64,000 bases of DNA from Conchocele bisecta (Eukaryota > Mollusca > Bivalvia > Lucinida > Thyasiridae). A program made the position numbers and the translations under genes. Positions within the stretch are counted from its first letter, which is position 1; every line of letters begins with the position of its first letter. Positions 1-64,000 of this stretch are shown here, one piece after another. The stretch covers positions 81,727,488 through 81,791,487 of the forward strand of contig CM055271.1 in NCBI GenBank assembly GCA_029237695.1. The letters are read 5' to 3'. Below the pieces are notes generated by a model. That model was not told the origin of the DNA and searched no databases. It saw only the letters and a program-made list of their open reading frames with translations.

Positions 1-734
1 GGTTTATAGGGTGTTGCGCTCAGAGGACTCTCATCAGAGAAGCGGCGGTTGGTGAACTAGACGGAAAAATAACCGAATTTCAAAAAGAGGCCCGGTTGGG
101 TATTGAAAAAGCCCTAGAAGGCCACTAGGCGACCATTACGGAGGCTTATGATGCGTTGCGCTTAGAGGACTCTCTCAGCAGAGAAGCGGCACTTACCGAA
201 CTAGACGAAAAGATAACCGAAGTTTCCGATAAACTGAAACATGATCGTATAGCCGCGACCAAAGCTCTTGAGGAGGCCTCTTATAAGATTCGTACTGAGG
301 CATATAACGCAAACAGTGCGCTTGCCGGAATAGTGCGAACAATGAAAACACCAAAACGTGTCATAACAGTTTGGGCTGAGAAGCGGGGCCCATTGGTTGA
401 GGGGCGCTATGAATATTCGTTCGGTGCCAAAGCGAGTAATAAATGTGGGGGATACACTATGACAGCTGCATGTGAAGTTATCCAAATGGCGGTCTGCTCG
501 GTTAATGCTAGTGGTAAACCTGTGGGCGCGGTCGCGATAAATATTGTAGTAGATGGGGAAGAACGGGGGGTTGGAGTCACTAAAATCTCTGGAGATAGTT
601 CGAGGGTGGTTTCGTTCTCCGGTGATGATCGAATTAGACTTTCCAAAGGTAGTGTTATTAACTTTGTTACGAAAATCGGTGACCCAGAGAGTTCTTCCAC
701 TATTGTCTCATTGTTAATTGAACTTAATTTGTAA
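1..734 (+). pseudogene. Fiber-like protein, C-terminal part (coiled coil plus beta domain)
   Basis: An open frame runs in from the left edge, is interrupted by a TAG at 126-128, then stays open to 734. The N-terminal part is a heptad-rich coiled coil built from two copies of a unit of about 47 residues (DNA copies near 16-120 and 155-285, both carrying GAGGACTCTC and AGAGAAGCGGC). The last 125 residues are beta-rich, with ITVWAEKRGPLVEG near the start and SLLIELNL at the end. Stalk plus beta head is the layout of trimeric viral fibers; from memory, similar C-terminal domains recur in invertebrate genomes, which could not be checked. There is no ATG between the stop and the conserved part, so this is the tail of a longer gene. 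The next gene follows after about 20 nt in the same direction, as in compact viral genomes. Function is inference. Confidence 0.5.
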
Positions 735-754
735 ATACTAATATATTGAAAATC

Positions 755-1375
755 ATGAACGAATCACCGCTTCCAATTGTCAATACCACTCCCTCAACAC
801 TGTGTACAATTAACGAAAGAAGTTCAGATTTTAGGTTGAATAATATCGTCGCTATGCAGGATATTTTAGTTAGAGAATATACAAATAGAAAAAGAAATGC
901 TAAAAAATATAGACGCGCGGTGAACATGGCTGAAGCATCTAGCACAGCTCTAGCGAGTGTTTCTGTGTTGTGTGGGGCGGGGACAGCTGCAACTATATCC
1001 ACCATTATAACGGTTCCTGTAGCGGGGATTTTATGTGCGGTGTCGGCCGTTTCTGGGTTGCTGTGTATGGTAATTAGGGCGTCGGGTGGAAAACTCGAGA
1101 AAAAATGTAGAAAACATGATAGAATATCCATTCTCGCCAGGTCTAAGAAAAATAGCATCGACGTTATAGTGTCCAAAGCGTTGGCCGATAAGAAAATATC
1201 AAATTTAGAGTTTGAATCCGTGGTGGAAGAAATGGGGAGATATGAACAATTTAATAAAAAATGATATAAGAATCAAGGCGCGCGCCACCATGCCCAAAAT
1301 TGAGTGTACTGATTGGGATAAATTTAGGGAAAAACTTGGAGATAAAGTCGGAAGAAATGTTACAGCACCATTGTG
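755..1375 (+). pseudogene. Small protein with central hydrophobic segments, frameshifted near its end
   Basis: The first ATG of the open frame is at 755 and the frame closes at 1264. Residues about 1-60 are polar and basic (NRKRNAKKYRR), residues about 65-110 are Ala/Val/Gly-rich and hydrophobic, enough for one or two membrane helices, and the tail is a charged helix. Just after an A run (1255-1261) the coding pattern continues in another frame (DIRIKAR, then WDKFREKLG) to a stop at 1375, so a one-base slip seems to have cut off about 37 residues. No known enzyme motif is visible. It sits directly behind the fiber-like gene with the same strand and spacing, so both probably come from one virus-like element. 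Membrane location is inference. Confidence 0.45.
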
Positions 1376-1659
1376 ATATTTTATAAAATAATTATATTGG
1401 TGCAGTAAACAAATTTACATACCTATACACACATGTTTTTTTTTTGTTTTTTCACTGAGAATTACGCCGTAATCGCATAACAAATTCGGTCGAGGATTAC
1501 ACTGTAATCGCCTGTGTAAATTGATACACTCGGCTATAAATAACTGTCTGTTTACCTCGGCTATCAATTTACGCATGGTTCATAACCCGTGTAATTGAAA
1601 CATTGTCGTAAATCGATACTTGTACAACACTAGGTAATGTTTATCATAACAGCCTACGT

Positions 1660-1725
1660 GGTCGTGTGGGTTAAGGCGATACTCTATAGAGACGAGGGTC
1701 GTGGGTTCGCGCCGCGGTTGGAGCT
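1660..1725 (+). repeat. tRNA-like relic, likely SINE head
   Basis: The stretch holds an A-box-like TGGGTTAAGGCG and, about 35 nt later, a B-box-like GGGTTCGCGCC, in the order and spacing of a tRNA gene, most like a tRNA-Ser type. The acceptor ends do not pair, so it is not a working tRNA. A T-rich tail follows (1727-1748). Confidence 0.45.
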
Positions 1726-1763
1726 AAATTTTTTATTTATTTATTTCTATCCCTACAAATGTG

Positions 1764-2110
1764 GTCGCTATGGTAAACAACTGCATGACAACGGCGTTCC
1801 GAGTCCGACCGCTTGAGGTTGATGAAAAATAAATTGCCAGTTTACATAGAAATAAACTCGGTTATAAATATGCATAACCAGTAATTGTCGCTATGGTAAA
1901 CAACTGCATGACAACGGCGTTCCGAGTCCGACCGCTCGAGGTTGATACAAAAATAAATTCAGATTGCCAGTTTACATACCACCGATAAGGAAAAATACAC
2001 TCAAAGTATGACAACGGCGTTCCTATAAGACCGCTCGAGGTTGATGAAAAATAATTTCAGATAGCCCGTTTACATACCTTCGATAAGGAAAATACACTCG
2101 GCTATAAATT
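1764..2110 (+). repeat. Three direct copies of a roughly 120-bp unit
   Basis: Copies begin near 1764, 1887 and 2006. Each contains ACAACGGCGTTCC and CGAGGTTGAT (one TTGAGGTTGAT) followed by GCCAGTTTACATA or a close variant. The wider stretch 1376-2200 also repeats TCGGCTATAAAT and ACCGATAAGG-like words. No gene is seen in 1376-2200. Confidence 0.6.
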
Positions 2111-2202
2111 AATTAGTAGTTTTTTTTTGTTCAATAATAATTTTTCAATATCTTTATAAGCGATATCGTAGAAATGTACATTCGTAAACGAATCGTTGGG
2201 TT

Positions 2203-2544
2203 TTAATTTTTTATATAATACACCTTAGTTTCATATCCGATACGCATTATCCGTCTTAATGTTTGTATTTGCCTCTTGTATAGTTGACATAATTGCCGGT
2301 ATAATATTGTAAATGTAACGTTTTTATCGGAGCGTAATAAATTACGCTGGTATTTCATATATTCGATATCGCCTAGTGTTCTCATTTTATAGAATTTATA
2401 TACAGGATTATAACCCCCGTAAGCTTCGTAAACTTCTTCAACACAGTCATTAAACATTTTCAATTCAAATTGTATTGTATTATCCATTTTCTCGAATAAT
2501 ATGGGTACTTGTTTTTTCTGTTCAATTGGACGTGAAAAAAACAT
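2203..2544 (-). CDS. Unknown 113-residue protein
   Basis: The frame is open from 2583 but its first ATG is at 2544. The product is rich in Tyr, Lys, Arg and Met, with KFYKMRTLGDIEYMKYQRNL in the middle and a basic C-terminus. It has no signal peptide, no membrane helix and no motif I recognise. The flanks are repeats. It could be an orphan gene of the same virus-like element as the two genes to its left or a chance frame in AT-rich DNA; the even hydrophilic composition favours a real protein only weakly. Confidence 0.3.
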   Translation of the reverse strand: MFFSRPIEQKKQVPILFEKMDNTIQFELKMFNDCVEEVYEAYGGYNPVYKFYKMRTLGDIEYMKYQRNLLRSDKNVTFTILYRQLCQLYKRQIQTLRRIMRIGYETKVYYIKN

Positions 2545-2768
2545 GATGTATTTATGACACCAATATATACTTTCAAAAGTCAATTACCAATATAATTGGG
2601 ACTCCCTCTTTTCAAAATTATTTTCTCCGAAAATTCATAAATTTGCTGTCGGGAGACAATTTTCCTCGTTAACCAATTTGTTTGATTTTCGGGGGTGGTG
2701 GGGGTATTATAGAGGGTTATAAATGATATCACGGTAGGTGGTATCATTTTGACTCCCTTACTACTACT

Positions 2769-3016
2769 ACACAGGCTGATCTGGGTCTACACAGGCTGAT
2801 CTAGGCCTACACATGCTGATCTGCATCTATACAGGCTGATATGGGTCTACACAGGCTGATCTAGGCCTACACAGGTTGATCTGGGTCTATATAGGCTGAT
2901 CTGGGTCTATACAGGCTGATCTGGATCTACACAGGCTGATCTGGGTCTACACAGGCTGATCTAGGTGTGAGTCTACACACGCTGATCTAAATGTACACAG
3001 GCTGATCTGGATCTAC
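2769..3016 (+). repeat. 20-bp tandem array, about 12 copies
   Basis: The unit is ACACAGGCTGATCTGGGTCT with scattered substitutions and one short insertion near 2968. It ends about 70 bp from the TFIIB exon on the other strand. The same GCTGATCTGG word recurs once near 21546. Confidence 0.85.
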
Positions 3017-3089
3017 ACCGGTCACAAGGTTTGCAAAGATGATATTAATGCACCATTTATTTATTCATTCACTCAGCTGCTAGCGTTAC

Positions 3090-3171
3090 CTCGGAGGCGT
3101 CAACTCGAGATGGGTCCTTGTCGCTTTTCTCATTGTTGAATGTTCGCCACTCTGTACCCACGTCTACCACC
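3090..3171 (-). CDS. GTF2B: TFIIB internal exon (B-reader/linker)
   Basis: On the minus strand an AG acceptor (CATTCACAG before 3171) opens an 82-nt exon that encodes [20 protein letters not shown] followed by SRVDASE. This matches the conserved stretch after the TFIIB zinc ribbon (DVGSEWRTF and DPSRVG in animal TFIIB). It ends in phase 0 at a GTAACG donor (3089). One leading G completes the Arg codon left by the exon at 7316-7423, so the two splice in frame. TFIIB bridges RNA polymerase II and TBP-bound promoter DNA in the nucleus. No following exon (cyclin folds) is found to the left, so it lies outside the window or is gone. The acceptor lies only about 16 bp from a MITE. Confidence 0.75.
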
Positions 3172-3187
3172 CTGTGAATGACATAGC

Positions 3188-3558
3188 AGAGCTCCAGATA
3201 AGCTGCGCATTTGCTTAAATACCCAATTAAAATTTCAAAAAACCCAATTAAAATCATAAGTAGCGAGTATCAAAAAGCAATACAAAATGTGTGGTATCTT
3301 AATCATGCTGCGGAAAACAATAAAAAGACCACACCTATAGCATAAATGTATTTTACTTATTTTCCACGAAAACACATCTTGCTATTTCATTAGAATTGTC
3401 TCCAGCTCAACTAAGTGAATTTTCAACTTTATGACAGTATTTTCACTACTCAATTTGAAAATCAATGCGTAATTTGTACTCCCACTTTTGATAATCAATG
3501 CATATTCAGCTAAAATAATTGCGTAAAATACGCCAATATGCACATTATCTGGAGCTCT
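3188..3558. mobile_element. MITE family A, copy 1 (TIR AGAGCTCCAGATAAG)
   Basis: The ends are AGAGCTCCAGATAAGC and ATTATCTGGAGCTCT, an inverted pair. The inside has the family words TTTATGACAGTATTTTCACT and ACTTTTGATAATCAATGC. The length matches the copies at 6385-6758 and 18691-19042. It sits in the intron just upstream of the TFIIB exon on the minus strand. No coding capacity. Confidence 0.8.
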
Positions 3559-5837
3559 GGGTTAAGGTTATTAGACAAAGCTAGGAACCTAGGAAATTGT
3601 CGCGTGACACGTGCATTCTTGTACATTCCGGATTTCCGTATAATTGTATATTTGTGATGTGTGGTACTGTTTTGTATTGTTGTGCGTACTATTGATTTCA
3701 CATACCTGTGATTCCACGTACCTGTGATTTCACACACCTGTGATTTTTACATACCTGAGATTTAGCATGTACATTTGCCATGTACAATGTGCGTGTAATA
3801 AGGGGGCTTATGTTGTATTGGTGGAAATACGTTTATGCGTGTCCTTTTTGCGGATTTAAATACACGTCCATTTTAGGAGCAATGTTTTACTGATGTCACG
3901 CCATATTTGCCACAGACTATGCATGTGTGTGGTAGAGAACTCGTTGACTGCGTGTGCTGGTTTCGCTAGGGAAAATACCCCTTTTAGTATTACGGATGTG
4001 CACTATCCGTGCCAGCCGAGTTTGTCCGCGTGTCAGTTGTTCACCAGATAAGGGACCTTCTGTAGGTGAAGCCAGTATATAGCGCAGACCATACCATGGT
4101 CTGCCCTGTTATATATGCTACGGGTTAGTGTTTCAGCATCGCCTGGTACTGGCCAACACGGATATATCAGATCCCATATTGGTGATGCTTGGTGTCGTGA
4201 TATTTCCGTAAATGACCACGATATTTGAGTTTAGTATGTGCTACACTCTCATTTGAGTGTACAGCCCGTAGGACCGATATGGAGGGGTTTGGCGGGGCCA
4301 AAAAGCGACATTCGCATTGTCGAGACCAGTCGAGTAGATTTCGGATTATGAGATCTGGGTCTATAGTGTGCAGATTTATGGTAGTGTGGGATATACCATG
4401 TTGGATGGTATTTATTCCGCGAGGGCTGTACACTAGTTTGGTTGAATTTATGGCGTGGGAACATATATGTATGCCAAATATAACCCACGGGTAAAATGGC
4501 AAAAGCCATGGTTTTGTAATATTTATGTGAGATGTCGAACGAGGGGTAGGCATATTCATTATTCCGTGCATGGTTTCACTGGTGCGTATATAAGCGAGGT
4601 CTCGCTATGTGTTGGTGGGACACATATTTTCTGGTAACAGAAGGATAGTACTGTATTCACCAGTGACACGGAGGATTTTGGTATGTACCTACAACATTTT
4701 ATTTCAGCTGTGATTTGCCGTTGTTCGATTCCCGTTTTAGTCCGTTGTGCATCCTGTCTGTCTGTCTGTGCGTATTCGTCCAGTAATTGGAGACTCATTT
4801 CATTTTGTAGCCTCTTGAGATCGCTCCAGCGAGCAACATTGGACGTTTTGGTCCACTCGTTGAGGGCAGACCCCAGTCAGTGCAGAGTACCGGGTCGTCC
4901 GAGTGTCCGTACGTCTGTCTGGCGCAGTGTGTGTAGCAGCTCCGGGTACAGGCCTGTATAGAGCAGTGTGTGATTGCTACATCGCGTTCAGCAGACAGTC
5001 ACAGCCATGGATTAGTGAAGTGAAACGCCATACACACATATCATATCATACTTTGGAAATATATTGCATAGGCAATACACATGTATACTTTGATAGTGTA
5101 TGGTAATACTCATATCATGGCATATCATGGCTAAGGGATCGTAGTAAGACTACATATATTGTTTATGGATTAATCCACTTGAAGTTGGATAATAGCCATA
5201 TTGGTGACTAGACCTCATACTGCGGGTGAGGCAGACCTTGGGACCTTGATACTCAGAGGTTACCACTATCTATTGAGATACGCCAGCATTGGGGTAGCTC
5301 AGATGATTGTCATTTGTCCTCCAATGTTCGTTCTGCCATGTTATACTTGTACGTTATTTCACTTTGATTAGCGATCATCAAAGTACTTGTGCATTCATAC
5401 TATTGTCCACTACGGGACCATTGAGATACCATATACTGAGTTTATTCGTCTATAGCTTTTAAGTTGCGTTAAAGTATAACAGTCGATTGGCTTACAATCT
5501 TGTAATTGAATGGTATCATGCACAGTACAGTGATGTTCACATATCAATGTATCATGTATTCCTGTGTGTTCCCCATGTAATATAGTGTCCATTATAAGTG
5601 ATTAAGTGACTACGTGTACTTATCTACTCTAGCCTATCCCTTACACTTCAACTGCATTGTTACCACTTTTCGTTCGTCAGATCAAGCTATATTGGCCATA
5701 ACGTCATAACAATTGAAGGATACTTGGTTCATATGATAATAGGGGAGACAATTTGTCTCGATCATTCCTGACCTTGGTAATGACCTTGACAGAAATGCAC
5801 TGGCCCAATATCTACAATTGTTCTAGATGTGGGTCAC
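3559..5837. other. 2.3 kb without a supported gene
   Basis: Several frames of 60-135 codons exist on both strands, but none has a recognisable motif and they overlap one another. A short inverted repeat, GCAGACCATACCATGGTCTGC in part, lies near 4085. The middle (3800-5000) is more GC-rich and could be an old solo LTR or untranslated sequence, but no terminal repeat was found. Confidence 0.5.
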
Positions 5838-6368
5838 ATATCAGGGTATGGGATCAAGTGGTTTCTGAACCGGATTTTCCGATGTGACGTAATCTGTGAT
5901 GTCATTTTTACAGTAGATTTTCTTCAAAGGTAATCAGTAGGCACAAACTGTTCTTTATAGGAACTAAATAATTATAAGTGTATAATTGTGTCACTATTCC
6001 ACCAGTTCTAAAAATGTATGATATCATTGTCGAAATATACCGTACGTCTCGTATACAATGTATAATAATGCCAATCAATATGTAGGGTAATGGTGAATGA
6101 ATGTTTATTTTGCCAGAAAATGTCTCAGATGATGTCTCTGATATTTTGCGCCTACTGAGTGGGCATGTACCTTTAACATCTTCCAAACGGACGTATTTTG
6201 ATAATACATGTTACATGTATCATCAAAATCTGTCCGTTTAATGTCATGTATCATCAAAATCCGTCCGTATGGAAGATTTTAAAGAAAACCTACTGTAATA
6301 ATAACGTCACAGATTAAGTCACATCGGAAAATCCGGTTCAGAAACCATGTGATCCCATACCCTGATAT
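5838..6368. mobile_element. Long-TIR element, 531 bp
   Basis: The left arm 5838-5925 begins ATATCAGGGTATGGGATCA. The right arm 6282-6368 ends TGATCCCATACCCTGATAT, its reverse complement with a few mismatches. The inside contains a related MITE (5925-6176) and a second inverted repeat near 6180-6275 (CTTCCAAACGGACG against CGTCCGTATGGAAG). It is non-coding. Confidence 0.75.
5925..6176. mobile_element. Degenerate copy of the TTAA-type MITE
   Basis: The right end GGGCATGTACCTTTAA equals the right end of the MITE at 39821-40521. The left end keeps AGTAGGCACAAACTGTTCTTTA in part but has lost the perfect TIR. It is nested between the arms of the 531-bp element. Confidence 0.6.
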
Positions 6369-6384
6369 GATAAACTCTACTTTC

Positions 6385-6758
6385 AGGGCTCCAGATAAAC
6401 TTTGTGTCTAAAGCGTACTATACCCCCTGATTTCGAAATCATTGCGTATTTTACTTTTACAAATGGATTATTGATTTTCTTCATTACTGAATAGGGAAAA
6501 AATGATAACAAACATATATGATATAACACATTTAAACATTCACTTAGTTGAGCTGCAAAAAGCAAACGGTGTTTGCTTTTTGCAGCTCAACAAAGTGAAT
6601 TTTCAACTTTATGACAGTATTTTCACTACTCAATTTGAAAATTAATGCGTTTTTTCACATTACTGCGAGTATTTTGTACTCTCACTTTTGATAATCAATG
6701 CGTATTCTGCTAAAGTAACTGCGTAAAATACGCCAATACGTACCTTATCTGGAGCTCT
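6385..6758. mobile_element. MITE family A, copy 2
   Basis: The ends are AGGGCTCCAGATAAAC and CTTATCTGGAGCTCT. The inside is collinear with the copy at 18691-19042, and similarity continues past the right end to about 7013 (matching to about 19310), so the MITE was copied as part of a larger duplication. Confidence 0.8.
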
Positions 6759-7157
6759 GTACTGTATATCCTGATCTATACATACAGCGCACCAAAAGCG
6801 ATGACATGTTTTACGGGTGCTCTTTGACGAAGAATCGAGTACTGTTTATTTCTCACATTCACATGCTTTTTATTTACATTGATGGTAACCGATTCTTCAA
6901 GAAAATGATACGAGATTTAAGATTAAAACAAACTGTACAAAAATGGGAACCTGTTGGGCATTTGCTGAGCTATGTTTCGTAAAAAAACATCAGTCCGTTA
7001 GGAAGATATTAAAGCAAATCTAGTGTAACACAGCAATAAATCATGACGTCACGTCGTTCGAAAACCATGGCCTGCATTCATGTACGTACAAGGCTAGGAT
7101 TGCGCCACGTAGCCATTTTGTTACTAAAACAGTCATTCAGCTACTAATATTTCAGAA
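6759..7157. other. Spacer, partly duplicated at 19043-19310
   Basis: 6759-7013 repeats at 19043-19310 with few differences (ACAGCGCACCAAAAGCGATG is shared). 7014-7157 is not present in that second copy. No gene is seen. Confidence 0.6.
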
Positions 7158-7315
7158 ATGGACATTTTGGCTACTAAGAATTTCAGAAATTATTTTGAAA
7201 TTTATTTACAAATATTGGAGCAAATGTAAAACAGTAGTGTCTTATTCGCGATACCAGTTCCATTTTTAAAAGCCTAGCACCAACCTTGTCATGGTCAAAG
7301 GTGAAGGTCACGTAC

Positions 7316-7423
7316 CTGTCGACGACAACGAGGCCACACTCAGGGCAGATCATAGCTCCAGTATTGTGATCCTCTACCAGGGTCGTGTCTGGGTGCGCTG
7401 TGCAATATATCTGCTGCAGATTA
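7316..7423 (-). CDS. GTF2B: TFIIB zinc-ribbon exon
   Basis: On the minus strand a T-rich tract ending CGACAG (acceptor at 7424-7425) precedes a 108-nt exon that ends at a CAG/GTACGT donor (7316/7315). It encodes the TFIIB N-terminal zinc ribbon: CTAH at the start, TLVEDHNTGAMICPECGLVV, then D and a split Arg codon. The ligand pattern C-x2-H ... C-x2-C is intact. In TFIIB this ribbon contacts the RNA polymerase II dock domain. The split codon is completed by the exon at 3090-3171, giving a continuous conserved reading frame across a 4.1-kb intron. The initiator exon is not found. Whether the gene is still expressed cannot be told. Confidence 0.8.
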
Positions 7424-7450
7424 CTGTCGAACAAAAAAATAATAATATAT

Positions 7451-7517
7451 ATATATATTGTTACCACTCAGTTGAACCGTCTCAAAGACACTGTTCAACA
7501 GAGTGGTAACAATATAT
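7451..7517. repeat. Hairpin with imperfect arms
   Basis: ATATTGTTACCACTCAGTTG is followed after a short loop by CAACAGAGTGGTAACAATAT. The copy at 25595-25659 has longer, nearly perfect arms (GAACCGTCTC against GAGACGGTTC) with a three-base loop. It lies just upstream of the TFIIB exon acceptor on the minus strand. Confidence 0.75.
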
Positions 7518-7754
7518 GCTTTTGGTGTGAATCAGATCTGATTTGCTATTCTGCACAGGAAGCCTACGAGCGGAATCGCAAAACTGGCTGCGGACGGTAC
7601 GTAAGTAGATTGCACGAGTTACTGTTCGCAACGAATTCAGAGCATGTTTGTCATGTGATTGTGATGTGGTTTCAATTCCAGCTGCGGACGTTTGCAAAAT
7701 GGGTGCAGATTTACGACAAAATAGCCAAATATGTGGTCAATGGTTAGGTTATAG

Positions 7755-8027
7755 AGAATAGTAGGTTAGTGCCGTCACAGGCGATTGAACTCCCCACCCA
7801 CATAGCCCCTTAGATAAATAAATCTGGTTCGACTAGTACGTATATAGATATTTATAATAGTATGGGTGGGGTGGGGGGGGGAGGGCTCTGAATGTGTAGA
7901 GGGAACCTCAATCGCCTGTGGTGCCGTGAATGGGAAAAAATATCTGGCGAGGCTCTGCCGAGCCTATCCGGTTTCTGTGCCGAGCCAGATATTTTTTCCC
8001 ATGCACGGCACTAACCTACTATTCTAT
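7755..8027. mobile_element. Palindromic element, 273 bp
   Basis: The outer ends are GAATAGTAGGTTAGTGCCGT and its reverse complement. Inside are two further inverted pairs: CACAGGCGATTG against CAATCGCCTGTG, and GGGAAAAAATATCTGGC against GCCAGATATTTTTTCCC. The element at 18519-18661 uses the same ends and the second inner pair. Confidence 0.75.
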
Positions 8028-8597
8028 TTATCTCGTCAACATTCTAAAACGGCATTTAAATCAACTTAATTTAATTCATTTAGCCTTCAAAAGCGAGATA
8101 AGTTAGAACCGAATTACATCAAACGCTCATTGGCGCACAGAATAGTTCGATAAAGTATGGTTGTAATATCCGTTAATCAACAGTCATGACAGTAAATTAA
8201 TCAATACTAGTTTTAGACTTTAGGAACCTTACACATCGAAATATTTCACGAATAATCTTATAATGTTACAACGTCAACGATTATGTTGGTTCTTTTCACC
8301 GTTCGTCAATCATGGAAATGAAAAAAACAAACAAGATGGCAGCTTTACGATTTAATCCTATTTAGAATGGCAACCATCCATCCCGAATTAACCATTCAAA
8401 CGTGTACTTCAGGCAGGTTCAACAGATAAATGTTCTGTTGATACTTTATATTTTGTCACCGACAATGTGAAATTACAGCTTCTTTTCAACGAAATACACT
8501 CTCAAAATTCACCAGACCCATCCATTTCCATTTGGGGCAGATTCTGCAACGAATGCGATCTGTTCAGAATAAAAATCAACAACACAAACATCATTTT
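8028..8597. other. 570 bp with no recognised feature
   Basis: AT-rich sequence between the palindromic element and the Gypsy 5' LTR. No long open frame, tandem repeat or terminal repeat was seen. Confidence 0.5.
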
Positions 8598-8955
8598 TGT
8601 TGTATCTCGGCCCGTCTAAATATTAAATCCTGAAACTAGTGATACCCGTTTTGGGATAATGTCAAGGTCGACCCACATCCGGGAACTGCGTGATGGATTC
8701 CTTTGTTTATTTCGCGGGGTGTCGGTCACATGGGCGGGCTCGACCAATCAACGACGAACCAGGATCGGTCACATGGGCGGGCTCGACCAATGAAGCACGA
8801 ACCAGGAGAGCGAGGAGGAGAGCGAGAAGTAAACAGTGTATTATTGATTCTCCGGATTATCAGAGCGAAAAACATCAACAGAGCGTCATCAAGACACGTG
8901 AGTGGTTATATTTATAGGCCGAGTGAGTATATAGTTCCCCCCCCTTGTTGACAAT
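8598..8955 (+). repeat. Gypsy 5' LTR
   Basis: Starts TGTTGTATCTCGGCCCG and ends TTGTTGACAAT. It contains two copies of a 39-41 bp repeat (GGTCACATGGGCGGGCTCGA at about 8727 and 8768) and a TATA-like TATATTTATA near 8907. Short open frames inside it are chance. Confidence 0.92.
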
Positions 8956-8959
8956 AAAA

Positions 8960-8977
8960 TGGCGTCGTCGCAGGAGC
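8960..8977 (+). promoter_or_regulatory. Primer-binding site, probably tRNA-Ser
   Basis: TGGCGTCGTCGCAGG begins four bases after the LTR. Its complement ends GACGACGCCA, which fits a tRNA-Ser 3' end and its T-stem (CCTGC). The tRNA identity is inference. Confidence 0.6.
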
Positions 8978-9213
8978 ACATTTGAAGAGAGAAAACATAA
9001 TTTACCCAGACGAACGGGGTGAATTGGGTCGTCTTCATTTGTTCATTTATTAAACATTATTGCACAAGGGAAAACCTAACATTATTGCACAAGGGAAAAC
9101 CTATTTTAACGAACCAGCGAGGGGAAATTGTGAATAAAGTTTATCAAGTCGGTGTTTGTTCAACAAATGCTGGTCTTGTTTTGACATTAAAGTGTGTTTT
9201 GTAAGCCCACAAC

Positions 9214-9831
9214 GACAGAAAAATTATGGTGGGTTCGACACATCAAGAGGGCCTGTTAAATTTGTAATTTTTATTGTTTTTATCTGAAATCTTGCAGAAA
9301 AACGGGTAGTTTGTTTGGTTTGTTCGACAAATTCAATAGTCGCTACATTTTTCCTGCATTCTGTTCAATTAGGTTGTTTAAAAATCTGTTTAAAAATTAA
9401 TAACAATTATTTGTTTCCATCTGTGTAAAACAAGGGCTGTGGTTTGTTCTACAAATTACAGTTGTTCACATACATCCGAATAATAGTAATTTCCATTTTT
9501 AACCGGGCTGGGGTTTGTTCGACAGAAAAAGTATGGTGGGTTCGACACATCAAGAGGGCCTGTTAAATTTGTAATTTGTATTGTTTTATCTGAAATCTTG
9601 CAGAAAAACGGGTAGTTTGTTTGGTTTGTTTGACAAATTAAATAGTCTCTACAATTTTCCTGCATTCTGTTAAATTAGGTTGTTTAAAATGTGTTTAAAA
9701 ATTAATAACAATTATTTGTTTCCATCTGTGTAAAACAAGGGCTGTGGTTTGTTCTACAAATTACAGTTGTTCGCATGATACATCCGAATAATAGTCATTC
9801 CCATTTTTGTAAAACTGGGCTGGGGTTTGTT
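9214..9831 (+). repeat. Tandem duplication, two units of about 307 bp
   Basis: Units 9214-9520 and 9521-9831 both begin GACAGAAAAA and share GGTGGGTTCGACACATCAAG and GGCTGTGGTTTGTTCTACAA. They lie in the untranslated leader where gag would be expected. The rest of the leader (9832-10310) is AT-rich with no gene. Confidence 0.85.
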
Positions 9832-10313
9832 CGACAAACTACAGTTCATTTTTCACACATGCGAATAATTCTGAATATTTAAAGCGATACTTTTTCAACA
9901 TTTGTATTGAGATTACGGTGTTTATTTGTGTAAAAGTTGGTGTCAATTGTACTAACAAGTCTGACCGGTGCGTTCCACTCATTGGCAGGCTGTGACCATG
10001 ATTTCTGAAATCTGAAAATCTGTTTATTTCTAGAGACAGATACGCCTTCGATTACTCGTTCGACGACAAATCGCGTGGCACAAAATAGATCATGAATTTG
10101 TGAAGTACATGTATTACTAACCGGCACTAGTCGCATAGTGTTCCAGTTTAGTGCCATTTAGTTTCTATAAGTAATTTGCAATTGTGTGAACAAATACCAA
10201 TACAACAATTACTATGTTTTGACAAGCTAGTTCGACTAGTTTACCAAATTCATTACCATTATTACATCATTTTTTGAGAACACCACATAAACAAGGACTG
10301 CGTCTTTTCTATT

Positions 10314-11154
10314 GTGCCAGCAGTCGAGTATGAGGAGATGATTGCCAAGTCGGTGTTGAGTCCAAACTTTCTGTACACGCTACCAAAGGGAGACGGCTAT
10401 GAAAAGCACCTCGAGCAAAGTTTCGAGTCGTCGAAACAGCACTTGACTGCGACGCAGCAACAACAATTCGCAAGAGTACTATGTGAATTCCAAGATGTAT
10501 TTGCTAGGGGTGAGTTTGATCTGGGACATTTCACCGAAATAACTCACAGTATTGACACCGCAGATGCAAGGCCCGTAAAGCAGAGGCTGAGACGAACCGC
10601 CGCCTGTTTCGTCCATGAAGAAGAGGCGCACTTGAAAAAAATGTTGGAAGCGGGCGTCATCCAAGAATCCACTTCAGCCTGGGCGGCTGCCCCAGTCCTG
10701 ATTCGCAAGCGCGATGGATCGGTCAGGTGGTGCATCGACTACTACGGACTAAATAATGTCACAACGAAGGACGTCTTCCCCTTGCCACTTGTGGACGACT
10801 GCTTGGACACGCTCGCGGGGAACAGCTGGTTCTCAAAGCTTGACGGTAACTCGAGTGAAAATCGAGGAAAAGGACAGACACAAGACGGCGTTCACCACCA
10901 AGTACGGTCTATTTGAGCACGTAAAAATGGGATTTGGGTTATGTAACGCCCCCGCCACCTATCCTCGCGCGATGAACCTCGTTTTACGCGGTTTATGCTG
11001 GAAAACTGTTTTGGCGTTCTTGGACGACGTTTTGGTCCTGGGGAAAACATTTGAGCAGCACCTACACAACTTGACCGGCGTTCTACTCCGGTTTAGGGAA
11101 TTTCATCTGAAACTGAAGCCCTCCAAGTGTCGCTTCTTCAGACGCGAAGTTTAA
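10314..11154 (+). pseudogene. pol: Gypsy pol: reverse transcriptase domain
   Basis: The frame opens within pol with no ATG and no protease ahead of it. It shows the Gypsy RT N-terminus (FARGEFDLG, PVKQRLRR), then GVIQESTSAWAAAPVLIRKR and VRWCIDYYGLNN with PLP. Near 10850 the frame shifts and a few residues of the usual KLDL..Y.Q.. motif are missing. It continues with KTAFTTKYGLFEHVKMGFGL and the catalytic FLDDVLVLG (near 11010-11035; FLDD in place of YLDD). A TAA at 11152-11154 interrupts the frame just before the usual FLG motif; coding continues in the same frame. The product would copy element RNA into DNA in the cytoplasmic particle. Confidence 0.88.
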
Positions 11155-12840
11155 TTCCTTGGAAGGACAGTAAACGGTGACTGCTTGTCAATGTCCATGT
11201 CCGATAGTAAAGTGGTAGAAGACTGGCCCACTCCAACCTGCTCCAAAGATGTGCAAAGATTTCTGGGCCTAGCGAATTACCACCGATCCTTTTTGAAGAA
11301 TTTTGCAAACATAGCAGAACCATTATTCCGGGTGGTAGGAAAGAATGGATTCAGGTGGGGCGAAGAACAACAAGGCGCGTTACACGCGCTGAAGTATTCC
11401 CTGACCCATCCCCCAGTCTTAGCCCTAACCAACCAGACCGATGATTTCATTATCGACACAGATGCTTCAAATTTGGCAATAGGAGCAGAGCTTATACAAG
11501 TTCAAGATGGTGTCGAAAGAGTTATAGCGTATGGGAGCTATGCGCTAACTCCAGAGCAACGTCGCTATTGCGTTACGCGCAAGGAACTATTGGCCGTACT
11601 GAGATTTTGTCGCCAATACCGCTATTACATACTGGGGCGTCCGTTCGTTGCACGCACGGATCATGCAAGTTTGACATGGCTGATGAATTTCCGAGAGCCA
11701 CAGGGTCAACTCGCGAGGTGGATGGAGGAGTTGTCCCAGTATAATATGATCCTCAAGCATCGCGAGGGGCGAAAACATACCAACGCCGATGCTCTATCAA
11801 GACTGGTGACCACCGAAACCCCGTGCGGCAACTTTTCACCATCTTTAAAGCCGCATGAGCTACCGTGCGGGGGATGCAAATATTGCAAGCGCGCATTTTA
11901 TAATTGGGGTAGCTTTGTTGAAGAAGTAGAGGATGCGGTACCGTTGGGGTCCCTGGTAGATATGCCTATTGAAGCCTTGGCTGATGGGGCATTGAGAACC
12001 CAAGTCAGCAGTGTACCACAACCAAAGACCCGTGTACAGACGACGCCTATACCCGCTGAGCAAATGTTGCCCAGTCTGCAGTTAAAAATCGAATCGGGTC
12101 AGTCATCCAGAGTTGGGGGATCCCCGCTCGAAGTGGAAGAATCTTCACAGTATAAGATTCCTGAAGAACCGTCTGAAAAGGGGATGGAAGACCGTCCAGA
12201 GTGGCAGCCGGAGTGGAGGACTAGCAATCCTCCGGAGTGGAGGGCTAACAGCCCTCGGGAGTGGAGGGCTAACAACCCTCCGGAGTGGGGGGCTGGTCAC
12301 CCCCCGGAGTGGAGGGCTAACAACCCTCCGGAGTGGGGGGCTGGTCACCCCCCGGAGTGGAGGGCTAACAACCCTCCGAAGTGGAGGGCTGATCACCCCC
12401 CGGAGTGGAGGACTGATCATCCTCCGGAGTGGAGGACTAATCATCCTCCGGAGTGGAGGACTAACCATTCTCTGGAGTGGAGGACTAACCATCCTCCGGA
12501 GTGGAGGACTAACCATCCTCCGGAGTGGTGGACTGATCATCCTCCGGAGTGGAGGACTAACCATCCTCTGGAGTGGCTACCACTACAGGACACGGTGGGA
12601 GTAAGGGAGGAGATGCAGACGACGGTTCAAGATGAGAAAGACCCATCGAAATGTCAGATGAAAACTGCAGCATGTTCAACATGCCACAGCGTTAAATACA
12701 GTCACCAGATCGGGGCACCAGAGAAACTTTGCGACGACTATACTCAACCGAAGCCGGTATCACCAACAATCGTGACAGAGTCCAGCCCCGGAATAGGGAC
12801 CGGTCCAGGAGTCTGGTCAGCAACTGAGCCCAGACCATGA
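11155..12840 (+). pseudogene. pol: Gypsy pol: RT thumb, RNase H and Trp-rich repeat linker
   Basis: After the stop the frame continues with FLG and VQRFLGLANYHRSFLKNFA (thumb/connection). RNase H follows: DTDAS, then ELLAVLRFCRQYRYYILG, DHASLTWL and HTNADALSR, which supply the acidic active-site residues. A Cys-rich CGGCKYC follows (near 11867). Next is a long linker with about 17 repeats of an eight-residue unit, mostly PPEWRTNH, at 12195-12575, and a CSTC pair near 12675. The frame ends at 12838-12840 before the integrase, where an unbroken pol should continue. The repeat linker is not part of the standard Gypsy plan. Confidence 0.88.
12195..12575 (+). repeat. 24-bp coding tandem repeat in pol, about 16 units
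   Basis: The consensus unit is CCGGAGTGGAGGACTAACCATCCT in meaning PEWRTNHP; variants encode RANN, GAGH and RTDH in the second half. Because 24 is a multiple of three, other frames on both strands are also open here; they are by-products. Confidence 0.92.
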
Positions 12841-12886
12841 CGAGCAACTGAACCGACCTTGGGCGGTTGGTGGTGAACCCTTAATT

Positions 12887-14067
12887 ATGCCCTGGGAAGA
12901 GATGGGTTGTAGTGTAGCGGGGGAACCAGTAGTGCACATTGACTGCATATTTAAAGAGGGGGAAATCAGCATTGTCGAGTGCGGGCTGGGACCTACTATG
13001 GGGGTAATAGAAGTTCAACCAGATATACCTTCTTGTTGGGGATTTACGTTAACCGAACTGAAAGAAGAACAGCTGAAGGATGACTCCCTCACTAAAATTA
13101 GCAGTTGGTTAACCGACGGCACTGAACCCACACACAATGACCTTTTTTTCTGAAAGCCCAGCCGTCAAGAATTACTGGTTGAATAAGGAGCGGTTTAAAT
13201 TGGAGGAAGGAGTGTTGTACATACTGCCCAAAGAGTCGACAGACCGACTGCTAGTTGTACCCCACCCCCTAAGAGATAAGGTCCTTGAACTTAACCATGA
13301 TATCCCCTTAGCAGGCCACCAAGGGGTGGCGCGCACGAAATCGAAGGTCAAAGAGAAGTTTTTCTGGCATCGTCTATCCGACGACGTCAACTACTATGTC
13401 ACTACATGTTCGACATGCAGTGCCAACAAGAAATCAAGCCGGTATGGGAGATCCTATGACAGAGTTCCATGCCGGAGCCCCAATGGAGAGAGTCCACATC
13501 GATTTCCTTGGTCCCTTACCAAAGACACCCCGGGGGAACGAGCATATCCTGATGATGGTGGACCAGTTCACGAAGTGGGTGGAATGTATTCCCTTGCCAT
13601 CCCAAGTCGCCGAAGTGACAGCGCGAGCAGCAGTGAATGAGTTCTTTTCCCGGTTTGGCATGCCTTTTCAGCTGCACTCCGATCAAGGAAGAAACTTTGA
13701 GAGCAAGCTGTTCACTGCGGTTTGTAAGGCCCTGCACATCCATAAGACGCGGACGACGCCCTACCGACCTTCCGCCAATGGCCAGGTCGAACGCTACAAC
13801 CGTACTCTGATGGATGCAGTACGCTGCTTCATAGGGAAGGCGCAAAACCAGTGGGATGTAGAACTTCCACAAATTGCGGGTGCAATACGGGCATCAGTGA
13901 ACCGTTCGACGGGCTGCACTGTGAACAAGTTGATGTTGGGTAGAGAAATCTACATGCCAGCACATCTCATATTCCCACCCAACAAAAGAGAGGCCCGGGA
14001 TGACGACCCAGACAGTTATGCAGCCAAACTCGTACACACGCTTCACAGGGCCCACGACTCAGCATGA
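12887..14067 (+). pseudogene. pol: Gypsy pol: integrase zinc-binding and catalytic core
   Basis: The part from 12887 to 13153 is a spacer with no known domain. A frame slip at the T run near 13143 leads into the HHCC region: LNHDIPLAGHQG, FFWHRL and CSTCSANKK. A second slip near 13436 leads into the core: MERVHIDFLGPLP (first Asp), LHSDQGRNF (second Asp) and ANGQVERYNRTL (Glu), the D,D,E triad. It closes with TGA at 14065-14067. The enzyme inserts the DNA copy into the genome. The core is well kept, but the breaks around it prevent a continuous product. Confidence 0.88.
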
Positions 14068-14137
14068 GCATCACTGAAGACCTCGGTGCGACGCATGAAG
14101 AGGAATTACGACCTGAGAATTCTTCAGCGGGGATGTC

Positions 14138-14551
14138 GTGCACCTCCTTGATACTGCGGTCGTCAAGGGCAAATCAAAGAAACTGAGTCCACCGTGGAAG
14201 GGTCCAGCAGTAGTAACCAAAAAGATTTCAGCCAGCATCTTCCGAGTTAAGCTGAAAAACTCAGTGTTCACTGCTAATCATGATAGGCTAAAGCCATGTA
14301 GAGATCGGGTGCTACCGGGGTGGATAAAGAAATGGCAGGAGGGTGAGCGTGAGGAAGATGTGAGTGAAGGGGATGACAAGCTCTACTGCAGCTGCAGAAA
14401 GCCATGGGAGGGACGCTTCATGATCATGTGCGATTACTGTGATGAGTGGTTTCATGGGTCGTGTGTGAATGTCTCGGCATCGGATGCGCTTCAAATTGAC
14501 AAGTACAAATGCCCTAAATGTGCTCGAGGTCCAAGCGCCACCTCTGACTAG
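14138..14551 (+). pseudogene. pol: Gypsy pol: GPY-like integrase tail with PHD finger
   Basis: This frame continues the integrase after one more slip between 14067 and 14138. It has KLSPPWKGPAVVTKKIS followed by FRVKL and HDRLKP, the GPY/F module of Gypsy integrase tails. A linker leads to a C-terminal PHD finger (residues about 84-134): LYCSC, MIMCDYCDEWFHGSC, then YKCPKC, giving the C4-H-C3 ligand order. Tyr before the first Cys, Met in MIMCD and Trp in EWFH fit the aromatic cage used by H3K4me3-binding PHD fingers. By analogy with chromodomain integrases it could guide integration to chosen chromatin; that role is inference. Confidence 0.85.
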
Positions 14552-14679
14552 CTGCCCGTTACCCGTGAACCAACAGTGCCATGTTTCGTCATCCCCAAGT
14601 GCAGTACTGGTCCCACCCAGGAATTTGTAATCTATGTTCGACATAGGTTGCAGACTATGTTTTATGTTGTGTTCACAGG

Positions 14680-15171
14680 ATGTCCGACGCCGTAGAAAGG
14701 GTAAACCGCGCCACTGCGAGAGCAGAACTCCTACCCATCAAGGGCTTGATCTGGGACGTCATGATGGCGCCCAGGAGAACCTCCACCGACCAACTCGCCG
14801 CCATCCAAGGACATGCGGACCTGGCCCGCGAGCGGAGGAATACCACCTGGCTGAGGACGGCTGCCCGGAACGCCGAGGAGTACCAGTTTGCCAGCGCCAC
14901 CTGGGTCGACGATCACCTCTGCCCGGTCAGACGCAAGACGCCCAAAGTCGTGGAGTCCCGAGCCTGCTTCCAAGACATCCGACTGAAGACGGACCCAAAC
15001 ATCTGCGTGATGCGCCAGGACGCCGGGACATCAGGAGTCTAGAAGGAGGTGATCGAGCTCAAAGTGACATCGCGGGCCACCGAGATGTGCCAGACAGGCA
15101 TCTCCGCCGGAGAAGAAGTGGCCCAGCTCCTGGATCTTCGAGATGAGGTCAAGCTACGACTACGAAGATGA
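14680..15171 (+). pseudogene. Accessory ORF between pol and TatD ORF
   Basis: ATG at 14680 opens 120 codons to a TAG at 15040-15042; the same frame then stays open to TGA at 15169-15171. The product is helical and Arg-rich (ADLARERRNTTWLRTAARN), with no recognised domain, membrane segment or signal peptide. The ATG follows GTTGTGTTCACAGG, which looks like a 3' splice site, one base upstream. Its end overlaps the start of the TatD ORF by 29 nt in another frame. It might be a separate protein or an N-terminal extension of the TatD product after a frame change. GC content is well above the flanking genome. Confidence 0.5.
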
Positions 15172-16972
15172 CCTTGACCTGACTCCTCTACCTACACCCG
15201 TGCCTGAGCCAACTCGAACCCAGAGTCCCGAGCCACCCGCCAGACAGCCCACACCTGCCACCACCTCACAACGTCAGACGGCACCAACTCCAGAGTATCG
15301 CCCGCAGCACCGCCCCGAGCCCGCCAGTAGAGAGCCCCGCCAGTCGTCGTCCACAAGATCTGTGTATTTCCCGTCTGCGAGAGACGAGTCGGCCGGTGCG
15401 TCGCGACGTTCGACGCCGTGGCGCACCACGTCCCCGACCCATGCCCCACCCAGTCTACGTGGATCCACGTCAACACCCGCTGCCCAGAGGAGGACGGTCC
15501 AGTCACCCTGTTCGACAGGGCCCGCTGCACCCAAGTCCAGGAGGGTGGACTCTGTGGATGGGGAGAGTAAGAGGAAGCAGGGTTGTCCTGTTCCTTGGTG
15601 CCCAGCAGCGGAGAGATTCCGGTATCCGAAGGGCCACACATATGCGGCACATATTCCCACGGCTCTTCACATCCGACATTCCGAGGATGTTCTGCGGTGG
15701 AAGGGAGCCCTGCAGAAGATCGCCTCGTCCTGGGGAGAAAGCGGCCTATCCGAATTTGTGGAATTACTCAACGCGACTGAGTGGTTTACGAAACTCGGCG
15801 GGAACTGGCGGATTCCAGACGCTACACGGACTCCGGTGACGGCGCTCAACGCGTACCTCGGGTGCACCGACCACCTATTTTCCTGCCTGCTAGTCTCCAG
15901 CCCCGGCATGCTGCTGCATTGGGAAATCCTGCTGGAACTACTCGCCCGGATGACCCCGCGACAGTATGCCAGTCTCCAGACGTACCACAACACCATGGAA
16001 GAAATCGTTCAGCGAATGCCGCCCCAGGATGCGTCCCCGGAGGTCCTCGTCATGCTGCCCAAGGATGCGTCCCTTGTAGCCGTCCCCATGCCGCCACAGC
16101 TTGCGTCCCGCGAGGTCCCCGTCGAGGAACTGGATGCCGCACCGATGGTCGCTGGATCGGGGGCTTACGACAGCCACTTCCATCTGGACCGTCTCCAGTT
16201 GGCCTTGGGAGTGGACGACGACATCGAGACAATCAACGCCCATCTACGCCCCTGGGAGGCCCACACCGTCAGTGTCATCGGGGGTGTCGTCAACTTCTGT
16301 GACCCATCCCGCTACCCAGACGAAGCCACCATCAAGGACCTACGAAGCCGGGGATATCGTACTGACATTGGGATACACCCGAAGCACGCCCCCAACGCAG
16401 ACACCGCCAACCTGTTCGCGCTCGCGAACCTCGCCACCCTCACAGATGTCGCCGCCATTGGGGAAGTCGGGATCGACCACTCTGTGCCGCCTCGGCAGTG
16501 GGCCCTTCAACATGACCTGCTGGCGAGTGTCCTCCCCCACCTACAAGACCGTCACGTGCTGGTTCTCCACTGCCGTGGGATCAACCGCGTTGACGTCGAC
16601 GAGCCGTTTAGTGCCCTTATCTACCACCTCATCGGTGTCGTCCCACCCATGCATAGGATCCACCTTTACTGCTTCTCCGGGACAACGCAGACCACCCACA
16701 TGTGGCTGAGGCACTTCCTGAACACCCGCTTCGGCTTCAGCTATATGGTGGCCAACTTCCGCCAGGGGCAGAAGGCAGCCCTCCGCACGCTGACGACGGA
16801 TCGACTGCTGCTGGAGACCGACGCCCCCTACTTCAGCGTTCCCGGCTACGCCAACTCAGCACCCAGCTTCCTGAGGATGGTCGCGGAAAAGGTTGCCCAG
16901 ATTCGAGGGGAGGCAACAGAGGATGTCCTGGAGGCGACGACGAGGAACGGCCGGGACTTCTACGGCGTGTAG
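15143..16972 (+). CDS. TatD-like metal-dependent nuclease with CCHH finger, in retrotransposon
   Basis: An intact 609-codon frame lies between pol and the 3' LTR. Residues 1-140 are Pro/Ser/Thr/Arg-rich and disordered. A possible zinc finger follows (GCPVPWC near 148, HTYAAH near 165-170), then a helical region to about 300. Residues about 341-609 form a TatD/amidohydrolase-fold domain: YDSHFHLDRL (HxH), IGIHPKH, IGEVGID (Glu), LVLHCRG (His), YCFSG, LLLETDAPY (Asp) and a C-terminal NGRDFYGV. TatD enzymes are Mg-dependent DNases acting on 3' ends. The residue before CFSG is usually His and is Tyr here, so one metal ligand may be lost. It sits where env lies in other LTR elements. Activity is inferred from motifs only. 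Confidence 0.85.
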   Translation: MRSSYDYEDDLDLTPLPTPVPEPTRTQSPEPPARQPTPATTSQRQTAPTPEYRPQHRPEPASREPRQSSSTRSVYFPSARDESAGASRRSTPWRTTSPTHAPPSLRGSTSTPAAQRRTVQSPCSTGPAAPKSRRVDSVDGESKRKQGCPVPWCPAAERFRYPKGHTYAAHIPTALHIRHSEDVLRWKGALQKIASSWGESGLSEFVELLNATEWFTKLGGNWRIPDATRTPVTALNAYLGCTDHLFSCLLVSSPGMLLHWEILLELLARMTPRQYASLQTYHNTMEEIVQRMPPQDASPEVLVMLPKDASLVAVPMPPQLASREVPVEELDAAPMVAGSGAYDSHFHLDRLQLALGVDDDIETINAHLRPWEAHTVSVIGGVVNFCDPSRYPDEATIKDLRSRGYRTDIGIHPKHAPNADTANLFALANLATLTDVAAIGEVGIDHSVPPRQWALQHDLLASVLPHLQDRHVLVLHCRGINRVDVDEPFSALIYHLIGVVPPMHRIHLYCFSGTTQTTHMWLRHFLNTRFGFSYMVANFRQGQKAALRTLTTDRLLLETDAPYFSVPGYANSAPSFLRMVAEKVAQIRGEATEDVLEATTRNGRDFYGV

Positions 16973-17629
16973 GAGATGACTCAGTTGGGGGGTACTTTTT
17001 ATTTTTGTAGAAACAATTTAAGTGGGTGGTGGGGGAAGGTATTTCTTTTGTGTGGGGGGAGAGGTTTAATTATATTGTTGGTGTACGTTCGACGTATATC
17101 CACAATCGCAGTGGGGAGTCAATAAGCCAACATTTTTATTGAGAGTAGGAATATTTTAATATTTGGGGTGGGGGTGTACGTTCCACGTATGCCGCTACTA
17201 TCACCAGGGGACCTCTTTCAATATTCATGAAAATCCTAGCGACCTTCTATTTTTGTGAGGTGTGTATATTATTATTATGTAAATACCATAAGTGGGAGGG
17301 ATTCTCGTTAACTTGCCCCTTCATTGGTAAACTTTGGGAATGTTATTATTCGGGGAATTAAGGCTTGCGTTCGACGTAGGCTACATTTCTCTGGGCCGGC
17401 TAGTCGCTTTTGCAGACGTTCCATGTCTGCAGCAGCAAAGATGCACTGTAAATACTTGTCGAAGTTTATTCCTTCTGTGTAAAACCCCATTTGACGTCTA
17501 TTTGGACGTCAACCCCTCATCAGTGACGTCGCTCGACGTCTATAACATCCTTTGTAACCGCTATATTACTAAGGTGTATACGGGCCGATATATAATCCAG
17601 AGATAGGTTCTAAACTTTTCATATAACGT
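16973..17629 (+). other. 3' untranslated part of the Gypsy element
   Basis: GT-rich sequence between the TatD stop and the polypurine tract. GTTCGACGTA and GTTCCACGTA recur (17088, 17189, 17370). No ORF of note. Confidence 0.6.
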
Positions 17630-17643
17630 GGGGGGGGGGGGAG
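17630..17643 (+). promoter_or_regulatory. Polypurine tract
   Basis: Twelve G followed by AG, directly against the TG of the 3' LTR; this is the plus-strand primer position in LTR elements. Confidence 0.85.
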
Positions 17644-18041
17644 TGTTGTATCTCGGCCCGTCTAAATATTAAATCCTGAAACTAGTGATACCCGTTTTGG
17701 GATAATGTCAAGGTCGACCCACATCCGGGAACTGCGTGATGGATTCCTTTGTTTATTTCGCGGGGTTTCGGTCACATGGGCGGGCTCGACCAATCAACGA
17801 CGAACCAGGATCGGTCACATGGGCGGGCTCGACCAATGAAGCACGAACCAGGAGAGCGAGGAGGAGAGCGAGAAGTAAACAGTGTATTATTGATTCTCCG
17901 GATTATCAGAGCGAAAAACATCAACAGAGCGTCATCAAGACACGTGAGTGGTTATATTTATAGCCCGAGTTGAGTATATAGTTTCCCCACCCCCCCCCCC
18001 CCCCCCACCCCCCCCCCCCCCCCCCCCCCCTTGTTGACAAT
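17644..18041 (+). repeat. Gypsy 3' LTR
   Basis: Matches the 5' LTR with two substitutions (GTGTCGG/GTTTCGG and AGGCC/AGCCC) and one T insertion before GAGTATATAG. A C tract near its end has grown to about 45 bases, which accounts for the extra length. Confidence 0.92.
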
Positions 18042-18324
18042 ATTTTGTTTCGTTTATTTCCTTACCTGACTGGAATCACTGGGAACAGCCATTTTTATTT
18101 TAAATGTAGATTTATTGACGTAAATAGAAGTATGACGTCAGTCATATCTGAATGACGCACGGAATGGGTAGAGAGCAAACGCAATTGGAAATTGAGGGTC
18201 ATAACCCTCACACTGTAAACAGTTCCATTTCCATCAGATTATTCAGTCAACTCAAGAAGTATACTTGGGTCGGGAAAGTAGTCACCAACACGAATGACGC
18301 GTATGAATTGTGATTAGGTCGTAT
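18042..18324. other. Short spacer
   Basis: No gene or clear repeat between the 3' LTR and the palindromes. Confidence 0.5.
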
Positions 18325-18472
18325 TGACAGGATATCAAATATGTTTCACGGCACCTTGTTTCACGGCACATAGGCACTGCGTTGACGGGATAAATACATT
18401 TATCCCGTCAACACAGTGCGTATGTGCCGTGAAACACGGTGCCGTGAAACATTTTTGATATCCAGTCAATAC
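18325..18472. repeat. 148-bp palindrome
   Basis: The arms run from GTATTGACAGGATATCAAAT to its partner ATTTTTGATATCCAGTCAATAC and meet at ATAAATACATTTAT. They contain GTTTCACGGCAC twice per arm and TTGACGGGATAAAT. Few mismatches, so a stable cruciform is possible. Confidence 0.85.
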
Positions 18473-18518
18473 AATTTTTGCATTTTACAGCCATTTGTAG
18501 GTGTTAACGGGATAAATA

Positions 18519-18661
18519 GAATAGTAGGTTAGTGCCGTGAATGGGAAAAAATATCTGGCGCGGCACGGATACGGGATGTGCTCGGCAGAGCCTCGCCCAT
18601 CCCGTTTCCTGAGCCTTGCCAGATATTTTTTCCCATTCACGGCACTAACCTACTATTCTCT
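18519..18661. mobile_element. Palindromic element, 143 bp
   Basis: The arms are GAATAGTAGGTTAGTGCCGT plus GAATGGGAAAAAATATCTGGC and their reverse complements around a GC-rich centre. It shares both arms with 7755-8027, which contains an extra inner section. Confidence 0.85.
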
Positions 18662-18690
18662 ATGTATAGGAATGAAAGAACTAAAATTCC

Positions 18691-19042
18691 AGAGCTCCAG
18701 ATAAGCTTTGTGTCTAAAGCGTACTATACCCCCTGATTTCAAAATCATTGCGTATTTTACTTTACAAATGGATTATTGATTTTCTTCATTACTGAATAGG
18801 GAAAAAATGATAACAAACATATAACACATTTAAACATTCACTTAGTTGAGTGGTGTTTGCTTTTTGCAGCTCAACAAAGTGAATTTTCAACTTTATGACA
18901 GTATTTTCACTACTCAATTTGAAAATCAATGCGTTTTTTCACATTGCTGCGAGTATTTTGTACTATGACTTTTGATAATCAATGCGTATTTTGCTAAAGT
19001 AACTGCGTAAAATACGCCAATACGTACCTTATCTGGAGCTCT
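18691..19042. mobile_element. MITE family A, copy 3
   Basis: Ends AGAGCTCCAGATAAGC and CTTATCTGGAGCTCT. It is preceded by TATAGGAATGAAAGAACTAA, which also precedes the copy at 25926. Similarity to 6385-7013 continues to about 19310. Confidence 0.85.
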
Positions 19043-19659
19043 GTACTGTATATCCTGATCTATACATACAGCGCACCAAAAGCGATGACATGTTTTACGG
19101 GTGCTCTAAAAGTTATTTACAATAACTTTGACGAAGAATCGAGTACTGTTTATTTCTCTTATTCACATGCTTTTTATTTACAATGATGGTAACCGATTCT
19201 TCCAGAAAATGATACGAGATTTAAGAATAAAACAAACTGTACAAAAATGGGAACCTGTTGGGCATTTGCTGAGCTATGTTTCGTAGAAAAACATCAGTCC
19301 GTTAGGAAGATATATTTTTTTTTGCCTCAGGGAATAAGATCATGTAGCACACATTTACATTAGCTCCTGCCAAAACTGGATTTAAAGCTATATAATACTG
19401 TGAAAAAAATGGAATTTTAGTTAATATTGTGGATTACTGAAAGTTCTACAGAATGTTAAATTTTGGTTGAAAAATATTAAATAGATTTATGGAGTTTGAA
19501 GGAAATAAAATTTGACATTTGAAAAATAGATGTAACTCTATTGTTCATACTATAGTGCATGGACAGCTTGAATGAACCCCTAGTCAGAGTGCATTCTTAT
19601 TCAACAATAGTTACTTTCACACATCGACCTGGAAAGGATTACTAACTGCTGTGTCGACC
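19043..19659. other. Duplicated spacer, then LINE 5' flank
   Basis: 19043-19310 repeats 6759-7013. Similarity stops at GGAAGATAT, followed by a T run; the AT-rich remainder to 19659 is probably the LINE leader, without an ORF. Confidence 0.5.
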
Positions 19660-20572
19660 ATGAGTAAACAGGCACAACAAGGCACTAGTGGAGCCTCCGG
19701 TACACACAAGCCTACTAGATTAGATGTACAGCCGAACAAAAGACCAGCAACTGAGATGGCGAATTCCAGTGCAGAGGAACTCACCCACATTACACACCAA
19801 TTAGAGGGACTTACCGAGGACATCAAGAACATGAGGGGTGAATTCAAAACACTTATGACCAAAACAGACATAGAAAAGCTGGTAAAACACATGGTGACAG
19901 CACTTCGAGATGAGATAAAGAAGGAAGTTTGGGAGAAAATTGACTCTATGATGGATGAAAAGATTGCAGTAAGAACTAGAAAGCTCAATGAAAAGATCGA
20001 ATCCCTGGAATTTGACAACAAACAACTGCAAGATAGACAAAAAGGCCAGGAAAAGGAAGTTAAGGAATGTACAAGAAATATTAAAGAGAATGATGAAATG
20101 GTGCAAGATGCGATGAGAAAAGCCAATTTCAATGAGCAATACTCTCGTAAAAAACAACGTCAAAATAATGGACATTCCGGAAGACACCAATGAGAATCAA
20201 GATTCCCTAACACACAAACTGGTGGATCTGTGTAGATCAAAAGGCGTAGATGTGGATAAGAACAGAATACTCGCCATACACCGACTACCAGCGCCACAAG
20301 GAAGGACAAGACCGACTATCATCAAATTCATGAGAAACGAGGATAAATCCAATATTATGAAGAGACGAGCAGACTTCAAAACTTCAAATAGACTAGTCGA
20401 CGACGTGACCAAACTCAATACTGGGTTAATCCGGCGGATCTCCCAACACAAAGACATTGACACAGCTTGGTATTTCAATGGAGCCGTGTATGGGAAAACA
20501 AAATGGGGACGCCGTCACAGGTTTGACGTATGCGACGATATTAACTGTATAATCAACCCCGCGCGACAGTAG
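19660..20572 (+). pseudogene. L1/Tx1-like LINE ORF1
   Basis: ATG at 19660. Residues about 30-150 are a long charged coiled coil (LEGLTEDIKNMRGEFKTLM, ESLEFDNKQLQDRQKG). The frame then slips near 20150, in the A-rich stretch after NEQYSRK, and continues with the RRM-like and C-terminal domains of L1-type ORF1 proteins: VKIMDIPE, DVDKNRILAIHRLP, RTRPTIIKFM and WYFNGAVYGKTKWGRRHRFD, ending at 20572. Such proteins bind LINE RNA as trimers and act as nucleic acid chaperones. The single slip makes this copy defective as read. Confidence 0.75.
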
Positions 20573-20639
20573 AACAATATCATTGTGTAACATACCAAAC
20601 ATTAGACTCGAGTGGAAACAAGGTACCATTGTAGACCTG

Positions 20640-21430
20640 CAGTCTCTCTGGAACATGTTTGTGACATCATTATGAATTAACATTGACAAACCGCCTCTGT
20701 TACATTTTAAATACCAGTAATACTTACCATTGGCCATGGCAACCAGTGCCCAGATCAGACTGTCGACGTGTAGATTCTGGGATACACTGTTGCCGTGACA
20801 TCATTATGAACTTAACATTGACAGACCGCCTCCGTTACAATTTGTAAATGCCATATAATACTTACCAGTTGGCCATGGCAACCAGTGTAGACCCAGATCA
20901 GACTGTACGACCGTGTAGTCTTATCTGGGATACACTGTCTGCCGTGACATCATTATGAACTTAACATTGACAAACAGCCTCCGTTACAATTTGTAATTAC
21001 ATGTAATACTTACCAGTTGGCCATGGCAACCAGTGTAGACCCAGATCAGACTGTACGGCTGTGTAGTCTCATCTGTGATACACTGTCTACCGTGACATCA
21101 TTATGAACTTAACATTGACAAACCGCCTCCATTACAATTTGTAAATACCAAGTAAGACTTACCAGTTGGCCATGGCAACAAGGGTAGACCCAGATCAGAC
21201 TGTACAGCCGTGTAGTCTCATCTGGGATACACTGTCTGCCGTGACATCATTATGAACTTAACATTCACAAACAGCCTCCCGTTACAATTTGTAAAAACCA
21301 TGTGAAACCTACCAGCTGGCCAGGGAAACCAGTGTAGACCCAGATCAGACTGTACGACTGTGTAGTCTCGTCTGGGATACACTGTCTGCCGTGACATCAT
21401 TATGAACCCAACATTGATGAAGAGCCGCCA
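20640..21430 (+). repeat. 149-bp tandem repeat, about 5 copies
   Basis: GTGACATCATTATGAACTTA recurs near 20793, 20942, 21090, 21240 and 21390. Each unit also has GTTGGCCATGGCAACCAGTG and CCCAGATCAGACTGTAC. It separates LINE ORF1 from ORF2. The next 500 bp (21431-21932) hold no gene. Confidence 0.88.
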
Positions 21431-21932
21431 TTGAAGTTTGTAAATATCATGTAAGACTTAATTACCAGTTTGGGATTTGAATATGATGATAACCATTGAC
21501 TGAATAGTGAGCAATGTGGACCTAGATCAGACAGCACATATATGCAGGCTGATCTGGAGCCACATTGGTACCAGTTATCATAGCGCCCCTTTTGCCAGTC
21601 AAACCCATGTATATTCAGCTAACAAACAATATTAGCAATAGTTACATTTCAGATAGACCTATTATATATAGCTAACAAATAATACTAGAACAGATAAATG
21701 TCATACCAGTCTCAGGACAGGCCCATGTCATTTGATTTATGGTGACAACATTCTTACCATGGAAGATTTGTTTTCAAATAGATCGTTTTGCATATGAAGG
21801 CTGGATTGTACTTTACATTAATACTACAGTCTTGCACAGCTTTTTTTTGTTCACACCTTTTTACATCCCTCCATTAGGTTTACGCACCCGCAGACTCTGT
21901 TGGAGTTAAATAAAAACCACCCTAAATAGGCA

Positions 21933-24900
21933 ATGAGTGAAATAAAAATATTATCATTAAATTGTCAAGGAATAGGTCAACTTCCCAAACGCACTGATCT
22001 TTTTCAATACCTAAAAGAAAAAGAAATCACATATACTGTTTGCAAGATACCCATTTCACTCCAGGGGAAGACGAACAATTTGTACGGACTAGGTGGGGTA
22101 ATGATTGTTATTTCAGTTCTTTTCGATCTAATGCAAGGGGAGTAGCAATATTATTCAATGGTAATTTAGACTATAAAGTACACCAGTCAAAATGCGATCC
22201 CAATGGTAACTTCATTCTACTAGACATCACTATTGAAAATAATAAATTTACACTTGTTTGCCTGTATGGACCAAACTCAGATGATCCCCTTTTTTTTCAG
22301 AACATATCAAAAGAAATTGATGAAATGAATAACGATAAATATATTTTATGCGGAGATTTTAACCTTGTTTTGGACCCAGATTTAGACTATCATAGCTATA
22401 ACAAGAGGCCCAAATGGGCCTGTATCACTCACCTAAACGCCTCCATAGTGGTCATCTTGATTTCACAAAGACTCTACACTTACAACTTCAAATGTTCCAC
22501 AAAATTTGTTGGTACCTTCTGATCTAACATATATTGCGAATGTGCATGTGATTTACTGCTATGCCTTCGATTTGATATATAAAATGACCATATTCGGTCA
22601 AAAATAAAATTTGACCCCTCATATGAACAAATCTGAATCAGCGTTAACTATCGATAATTCATACAAAGTTTCGTCGAAATCGGCCTGGCGGTTTGTGAGA
22701 AGAAGATTTTTTGACAATTTGACCTACTTTTCAACGGCGGACATCTTGGATTTGGTGATGACCTCCATTTTGACAAAAATGAACAGGCTTCACCAACAAA
22801 CCATTTCAGTTAAGTTTGGTAAATATCGGCCAAGCAGTTCACAAGAAGAAGTCCTTTGAAATCTTTAGTAAAAGAACAACCTTTTGACCTGTCGGTGGCC
22901 ATCTTGGATGACATAATCATCTGATTTCGGCAAAACATGCTCCAGAGTGATCGTCTCGTCGATACCTTGGATTGGATATATTATATGACCATATTCGGTC
23001 AAAAATATAATTTGACCACTAGTAGACCACTCGGGCCACGCCCATTTTTGACCCAGGTGCCACCATATGAACAAATCTGAAACAGCGTTAAATATCAATC
23101 ATTCACACCAAGTTTCGTCGAAATCAGCCTGGAGGTTTGTGAGAAGAAGATTTTTTTGACAATTTGACCTACTTTTCAACGGCGGACATCTTGGATTTGG
23201 TGATGACCTCCATTTTAACAAAAATGGACAGGCTTCACCCACAGACCATTACAGTTAAGTTTGGCCTATATCGGCTAAGCAATTCACAAGAAGAATACGT
23301 TTGAAATCTTTAGTAAAAGAACAACTTCTTTACCTTTCGGTGGCCATCTTGGATGACAAAATCATCTGATTTAGGTAAAAAATGCTCCAGAGTGATCGAC
23401 CAGTCGATACCTTCGATTTGATATATTATATGACCATATTCAGGCAAAAATATAATTTGACCCCTCGGGCGACGCCCATTTTTGACCCAGGGGCCATCAT
23501 ATGAACAATCTGAAACAGCGGTAACTATCAATCATTCTTACCAAGTTTCGTCGATATCGGCCTGGAGGTTTGTGAGAAGAAGATTTTTTGACAATTTGAC
23601 CTACTTCTCAACGGCGGCCATCTTGGATTTGGTGATGACCTCCATTTTAACAAAAATGAACAGGCTTCACCCACAGACCATTACAGTTAAGTTTGGCCAA
23701 TATCGGCCAAGCAGTTTACAAGAAAAAGACGTTTGAAATCTTTAGTAAAAGAATGACCATTTGAACTATCGGTGGCCATCTTGGATAACGTAATCATATG
23801 ATTTAGACAAAAAATGTTCCAGAGTGATTGTCTCGTCAATACCTTCGATTTGATATATTACATGACTATATTCGGTTAAAAATAAAATTTGACCCCTATT
23901 TGACCCCTCGGGCGACGCCCATTTTTGACCCACGGGCCACCATATGAACAAATCTGAAACAGCGCTAACTATCGATCATTCATACCCAGTATCGTCGAAA
24001 TCGGCCTGGCGGTTCGTGAGAAGAAGATTTTTTAAGAATTTGACCTACTTTTCCATGGCGGCCATCTTGGATTGTCGATGACCTCCATTTTAACAAATCT
24101 GAAATGACATCACCCATATATCATCCCTGTGAAGTTTAACCAATATCGGCTCAGCAGTTCGGGAGAAGAAGATGATTGAAAATGTTCACGGACGGACGTA
24201 CGGACGTACGGACGGACGACGGACGACGGACACTTTGCCATAACAATAGCTCACATGAGCTTTGCTCAGGTGAGCTAAAAATATAAATAATAAAAAATCT
24301 AGAGAAAAATTATTAGAAATTATTCAAGAAAAATATTTAATCGACCCTTTCAGAGAAAATCACCCCCTAATGAGAAGGTTCACATGGAGACAACGACAGC
24401 CTTTTCAGGAAGCAAGACTAGATTTCTTCCTCATCTCTGAAAATACTTTACCTTCAATTAAAAACTGCATCATTGAAAATAGCTACAGATCTGATCATTC
24501 ACCTGTATTGTTAAGTTTACGTTTCAACAATTTTATAAAGGGAAAACCACTATGCAAACATGACAATTCAATGCTGAAAGACATAAATTACATAAACATG
24601 ATTAATGAAAAAATAGAAGAAATAAAAAATCAATATGCTATTCCAATATATAACCGAGAAAACTTACATGAAATACCAAACAACGAATTGCAATTCACAA
24701 TTAACGATCAACTTTTTCTAGAAACACTTATGATGGAACTACGTGGAAAATCTATTTCTTATTCTTCCTTTATAAAAAAAGAAACCAATCAAAAAGAAAC
24801 CAATCAAAAAGAAAAATCATTAACAGAACAAATATTAGACATGGAAAAACAATTAAAGAAAGAAGACATGAATAAAATTGAAATTTTAAAATTAGAACTC

Positions 24901-25277
24901 CAGGAAATTCGTAAAATTAAAGTAAATGGTTCAGTTATTCGATCAAGGGCTCTAAATATAAATGAAGGAGAAAAACCAACAAAATATTTCTGTGCACTCG
25001 AATCTCATAACTTTATAAGTAAAACAATACCAAAACATGAAACAGAAAATGGCAAAATAATTACAAATCAGTCAGAGATATTAAAAAAAACAGAACTAGT
25101 TTACACCAAATTGTATAGCAATAAAGACACAGCTGCTTATAAAGATTTAGATTTGGATAATACTTTGGAAAATACGCATGTACCAAAATTAAATGAAACA
25201 GAATCAGAAAAACTAGAGGGATTAATCACAAAAACTGAACTAGCCTTTGCATTAAAAAACATGACAAACAAGATAAC
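21933..25277 (+). pseudogene. L1/Tx1-like LINE ORF2 (endonuclease and start of RT region), interrupted
   Basis: The endonuclease starts at 21933 (MSEIKILSLNCQGIGQLPKR), has a slip near 22035, then RGVAILF, FTLVCLYGPNSDDP and YILCGDFNLVLD (APE-type motifs). It is cut by an insertion at 22403-24276. After the insert the same protein resumes with REKLLEIIQEKYLIDPFREN, RLDFFLIS and the catalytic-type YRSDHSPVLL, then a helical linker containing KPTKYFCALE, which precedes the RT in this clade. The frame ends abruptly near 25277 where it meets duplicated TFIIB-exon DNA; the RT core and 3' end are missing. Loss of the 3' half is unlike ordinary 5' truncation and points to a later rearrangement. Confidence 0.8.
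22403..24276. mobile_element. Non-autonomous element with 435-bp tandem repeats, inside LINE
   Basis: Begins AAGAGGCCCAAATGGGCCTG and ends CTCAGGTGAGCTAAA; near the end it has ACGGACGTACGGACGTACGG. Between them are about four units of roughly 435 bp, each with CGGTGGCCATCTTGGATGA, TGACCATATTCGG, CGACGCCCATTTTTGACCCA and GTGAGAAGAAGATTTTTT. LINE ORF2 reads through if it is removed. Similar begin/end words are common in bivalve and gastropod DNA as far as I recall. Open frames inside are not conserved. Confidence 0.8.
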
Positions 25278-25430
25278 ATTTTGGCTACTAAGAATTTCAG
25301 AAATTGATTTACAAATATTGGAGCAAATGTAAAATAGTACTACTATTAGTAGTGTCTTATTCGCGATACCAGTTCCATTTTCAAAAGCCTAGCACCAACC
25401 TTGTCATGGTCAAAGGTGAAGGTCACGTAC

Positions 25431-25535
25431 CTGTCGCCGACGCGGCCACACTCAGGGCAGATCATATCTCCAGTAGTGTCATCCTCTACCAGGGACGTGT
25501 CTGGGTCCGCTGTGCAATATATCTGCTGCCGTTTA
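25431..25535 (-). pseudogene. GTF2B: Degenerate TFIIB zinc-ribbon exon
   Basis: Same exon as 7316-7423 but 105 nt long, one codon shorter, with the acceptor CGACAG and donor GTACGT kept. It encodes CTADPDTSLVEDDTTGDMIC followed by PECGRVGDR. The second zinc ligand, His in TFIIB, is Asp here, so the ribbon should not bind zinc normally. On the other hand GDMICPEC and VGDR are closer to the usual animal TFIIB sequence than copy 1, so the two copies have diverged independently. It is probably a dead duplicate, though its splice sites could still allow inclusion in a transcript. Confidence 0.7.
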
Positions 25536-25594
25536 CTGTCGAACAAAACAAAAAAATATATATATTTTCTGTATTTCTCAACGGAAGTACATGT

Positions 25595-25659
25595 ATATAT
25601 TGTTACCACTCAGTTGAACCGTCTCGAAGAGACGGTTCAACAGAGTGGTAACAATATAT
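25595..25659. repeat. Near-perfect hairpin, copy of 7451-7517
   Basis: Arms ATATTGTTACCACTCAGTTG plus AACCGTCTC and their reverse complements around GAA, with one mismatch (CTC/CAG position). Confidence 0.85.
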
Positions 25660-25925
25660 GCTTTTGGTGTGAATCAGATCTGATTTGCTATTCTGCACAG
25701 GAAGCCTACGAGCGGAATCGCAAAACTGGCTGCGGACGGTACGTAAGTAGATTGCACAGGTTACTGTTCGCAACGAATTCAGAGCATGTTTGTCATGTGA
25801 TTGTGATGTGGTTTCAATTCCAGCTGCGGACGTTTGCAAAATGGGTGCAGATTTACGGCAAAATAGCCAAAGATGTGGTCAATGGTTAGGTTTTACATGT
25901 ATAGGAATGAAAGAACTAAAATTCC

Positions 25926-27855
25926 AGAGCTTTGTGTCTAATGTGTACTATACCCCCTGATTTCAAAACCATTGCGTACCGGTGTAACAGGAAATCTCCC
26001 CCCTGTAAATCTTCCCCCCCGGGGGTGGGGAAGATTTCCAGGCTTAAGCCTAGGAAATATCCCCCCCCCCCCCGACTGGAACTTCTCCCCCCCCATCACC
26101 ACCTTCACAGACACTGTCCACAAAACTTTTAATATATTTTCATATACATTGTTGATATTGTGCTCAGGAGCATACAAAATGCACATGCTAGAACCAGTCT
26201 GTTGGACAGAGGACGTAATATCCCTACATGTATACCCAACTAACATAGTCATAATGTATGTCTGCTTGTGGAGAAGTATGTGAATAGGCGAGGCAGCATT
26301 TTCTATAAAAGAGCTATCCAATTTAGTATAATATCTATACATAGACAATATAGTGGTGGTGGGGTGGTAGAGATTATATTTACCGGTATATGCAATAATT
26401 CCCCATTAGTACCATAACTATTATGTATGTTGGCTGGTAGAGAGTTCTCTAGGTTAAATCTCTACCATAGCTGCATATGATTGGTATAAATGTATAGCAC
26501 ATGGTGGTGGTGGGTCTAGAAAATAAAAACTGTATATCTGTGTAGAACAGCAAGCATGTGGCATGTTTTGGTGGTGGGGGGGGGGAGGGGGTGGGGGGCA
26601 TTTTCCTAGGAAATATCCCCCCCCCCACCATCTACCATATGCAAAGTGGGTGCGATTGTCTCTTTGTAGAGCAGAATAGCAGGTGATTGCGGGAGTATTT
26701 CTGATGAAATGAAATCTTTCCTAGGAAATACTCTCCCAATCGTGGGTTATTCTTGTCTACAAAGAGACATTCACATCTGCTATGCATATGGTAGATGGTT
26801 GGGGGGGAATATTTCCTAGGAAAATCCCCCCCCCCCATCCCTCTATACATGCCAAATGCTATCTGTTCTACACCAACATACATTATTTCATCATGAGGGA
26901 GGGGTTATTCTTGTCTACAAAGAGACATTCACATCCGCTATGCATATGGTAGATGGTTGGGGGGGGGGAATTTCCTAGGAAAATCTCCCCCCCCCCACCA
27001 ATACATGCCACATGCTATCTGTTCTACACCAACATACATTATTTCATCAGAAATACTCCCCCAATCGTGGGTTATTCTTGTCTACAAAGAGACATTCACA
27101 TCCGCTATGCATATGGTAGATGGTTGGTGGTGTGGAGGGAGGGGGGGGGGGATGAATATCCTAGAAAAATCCCCCCCCCCCCCTCTCCCCCCCCCCACCC
27201 CCCCCCCCCCCCCCGTCTCCGCCAATATGCGTCACATGCTAACTGTTCTACACAAACATTTTCACTTGATCAGAAATCTTCCCCCAATCTTCTGATATTC
27301 TTGTCTATCAAGGGACTTACACTATGCATATGGTAGATTGGAGTGGGGTGTGAGGGAGGTGATTTTTTTTGTTCCCCTTTCTTATACTACCAAATGACAT
27401 ACATTGTGTCTATGTGCACATGTTTGGTGGGAAATAATTCTGCTTTGTAGCATTCAAACACAATCTTTTGGGTGGGGTTGGGGGGGAGAATTTCCAGGGT
27501 GGGGGGGGGGGGGAGAATTTCCTAGGGTCGAGCCTGGAAATATTCCCCCCCACCCCCCCCCCGGGGGGGGGGGGGGGAGTAATCTCCGGAAATTCTTCCC
27601 CAGCGGGGAATATTTCCAGGGGGGAGAATTTCCTGTGACACCGGTATTTTACTTTTACAAATGGGATTATTGATTTTCTTCATTACTAAATAGGGCTTTT
27701 TGCAGCTCAACTAAGTGGATTTTTTACTTCATGACAGTATTTTCGCTACTCAATTTGAAAATCAATGCGTATTTTATACTCCCACTTTTGATAATCAATG
27801 CATATTCAGCTAAAATAATTGCGTGAAATACGCCAATACACAGCTTATCTGGAGC
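25926..27855. mobile_element. MITE family A, copy 4, split by a nested element
   Basis: The left part keeps the family sequence to ATTGCGTA (25978) but has lost CTCCAGATAAG. The right part resumes at TATTTTACTTTTACAAATGG (27645) and ends CTTATCTGGAG. Removing 25979-27644 and one TA makes it collinear with copies 2 and 3. Confidence 0.85.
25979..27644. mobile_element. TA-target element, 1,666 bp, with G/C-run modules
   Basis: Ends are CCGGTGTAACAGGAAATC and the inverted GAATTTCCTGTGACACCGG, flanked by TA on both sides. The TA duplication is proven by the intact MITE copies, which have a single TA here. Inside are repeated modules of about 170 bp (TTGTCTACAAAGAGACATTC, GCTATGCATATGGTAGATGG) separated by G or C runs and the palindrome TTTCCTAGGAAA. 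It codes for nothing recognisable and is probably a Tc1/mariner-like non-autonomous element. Confidence 0.85.
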
Positions 27856-28430
27856 AAGGAAATTCCCTGAAATTCGCAGTATGCGTTTGTGGATGTGTAT
27901 GCGTTTGTGTAGACTAATAATAGAGTGAAAAGCGTTTCGCGAAAAATAAGCGCAGGAATTTCACTGCAGCAACGAGTTGAAAAATAGATTTTTTGAAAAC
28001 CCAAAATGATTTCTATTCGGAGACATATTCAGACAGTAATCAAAGATTGTATTCATGCACCGGTAGTCGTTAAATCGTCGCACCCTTAGACTACGGAAAC
28101 GTGTGCAATAGCATAAGTTCAGCACAAAAAACGCAAACAAAACATTTATCACACAGAAAAGGTGATCAAGCTAAGTTGTTAGAACTACTTATTATGGCGT
28201 ATGACCCGTGTTTTTAAAAAGTTAAAACCTGCTGCGACCAACATAAGATCATTTGCATAAAAGCTGCAAGACCTCAAATTTGGATGTTGGTTGTTTAATT
28301 CTTCGCTTGCTCTCGAATAACTAGATGGTCTGTAAATCAGACAAATTCTCCCGTGAATAACGCCTTGATTGAAATCCAAAGTCCTTGACCCTGGTAATTT
28401 GTGTAGTATGCTTAATCACAATAAATGGTC
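27856..28430. other. 575 bp with no recognised feature
   Basis: No gene, tandem repeat or terminal repeat seen. Short minus-strand frames have no motif. Confidence 0.5.
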
Positions 28431-29205
28431 ATGAATGTGTATATGAAGTTTCAGATCATAATCTCAATTGGTAACAGAGCTAAATTCTAGAAAGGTTTAA
28501 CGCAATGTTTTGCTTATTAGTCACAATAAATATTTTGATGCTAATTTTAATCACATTGAATTTGTAAAACTTTAAAGTAAAACTTTAACAAAAAGTTTAT
28601 AAAGTCATTCGACCTTGGGCTCCTGGGCAGCATAGGTAGGGTGTACAATGAATATATGGATGGTGATCAATGTGTATATATGAAGTTTCAAGTTGATATC
28701 CCAAGCAGTCACAGAGATATAGCAATTTGAACAACTTTAACGTACTAAGCTTTAACAAAAAAATCTAAGTAATTTGACCGTGGGCTCCTGGGCAGTATGG
28801 GCAGCATGGGTAGCATATACAATGAAAATATGGATGGTTACCAATGCGTATATGAAATTTCAAGTTGATATCGCAAGCGGTCACAGAGATATAATAAGTC
28901 GAAAAAACTTTAACAAATAAAATTCTAAGTCATTTGACATTGGACTCGTGGGCAGCATGGGTAGGCTATACACTGAAAATATGGATTGTGATCAATGTGT
29001 AATGAAGTTTCAGGTTGATATTGCAAGCTGTCACAGAGATATAGCAATTTGAAAAATGTTAACGTAAAGCTTTAACAAAAAGTTTAAAGTCATTCGACCC
29101 TGGACTCCTGGGCAGCATGGGTAGGGTATAAAACGTAAAACTGGGACGGCGGACAAATTGGTAACTACCGGTATATGCTCCCCCGAAAAAAAATATTTGG
29201 GGAGC
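28430..29205. mobile_element. Tandem-repeat element ending in a hairpin
   Basis: About four units of 150-160 bp share CTCCTGGGCAGCATGGGTAG, GTTGATAT.GCAAGC.GTCACAGAGATATA and AACTTTAAC. The right end is a hairpin, TATGCTCCCCCGAAAAAAAA facing TATTTGGGGAGCATA. Confidence 0.7.
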
Positions 29206-29804
29206 ATAAAAATCAATGGCCAACATCAATAAATTGAATCATTTTCAAGAGGGGATAGCAGATCGGGATTTCAAGAATCCACGAGATTTTTCAATAAATA
29301 ATACTAGTTATCAATGTGAAATGCGGAAATACAATCAAAATCTACCTACAATATACCATTACCATCTCCATATACAGTCAAACTTTCCTGAATATTCAAC
29401 GCAGTTCAAAGACGTCTGTGCAGGTAAAATGTCATAACGTTCTGACGTCAGTAAGTGACGTAAATTGTGTGATGTATGACATCACATGCGTGTTTGCAAC
29501 GTTACATTTGTTTTGGTAATGCTGCGCATCTGGTAGTGTAAACAAAATGGCGAGCAGTATTCTGGACCAGCATAGCAAACACTTGAAGCAGAACTATCCA
29601 GTAACATCATGACAGGTCAATTTCTTTGTTAATTTAGTAAATAAGACAGCTATTCCATCAGCAGGGTCTGAGGATTTTACACTTTTTGACTATACGCGGA
29701 ATAACTTTTTACCAAATTATCGGAATGTGATAAAATTGTGCCACAGTGTAGCAATTAATCAGCTGGTTTATTCCAAAATCGAGATATTTTAATGTGAAAT
29801 AGGC
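29206..29804. other. 600 bp with no recognised feature
   Basis: A plus-strand frame of 73 codons (29216-29437) has no motif; TGACGTCAGTAAGTGACG (29441-29458) contains a CRE-like TGACGTCA and a splice-donor-like GTAAGT, but nothing supports a gene. Confidence 0.4.
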
Positions 29805-30094
29805 ACTACCTATGACGGGCGACGTTAGTGTATGAAACTAAATTTACCAATTCACAGCTTTACCATGATGTTAGTATGCTATAAACGGTACCGTAGTATA
29901 TTGTAATATTGCAGAGTTACTTCCCGCAACTACCACGGTGTTACATCTTCTCTATTATAATTAAATGGTGTAATTGGCGCACTTCTCTTATTTGAACCAG
30001 TGATGCAATTTAGATATTTCCTTTTCATATATAGTACATTAATAGCCTAGGCATTATATAAACTGTATTAGTACATTTACGATCATCTTAAGAA

Positions 30095-31437
30095 ACAAGA
30101 ATTCAGCCACGGAAGCGGTATTGCGCCTGCCGAGGCATTTGACCGTGAAAATTACAAGTAAATAAATGACCTTGAGATTTGGATGTGGGGATGTGCGTAA
30201 TGAAGCATCATCCCTAGGCAAAGATTGATGTGAAATATTATCAAAGTATGGCAAGGGGTTGAGATATTGTGAAAAAACAATAACTTTAACGCATTTCTGT
30301 TACAAAACCGGTGAACATTAAAAGTAAATAAATGACCTTGACCTTGAGAATTTGGATGTGGGGGTGTGCGTAATGAAGCATCATCCGTAAACAAACATTG
30401 ATGTGAAATATTATGAAAGTCTGGCAAGGGGTTAAAGAAATATTGTGAAAAAAACAATAACTTTAACGCATTTCTGTTAGAAAACCAGTGAACATTAAAA
30501 GTAAACAAGAATTCCGCCACGGAAGCGGGGTCGCGCCTGCCGAGGCATTTGACCGTGAACATTACAAGTAAATAAATGACCTTGACCTTCAGAATTTGGA
30601 TGTGGGGGTGTGTATAATGAAGCATCATCCGTAGACAAACATTGATGTGAAATATTATCAATGTCTGGAAAGGGGTTAAAGAGATATTGTGAAAAAACAA
30701 TAACTTTAACGCATTTCTGTTACAAATCCGTGAACATTACAAGTAAATGACCTTGACTTCAAAATTGCGCCATTCTAGTAAAATTTGGATGTGTGGTGTG
30801 CGTAATGAAGCATCATTCCTAGACAAACATTGATGTGAAATATTATCAAAGTCTGGCAAGGAGTTAAAGAGATATTGTGAAAAAAAAATTACTTTAACGC
30901 ATTTCTGTTACAAAACCGGTGAACATTACAAGTAAATAAATGACATTGACCTTCAGACTTTGGATGTGGGGGTGTGCGTAATGAAGCATCATCCCTAGAC
31001 AAACATTGATGTGAACTATTATCAAAGTCTGGCAAGGGGTTAAAGAGATATTGTGAAAAAAACAATAAGTTTAACGCATTTCTGTTACAAAACCGGTGAA
31101 CATTACAAGTAAATAAATTACCTTGACCTTGATAATTTGGATGTGGGGGTGTGCGTAATGAAGCATCATCCCTAGACAAACATTGATGTGACATATTATC
31201 AATGTCTGGCAAGGGGTTAAAGATATATTGCGAAAAAACAATAACTTTAACGCATTTCTGTTACAAAACCGGTGAACATTAGAAGGAAATAAATGACCTT
31301 GACCTTCAAAATTTGGATGTGGGGGTGTGCGTAATGAAGCATCATCCCTAGACAAACATTGATGTGAAATATTATCAATGTCTGGCAAGGGGTTAAAGAG
31401 ATATTGTGAACAAACAATAACTTTAACGCATTTGCCT
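30095..31437. repeat. 180-bp tandem array inside left foldback arm
   Basis: Seven or so units with ACTTTAACGCATTTCTGTTA, CCGGTGAACATTACAAGTAA, TGGATGTGGGGGTGTGCGTA and ACAAACATTGATGTGAAATA. The units are absent at the matching position of the right arm (near 33371-33430), so the array grew after the arms formed. Open frames on the minus strand follow the repeat and are not genes. Confidence 0.88.
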
Positions 31438-32099
31438 TACAAAAAAGCACGACTGTCACTTCGAGAGTTATACACATTTTGCCCATTTTTGGTATCAATT
31501 GTGTTAAGTTTTACATTTACTTTTGAGTAACCCAATGCTGTGTCAGATGTGTTTGTTTCCTGGACTACAGAAACAAGTGCACTAGACGCACGCTTGCAAT
31601 GTATACTTTGTTCTGGTAGTCGTGTTCCCCAATTATCCCGGATCGCTTGACTATGTCTTGTATTTTTAAACTCACATCAGTGAAGTTAAGTGCAGCGTGG
31701 CGGCAGTAGAAATTATCCAGGTGCGTCCTTCTAGTGATGCTATTATTTTCTCGATCCCTGGTTGTCTTCGAGCACATTTTGATTATTTTCCGCATTAGTT
31801 GTGTCCTTTTTACATACAGCTTCACTTCAGCTGTTGGTAAGAGGTACTTGTGCCATGGACTGTGTATAAAGCACTGACCGTGACACAACCGAACAGGTGC
31901 AATAAAAAAGCAGTTGCAATGTATACTTGTTTTTGTTAGTCATGTCCACAGAGTATCATGGATCGCTCGACTATGTCTTGTAAATCACAACAGATGCGGT
32001 TTCTATATAATGATGTTGAGAGAGATATATTGTGCTTCTATCCAATGATGTTGAAAGATATAGAAAAGAGAGAAATATTATGATTTCTATCTACAGATT

Positions 32100-32310
32100 T
32101 TAAGAGAGAGAAAGACACAGAGAGACATATAGGGGGGAGGAGATATATTGTGGTTTCTATGTAATGATAGAGAAAGAGTCAGACATAGAGAAACAGAGAG
32201 AGACACAAAGATAGAGAGACAGACAGACAGACAGACATAGAGAGAGAAAGAAAGACAGGCATACAGACAGAGGGAGACAGAGACAGACATACAGAGACAT
32301 GGGTGCGGGA
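32100..32310. repeat. GA/GACA simple-sequence region
   Basis: Runs of GAGAGA, GACAGACAGACAGACA and related words in the centre of the foldback element. The Ser/Leu/Cys-rich minus-strand frame here is a repeat by-product. Confidence 0.9.
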
Positions 32311-34262
32311 GAGAGAAAGATGTGTTAAAATAAATACGGCATAATGAAACTTCTTTTCGTTGCAAATTGTTTTTTTTGTTTTTTTTATATTTATAAAATA
32401 TTAAATGGGCATTTAAGGCATTTTTGCTCAGAACATTTGAAACGCATATTTTCAAGCGTCTGTCGAGTGCTGTTAAGGACAACAACACAAACTTTTTGAA
32501 TTTAATAACAATAATAGTTTGCCTGCTATATTCAGTATGTTTTCTGACGTAGCATAACTCGGGCTAAACACTAAAATAGCCCAGATACAACGACTGTTTC
32601 TGCCTTCCGTTACTTTCGCTGCATTCAAATTGAGTGTTACTCAACCATGCATCATATAAGGCGAACCAAATCCTCATTCAGTTATGTTCCAGTGGTAGCA
32701 ATGCGAAAACAAATTTTTTAGCACATGAAACAAAGCCAAAAACGGCGTTTTGAACACACACAATCTTTTTTCCCGGTATTTGCCGGTATTTCCCACTTCT
32801 GAGCTTATTTCCCACCAACCCTGACCTGTTGTGATTTTGTTTACAAGACATAGTCAATCGATCCATGATACTCTGTGAACATGACAGTATAGACTAACAG
32901 AAACAAGTATACATTGCAAATGCTGTTTTATTGCGCCTGTTCGGTTGTGTAACGGCCTGTGCTGTATTCACAGTCCATGACACAAGTACCTCTTACCAAC
33001 AGCTGAAGTGAAGCTGTATGTAAAAAGGACACCACTAATACGAAAAAGTAGTCAAAATGTGCTCAAAGACCACCAGGGATCGAGAAAATAATAGCTTCAC
33101 TGGAAGGAGGCACCTGGAGAATTTCTATAGCTGCACTTAACTTCGCTGATGTGAGTTTGACAATACAAGACATAATCAAGCGATCCGGGATAATTGGGGA
33201 ACACGACTACCAGAACAAAGTATGCATTGCAAGCGTGCGTCTAGTGCACCTCTTGCTGCAGTCCAGGATACAAACACATCTGACACAGCACTGGGTTAAT
33301 CAAAAGTAAATGTAAACACATTTGATACAATGGGCAAAATATGTATAACTCTCGAAGTGACAATCGTGCTCAATGACGATTGAGATTGTGAAAATTGGGA
33401 ATAATATCACTGAAAATGCTTAGCCTTATTATGTTTTCTTAAAATGATCGTAAATGTACTAATACAGTTTCTGTAATGCCTAGGCTATTAATGTACTATA
33501 TATGAAAAAGAAATATCTAAATTGTATCATTGCTTCAAATAAGAGAAGTGCGCCAATGACACCATTTAATTATAATAGAGAAGCTGTAACACCGTGGTAG
33601 TTGCGGGAAGTAGCTCTGCAATACTACAATATACTAACTACGGTACCGTTTATAACACACTAACATCATGGTAAAGCTATCAATTGGTAAATTTACTTTC
33701 ATACACTAACGTCGCCCGTCATAGGTAGTACGGGCGACGAAGTAGCCCGCTTTATGTTACGCGTATATGAAAATTTAACATTCAGTGAAACTAGGTTGAA
33801 CATATGATTGAAAGTGTAAAATTTGTTTTACCGTAAACCAATCTGGAGCTGGGTGTTTTACGACAGGTGGTATTTTACTAATAATTTACGAATGTAATGG
33901 AATGGAATGGTGCTTAACGGCCCATCAACACAAAAGAGTATCACTTAGGGCCAAGCAATGTAGATGAAGAATACAAATAATAGTAAAAGTGTACGTTAGA
34001 TGTGGTAGTCAATCAGATGATCAGGGTAAAAATATTAATATGATGAACAATATAAATGAAAAACATGTATAGAATTATAAAATTATAGACGAAATGAGAG
34101 ATGTATAAAATGATAAAATTAAATTTTCCGATACAAGTTGGTTTCATGGAGAAAGCGAAGCAAACCTTCAATGTTCTCCACCTGGAATAGCTCCGCAAGT
34201 TAAGTAACATTGATGTGTTTGCCTCGAATATCGGCAAAATCAATACAGTCCAGTAGGATGTG

Positions 34263-34811
34263 TTACGGTAAATGCACGGTAAATGCGCTGTGGCATGGAA
34301 TACACCATGGACGCGGCTCACCTTTGAGCATATACGAATGCGTTAGTCGTGTATGTCCAATGCGCAATCTACTAAGGACAACTTCATCCCGGCGTACATG
34401 TCTGTAGCCAGGAGTCCATTCGCCCAGAGTCGGTTTCACAGCATGAAGTTTATTATCTGTGAGCAGATCCCACTGGATCTGCATTGTATCGAAGATGAAT
34501 GAGTTGATGGATGATTTAAAATCATGATAGCAAACAGGAAAATGAGAAGTTGGTAGATCCAGGGCGGCCTTTGCAGCACTATCTGCCCTGTCATTGCCCT
34601 TGATACCAGTATGGCTGGGTAGCCAACAAAAAATAATGTCATTTCCAGACGAAAGTAAAATATGGTGTAGCTCCATGATTTGGCGGATAAGTGGATGTTC
34701 AAGCTTCATGTTGTACAAAGCTTGTAGTGAAGATAATGAATCGGAAAATAAAATGAATTGCTTTCTCCAAGATATTTTCGCGAAATCAAGAGGAAGTAAA
34801 ATCGCCCTCAA
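34263..34811 (-). pseudogene. LINE RNase H domain and C-terminal zinc-knuckle region
   Basis: FILFSDSLSSLQAL, then FCWLPSHTGIKGNDRADSAA are the Asp, His and Asp motifs of RNase H in I-clade ORF2. The rest (LSRLRIGHTRLTHSYMLKGE, CIPC) matches the usual tail. The start of RNase H is in another frame, so at least one slip lies upstream. Confidence 0.8.
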
Positions 34812-35149
34812 TTCTGCAGAAAATATCGAAGATTTGTCTGGGAGTCTGAATTGAAGATCTCCCTCGGGGACAGCGGCAGCTGCTGCTACCCGGTCCCCGA
34901 CCTTTGAGTCATCAGTAAAAGCAGAGTGTATGTATTGTATCTGTCTTTAACTTCAAGAAAAAGTGATTTAAAAATGGATGGATCAGTTGTTGCTTTCGTG
35001 TGCTGACTAAGATCGAAGATCACCTTGGGCTGCTCCAACTGCCACGGTGGAGTATCTGGAACAGCGTATTTGGCAATGTGATCCAGATCCAAGCCAGCAT
35101 CGTGTATCAAAGGATCCATTATCTTGCCGAATGGTGGCTTGAAGCTTGG

Positions 35150-35639
35150 TTTCTTATCGAATACAGCATCTGTAGATGAAATACAGTGTTATAAGCTGGA
35201 TTAGATGGATTGGAATGTAGTTTAGTGGCGTATTGCAAAGATAAGTTGGTGCGTCTGTCGTGGAGAGAAGGCTCATTTGCTTCGGCATATAAGCTCTGTG
35301 CGTTAGACGTACGGAATGCACCCAGGCAGAATCGTAAGCCTTGGTGATGTATTGGATCGAGCGTCCAAAGATCGGATTTACTGGCAGATATATATATATA
35401 TAGTACATCCGTAGTCTAGTTTTGAGCGAACATGTGCTATGCAAAGGCGGTGCAGCACCTTTCGGTCTGCACCCCAGTCATGATTTGCTACCACTCGCAT
35501 TAAGTTGAATGCTTTCTGGCATTTAGCTTTCAAGTATCGTAAATGACCAAGAAATTTCTGCTCCCGAACTGTGATCCCAGTTTAAGTTCTGGATCAGGGT
35601 GAAGACCGCGTCTTTTGCAAAAATGCATGCAGTTAGTTT
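35150..35639 (-). pseudogene. LINE ORF2 connection region
   Basis: Between RT and RNase H, pieces such as LDPIHHQGLRFCLGAFRTSN are readable, but in changing frames; TATATATATA at 35390-35400 is one slip point. Coding similarity is recognisable while no single frame is open throughout. Confidence 0.65.
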
Positions 35640-36547
35640 TAGATTTCGAAAATTAAAAAGCCGTTTTCTGTGGCCCACTTGTTAATTTTATTGAGGCTCA
35701 GTTGTAATTGGCGCTCAATAGTTTGCATGTTCTTTGATTTGTAACATATTAAAACATCATCGACATATAAAGAACAGTCAACACCTGGTTGCAGGCATTT
35801 TACAATATTATTCAATTTAATGTTGAAAAGGGTAACAGACAATATACTTCCCTGCGGTACACCCATCTCCTGTTCATGGGGATCGGAAACGGTTGTACCG
35901 ACTCTGACTTGGAATTGTCTGTCTTTCAAAAAATTAGAAATACAATCAGGGAGATGACCCTTCAGACCGAGGTCATGAAGGTCCTTCATAATCCCATACT
36001 TCCACGTCGTGTCATATGCCTTTTCTAGGTCAAAAGATACGGCAACTATATGATCATTGTTAACAAACCCGTCTCGAATGAATGCTTCGAGTCTAATCAG
36101 ATTATCGGCAGTGCTTCTCTGGCGACGGAATCCAGACTGATACTCAGATATCAGTCCATTGGATTCCAGAAACCAGGCAAGCCTGTCGTTAATCATTCGT
36201 TCCATGGTTTTACAGACGCAGCTAGTAAGTGCGATGAGACGGTAACTTGATGGGTCGGTGTGATCCTTGCCCGGTTTGGGAACAGGTATGATTGTAGCTT
36301 CCCGCCATGAAGGCGGAAAGACGCCTTGTTCCCAAATGGTATTAACTATTTCAAGGAGGTTGTCTAAAGAGTGTTCAGGTAAATGTTTAAGCAGTTGGTA
36401 GTAGATATCATCAGAGCCTGCTGATGTATCATGTGCTTTCTCGAGGGAAGCTTTTAATTCCCTCATAGAGAAAGGAGCGTTGTAATGTTCTGAATTGTCT
36501 GAATTAAAATTAAGTTTAGTTTTCTCTTGCTCAGATTTCACCTTCAA
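35639..36547 (-). pseudogene. LINE reverse transcriptase domain
   Basis: An open stretch of 302 codons. It has FSMRELKASLEKAHDTSAGS, FPPSWREATIIPVPKPGKDH, YRLIALTSCVCKTMERMI, YQSGFRRQRSTADNL, AVSFDLEKAYDTTW, GVPQGSILSVTLFN and the catalytic LYVDDVLI. These are the conserved blocks of jockey/I-type non-LTR RTs. It ends by a frame slip at 35639. The enzyme would prime cDNA synthesis at a nicked chromosome. Confidence 0.88.
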
Positions 36548-36677
36548 GAACTCCTCAGAATAGTTATTACATGAGGAGTTCTTGGAGAAGGTATCTGCTA
36601 ATGTGTTTGAAATGTCTGTTTTGGAAGATACTTTATGTCCTGCTTTGTTGAGGTGATTGATAGAAGTTGATTTACCT

Positions 36678-37110
36678 TTACCGTTTATCTACGCCCCCAA
36701 TCATGTCCCATGTTGTTTTCATTTTAGATCGCGAATTCAACTTGGAGACAAAAGATCTCCAAGTCTTTCTCTTGCTAGCTTTAATTGTGCGTCGAGCTTT
36801 CGCTCTAAAAATTATATGAGCATTTAAATTATCTGGTGTTGCGTTATTATTTATTTGACGAATAGACTGCTTACGAGCAGTCATTGCCTCTTTGCATTCT
36901 TCGTCAAACCATGGTTTATTGACACGTTTGGGCTTTGCCAAGGTTTTTGGTATTGTCTTTTCTGCAATATCGTGTAAAATGGAAACGTAGTGTTCTAGTG
37001 GATCTTCCGCATCTCGAAAGCGATCAAGTTCTAGTTCAATCATGCACATATTACGAAATGTGTCCCAACCGGCTTTATGTAATTTCCACCTCTGGACTCT
37101 GTCAGTGGAT
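36678..37110 (-). pseudogene. LINE ORF2 linker upstream of RT
   Basis: KAGWDTFRN, LHDIAEKTIPKTLAKPKRVN, KPWFDEECKEA and STTWDMIGG-like ending KMKTTWDMIG are the standard linker between endonuclease and RT. The frame breaks near 36680 and is joined to the RT by a second slip. Confidence 0.75.
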
Positions 37111-38714
37111 GGTGTTCACTTGAGGAACATTTTGGGGTGCCTTTAACACCAGTTTTCAGCATATTTGTAGCATTTAAAAGAAAACACTGAACCTGTTGGT
37201 CACTTGATGTAAACTGAGTTTCCGTGGCCAAAAAATGTACACAATATTGGAGGATATGACAAGGTTGGATTTTTCTTTCTTAGGAGTAAGTGAACCTATT
37301 GTTTAGTTCATGCAGAACCAGTACAGACTGGCTGTAGGTCATGTACAAGTGGGTCCCACAGAATCCATACGAATAGTGAAAGTAGTAGAGACTGGCCTTA
37401 TTGGTTGGTATTCGGTTAAATTATATAGTAAAACTATTTGGTGGTGTCTAACCTTGTGGGTCCCACAGCCTCCATACGATAGGTACGTGCATACATTCCC
37501 AATCGGCGGATCGATAATTGTCTTTGTTTGACTCTGACGTACGCACGACGCGCACTTGTCAGAGGGGTATGTCGTCTTTTACGCGGTTTACTACGGCTTA
37601 TTGGTGGGATTTAATATGATGTCATACCCATAATTCAAGAGGGAATCACCAATTTTAGCCTCGATTTCGCATTATTTCCAAGCGTTTCCGAGGGCCGGAG
37701 CTGTGATCTTGAGAAGGTCAATGTTCGTCTTCGACGGCAAAATTTCCATACAACGTAAGTTTGTTCGCACTTTTATTTATAATGTCCAATTATAACATAC
37801 ATTTATCTATAGTTTCATGAAGTTTCAAGTCAATGCGATAATAATTAATTTATTCCCGACACGCGAGATGTGCTAATTTCATTCGGCGATGACGGGCGCT
37901 GCCATATTGGAAAACATTATTTTTTTGTTAAAAATGTCGGATGTTTGTCATTACATTACACTATGTTATCCTAATGGTATTGATACGAAATTGGTTTAAA
38001 TCGAAAGATTAATTTGCTATTGTAAAGGTATATTTGCAACTTTTATTATTATTATTTTTAACTGTCCGATTGAATCGGATTTTGAGACCCATATATTTCA
38101 ATTGACATTAAATGATTACCGTAATGATTTCAATTGTGATCGTTTGTTTGTTTATAATCATTGACAATAACAAACTAATTATTATTATTATGCATTTTCA
38201 TATATATATTTGTATATTTATTTCACAGCCACACAGTTGTGCCCAACTCGCCCCCCCCCCCCCACCCCCCCACCCACGGCCCTTCTGACTTCTTGTCGTG
38301 CTAACCCCCCACCCTCCCCCCCCCACCCCCCCCCCCCCCCCACAACCATCTAGCGTTCTGGAGAAAAAAATAAATGAAAGCCATCCATGGCCCACCCACC
38401 CCCTGGCCATTTTTAAAAATAATATATAGCCACACAGTTGTGCCAACTCGCAACCCCCTCCCCCGCCTTGGAAGTTTTCAATTTTGTTTCATTTTTCTCG
38501 GTGTTGTCCCGCCCCCTTGGAAGTTGATTTAGTCGACCAAAAAAAGAAAAGAAAATCAACACTTGGAAGACAACCCCTGTCAAAATTTTCAATTTTTCTT
38601 CACTTTCAGATAGTCTCGGTGTTGTCCCCGCCCCAGGAATGCAGGAGTAACCGGCGAAACGTGGGTTTCGAGGCGATTTACTCTGGACCAACACCGTTTT
38701 ACACCGTGTACATC
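37111..38714 (+). other. Possible 5' region of the transposase-like gene
   Basis: No coding capacity is recognised. ACAACGTAAGT at 37753-37763 is a good splice donor, and TTTTTCTTCACTTTCAG (ending about 38609) a good acceptor shortly before the ATG at 38715, so a leader exon and an intron are plausible. 37360-37455 repeats 43190-43275 and 47750-47835 and is framed by two copies of TGGGTCCCACAG. C-rich runs fill 38250-38340. Confidence 0.45.
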
Positions 38715-41700
38715 ATGCCTGAACCAACCCATCCGAACAAGGGACATAGCAACAAGGGCATTGCCCGTCGGTGTATCAGCGCCAATTTCTCAGATGTTCC
38801 GCACGGTAGTGAAGATCTTTTGAATGGTCATGTTCTGTTTGTCTACTATTCAAATAACTCCAGTTTATCCAAAACACCAACAGTGCTTCAAAAACAACTT
38901 GTAGCCAATAACAAAAGCCGAATATACCGACTAATCAAAAAGGCTGAGCAATTCAAGCTGTTGACTAATGAATGCGAATTTGAACATTTTAAAGCCCTGT
39001 GCTATGAACGATTCATGATATCGTGTCCAGAGCATCGGACCAGTGTTCAACTACCTAGTTCCTCTGTGAGTGAAACTACAAGAAATATTACTACCAATAA
39101 GTGCTGAACGTGTCTAACACTTCGGTCAAGATTACAAAAAGCCATACAACAACGTGATATAATGCATAAAAAACATATTATACGTATTGATGGCATGCGA
39201 GTTCGACTCCATAAACAACAGTGTATGCGAGTCTTAAATCATAAACTAAAAAGAAAAAACGAACAAATAAGTCGTCTTAAATGTAAAAGTCCTATTGCAC
39301 CTGCTGGTCAGGAATCAAAGACAGTGATAAAACGTCTGCAAAGGAAGTGCCATCGAATTGAACGACAATTGTCATCTGCTAAAACTGCAAGAACATCATC
39401 ATCTGAAACAGACAAGTTAGTAGACAACATTACATGTTTAGAGCAGCAGATTAAAGTAAAGGATGAACAAATAACTGAGTTGCAAAATGATAAATTAGTG
39501 TTGGTGGAAAATATTTCAGATCCCACAGCTTTGACAAAAAGTTCTAAAGTCGACAACAAGTCATTTTCTTCCAAAACCCGACTGTTTGTCTACGACGCCG
39601 TGGTAAACTAAGTACCGACGAAAAACATTCCCATAATCATGGAAAGATTTGCCCACCGAGCAGGTTTCAAGTTCGATTCAGTTCCACACCGGAACACAGT
39701 TGAAATGATGGCGCACGAGCTAGGCATTCTCACGGACTATCAGGCAGCCGAAAAATTGATGGAAAGCAAAGATGTTACCCTCGGCTTTGATGCCACCACC
39801 CAGGAGGGTGTACATATTAAAGGTACATGCCCACGCAGTAGGCACAAAATGTTCTTTATAGGAATTAAATAAGTGTATAATTATGTCACTATTCCACCAG
39901 TTCTAAAAATTACGAGTGCCCGCTATACAAATATAATCATGTATTAATTATCAATTTACTGTTAGCGACGCGCGGCGGTAACAGTCTATTTTGATAATGT
40001 GCGGGGACGACGACTTTCACATCACGGCTTGCGGTGCGCATGCGCAGTATACTACGCGCGCCAGTAGGCTTCCCAATATGTAAACAAGAATATCAACATG
40101 TCGAAACGTCCAGGACGGAAATTGTATGAAAAGGTGTCGGCTAAAAAAAAGGCGAAATGTCTCTGAGTGACAGGCAGTACAGAGAGAGAGAGTGGTTAAT
40201 ATTGGCGACCATATCACCAAATGGAAAGTTACGTGGAAATTTAGATTTGGACTTGAACAGAGATTTTTCTTCTCAACTTCCGATACTTCACTGCGCATGT
40301 CAAAGCTGTGATATGATTGACCGTGTCACGTGTTGGTAAAAATAGCACGAGGTCGAAAAATACCCTTTCTGTTCGCGGCATATAAAATGCGATTTAACAC
40401 CAATTAACACGCGCCGTAATTAAAAAATAACTTGTTAGTGGGTAGACAAATGGCTCATATAAGGCATGACAGAAAATGAAAAGTAGTAGTACAGTGTAAC
40501 CTGATGCGTGGGCATGTACCTTTAATTCTCTGCATTTCACGACAAACGACTCGTGTTTTGTCATGGCAATAGATCAGTTAACAGGTCGTACGGCTGTTGA
40601 CTACCACCAACATATTATTGAATCAGTAGACCATCTTTCTAGTGTTTCGGCAGAATTTAATGATACAGACTACCAATATACACGCAATACCATGATCAGT
40701 AACATCACCAATACAATGACTGATAGGGTGAATGTCAACCATGCTACCATTGAACTTTTAAATGAATCTTGGGATAAAACATTAAATGAACTAAATTGTC
40801 ATCTCCATCCCCTGGACACGATCGCCACTTCATGTCGTTCTACTTTGAAATCGGTGGAAACAGAAACGGGAAAACTCTTCGGCAGTGACTGTTTCGCAGG
40901 TAACATTATTTTACAAATGAATAAGATGAGGTTTAAGGATGGAGGATTTTTAACATTTCTAGACAATGAAGGCCTGCCTCACGGATTCATAACGCGGTAT
41001 CATGGAAATAGCCTGCATGTTTTGTTCCACCTCGCGGGAATATATTCTGCTCATCGTGTTACCTTCCTGAAATTTCTCACTAATGGCACAGTGTCGTGTG
41101 GCGGTCTACGGACTAGCTTACGTGCTGACTTTTCTACTGATGTTGTAAGATCGGAATTGCATGTTTTTGGCATTATTGGTAAACTTTTGACAGGCCCCTG
41201 GATGCAGAAGTTCTATAGATCGGCTGAAAATCAAATAGATCATTTAGAGGGAATCAGTCTAGTACGAAATGTTATTACCATGTTGGAGAAGTTCGCTACC
41301 CAGCCGTTGGATATGTTGTCCTGTTCAACCGACTTATTCGGAGATGACTTACCTGGCACAGACCTTACAGGCAACAGCAGCATGGAAACTCCCAAAGACA
41401 ATATATTAGCATCGCTAAGATCACCACCTGTGAATGAAAGCTTGTTCTGTTGTCAGATGTCAGCATGCTTAACGTCATGTGCTGCTGTGCTCCACAGACA
41501 CTATAAGGGATATTTCGACATACAAATGACTGACGAGTTGCGCGTACAAACGCAATCAGCAAGGACACACAACATTGACACAGAAGAGGTAATGAGCATG
41601 TTTAGTGTAGCACAAAAACGTGCTCCTAATACCACATTATGTTGCTTATCATCGAGAATGAGATCCCAAAAGAACTCGGTAATGGAGTACATTGATAGTT

Positions 41701-42120
41701 GTGATGATACTGTGCAAGATAGAATCATACGGTTAGCTATTCCACGTGCCAGAAAGATACGAATTAACAGACGTAAGCGGCACATTGAAATGAGACGGGA
41801 GCTAATCAAGAGAACAAATCAGAAATTGGGTAAGAAATAAAATTGAGAAGAAAGTGAAAAGTCTAACTAGAAACAACATCGACACTGAATTCCCTGAACT
41901 TGATGCAGCAACCAAACAGGACATTTTGGACATTTTGGAGGGGAAGGTTGTTGGGCGCAACATATGCCACACCTGGAGTGACAGTGATACGTGAAATAAG
42001 ACGGTCCACAATGGCAAATTTGAGAAAATGAAGCGAAAAAACAGTCCGCTGTATGTAGTTGCATATTGGTCAAGTGACAGTGAATATAACCAGGCTGTAG
42101 ATTATGACATGCACAAGTAA
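38715..42120 (+). pseudogene. Transposase-like gene, broken, with MITE inside
   Basis: Pieces read in order: 38715-39106 (RLIKKAEQFKLLTNECEFEH, stop TGA), 39162-39611 (basic coiled coil, stop TAA), 39639-39816 (PHRNTVEMMAHELGILTDYQ and DVTLGFDATTQEGVHI), a 701-bp MITE, then 40526-41840 (FTTNDSCFVMAIDQ, LNCHLHPLDTIATSCRS, DCFAGNIILQMNKMRFKDGG, GGLRTSLRADF, GPWMQKFY) and, after a slip near 41840, 41864-42120 (EGKVVGRNICHTW, SPLYVVAYWSSDSEY). The layout resembles a family of uncharacterised multi-copy proteins in invertebrates that I recall but cannot name. Acidic residues in GFDATTQEG and elsewhere could form a DDE site; this is not proven. DNA-binding or transposase role is inference. Confidence 0.55.
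39821..40521. mobile_element. TTAA-target MITE (piggyBac-like), 701 bp
   Basis: TIRs AGGTACATGCCCACGCA and TGCGTGGGCATGTACCT are perfect, flanked by TTAA on both sides (39817-39820 and 40522-40525). Removing the insert and one TTAA restores the reading frame across the junction (GVHI to NSLHFTT), so the empty site is visible. A degenerate relative lies at 5925-6176. Confidence 0.92.
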
Positions 42121-43694
42121 GAGTTAGTGGCTGACCTTATATGTGACGATCTTGTCTTATCCTAATCCCCGGGCAAGGAGAGAAGACATACAACAGTGTT
42201 CCTACTATAACAAAAAAGTAAATATATTGACTGTTCATTATCACTACTTTATTAACTGACTGAAGTGCACCTAAAAATATCGTATATCTCTTAATCAGCT
42301 GAACCCATGGATGTGTTATACTGTCATTAATTTGTTCCCTGACTGTAAGTTATGACCTTAAATACTGACTTATTGACCCCCTTCCCTGAACGTAGAATTG
42401 ACACTCATGTTGGCGTGTATTGGCCACCATAGACAAATGTCAATCAGGCCGAATTCAGGAATGTCACTAAAATCCACTGTAAATCCATCGATAGAGAGAG
42501 AATGAGGATTAAACATCAGTTAGACCTACACGTGCGAGTTTTTTGTTTCGCACAGGTGTCGGGTGTTTTTAAAAATAGGCTGTCGGAAGGTCAAACTTGA
42601 TGTAGTTTGTGTGTTAAACGCGTCGCTTGTTTCGGAGAGTATTCGGCGGGGAGTTAACTCTGTAGTAAATTTAGCGATGGGGGCAAATTACGCGCAACAA
42701 AATAATCCGATGTATTTTTGTACGTAGAACATCCGTTGTTGATATTGTGCAGTGCAAGTAGTTTTTCATAATATTATTTAAATAATTAGCGGTTGCGTAT
42801 GCCAGTTAAACGTTGAGTAACACAATGCATTTTGTGGTTATGGTTATTCCAAGATATCACTACGGACGTGCCCATCGAGGGGGGTCTGGGGCGTGGCTAA
42901 CTGTCCGACGCGATTACAATACATAGGCTACCCTATGTAAAAATTACCATGTTTTTCGTTAAAAAATACCGGAATTTTGTCACGGGATTTCCTTTGTTCT
43001 AAGCTAAAACAAAGGCGAGGAAAAGACCGATAAATGCCCCAATTACCCAAATTAAAGTTGGCATAACTTTCTTAATATTTGTCCTAGCACAATGATCCAT
43101 ATATCATTTTAAATGTATTTTCAATCTCTTTCCAACCATTGCAATTTCATTGTAATATAATGCATTTGAATTTTATTTTCATGTACCTACATACGAATAG
43201 TGAAAGTAGGAGAGACTGGCCTTATTGAATGGCATTCGGTTAAATTATATAGTAAAACTATTTGGTGGTGTCTAACCTTAATGCCGATCGTCGCTCATAT
43301 CGATTGACAACATATAAGTAAATAATAAAACACACCCTTTACTCGAAGATGCCATTGTGTGATGTTAATCGTCAGACTTCTTGCACAACACTTTCAGACG
43401 GAACCGTTTACAGCTGACTGATATGACGGTGTTGTGGTGAAATCACTGCCAGAATGATTATTTACATTTGTGAAGCAGCCTCGTATTCATTTTGGACGAG
43501 TATATTCATGAAAGGGGTGTTGACTATTAATTAAAACTAATATTATAAATATATGCGTATACAATCAACCATAAATCGCATATAGTTGCTGTGGAATTAT
43601 TAATAATAACGTATACACAACTCATTACCTACTATTATCATCTTAATCTACTGTTTGATGGAATTTCCAAACCAGTCTTCCCTATCCCAAAATA
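41415..43694 (+). repeat. 2.28-kb duplicated segment, copy 1
   Basis: Runs from CTAAGATCACCACCTGTGAA to CTTCCCTATCCCAAAATA and matches 45972-48251 with few differences. It holds the last third of the transposase-like gene and 1.6 kb of non-coding 3' sequence (CGAGGGGGGTCTGGGGC, CTTACTCG-like words) without another gene. Confidence 0.92.
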
Positions 43695-44059
43695 ATTATA
43701 TCGCCCATTGAAACTTCCGCCGGTGTTTTGGTAAAATATGTAACACACTAATCGCATTCAATAATCTAATTTAAACGCGCGTGTCTCATACACCAAGTTA
43801 CAGTTCCGCTGCCATTTTTCATCCGGGTTACACTGTACAGGTAAAGAAACCGCAATTTCCAATATTTGCATGCCGTCACGTGTCAGATGGATATAGTTTT
43901 TGCATCGGTTCGGGGAGTGCGAACGAACCCCCATTTCAGTTTTAACTTTTGGATGCAAATATGACTATTGGTAAGGAAAGTACATAATACGTCTCTGCTA
44001 TTGGATATAGACTGTTTCTATTTCAGGAATACAATATGTATGATCGCGATGTCAACTAG
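43695..44059. other. Spacer
   Basis: No feature recognised. Confidence 0.5.
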
Positions 44060-44507
44060 CAGTGGCGGATCCAGGATTTCACCAAGGGGGGGGGGGGGTG
44101 GGGGGGGGGGCGCATGAAACTTGAACGAGGTATGCTCGTTCGTCGACTGAGCGGTGCGAGGGAGTTGGCTAGGGGGTCCGGGGGTATGCCCCCCCCCTGA
44201 AAATATTTGTATTGAGGAAGCCATTTCCTACATTCTACGCTGAATATTTCGTAAACAAAAGAAGAAAAATCGGCATATGCTCGTTCGTCGACTGAGCTGT
44301 GCGAGGGTGTTGGGTAGGGGGGTCCGGGGGCATGCCCCCCCACCCCCCCCCCCCTGGAAAATGTTTGAATGTTTGAATTGAAGCCATTTCCTGCATTCTC
44401 CGCTCAATATTTCGTAAAAAAAAAAAAAAAAAAAATAAAACAATTGGGATTTCTGAAGAGCGGCGGGCCCCCCCCCCACCCCCCCCCCCCCCCTGAATCC
44501 GCTACTG
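44060..44507. mobile_element. MITE with TIR CAGTGGCGGATCCAGG
   Basis: The right end CCTGAATCCGCTACTG is the inverted partner with two mismatches; ACTAG lies directly outside both ends. The TIR resembles hAT ends. Inside are two 170-bp units (TCGTTCGTCGACTGAGC, GGGGGTCCGGGGG, GCCATTTCCT) with long G and C runs and an A run of about 20. Confidence 0.7.
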
Positions 44508-45400
44508 ACTAGTCTAGAATCGGCTTCGCCCTCCAATTTAACTCCAGACTCTATGGCTGTTGAGAGATTGTGGCGAAAAATAAGCACCTGAATTATAGAC
44601 ATACAGCAACAGCAACAACAACAACAATAATTTTTCTGCATCATGAAAAGGTCTCACGGGACAGTGGGCAGCTAGCTTTAAAAAGGGGGTGGACGATTTT
44701 CTATATACTTCACTACCGACCCTGTAAGTTACACCAGTGTGTCTAGAAAAATAGGTTTATGGATATTTCTTGACTTAGGGAGGCTTGACTATGTGTATTT
44801 TTTAGAGTATTTCATAATTCTACGAAACTGAATGTTAGCTCCGGTTGATTTTGACATCTTGGAAAATGTCGCCTGCTATGCTGTCTCGTCGGTACGGTTT
44901 CGCGTCAGAATTTAAGGTATTTTTCGGCCATTTGTAGCGAAAATTTGAGCTGGTTATGACCCCGCTTTGAAATCATTTTCAGAAAATGGTGTGGTGTTAC
45001 AAGTGATAGAACAAGACATAACAAAGTATCTGTGCCTCATATTTTCATGAAAACAATTCCGATAAATTCAGTCGTGTTCAAATTTCTGGCCAAAAATAGG
45101 TGGGTGGGGTAACTTTGTAAAAAATTAATTGAACACATCTGATGCGGTTACTGAATTTTTATTGCGGCGCGCGATTTGTAGTTCATTTGCGAGTATTTTT
45201 CAATACTTGTCGCAAGAGCCTCCTTAACTGATTGTGAGAGGCGGTGATTTTTATAAGTCACCCGCCGCCCTCAGAAAAGCAGTCAATTTTGGCTATTTTC
45301 AACCGTCCCGTGATGCCAAAACTCTAAAGATAAAAGCCAACGGAAGTTGGACTCGTACTTTAAAAGCCAAGGGAAGTTGGACTCGTACTTTGTACCCGGG
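44508..45400. other. 890 bp with no recognised feature
   Basis: AT-rich; AAAAGCCAACGGAAGTTGGA and a near copy lie in tandem at 45331-45390. No gene. Confidence 0.5.
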
Positions 45401-45439
45401 TAAATGATATTTTCATATGTGTACATATTCATTCCCCAC

Positions 45440-45968
45440 CCAAAAAACCACATCTACAGCCCCCACCCCGCTCCCTGGCCAGATTAAATTCATGTCGTGT
45501 TTGGACCCCACCACCTAGACACGACACGCGGCAATTCCACTACGATTCAACAACCAAAATAAATGAAAACGACCGATGTGAAAAGAAAAAATGTTGAAAA
45601 ATGATTTAGGGACCTGGCTTGCACGTCTACCCACCACAACACGCATCATGGTCAACACCCCCACCCCCTGGCCAAATTGTTCAATCCTGCATGTGGACAT
45701 AGTCGACATTTGTACACCCCCACCACCCGTCGCAATATAGCTAGACAAAAAAAAAACAACACATCTTGGCGCACCCCCCATGGTCAAATTGTTCATGCAT
45801 ATGAACATTTTCATTTTTAGACCCCACCACCCGCCGCAATATGGCAAGGCAAAAACAAAAAATCACATCTTGCACCCCACCCCCACCACCCCCCCCCCAC
45901 CGGCCAATTTTTTCAGGCATGTGGACATGCACATGTAGTCATTTTTCGACCCCCACCACCTGCCGCAA
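45440..45968. repeat. C-rich tandem repeat, about 4-5 units of 110 bp
   Basis: Units carry CCCCACCACC.G.CGCAAT, CACATCTTG and GGCCAAATTGTTCA. Open minus-strand frames follow the repeat. It abuts the start of the second transposase copy. Confidence 0.7.
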
Positions 45969-45971
45969 TTT

Positions 45972-48251
45972 CTAAGATCACCACCTGTGAATGAAAGATT
46001 AATCTGTTGTCAGATGTCGGCATGTTTAACGTCATGTGCTGCTGTGTTCCACAGACAATATAAGGGATATTTCGACATACAAATGACTGACGAGTTGCGC
46101 GTGCAAACGCAATCAGCAAGGACACACAACATTGACGCAGAAGAGGTAATGGGCATGTTTAGTGCAGCACATAAACGTGCTCCTAATACCACATTATGTT
46201 GCTTATCATCGAGAATAAGATCTCAAAATAACTCGGTAATGGAGTACATTGATAGCTGTGATGATACTGTGCAAGATAGAATCATACGGTTAGCTATTCC
46301 ACGTGCCAGAAAGATACGAATTAACAGACGTAAGCGGCACATTGAAATGAGACGGGAGCTAATCAAGAGAACAAATCAGAAATAGGGTAAGAAATAAAAT
46401 TGAAAGTGAAAAGTCTAACTAGAAACAACATCGACACTGAATTCCCTGAACTTGATGCAGCAACCAAACAGGACATTTTGGACATTTTGGAGGGGAAGGT
46501 TGTTGGGCGCAACATATACCACACCTGGAGTGACAGTGCTACGAGAAATAATACGGTCCACAATGGCAAATTTGAGAAAATGAAGCGAAAAAACAGTCCG
46601 CTGTATGTAGTTGCATATTGGTCAAGTGACAGTGAATATAACCAGGCTGTAGATTATGACATGAACAAGTAAGAGTTAGTGGCTGACCTTATATGTGACG
46701 ATCTTGTCTTATCCTAATCCCCGGGCAAGGAGAGAAGACATACAACAGTGTTCCTACTATAACAAAAAAGTATATTGACTGTTCATTATCACTACTTTAT
46801 TAACTGACTGAAGTGCACCTAAAAATACCGTATATCTCTTAATCAGCTGAACCCATGGATGTGTTATACTGTCATTAATTTGTTCCCTGACTGTAAGTTA
46901 TCATCTTAAATACTGACTTATTTACCCCCATCCCTGAACGTAGAATTGACACTCATGTTGGCGTGTCTTGGCCACCATAGACAAATGTCAATAAGGCCGA
47001 ATTCAGGAATGTCACTAAAATCCACTGTAAATCCATCGATAGAGAGAGAGAATGAGGATTAAACATCAGTTAGACCTACACGTGCGAGTTTTGTTTCGCA
47101 CAGGTGTCGGGTGATTTTAAAAATAGGCTGTCGGAAGGTCAAACTTGATGTAGTTTGTGTGTTAAACGCGTCGCTTGTTTCGGAGAGTATTCGGCGGGGA
47201 GTTAACTCTGTTACTAAATTTAGCGATGACCGCAAATAGGGGCAAATCACGCGCAACAAAATAATCCGATGTATTTGTGTACGTAGAACATCCGTTGTTG
47301 ATATTGTGCAGTGCAAGTAGTTTTTCATAATATTATTTTCAATTAGCGGTTGCGTATGCCAGTTAAACGTTGAGTAACACAATGCATTTTGTTGTTATGG
47401 TTATTCCAAGATATCACTACGGACGTGCCCATCGAGGGGGGTCTGGGGCCTGGCTAACTGTCCGATGCGATTACAATACATAGGCTACCCTATGTAAAAA
47501 TTACCCTGTTTTTCGTTAAAAAATACCGGAATTTTGTCACGGGATTTCCTTTGTTCTAAGCTAAAACAAAGGCGAGGAAAAGACCGAAAAATGCCCCAAT
47601 TACCCAAATTAAAGTTGGCATAACTTTCTTAATATTTGTCCTAGCACAATGATCCATATATCATTTTAAATGTATTTTCAATCTCTTTCCAACCATTGCA
47701 ATTTCATTGTAATATAATGCATTTGAATTTTATTTTCATGTACCTACATACGAATAGTGAAAGTAGGAGAGACTGGCCTTATTGAATGGCATTCGGTTAA
47801 ATTATATAGTAAAACTATTTGGTGGTGTCTAACCTTAATGCCGATCGTCGCTCATATCGATTGACAACATATAAGTAAATAATAAAACACACCCTTTACT
47901 CGAAGATGCCATTTTGTGATGTTAATCGTCAGACTTCTTGCACAACAGACGGAACCGTTTACAGCTGACTGATATGACGGTGTTGTAGTGAAATCACTGC
48001 CAGAATAATTATTTACGATTGTGAAGCAGTCTCGTATTCATTTTGGACGAGTATATTCATGAAAGGGGTGTTGACTATTAATTAAAACTAATATTATAAA
48101 TACATGTATATGCGTATACAATCAAACATAAATCGCATATAGTTGCTGTGGGATATTTAATAATAACGTATACACAACTCATTACCTACTATTATCATCT
48201 TAATCTACTGTTTGATGGAATTTCCAAACCTGTCTTCCCTATCCCAAAATA
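45972..48251 (+). repeat. 2.28-kb duplicated segment, copy 2
   Basis: Near-identical to 41415-43694. The left junction is with the C-rich tandem repeat, the right with unrelated DNA after CCCAAAATA. It has small indels such as the missing CTTTCA at 47946. Confidence 0.92.
45987..46672 (+). pseudogene. C-terminal fragment of transposase-like gene, copy 2
   Basis: 45987-46385 encodes the region with LRVQTQSARTHNIDAEEVMG and TLCCLSSRIRSQNNSVMEY, ended by TAG where copy 1 has TTG. The coding pattern resumes at 46400 (DTEFPELDAATKQDILDILE, GRNIYHTWSDSA) in another frame and, past a frame change, ends like copy 1. It lacks the N-terminal two thirds. One slip and one stop are specific to this copy or shared, as noted for copy 1. 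Confidence 0.7.
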
Positions 48252-49429
48252 TGGTCGCTTCTATTTAACAACCGGTATTCGTTGATGGGCGTGTCTATGA
48301 ATATTCAAAAGCTTTCTTTCTTTATGCACTATCCTCCTTTCACTGGGAGCACCACCAATCGATCCGAACGTTCTAAGAGGGGACACTTATAGGAGACAGC
48401 CGGTAAACTTATACTAACAATTGATGTCTACGACGACAAAACTTCAGCAACATATGTCATCACGGCAACGTTTTGACACCGTTTTCTGTTAGCTGGGAGC
48501 TAGTGAACAACTTGTAAACATTGATTCTAAGATTGGATATGTGCGGGCCATATAATCCAATATGTTAACACTTAACAAGAGAACAACCAGTAAACGTAGA
48601 CACTTGAAGCATTGATATATAAGACTTAGAGGTTATTCCATCCCACACACCTGTGACTATCGTGAAATAATACACGAGTGTCAGTCGGTTTTACAAAATC
48701 ATCCCATGTTTTACAAAATCATCCACTATGTTGTCGCTATTCATCCACCTAGAAATCTTCTCATCAATTCAGATCTCAGAACTAGACACAGTACTTAATA
48801 TGTATTCATACAAACACATCCACACAGTGAAAGACTCATACAAATACTCATTTTACCATAGAACTCCGTTATCCGTTATCCCTGGCCTAAAGGCACAACT
48901 CTTCTCATGTGTACAGTTGGACGATATGTATCTATCTATCTATCTTCTGGTACTGCTGCACCCCCTCGCGGGGATTTCGAGCAGGCTGCGCGTCTGAGCA
49001 TTGTTAGTTGAAACAAAGTATAATAAAAGCAAGACAGGGGGAAAACATAGGCAAGTTTGGTTAAACTAGTGTGAAATAGGTAATATCAGATAAAAACAGG
49101 AGTGTGCACCTATGGCTTGGAGTGATGGAGCTGTGCCACTGCCCTCTTGGACCAATTCTGGCAGTACAACTACATCCTGAGGGAGAGCGTTCCACTGGAC
49201 TGGACAACGGACAGGGGTATAAAGGAATACTTATAATAGTCACACGATGTATGGATCTGGCGAAAAGTCATCGAGTGACAGTATCTAGATATTCTGTCAG
49301 TGTACTGGATATAGGGTGGGAGGTCAACGGCAAACTGGTTGTTTACAATTTGTTAGAGTATAAACAGAGACGGGCATCAGCTCTCCGCTGTTACAGGTTC
49401 CGCCAACCCAGTCTGTTCAGCATATCACG
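48252..49429. other. 1.2 kb with degenerate satellite monomers
   Basis: Near 48490-48610 two degenerate units of the 74-bp satellite occur (GTGAACAACTTGTAAACATT, GGATATGTGCGGGCCATATA). A plus-strand frame at 49104-49502 (133 codons, LDIGWEVNGKLVVYNLLEYK) looks compositionally protein-like but has no recognised motif, and its end is satellite sequence. TATC repeats lie at 48930. Confidence 0.4.
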
Positions 49430-51645
49430 GTGCGCGGATCCTATAAGCCAATATATTAACACCAACAGTGAACAACCAGTAAATGTAGATGCTAAGAATT
49501 GATATGCGCGGATCCTATAAGCCATTATATTAACACCAACAGTGAACAACCGGTAAACGTAGATGCTAAGAATTGATATGTGTGGGTCCTATAAGCCATT
49601 ATATTAACACTAACAGAGAACAACCAGTAAACGTTGATTCTAAGAATGGATATGTGCGGGTCCTATAAGCCATTATATTAACACCAACAGTGAACAACCG
49701 GTAAACGTAGATGCTAAGAATGGATATGCGTGGGTCCTATAAGCCAATATATTAACACCAACAGTGAAGAACAAGTAAATGTAGATGCTAAGAATTGATA
49801 TGTGTGGGTCCTATAAGCCAATAAATTAACACAAACAGTGAACAACCAGTAAATGTTGATGCTAATAATTTATATGCGCGGATCCTATAAGCCAATATAT
49901 TAACACCAACAGGGAACAATCAGTAAATGTAGATGCTAAGAATGGATATGTGCGGGTCGTATAAGCCAATATGTTAACACCAACAGTGAACAACCGGTAA
50001 ATGTAGATACTAAGAATTGATAAGCGCGGATCCTATAAGCCAATATATTAACACCAACAGTGAACAACCAGTAAATGTAGATACTAAGAATTGATAAGCG
50101 CGGATCCTATAAGCCAATATATTAACACCAACAGTGAACAAACAGTAAACGTAGATGCTAAGAATTGATATGCTTGGGATATGCGCGGATCCTATAAGCC
50201 AATATATTAACACCAACAGTGAAGAACAAGTAAATGTAGATGCTAATAATTCATATGTGTGGGTCCTATAAGCCAATATATTAACACCAACAGTGAACAA
50301 CCTGTAAATGTAGATACTAAAAATTGATATGTGTGGGTCCTATAAGCCAATATATTAACACCAACAGTGACCAACCGGTAAATGTTGATGCTAAGAATTG
50401 ATATGTGTGGGTCCTATAAGTCAATATGTTAACACCAACAGTGAAAGTGAACAAACAGTAAATGTAAATGATAAGAATGGATATGTGCGGGTCCTATAAG
50501 CCAATATATTAACACCAACAGTGAACAACCAGTATATGTAGATGCTAATAATTGATATGTGATGGTCCTATAAGCCAATATATTAACACCAACAGTGAAC
50601 AACCAGTAAATGTAGATGCTAAGTTTATATGTGTGGGTCCTATAAGCCAATATATTAACACAAACAGTGAACAACCAGTAAATGTTGATGCTAATAATTG
50701 ATATGCGCGGATCCTATAAGACAATATATGAACACCAACAGTGAACAACCGTTAAACGTAGTTGCTAAGAATGGATATGCGTGGGATATGCGCGGATACT
50801 ATAAGCCAATATATGAACACCAACAGTGAACAACCGGTAAACGTAGATGCTAAGAATGGATATGCGTGGGATATGCGCGGATCCTATAAGCCAATAGATT
50901 AACACCAACAGTGAAGAACAAGTAAATGTAGATGCTAAGAATTGATATGTGTTGGTCCTATAAGCCAATATATTAACACAAACAGTGAACAACCGGTAAA
51001 TGTAGATGCTAAGAATTAATATGTGTGGGTCCTATAAGCCAATATATTAACACAAACAGTGAACAACCGGTAAATGTTGATGCTAATAATTGATATGCGC
51101 GGATCCTATAAGCCAATATATTAACACCAACAGTGAACAACCGGTAAACGTAGATGCTAAGAATGGATATGCGTGGGATATGCGCGGATCCTATAAGCCA
51201 ATATATTAACACCAAGAGTGAACAACCAGTAAATGTAGATGCTAAGAATTGATATGCGCGGATCCTATAAGCCAATATACTAACACCAACATGGAACAAC
51301 CAGTGAACGTAGATGCTAAGAATGGATATGCGTGGGATATGCGCGGATCCTATAAGCCAATAGATTAACACCAACAGTGAAGAACAAGTAAATGTAGATG
51401 CTAAGAATTGATATGCACGGAGCCTATAAGCCAATATATTAACACCAACAGTGAACAAACAGTAAATGTAGATGCTAAGAATTGCTATGCAAGGAGCCTA
51501 TAAGCCAATATACTAACACCAACATGGAACAACCAGTAAATGTAGATGCTAAGAATTGATATGCCCGGATCCTATAAGCCATTATATTAACACCAACAGT
51601 GAACAACCAGTAAATGTAGATACTAAGAATTTATATGCGCGTAAT
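49430..51645. repeat. 74-bp satellite array, about 29 units
   Basis: The unit contains GCGCGGATCCTATAAGCCAA, TATATTAACACCAACAGTGA, ACAACCAGTAAATGTAGATG and CTAAGAATTGATAT. Variants swap GCGCGGATCC for GTGTGGGTCC. Some units carry an extra GATATGCGTGG before GATATGCGCGG. Minus-strand frames (GCSLLVLIYWLIG) are repeat by-products. Confidence 0.95.
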
Positions 51646-51905
51646 CCCATCTTGCGGGTAAAATCGGCATCCTATATTGCCACCTGATACTGGTAGCATA
51701 TATAGGAGTCAGAGTTGGTTCCTTAAATCTACAAAAGTGTAATCACATATTGCGGCAAAATCGGCATCCTATATTGACACCTGATACTTGTAGTATAGGA
51801 CTCAGAGGAGGCTTCTACCTAAAATTCATAAAATCCTAATCCCATATTGGGGTAAAATCGGCATCCTATATTGGCACCTGGTGCCGGTATCATAATCGTA
51901 TCCTA
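51646..51905. repeat. Three units of about 105 bp next to the satellite
   Basis: AAAATCGGCATCCTATATTG occurs at 51660, 51757 and 51856, each followed by CACCTG.T.C.GGTA-like sequence. Confidence 0.85.
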
Positions 51906-52555
51906 AAGTGTGCAAAATTGTAATATCGCTATGTAAAGTCAATTACGGGCGTAAAATCTGAGCATTTACCCTCGGCCACGTAACGCGACTCCAAAACATA
52001 CTTTCATAGTACACGAAATGAAACATTTTAAACCCCCGAAAAATGCTCGGGGTGATACCGATTTGTAAACTTTGCAAAAATCATCTTCAGCAAAATGTGC
52101 ACGTGTGTGATAAGGTATACTTTAGCCGTAACCGACTTCGTTGATCCGTCGTAACTTCTATATATAACGTCGAAAGCTGCACATTTTATTCCGCATTGGC
52201 TCTGAAATTGTCTCCAACTTTCGACATCATTTACTGAAATAGTCTCCGGTTTTCGAAATCACTAACGGCAAATATCGCACATGGGTTAAATTCGATTATC
52301 TCACGAATGGGATCGTGGATGGTCTCATAAATGTCTTCAATTTGGAAAGTGTTGTAAAGGTTCAACAACTTTCAATATCATTTACAGAAAATATGACGCT
52401 ACGCACGCCCACCATGACTTTCAAAATGTATATATATCGTGACCACCAATTGCAATTGTCAAGATGGTTCAAGTGAGTGGTCACAACATGTTATTTTGAT
52501 TGATATATGATAAGAAAATATATTTGTAATTACACTTTATTTCCTCATTTTAAAG
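51906..52555. other. 650 bp with no recognised feature
   Basis: Short words such as AACTTTC.A.ATCATTTAC recur; no gene. Confidence 0.45.
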
Positions 52556-52800
52556 GGATAGAGCGGTAGTCGAGTGGTTATCGCCCGAACCCAGAACAGC
52601 CAGGGCGCGATGACCGGTTAATTCTCACCATGGCATGCTCAGCGTGGTGTGTAGCATGCGTGGGAGTTAGACCGAATTTGGTCGACAGCTACACTCCGCA
52701 TTGGCGCAGAGTCGGCTCCTAAAATATAATATTGGCGCACACGTCGTCTGATGCAGTAACAATAAAAAATTCATGCTCGGGCATGGAAGGCCATCTTAAA
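52556..52800 (+). mobile_element. tRNA-derived SINE
   Basis: The head has an A-box-like TAGTCGAGTGGTTATCGC. The body holds GGCATGCTCAGCGTGG and GTCGTCTGATGCAGTAACAA, and the end CATGGAAGGCCATCTTAAATATAA, which resembles the end of the SINE at 54019. Confidence 0.6.
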
Positions 52801-53802
52801 TATAAGCACTCACTAATTCCTCATTTTATTAAGATTTTTATGATATATGCATACTATGCCATTTACATGTATGTACAGGACTGGTGTGAAAATAGTATGT
52901 TGGGGAAAGTGAGACAACCTGCACTGGTCAAAAATCAAAATGTTTGGAAAACGAGATACAACCCTTGACATATGCAAAGATATCGGCCTCCCGGAGTGTC
53001 GCGCGCAAGAACAACCACCGCGTTCGTAGTTATTGACCTCTGTTGTTTTTTGATAGGCTGTCACTATAGACATTTCTTGTCTCTAGAGAGTATATCTCCA
53101 ATACCGTATGAAACTTCACACATGCATAGATATCAACTGAACAGTGTTTATGATACAACCCTCTTTTCGCTAATTTTTTACTTATTTTGCCCTTTGTTTT
53201 GTGAAATACCTTGTTTCGAGTTTGGAGCATGCTCCCCCGGAAATTTGTTATATCTGGAACGAAGGAGATGCATTTTTCTGCTTTCTGAGAAGTATATATG
53301 AAATGCTTCTTTACCTCCAAATATGTGAAATGTTGTACACTTGTATACTGAATAATTATCCTGAATAGTGTGTTCGATTTTCCGTCGCATATTTTTCACG
53401 GCTTTGGGGATTAAATTCCTCCCCAAGATTTTTTAAAAAAAAGTATGCGTTAGACGCAATTTCCCGGCACTTGTTGGACTTAGGTTTCTTTCTTTTTCCA
53501 ACGCATGCCCGCCCCGGAAAATTTTCAATATTTTCAATCTAGAATGCCGGAGATGCATTTTCCTGCATTCTGGGAAGTAAATTAATATGAAAATGTTTTG
53601 TTGCTTTAAAATATGTCAATTTACACATCCACGACGGACTTCTGCGGATTATGGGGGGTGCGTACGCACCCCCCCCCCATACCCCTCAGCATACATCGTA
53701 ATCGGGTAGGATGATTGGTTTAGATAAAATATATTCACACTGTACACAATCATGATACACATTTTATTTATGTTGAAGCATAATACATGTAATAATTCAA
53801 GT
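52801..53802. other. 1 kb with short repeats
   Basis: Minus-strand frames of 80-96 codons (52813-53426) have no motif. ATTTTTCTGCTTTCTGAGAAG and ATTTTCCTGCATTCTGGGAAG, each followed by a Met-Lys-rich stretch, form a loose repeat (53270 and 53560) related to words in the MITE at 44060. CCCCCCCCC near 53670. Confidence 0.4.
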
Positions 53803-53967
53803 CTCCAGATAAGCAGCGTATTTGGACATAAATTCTGGAATATTTTAACATACACGTTTGGAGTTCTTTAGAATCGTCTCCACGATACGATTCTAAAGAA
53901 CTCCTGACGTGTACGTTTTTATGAAGAATGAAGAAAAATCTAGTCTGAAAACAATGCTTATCTGGAG
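53803..53967. mobile_element. MITE family A ends around a hairpin, copy 5
   Basis: Ends CTCCAGATAAGC and GCTTATCTGGAG are perfect. The core is a hairpin, ACACGTTTGGAGTTCTTTAG facing CTAAAGAACTCCTGACGTGT. It shares only the ends with copies 1-4, so it may be a different element mobilised by the same enzyme. Confidence 0.75.
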
Positions 53968-54018
53968 TTGTGTATGCATAAATACAAGCATCATATAGCA
54001 CATAAATAATCAATGCTG

Positions 54019-54245
54019 TTAATCAATTAGTCGATGAGTTGTGCGCTGGACTACCACCCCGGCGGACTGCGTTCGATTCCTGGCATGGGCGAAAAAAATA
54101 CCGAAAGATAAAAGTATTTTCCATCTACCTAATCCACGTATACAGTGTCTGGTCCTACTATGCACATTGATAGCTATAGCTGTACAACCTAGAATATGCG
54201 TGTCGTCATGGAAGGTCATGGAGCCAATTCCCGACATTAAATATA
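54019..54245 (+). mobile_element. tRNA-derived SINE
   Basis: tRNA-like head with A box TTAGTCGATGAGTTG and B box GCGTTCGATTCCTGG, then a body ending GTCGTCATGGAAGGTCATGG and AATTCCCGACATTAAATATA. The end region matches that of the SINE at 52556 in part. Confidence 0.75.
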
Positions 54246-55138
54246 TGCATTTACATTTACAATGCTGTTATTATTTTCCGATCCTTGTTGGTCGTTGAGC
54301 ATTACTGTCATTCTGACAGTGGTGCATATTTTCACCTCTTTTGGTGTATTTCATGTTCCTTTTATGTCGAATAGCGCTTAAGCCGGTGCTAGGTGGCGTT
54401 TGTGTCATTTATTGTGCTATTTTGGCGCAGTCTGTGACACAGATGAACGAACGGAATAAAACCCTGTTCGCGATGTATTTGTCTGGTACATGTGGTAGTT
54501 GTGTTCAGCAATTTGCAAGGATCGCCCGACTTTGTCATGTTTGTTTATATTCAGTAAAAATATGCATTTTACCTGAAAATGACATATATGATATTTTTGG
54601 TATTACATGTATATCATTTGCAGGAAAACTGAAAGTTTCACCATTATTAAAATCTATTTAAATATAGGGCATAATGCATTGTAATACTATGAGGAAATGT
54701 GAGCCATGACCAGTTTGCATTTGCATCAAACTTAGATAGACAACAGCATATAATCAACATGTAGTGCATTGTATCATATTGAGGTCTTATATAATTTTCC
54801 AGATCATGTATCGTCCGATATATCATCTGCAAAATGGTGTAAGCACCGAATCTGCTATAATGATGATGCATATGGGTACAATACATGTTGCAAGCTAAAC
54901 ATTCCGATTCAAAGAAAGTATTCTTTTATATTGTCCTTATTATGTAACGGATTTTGATGAAATATGGCGCAGCAAACGCGTCTTGTGAAGCTGCAATTGG
55001 TGGTCTCCGTAGATTGGCACAAACCTCTTCTTTTTGCGAAGATTTGATTTGAATAGGGTTTTGCGTCCGTTCAACAGCGAGGTCATATACAGACAGGTCA
55101 ACAGGATCGAATCCTGTATGTCACCTGTATGGGTGGTG
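54246..55138. other. 890 bp with no recognised feature
   Basis: A plus-strand frame at 54341-54661 (106 codons, Cys-rich) has no motif. Confidence 0.4.
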
Positions 55139-55262
55139 GGAAAATCCCAAAATCGGAACTCAATATTTACATCGAGATACTATATATTCAGCCCTGAAGA
55201 TAAAATCCCAAAATCGGAACTCAATATTTACATCGAGATACTATATATTCAGCCCTGAAGAT
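55139..55262. repeat. Perfect 62-bp tandem duplication
   Basis: AAAATCCCAAAATCGGAACT to CAGCCCTGAAGAT occurs twice back to back with no difference seen. Confidence 0.9.
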
Positions 55263-55374
55263 AGAATAACCTGACCTGGTGCCAGTCCTAAACACACAAG
55301 AGTCATTAAGCCCAATCCCCTAAGGTAATTGGACTAGCTCAAGTCTTCTTACACTTATAAGGGCAAGTAGTAAT

Positions 55375-55740
55375 GGGTGTCACTATGGTACGGTTTTTTA
55401 ACATGTGTTTTTTACATAGACGGATTTTACCCTTGCACCGGTTGTCTATGTAAAAAAACACATGTTAAAAAACAGTACCATAGGTGACACCCCTTATTAC
55501 TCCCATTAACAGGGTGGAAACTTCTTGTATTACGTTATAGTGGCTAAAAAAGTGTGCCATAGTGCCACCCTGAACCATTTTGCTGGAGATTCGTGACTTT
55601 TATCCGGGGGTGGAAACTTCTTGTATTACGCTATAGTGGTTAAAAACCGTACCATAGTGACACCCCTGAACCATTTTGATTCGTGAATTTATCCGTGGTG
55701 GAAACTTCTTGTATTACGCCATAGTACCACCTTGAACATT
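55375..55740. repeat. Foldback hairpin and three related repeats
   Basis: GGGTGTCACTATGGTACGG and TTTTTTAACATGTGTTTTTT plus ACATAGAC are mirrored by GTCTATGTAAAAAAACACAT and GTACCATAGGTGACACCC at 55445-55498. Then GGTGGAAACTTCTTGTATTA occurs at 55512, 55608 and 55697, each followed by words like CATAGT..CACCC. The stretch lies 300 bp outside the last Polinton gene and could be its edge, which is not proven. Confidence 0.75.
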
Positions 55741-56033
55741 TAGGGGTATACTGTTCTGTATATAATTTTCAAATATTTTTGACAACTCCAATATTATCAA
55801 ATACATATGAAAATATCCTAGAAATATTTTTCATCCACTTCTGACAACTCTAATATTGACAAAAGTTAATGAAAATAAATATTGATTGTAAATCAATATA
55901 ATGGTATTTTTTAATTTATTTATGTGGGGAAAAATTGAATACAAGATATGTAAAGTTTTAACAATATTTTATTGAACAACAACATATTTACAACATGGAA
56001 TTATAGACCAGATATGATATTCATATTTGATCT
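55741..56033. other. AT-rich flank of the Polinton-type element
   Basis: ACAACTC.AATATT occurs twice (55782, 55846). No gene. Confidence 0.4.
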
Positions 56034-56640
56034 TTACAAAGGTACATGCAATATTGTTAACATATTTGCAACATGAAGTAATTTTGGAAAATGCAAAGAC
56101 ATGGCATGATGATATTGTTGTGGTTTACAACATTGACACCCGACAGATGTTGAACTTTGCTGAGGTCCTTCGTAGAGTGTTCCGAAGTGATGTTTGAACC
56201 AGATCGTTATAGTCCTATCATTCTTGAAGTAATTTGATGAACTGAATGTTTGTTGAATACAGAGACGCAGAGTATTTCCTCTTGCAATCGCAAACAACAC
56301 AAACACACAGTATTTTCCACATGTTGTACTGAATACACTTTGTAATCTCTGTTTGTTAAATGTCCATTTCGCAGAATTGTTTGTCAAGAAAGACAATATG
56401 TCTGCGTGTAGTGGTGGTAATCCATAGGAGTCAAAGTAGATGGCTTCATTCTTCTGATCAAATACAATAGTTACCCAATGTTTTTTCCAGGTTGATCAGA
56501 ATTATAGCCGTGTTGATTATGTACGCTTGGACGTCTAATGGTCTGTGATTTGGTAGCTTGTCTTTTGGGCATACTATTCCGTTTAATCTCTTCAGCCATA
56601 TTTCTCGATCCAGAATATACTGTAATTCGATGGTTTCCAT
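56034..56640 (-). pseudogene. Adenain-like cysteine protease (PRO)
   Basis: ATG at 56640 fits the family N-terminus (METIELQYIL, then VCPKDKLPNH). The frame slips at an A run near 56483, after which HWVTIVFD carries the catalytic His, IYFDSYG the Asp and STTCGKYC the nucleophilic Cys: the His-Asp-Cys order of adenovirus protease (family C5). Overall about 200 codons, the usual size. In adenovirus and Polintons this enzyme matures capsid proteins. The break separates the N-terminal third from the triad. Confidence 0.8.
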
Positions 56641-56704
56641 CTTTGGATGTTGATTTCACCAATACGTTACTTTCAGGATTTGTTTTGTTCATAATTGTCC
56701 AATA

Positions 56705-58011
56705 TTAATAGTCGGTGATCACTTCACGAAGACTATTTATTTCAATCTGGTTATCAAACTCTGAGAACACTATGACATTGATGACTTTTTCAAGTGCTCT
56801 GGCAAACTGAAGCTCAAGGCGTAGATTTCCAGTTCTTATAGGGTGTAGGTGTCCCTCTTCACTGCCCTGGTCAGGTGTCAAGTCATACCCCCACAAACAA
56901 TATCCATTTACATATCATCTCTAGTAATATCAAATGATTTGTTTTGACCTAGTGAAGACACAGCTTGATACAAAGACATGTATGATTTAAGATATAATTT
57001 ATGTTCAAAATCCGGCTCAAATGGACGGTTGAAAATACCATGACCATTACAATTTACATCAATTTTTGATAGATTAAAATGCTGAAAATTGAATGGATTT
57101 TTTGCGTATTCCCCATTGAAACTAGCATTATCAACCATACCAATGAATATCCGTTTCGGTAATTGCCCCTGAAAAAGATGATCTTCTATTTTTGAGCGCA
57201 TTCCAGTTGCAATTGTGAATGTTTTGACTTCTACTCTACGTATAGGAATTTTCATATTCTTTTGAGCTATGAGTCTGTTCATGTCATTGGACACAGACGG
57301 TAATAGCTCAACAGTTCTTACATTGAAACTAACATTTTCAAAATCTATTTTTGTCTCTGGTGCGTCAGTGCCGCCTATTAAACAAAACTTTGGCGATGCT
57401 CTATTGAGTCTTATTCTAATTTCAATTCCATTGGGTAAATATTTTTCTTGTAAAAATAAATCCAAATGCAATCGTGCTTGAAGTTCGATTACTTTACTCC
57501 CGAAATAAATGAATTCCTCTTATTAAGACCTACATTTTCACCTGCAATGTCAACAATCTCATATTTACCGGCGGTATCTTTCATCCACATTTCACTAGCA
57601 GCTAATTGGGTTGATTTACATTCAGCGTTATATGACAAAAGATTTTCTAAATATGCCCGAAAAGGATATGTATCAGAATTATTTGTTATCAGTTTATTGT
57701 TTAGGTATAAATCAATGTTACTGAAGATACTATGAAAGAAATTGTTAACTGGAGCAATATTATCACCTGCGTCTAATGCAGTAGTTATCTATTTTTAAAA
57801 TTTTCAATTTCAAATACATGTAAGATTGAGATAAATCTGTCCATTTATCTGTTTGTGGTGGAATTACAAATTCTATTGGAGCATTATTGTTGAGAGAGGA
57901 AATCGGAAAATGTTCAATCCATTGACTTTCATGCATGGCAGTCATGGTTGGAGGTGCTGATTGAACATCCAACTCAGTCTTACTACATTCACAAGAACCG
58001 TTTTGCATCAT
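56705..58011 (-). pseudogene. Double-jelly-roll major capsid protein
   Basis: ATG at 58011. HESQWIEHFPISSLNNNAPI and PPQTDKWTDLSQSYMYLKLK are the N-terminal signature of the Polinton capsid family that includes C. elegans F54H12.2 (from memory). The middle (57480-57780) carries YPFRAYLENLLSYNAE, the long part 56908-57471 LDLFLQEKYLPNGIEIRIRL and IGGTDAPE, and the end FDNQIEINSLREVITDY. Three one-base breaks, near 57785, 57497 and 56915, split it into four open pieces. Total length of about 435 codons is shorter than many family members but ends are present. It would form the trimeric capsomer. Confidence 0.8.
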
Positions 58012-58045
58012 TTTTTTATTTTAGTCAAAAATATCTAAATTTCTG

Positions 58046-58423
58046 TTAGATATTTTTCTCCTTTTTATTACCTTTTTGATTGTTACTTGATTTATGGACC
58101 TTAACTCTACGATGTATTGAACGCGACTGATGTTTCCTCTTATTTTTCTTTGTTTTTATACCTAATTTCTTCAAAAATGATTTTCCTAGTGAATTCATTG
58201 TTTGTTTACCTCGTGAAATAATTACATCCTTTGGATTTTTGTGTTGAAGAAAAATATCTTGAGCTAAACCTATTCCTTGTTTCATTCCTTCATTTTTAAA
58301 AGAATTTACTCCAGTTTTTATTATTGGTTTTATAATTGGAGAAACGGTTCTAATTGCAGATTTGAACAAGGATCCTAAACCTGCCCCATACTGACGTGTA
58401 ACTCCTCGATATACAGGATGCAT
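58046..58423 (-). CDS. Small basic pVI-like virion protein
   Basis: An intact frame; the first ATG is at 58423, four bases past the penton stop. It has a Gly-rich amphipathic N-terminus (YGAGLGSLFKSAIRTVSPII), a helical middle and a Lys/Arg-rich tail (KKNKRKHQSR). A gene of this type sits between penton and major capsid genes in Polintons and adintoviruses and is compared with adenovirus pVI, which lines the capsid and disrupts membranes. Assignment rests on position and composition. Confidence 0.6.
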   Translation of the reverse strand: MHPVYRGVTRQYGAGLGSLFKSAIRTVSPIIKPIIKTGVNSFKNEGMKQGIGLAQDIFLQHKNPKDVIISRGKQTMNSLGKSFLKKLGIKTKKNKRKHQSRSIHRRVKVHKSSNNQKGNKKEKNI

Positions 58424-58425
58424 TT

Positions 58426-59325
58426 TCAATCTATTTTTCTTTTCCTAAAATGTAACTTCACCATAGACTTTCCAAGAACAAAATGAACAGGATTGCCAGA
58501 ATCTCCTCTTATATTTATATGAATTGTATCAAATTCAGATTTTGATATAGGCATATAATGTAAGTTTAAAAATTCATGGTTAATATGTTGACTACCTATA
58601 TCATTTTCAATTGAATTTGATGTTTTGAATGGTACAACTCTTAAAATCGGAGCCTGAATATGTCCTACAATCGAATATTCAACAATATCAGAGTAAATAA
58701 ACAAATGATTTAAACCCCTCATTTAAATTTGACAAATGTGGAAAAAAATCATTTGCATTACTGCTTGAACAAAATGTATCGTTTACTAACTTTGGATCTC
58801 CACCTAACTTTAAAAACAATGTAGGGTTAAATTTAATTCCTGTTTTGCGAATTTTATGGAAACTAAATTTTGGACGTTTCATACCCGGAGAATATGAAAC
58901 GTTAATCGCTTGCTTGTTTTTTTTAAAAAATATCGCCAAAAGAATCTTGAATGATATTATCAATTGTTTCCAATACATGAGCTATTGATGAATAGGATCC
59001 AGGTTGGAAATTAAATTTGATAATCCATTTATTCGGAGTACCATCTTCACCAAAGCCTATCTCATTTATATCAAATTTTTTATTTTTTATTTCTGAAACA
59101 TCCGAGTAGAAAGATAAATCTTTTGTTATAATATTAAATTCTGTTTCGTCTTTGGTAATATTTAAAAACTGTGAAGGAATAATTAATTCAGCTAATGCTA
59201 ATTCCCAGTTTTCTTTATCGATTCGAACTGTTCGAGGTTAATTTAACTTTAAAACAACATTGTATATTTGATGGATAAATATCCATAGAACTATCACTCA
59301 GTAAGGTTACGTAAAATGAATTCAT
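58426..59325 (-). pseudogene. Penton-like minor capsid protein
   Basis: ATG at 59325 overlaps the stop of the membrane-protein gene as ATGA. It begins MNSFYVTLLSDSSMD, the family start, then breaks near 59230. The next piece has ENWELALAELIIPSQF and a second break in the T run at 58918-58928. The last piece has MKRPKFSFHK, LFIYSDIVEYSIVGHIQAPI and VHFVLGKSMVKLHFRKRK, the conserved C-terminal strands. Single-jelly-roll pentons occupy the vertices of Polinton-type capsids. Two frame breaks make this copy non-functional as read. Confidence 0.75.
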
Positions 59326-59603
59326 TTTTTACCGTCTGTAAAATCGAAGCCTGTCTGTGGTTTTTTGCTAAATTTTAACCCAGGACTTGGTAAAATGTAT
59401 CCAAGAGAACTACTTAAAAGAACGAGCCAAAATTCACGATTAGGACTTTGGATACTTAAATGAATGATGGCTGTTGCAACAATTGCATATATTATAACTA
59501 CTTGAGAAATATATTGAAATTGATTTTTGGGTATTCGTTTACCACAAAATGAAAACTCTTGTTTTTCTATTTTTCCGTTTTCAATTATATCTTGTTCATT
59601 CAT
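59322..59603 (-). CDS. Small membrane protein of Polinton type
   Basis: ATG at 59603 overlaps the integrase stop as ATGA. After a polar start with FCGKRIPKNQFQ it has two hydrophobic helices (VVIIYAIVATAIIHLSI and FWLVLLSSSLGYILP), then LKFSKK and a polar end. A two-helix protein with CGK and LSSxLGYxLP words is a regular neighbour in invertebrate Polintons as I recall. Its function is not known; a role in virion or host membrane is guesswork. Confidence 0.6.
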   Translation of the reverse strand: MNEQDIIENGKIEKQEFSFCGKRIPKNQFQYISQVVIIYAIVATAIIHLSIQSPNREFWLVLLSSSLGYILPSPGLKFSKKPQTGFDFTDGKK

Positions 59604-60715
59604 ATTATGTTTGATGACGAAATCCAACTATCAAACTTTGACGGATAACCCATCCAATGAACTTTAGTTTCCTTGATTGTTTTATTACCTACACGTCTTG
59701 TACGTCGAGCAAGAACTGATTCAATTTCATATATTTCATCATCTTTTATACCTTGAATTTCCTTTCCGTAAAATGTACCCATTATTTTTTCACCATCAAG
59801 ATCTTCAATTTTATAAGTTGGTGGTAAACTTTTATTAATATGAAATATTTTAAATAATTCTGTCGTCCAGTTTGGTAGATAACCCTTTTCAAATGTGCGT
59901 TTTGTTTTATTAATACGAACTAAATCACCGACATGTAATTTGTTTTTGGCTGGAATAGCTTGTTTCATTCCATACAATGCATGTGTAACCTCAATTTCAT
60001 TTGAGGTATTGACAGAAATTGGGGTCCTCTTAATACTACGATGGTATGTTCGGTTGTATCCATCAACAATATTTTGTAAAATATCAATATATTTTCTAGT
60101 TTGATGATATGTGAAATATTTCCACATACGTGTTTTTAAAGTTCTTTGAAATCGTTCAACTATACTTGCTTTAGTTTCAGGGTTTTCGGTTGTGAAAAAA
60201 TGAATGTGCTTAGCTTTCAAGAAATGTTGAAATTCTTTATTTTTAAATTCCGTTCCTTTATCACTTTGTAAAGACCGTGGCTTTCGTTTTGATGTCTTTA
60301 GTATCAAATCAAACGCATTAATCATGTTTTCCCCGTTTTTGTTAGGAAGGGGTATGACCCATGCATATTTTGAAAATACATCTATTACACACAATAGATA
60401 TCTTTGATTCTCATTTTCACCTGAGAATTGTTGCATATCTGCCAAATCAGCCTGCCATTGTTGATCGATACCACCTACTATTGTCTTACGACGTGTAAAA
60501 CGTCTTTGAATTTGTTTATGAAGTGTATATGTTTTCTGTCTGCTCAACCATTCTTGTATATGTTTTAATCTAACATCTGAAAATGTGTTTATTCGTTTAA
60601 TTGAATCATACAAGTGTTTTGCACTTGTGTAGGCAATTGAACTTTTTGGATCATAATATATTTTCTTTAGTAATGAATTAAGTTTCTTCTCTTTGTGCTT
60701 TAATAAGGCTCCCAT
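59600..60715 (-). CDS. Polinton integrase with chromodomain
   Basis: Intact, 371 codons. The catalytic core has WQADLADMQQF (Asp near 90/93), LQSDKGTEFKN (Asp 152) and ASIVERFQRTLK (Glu 187), the D,D-35-E retroviral-type triad with 34 residues between the last two. Downstream is HVGDLVRINKTKRTFEKGYL (SH3-like tail), and residues about 325-371 form a chromodomain (YEIESVLARR, KVHWMGYPSKFDSWI). Together with C. elegans F54H12.3-type proteins this is the Polinton integrase family. It would insert the linear DNA into the chromosome, the chromodomain perhaps guiding it to marked nucleosomes. Confidence 0.9.
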   Translation of the reverse strand: MGALLKHKEKKLNSLLKKIYYDPKSSIAYTSAKHLYDSIKRINTFSDVRLKHIQEWLSRQKTYTLHKQIQRRFTRRKTIVGGIDQQWQADLADMQQFSGENENQRYLLCVIDVFSKYAWVIPLPNKNGENMINAFDLILKTSKRKPRSLQSDKGTEFKNKEFQHFLKAKHIHFFTTENPETKASIVERFQRTLKTRMWKYFTYHQTRKYIDILQNIVDGYNRTYHRSIKRTPISVNTSNEIEVTHALYGMKQAIPAKNKLHVGDLVRINKTKRTFEKGYLPNWTTELFKIFHINKSLPPTYKIEDLDGEKIMGTFYGKEIQGIKDDEIYEIESVLARRTRRVGNKTIKETKVHWMGYPSKFDSWISSSNII

Positions 60716-60765
60716 TTTTTAAGATATGTTAAATCAGACTTTCTTTTTATATACCAGTTGGGGTG

Positions 60766-61435
60766 ACTGAAATTTTTGATTTTGGTGGTGTTTTACGATG
60801 TTTCATTACTGTTTTAGGTGTACTAAATATTGAATCCGACTCAATGTCAGATGTATCAGTTTGATATTTATGCATCCAGTTCCATCGTTGTCTATTACCA
60901 ACTACGTCTTGTGGTATATTGAGTTCCTGTAAAGCTGTACTGAATGTCTCCAGCCGCTGGGGTTAAATCCTTTTCTTTGACGTAAAGTGTCATTAACTAA
61001 ATCAATAATATTTGATCCCCTTATAAGTTTTCCTTTATATGTTACTAAACCATTTTCATCCCAACTGATTTTTGGATTATCTTTCAGCATGCTTAAAAGA
61101 AGTTCTGCCTTTCTTTGCATTGTTTTTGGTATACTTTGTAAAATCCTATCATTAAGTGGTCTTTTTGTACTTTCATTTACTGTAACATGTTGAGGTTCTA
61201 AAACTTTTTTAAATGATTCCTGAAATTTATGTAATGTTTCTCCGTGCTGTCTTACCTTTTCACTTTCCGATAAATCTGTTCTTTCTAAAAGGTTAGATAA
61301 ATTTTTTTGAAGTTTAGCTGTATTTGCAATTTGTGGATCCGGTGAAAGTTGAGGTTTTTGACTTTGTTCTATTTTCCATTTATTCATTTCTTCCAGTAAA
61401 TGAAAAGGAACAAGTGCCATTTTTCGGACTGCCAT
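60766..61435 (-). pseudogene. Conserved Polinton protein of unknown role
   Basis: The ATG at 61435 overlaps the previous stop as TAATG. The N-terminus MALVPFHLLEEM leads into a charged helical region (LLERTDLSESEKVRQHGETL), then LLSMLKDNPKISWDENGLVT and NIIDLVNDTLRQRKGFNP. A one-base break near 60955 puts a stop at 60902, while the coding pattern continues in another frame (VVGNRQRWNWM) to about 60766. Genes of this form lie between ATPase and integrase in other invertebrate Polintons as I recall. No enzymatic motif is visible. Confidence 0.55.
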
Positions 61436-61812
61436 TATTTAACTAGAGCTCGAATACCTGCTCGTGCACCAACACCAAGTGCACCACCTAGAATAGCTTT
61501 ACCTATTAATGGAAGTAAAAATGGTAAAATACCTCCTGTCTGATTTATAATATTTTTCTTTTTCTTAATTGAAATTGATTTTGATGCAAGTTGTCTGAGA
61601 TGTTTACGCTTAGGATACAATTTATGTTTCTGATCAGATGTAAGTGTGACATTGCCTTTTAAGAGATTGTGACAACATTCACAAATACACTTAATTATAT
61701 GATTTGGTGCATTTTTTATTAATTTTTCACGATATTTTTTAGGTTCATTAGCTATAGCCCAAAGCATACCACCATGTTTTTTAATTAATGGTTTATTCTT
61801 GACCTTACCCAT
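61435..61812 (-). CDS. Small core-like protein (pX-like)
   Basis: Intact, 125 codons. It has a basic helical N-terminus (NKPLIKKH, HIIKCICECCHNLLKGNVTL), a Lys-rich middle, then TGGILPFLLPLIGKAILGGA and a basic end. The GG-plus-hydrophobic segment before a basic tail is like the adenovirus core protein X/mu-like proteins described for adintoviruses. It would bind packaged DNA. The assignment rests on layout and location. Confidence 0.6.
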   Translation of the reverse strand: MGKVKNKPLIKKHGGMLWAIANEPKKYREKLIKNAPNHIIKCICECCHNLLKGNVTLTSDQKHKLYPKRKHLRQLASKSISIKKKKNIINQTGGILPFLLPLIGKAILGGALGVGARAGIRALVK

Positions 61813-61868
61813 CTTTATACTAACAATACTTTATATTGAATGACACAAAATTAATTAATAACTGTATT

Positions 61869-62355
61869 TTATACACCTAAGTAGCTTTTAATTTTTACTC
61901 TTAATTCTGGATTTTTAAACGCAAAATCTTTTAGATGTTTTATTTCCTTTTCTTTTTGAATAAGTTTGTTTCTGATAGTTTCTTTGGTTTTAGGAGATCT
62001 CAAAGGTGTTCTTAACGGTGAAAACCTAGCTATTGGATGTTCATCCAATGCATTATATTCCTGTAACAGTTTTTCATGTTCTTTTAACAAGTCTAAACCA
62101 ATTTTCAATTTCAGGGCCATACTTATACTTCTTTTTTTTTGGAGGCTGTCTCTCAAATGAACCCGAATTACTGGGAAAAGATGTATTGTATGATGATCCA
62201 GATTTGCTAGAAGTTGGTGTAAATGGTAATTGTGGTGATCTAATGGAAATAGGTGTCGATGTGAACTGAGGTTTCCCACTCAATGAGGGTGTATGAAACG
62301 GTGATATAGATCTACGCGAATTAACAGGACTAGGATTTGTAGACATACTAGACAT
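61869..62355 (-). pseudogene. Ser/Pro-rich protein with coiled-coil tail, frameshifted
   Basis: ATG at 62355. The first 75 codons are Ser/Pro/Thr-rich (SPVNSRRSISPFHTPSLSGK) and end PPKKKKYKYGPEIENWF. A slip near the T/A run at 62130 leads into a helical tail in another frame (LLKEHEKLLQEYNALDEHPI, KEIKHLKDFAFKNPELRVKI). A Lys/Thr-rich stretch lies upstream to about 62510 in broken frames. Function is unknown; disordered, basic proteins of this sort are common virion parts. Confidence 0.5.
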
Positions 62356-62509
62356 TAAAGAAAATCTTGAAGATTCATTTTGCTTTTTAGTTGTTTTCTT
62401 TTTAGTTGTTTTCTTTTGAGATTTTTTATTTCGTGTTTTCTTTTGTTTTTTAATTGTTTTCTTTTTAGTTTGTTTTTTGGGGTTAGTTTTCTATTTTTCA
62501 CGTTTTTTG

Positions 62510-62837
62510 TGTACCTGTCCAACGAAGTAAACTTCTAATAATTACACCACCTAAAAATCCTCCTCCACCAGTTTTAATATTATTTTTTTCTTTGTATTAT
62601 CATCAACTGTAGGATCCGCTAATTGTTTAACATCTTTTTTATTTTTTTCTATAAAACGCACTGTTTGTTTTGTTAATTTATTTTATTTTCAACTATATTT
62701 TGAGCAGCTACTGAAAACCATTTCAATATCTCTTTTAACCCAGATTTCAATATTATTTCTCTTGTAAGTTTATGTTGTTCATCACTCAAATTTCTTAAAG
62801 CATGGATAATATTTCCTGATGTGTATGAGAAAGCCAT
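62510..62837 (-). pseudogene. Second core-like small protein, broken
   Basis: ATG at 62837 opens 54 codons (NIIHALRNLSDEQHKLTREI, then LKEILKWFSVAAQNIVEN) to a TAA at 62673-62675. Coding-like pieces follow in two other frames: a Lys-rich helix, then TGGGGFLGGVIIRSLLRW near 62530-62580. This order, helical then Lys-rich then GG-hydrophobic, equals the intact gene at 61435-61812, so they may be paralogs. Confidence 0.45.
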
Positions 62838-62990
62838 GTTGGTACCTTGATAGAAAATACAATACCGATATCTATATTACTATATTGGAGAATAAATAGT
62901 AGGTCCTCTAGTATCCTTATCTGTAAGCCAACGATGAAAAATGTCACTTCTTAAAACGGAATTGTTTTTTAATTCTTGATTGAAAATCAA

Positions 62991-63553
62991 TTAACAAATA
63001 ACCATGTTCCTAGAAGTAGCATCATTGTAGGCTGAAATTAAGTGTGGACTTTGCATTTGACGTGATAATGTTTTAATTTGTAACCCATCACGTTCATTTC
63101 TAAATAAAATCATGTAACGAGAGTTAAGACTTATAGTTCTACTCGATTTATTTTGTTGAAACATATTTTGTGTAATATATATTACACTTGAATTTCTATG
63201 ATGACCTTTTCTTGTAAACCATAATTTTATTTTTTCTTCATCTTTTTCTCCTAACATATCATCAAATACTACAAGATGTGGGATTGTTACATCGGATACA
63301 ATTTCATTTTCATCATCCGGGATACCTTCAATAAATTTAAGGAAATTGAACTTTTCTTGCAATTTGCAAAAGTATAACTGGGTTGCCATTCTTTGTAACA
63401 CCATATTACTTTTTTGGGTACAATATTAAATAAATCTTTACGATAATCAATAATCTTTTGTACAATTTCAGTTTTTCCACATCCACTCGGACCTGCTATA
63501 TAAATGTTACAGGGATGTTGAAATAACAAAGACAATAGGTCTTCGGTATCCAT
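62991..63553 (-). pseudogene. Packaging ATPase (A32/FtsK-HerA type)
   Basis: ATG at 63553. IYIAGPSGCGKTEIVQKII is the Walker A loop near residue 18. A break near 63397 shifts the frame; the next piece has PHLVVFDDMLGE (Walker B), KGHHRNSSVIYITQNMFQQN (sensor, with the Gln-Asn usual in A32-type enzymes) and RYMILFRNERD. About 187 codons in all, short but in the range of Polinton ATPases. It would pump DNA into the capsid. The frame break lies between Walker A and B. Confidence 0.82.
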
Positions 63554-63650
63554 TGTTTACAGTACAAGGTCCATATGTATAATGATATACTATCATGTGT
63601 ATAGCAATGTTTTATTTGAAAAGGAATTCTGTTCGAATAGTTTGGGATGG

Positions 63651-63666
63651 CCCTGAAAAGGGCCGT
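63651..63666 (-). terminator. Histone-type 3' stem-loop
   Basis: On the minus strand GGCCCTTTTCAGGGCC, with CCCAAAC before and ATCCCA after, fits the six-pair stem and TTTC loop of replication-dependent histone mRNAs. No clear purine-rich downstream element follows. It lies between the C-terminal frame ending at 63864 and the ATPase ATG. Confidence 0.6.
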
Positions 63667-63678
63667 TTGGGTAAAGGT

Positions 63679-63760
63679 GCGAGTACTGTTATTTTTATTT
63701 TTTAAAAAGACACGAGTACTGGTACATTTTTAAAATAAAAAAGACACGAGTACTGGTACA

Positions 63761-63796
<36 letters not shown>

Positions 63797-63860
63797 TTAA
63801 AAATTTTATTTTTTTTTTTTTTTTTTTTTTTAATTTTTATTTCCCACGAGTACTGGTACT
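63679..63860. repeat. Four copies of CACGAGTACTGGTAC and long T runs
   Basis: Full copies are at 63711, 63745 and 63845; a shorter GCGAGTACTG is at 63679. T runs fill 63766-63832. The motif could be regulatory, but this is only inferred from its repetition between two genes. Confidence 0.7.
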
Positions 63861-63863
63861 ATT

Positions 63864-64000
63864 TTATTTTCGTGGAATCAAATGATTTTCTTTTTCTGGA
63901 CGAATGTGTTTACGATGTGCACCAACCCCACTTTTATGTGAATGTATTTTTTCGTCAACTGTACCACACAGGGCCCTTTCTGCATGTTGACTGATCTGCG
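63864..64000 (-). CDS. C-terminal end of an unknown protein
   Basis: A minus-strand frame enters from the right edge and ends with TAA at 63864-63866 (VGAHRKHIRPEKENHLIPRK). Its 44 residues are basic and His-rich. It is not the end of histone H2A, H2B, H3, H4 or a family I recognise. It is upstream of the ATPase in the same direction and may be part of the Polinton-type element. Too short to be sure it is coding. Confidence 0.35.
   Translation of the reverse strand, partial: QISQHAERALCGTVDEKIHSHKSGVGAHRKHIRPEKENHLIPRK

Follow-up and report, generated by a model that had tools for sequence, protein, structure and literature searches.

A gene for a TatD-type nuclease belongs to a Gypsy lineage of LTR retrotransposons in the thyasirid bivalve Conchocele bisecta and is not the chance capture of one copy, a conclusion that holds strongly. 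The gene, called ORF3 here, is almost certainly a stable element gene. Our overall reading, which we hold to be moderately probable, is that an old Gypsy lineage has ORF3 as a stable part, that a spliced mRNA probably serves for its expression, and that its product would be an accessory nuclease working on the element's own intermediates. Coordinates without a contig name refer to the window, the whole stretch of 64,000 nucleotides that was analyzed (contig CM055271.1 of assembly GCA_029237695.1).

RESULTS

A recent Gypsy insertion in the window

The window element is bounded by two direct repeats, the 5′ LTR (8598..8955; ends set by eye) and the 3′ LTR (17644..18041), both on the plus strand like all parts of the element described below. 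The pair shows 98.6% identity across 349 columns, and a target-site duplication, ATTTT, was read from the sequence at 8593..8597 and 18042-18046, TTTT being also possible. Because the LTRs are this similar and ATTTT is present on both flanks, the insertion is taken to be recent.

Between the LTRs we found reverse transcriptase pieces in differing frames (10278..11154; ORFs with 43-81% amino acid identity to the reverse transcriptases of copies L031-L033, L035, and L036), followed by an RNase H domain (11437..11742; PF17917, E=1.7e-30). The integrase comprises an H2C2 zinc-binding domain (13257..13433; PF17921, E=4.3e-18), a core (rve; 13477..13770; PF00665, E=3.9e-15), and a C-terminal PHD finger (14387..14521; PF00628, E=1.1e-9), which may steer integration toward marked chromatin. 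A purine run resembling a polypurine tract, read from the sequence, lies just 5′ of the 3′ LTR (17630..17643). The assignment to Gypsy/Ty3 rests on the order of reverse transcriptase, RNase H, and integrase between LTRs, together with the target-site duplication. A match of the reverse transcriptase stretch to ATP11 (E=1.8e-4, 21.9 bits with a cutoff of 22) was rejected as spurious, as most of this stretch aligns to the reverse transcriptase of other copies.

The stretch expected for gag and protease holds two copies of a direct repeat of about 305 bp in the leader (9213..9836). No ORF of at least 120 amino acids was found in 8956-10277, and the gag-like and protease-like parts present in copy L036, as judged by eye, gave no tblastn match in the window element. 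As gag and protease were not found and the pol parts are in different frames, the window copy is nonautonomous.

Other repeats and mobile sequences were also seen. The interval of pol between RNase H and integrase (12160-12615) contains a 24-nt unit, with 15 overlapping copies listed, that encodes PPEWRxNH-like repeats. Direct repeats at 6373-7009 and 18679-19313, 12.3 kb apart and 92-100% identical, flank the window element and are distinct from its LTRs. On the minus strand at 34263-36688, matches to reverse transcriptase (PF00078) and to RNase H (PF00075) fall into separate frames and perhaps belong to a single LINE-like element. An integrase core (PF00665, E=6.9e-13) and then a chromodomain match (PF00385, E=1.1e-5) were found at 59600-60715, also on the minus strand, in what we take to be, possibly, a Polinton/Maverick-like element.

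The window holds a damaged copy of ORF3

The first-pass annotation had described an intact TatD ORF, preceded by a CCHH finger, inside a Gypsy element. The 609-codon frame is real (15143..16972) and sits between the Gypsy integrase and the 3′ LTR of this young insertion; a chance ORF is ruled out by its Pfam match to PF01026. It does not represent an intact gene. It covers only the C-terminal four fifths of ORF3, because homologs and other copies begin with a further N-terminal domain, which opens the homologs P0002-P0004 and P0007-P0010 and, in loci L004, L006, and L008, shares one reading frame with the beginning of the 609-codon part. In the window, tblastn of the stretch and comparison with homologs placed this domain at 14680..15042, where 120 codons in a frame different from that of the TatD part run into a TAG stop codon at 15040. 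This rules out the reading of an intact ORF; judged from the sequence, the window ORF3 is a damaged copy.

The finger was recovered as a finger-like CCHH motif (C148, C153, H165, and H170; 15584..15652) in an alignment of 13 proteins, in which C153, H165, and H170 are nearly invariant and the first Cys is found in at least 70%. A helical middle domain follows (15689..16015; AlphaFold2 helices at residues 183-291), and then the TatD nuclease domain (16169..16963), delimited by PF01026, the fold, and a table of residues. The N-terminal and middle domains gave no Pfam match, and in the fold searches TatD and related hydrolases took up the places listed, which gives no reason to call these two folds new. 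In the AlphaFold2 models, pLDDT was below 50 for 195 of the 609 residues of P0001 and 362 of the 872 residues of P0009.

The TatD domain keeps most of its metal ligands

The window TatD domain scored 101.7 bits with PF01026, for which the curated Pfam cutoff is 27. Its assignment was confirmed by comparing the predicted structure of the window protein with a fold database, a check proposed in the first-pass annotation, which yielded the TatD TIM-barrel fold. ORF3 gave no Pfam match to DEDDy or another exonuclease family; TatD matched instead.

H345, H347, H412, E441, H476, and D560 are all present in the window domain. The first five of these are invariant in 13 proteins, and HxH, E441, H476, and D560 are retained across diverged lineages in more than 85% of the rows with a residue there. 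H345 and H347 form the HxH motif that, as opposed to (G/A)xN, defines Group II in the account of PMC10085689, so the element enzyme is a Group II member, like TATDN2 and TATDN3.

The full set of metal ligands was not found in the window copy: residue 509 is Tyr, at a position where 30 of the 34 rows with a residue have His. L036 also has Tyr there; the family as a whole has His. This replacement need not be fatal, because the TATDN1 variants H149A and H174A, each changed at a His that contacts metal, showed a 2-fold loss of AP activity and unaffected exonuclease activity (PMC10085689), if residue 509 corresponds, as we infer, to one of these two positions. H412 aligns with the His of the GxHP motif of YcfH-type enzymes and would match H77 of TATDN1, whose replacement by Ala brought AP activity down 10-fold (PMC10085689). 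TatD relatives are presented as metal-dependent enzymes with 3′ exonuclease and AP endonuclease activity (PMC10085689), and R-loop resolution by an RNase activity is described for TATDN2 (PMC10707325, PMC12709183).

ORF3 is linked to Gypsy integrases in the assembly

We searched the assembly with P0001 and found at least 79 matches at no fewer than 67 sites. The scored candidates were the best 72 of 3119 for P0001, the best 150 of 420 for the TatD profile, and the best 51 of 801 and 59 of 1345 in further ORF3/TatD searches. Fifty-eight sites were read, corresponding to 61 loci minus three that overlap L008. Integrase was found upstream on the same strand at 44 of the 58, and at four more with L064 and coordinates from the further searches. 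At 10 of the 58 no integrase was seen upstream within reach (L005, L010, L030, L034, L045, L049, L050, L051, L053, and L055); at L051 and L053 the pol matches were confined to other parts of pol, the integrase near L005 is inverted, and that of L030 is about 7 kb away.

The same relationship was found starting from the integrases. At least 81 of the 150 listed integrase places have ORF3/TatD 0.56-3.4 kb downstream on the same strand, where about 0.04 would be expected by chance. Among the matches listed, none of the 150 has it upstream on the same strand, and for two a match lies no more than 6 kb away on the opposite strand. The link was tightest for the 25 closest integrases: among the matches listed, 22 of them are followed by ORF3/TatD in the same orientation at no more than 6 kb. 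Of the remaining three, one is followed at about 7 kb by a fragment of ORF3, another has a nearby inverted ORF3, and the third has none among the matches listed. For the 125 less close listed integrases, ORF3/TatD was present at 59 or more and absent, among the matches listed, from 66, so that in all 69 of the 150 places are without it within 6 kb among the matches listed. Some integrase places or subfamilies may truly be without ORF3. These counts bear out the proposal that Gypsy carries the TatD ORF. The opposite picture, of family members without the ORF and an ORF found only as a host gene, does not apply to the close relatives, and a single-copy host gene is ruled out by the many genomic copies and their linkage to integrase.

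The TatD gene lies between direct repeats that we take to be LTRs in the window element, in L002 with L063, and in three of six diverged 10-kb stretches, namely, L032 (with two nested pairs), L035, and L037. No LTR-like pair was found in the 10-kb stretches of L031, L033, and L036. ORF3 thus codes for an enzyme and is situated between pol and the 3′ LTR, the arrangement that characterizes the enzymatic ORF3s of LTR elements.

Two loci showed unusual structures. L002 with L063, of the window's subfamily, has both LTRs, integrase, and ORF3, but the part from the 5′ LTR to integrase gave no match to reverse transcriptase or RNase H, indicating that deleted copies can keep ORF3. In the cluster L007/L008/L014/L017 (C11:92671692-92675039), ORF3 pieces are repeated in tandem over about 3.3 kb.

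Integrase and TatD sequences diverge together

TatD identity between loci goes down to about 24% (distances up to 0.76) with integrase still upstream. Integrase and TatD distances are correlated (r 0.79; 34 loci, 496 pairs; 0 of 2000 permutations). We built maximum-likelihood trees from the single best HSPs of 34 loci chosen by length (at least 120 amino acids of integrase and at least 180 of TatD); L007, L008, L014, and L017 were left out, and L056 is missing from the integrase tree. Both trees contain the groups L052/L054/L057/L058, L036/L059, L032/L033 with L046/L047, L035/L039/L043/L048, L037/L040-L042, and L031 with L060, and both recover the window's group with the L011-like and L016 elements. 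They disagree on L044, which has a long TatD branch, on L016, which is next to the L011-like group in one and outside both groups in the other, and on the order of close copies.

The domains that accompany TatD are less evenly distributed. The PHD part was seen in 35 of the 46 loci with an integrase C-terminal match. Neither it nor the ORF3 N-terminal domain was detected in the deepest group (L052/L054/L057/L058), and the N-terminal domain was not detected in the most diverged loci, L052-L058 and L060-L061. L052 matches in one stretch from the CCHH region through TatD. A single gain of ORF3 would be the simpler reading, a separate gain by the deepest group being possible.

Comparing substitution rates across copies, as the first-pass annotation had suggested, gave median TatD dN/dS values between subfamilies of 0.36 for A-B (108 pairs, dS about 1.2) and 0.23 for B-C (24 pairs); the ratios are rough, because between-subfamily dS is near saturation. 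We chose groups A-D ourselves on the basis of identities; among their members are L007 and L008, both of which overlap one cluster. The integrase core gave 0.04 for A-B (17 pairs), and A-B dN was 0.43 for TatD versus 0.09 for the integrase core, showing that TatD is much less constrained. Within subfamilies the TatD ratios were high (0.75 in A and 0.68 in B), and the ORFs of L001 and L002 gave 1.04. The between-subfamily values indicate that purifying selection is at work in active lineages, and decay of dead copies likely makes up part of the high within-subfamily ratios.

An acceptor-like site precedes ORF3

In Errantivirus and retrovirus-like LTR elements, env is a third gene, behind pol, and is expressed from a spliced mRNA. 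ORF3 is likewise a third gene behind pol, and its mRNA is probably spliced; here the product is a TatD nuclease protein. A candidate 3′ splice site (TGTGTTCACAG|G; 14676..14679, plus strand) lies just 5′ of the ORF3 start, with counterpart sites in diverged copies: several diverged lineages have a pyrimidine-rich CAG or TAG 1-6 nt 5′ of the homologous N-terminal ATG. Of the 36 loci in which a candidate ATG was present, 25 were positive in a simple acceptor scan, versus 173 of the 3322 ATGs that these stretches contain, loci within a subfamily not being independent. The window's own acceptor fell below the scan threshold, as did those of L002, L003, and L006. A GTGAGT in the LTR, noted by eye, is a possible donor. 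As an acceptor-like site precedes its start, it is quite likely that ORF3 is made from a spliced subgenomic mRNA, as env is. ORF3s of LTR elements are said to be expressed from spliced messages (PMC5408684).

Homologs of ORF3 in databases

Protein database searches returned 16 proteins of the ORF3 family (P0002-P0017), including one from the sea urchin Diadema antillarum; some entries stand for many members (39 for P0015, 24 for P0013, and 22 for P0017). This fits the idea of a widespread unrecognized accessory gene put forward in the first-pass annotation, with Gypsy linkage known from one genome. Pattern searches gave 28 matches in prokaryote genomes and 73 in viral contigs, and by tblastn none of these encodes a relative.

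The assembly itself has about 150 scored TatD matches (151 reported), the best of 420 candidates, and contigs C521 and C895 account for three of these. With the TatD profile, the two top-scoring hits are on these contigs (E 8.3e-80 and 7.5e-72; open frames of 261 and 271 amino acids); they look bacterial, and the contigs are possible assembly contaminants.

DISCUSSION

We propose that a Gypsy (Ty3-like) lineage carries ORF3 in the env position, as a third gene behind an integrase that ends in a PHD finger in most subfamilies. The predicted protein of about 690-890 residues (1085 in one relative) consists, in order, of an N-terminal helical domain, a long low-complexity basic and proline-rich linker, the CCHH motif, the helical middle domain, and a C-terminal TatD domain of the HxH type (Group II). 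The gene was probably acquired once, before the split into subfamilies whose TatD likeness now goes down to 24%, and would then have been inherited together with integrase, a co-inheritance seen in this genome. Its protein, probably translated from a spliced subgenomic mRNA in view of the acceptor-like site, would most likely be a metal-dependent accessory nuclease in the nucleus, placed on nucleic acid by the CCHH and middle part. We favor a nuclear accessory nuclease because of the probable separate expression and the basic stretches before the CCHH motif and nuclease. Going by the tested TatD relatives, it would process intermediates that the element itself forms while replicating or integrating, and its substrate would be single-stranded 3′ ends, abasic cDNA sites, or the RNA of RNA:DNA hybrids. 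That the nuclease activity matters to the element is rather probable, and any one of these substrates taken singly is doubtful. The window element is a recent nonautonomous copy with a broken ORF3.

A structural or env-like ORF3 protein, in which the TatD fold is a mere scaffold or nucleic acid binder and catalysis is dispensable, is the most serious alternative, and we consider it improbable. It would account for the env position and acceptor-like site, the weaker constraint on TatD than on integrase, the Tyr at position 509 in the window copy and L036, and the many residues modeled with low pLDDT in P0001 and P0009. A dispensable catalytic center is hard to reconcile, however, with the retention of HxH, E441, H476, and D560 across diverged lineages and the invariance of five of the metal-site residues in 13 proteins.

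The nuclease might also serve the host or fight rivals, as a weapon against other elements, viruses, or host repair or to mutual benefit, and not act in the element's own cycle. A separately spliced protein, if so expressed, could work in trans, and accessory domains of retrotransposons have been proposed to be antiviral (PMC6338049). Nothing in the sequence indicates an outside target, though, and ORF3 is still linked to integrase at most read sites, making such a role quite unlikely. Equally low in probability is a shared module that spreads among unrelated retroelements. The DEDDy and GDSL ORF3s of bdelloids set a precedent (PMC5408684), and this would agree with the undetected N-terminal domain in L052-L058 and L060-L061 and the undetected PHD part in L052, L054, L057, and L058, but the integrase and TatD trees agree on their main groups in this one genome, L044 (a long branch) and L016 being placed differently. 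A roleless passenger, with one element having once picked up a gene or pseudogene of the host, would suit the broken window copy and its nonautonomous element but is very unlikely and largely refuted for this genome, as judged from the arrangement at 81 or more of the 150 listed integrase places, the agreement of the trees, and the purifying selection between subfamilies.

An accessory nuclease of this sort has parallels. In bdelloid rotifer LTR retrotransposons, as described in PMC5408684, the third ORF behind pol also encodes an enzyme and not an envelope, and the DEDDy (DnaQ-like) ORF3 is likewise a nuclease able to process 3′ ends. The bdelloid ORF3s encode a DEDDy exonuclease or a GDSL enzyme, whereas here TatD is fused to a CCHH/helical module; they were gained at least twice and are shared with Penelope-like elements, in contrast to the apparently single, co-inherited Gypsy gain seen here (PMC5408684). 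With the Group II enzymes TATDN2, TATDN3, YcfH, and YjjV (PMC10085689), the element's predicted nuclease shares the fold, HxH, and most metal ligands, but it is fused to an N-terminal domain, the CCHH motif, and a helical domain and is retrotransposon borne. Human TATDN2, the R-loop RNase (PMC10707325, PMC12709183), also combines membership in the HxH group with a long N-terminal extension; it is a host gene, whereas ORF3 is an element gene.

Among the entries listed in the literature search, which covered titles and the beginnings of abstracts of openly accessible papers, there was no report of TatD in an LTR element, and the word "TatD" had no hits in PMC6338049, PMC8220671, and PMC5408684. 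An enzymatic ORF3 is already known as a kind; none of the entries listed describes one of the TatD type that a Gypsy lineage has kept.

With this finding, the few enzymes known to have been adopted by LTR retrotransposons are joined by a further fold, one that has been kept in one lineage until the TatD parts are about a quarter identical. LTR elements may thus require, or benefit from, a nuclease in addition to RNase H and integrase. The family also offers a natural set of diverged enzymes for asking whether retrotransposition in animals is limited by 3′ ends, by abasic sites, or by RNA:DNA hybrids. The number of TatD genes in vertebrates is at most three (PMC10085689), compared with the approximately 150 scored matches here, and what look like TatD "gene family expansions" in invertebrates may therefore be mobile elements. 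Tentatively, and with less than even confidence, we suggest that TatD-carrying Gypsy elements form an old clade spanning several animal phyla, in which a spliced ORF3 nuclease would process hybrids or abasic sites and so complete or protect nuclear cDNA. If this is true, TatD multiplications in genomes of this kind, and homologs filed as host "uncharacterized proteins," would be retroelement ORF3s.
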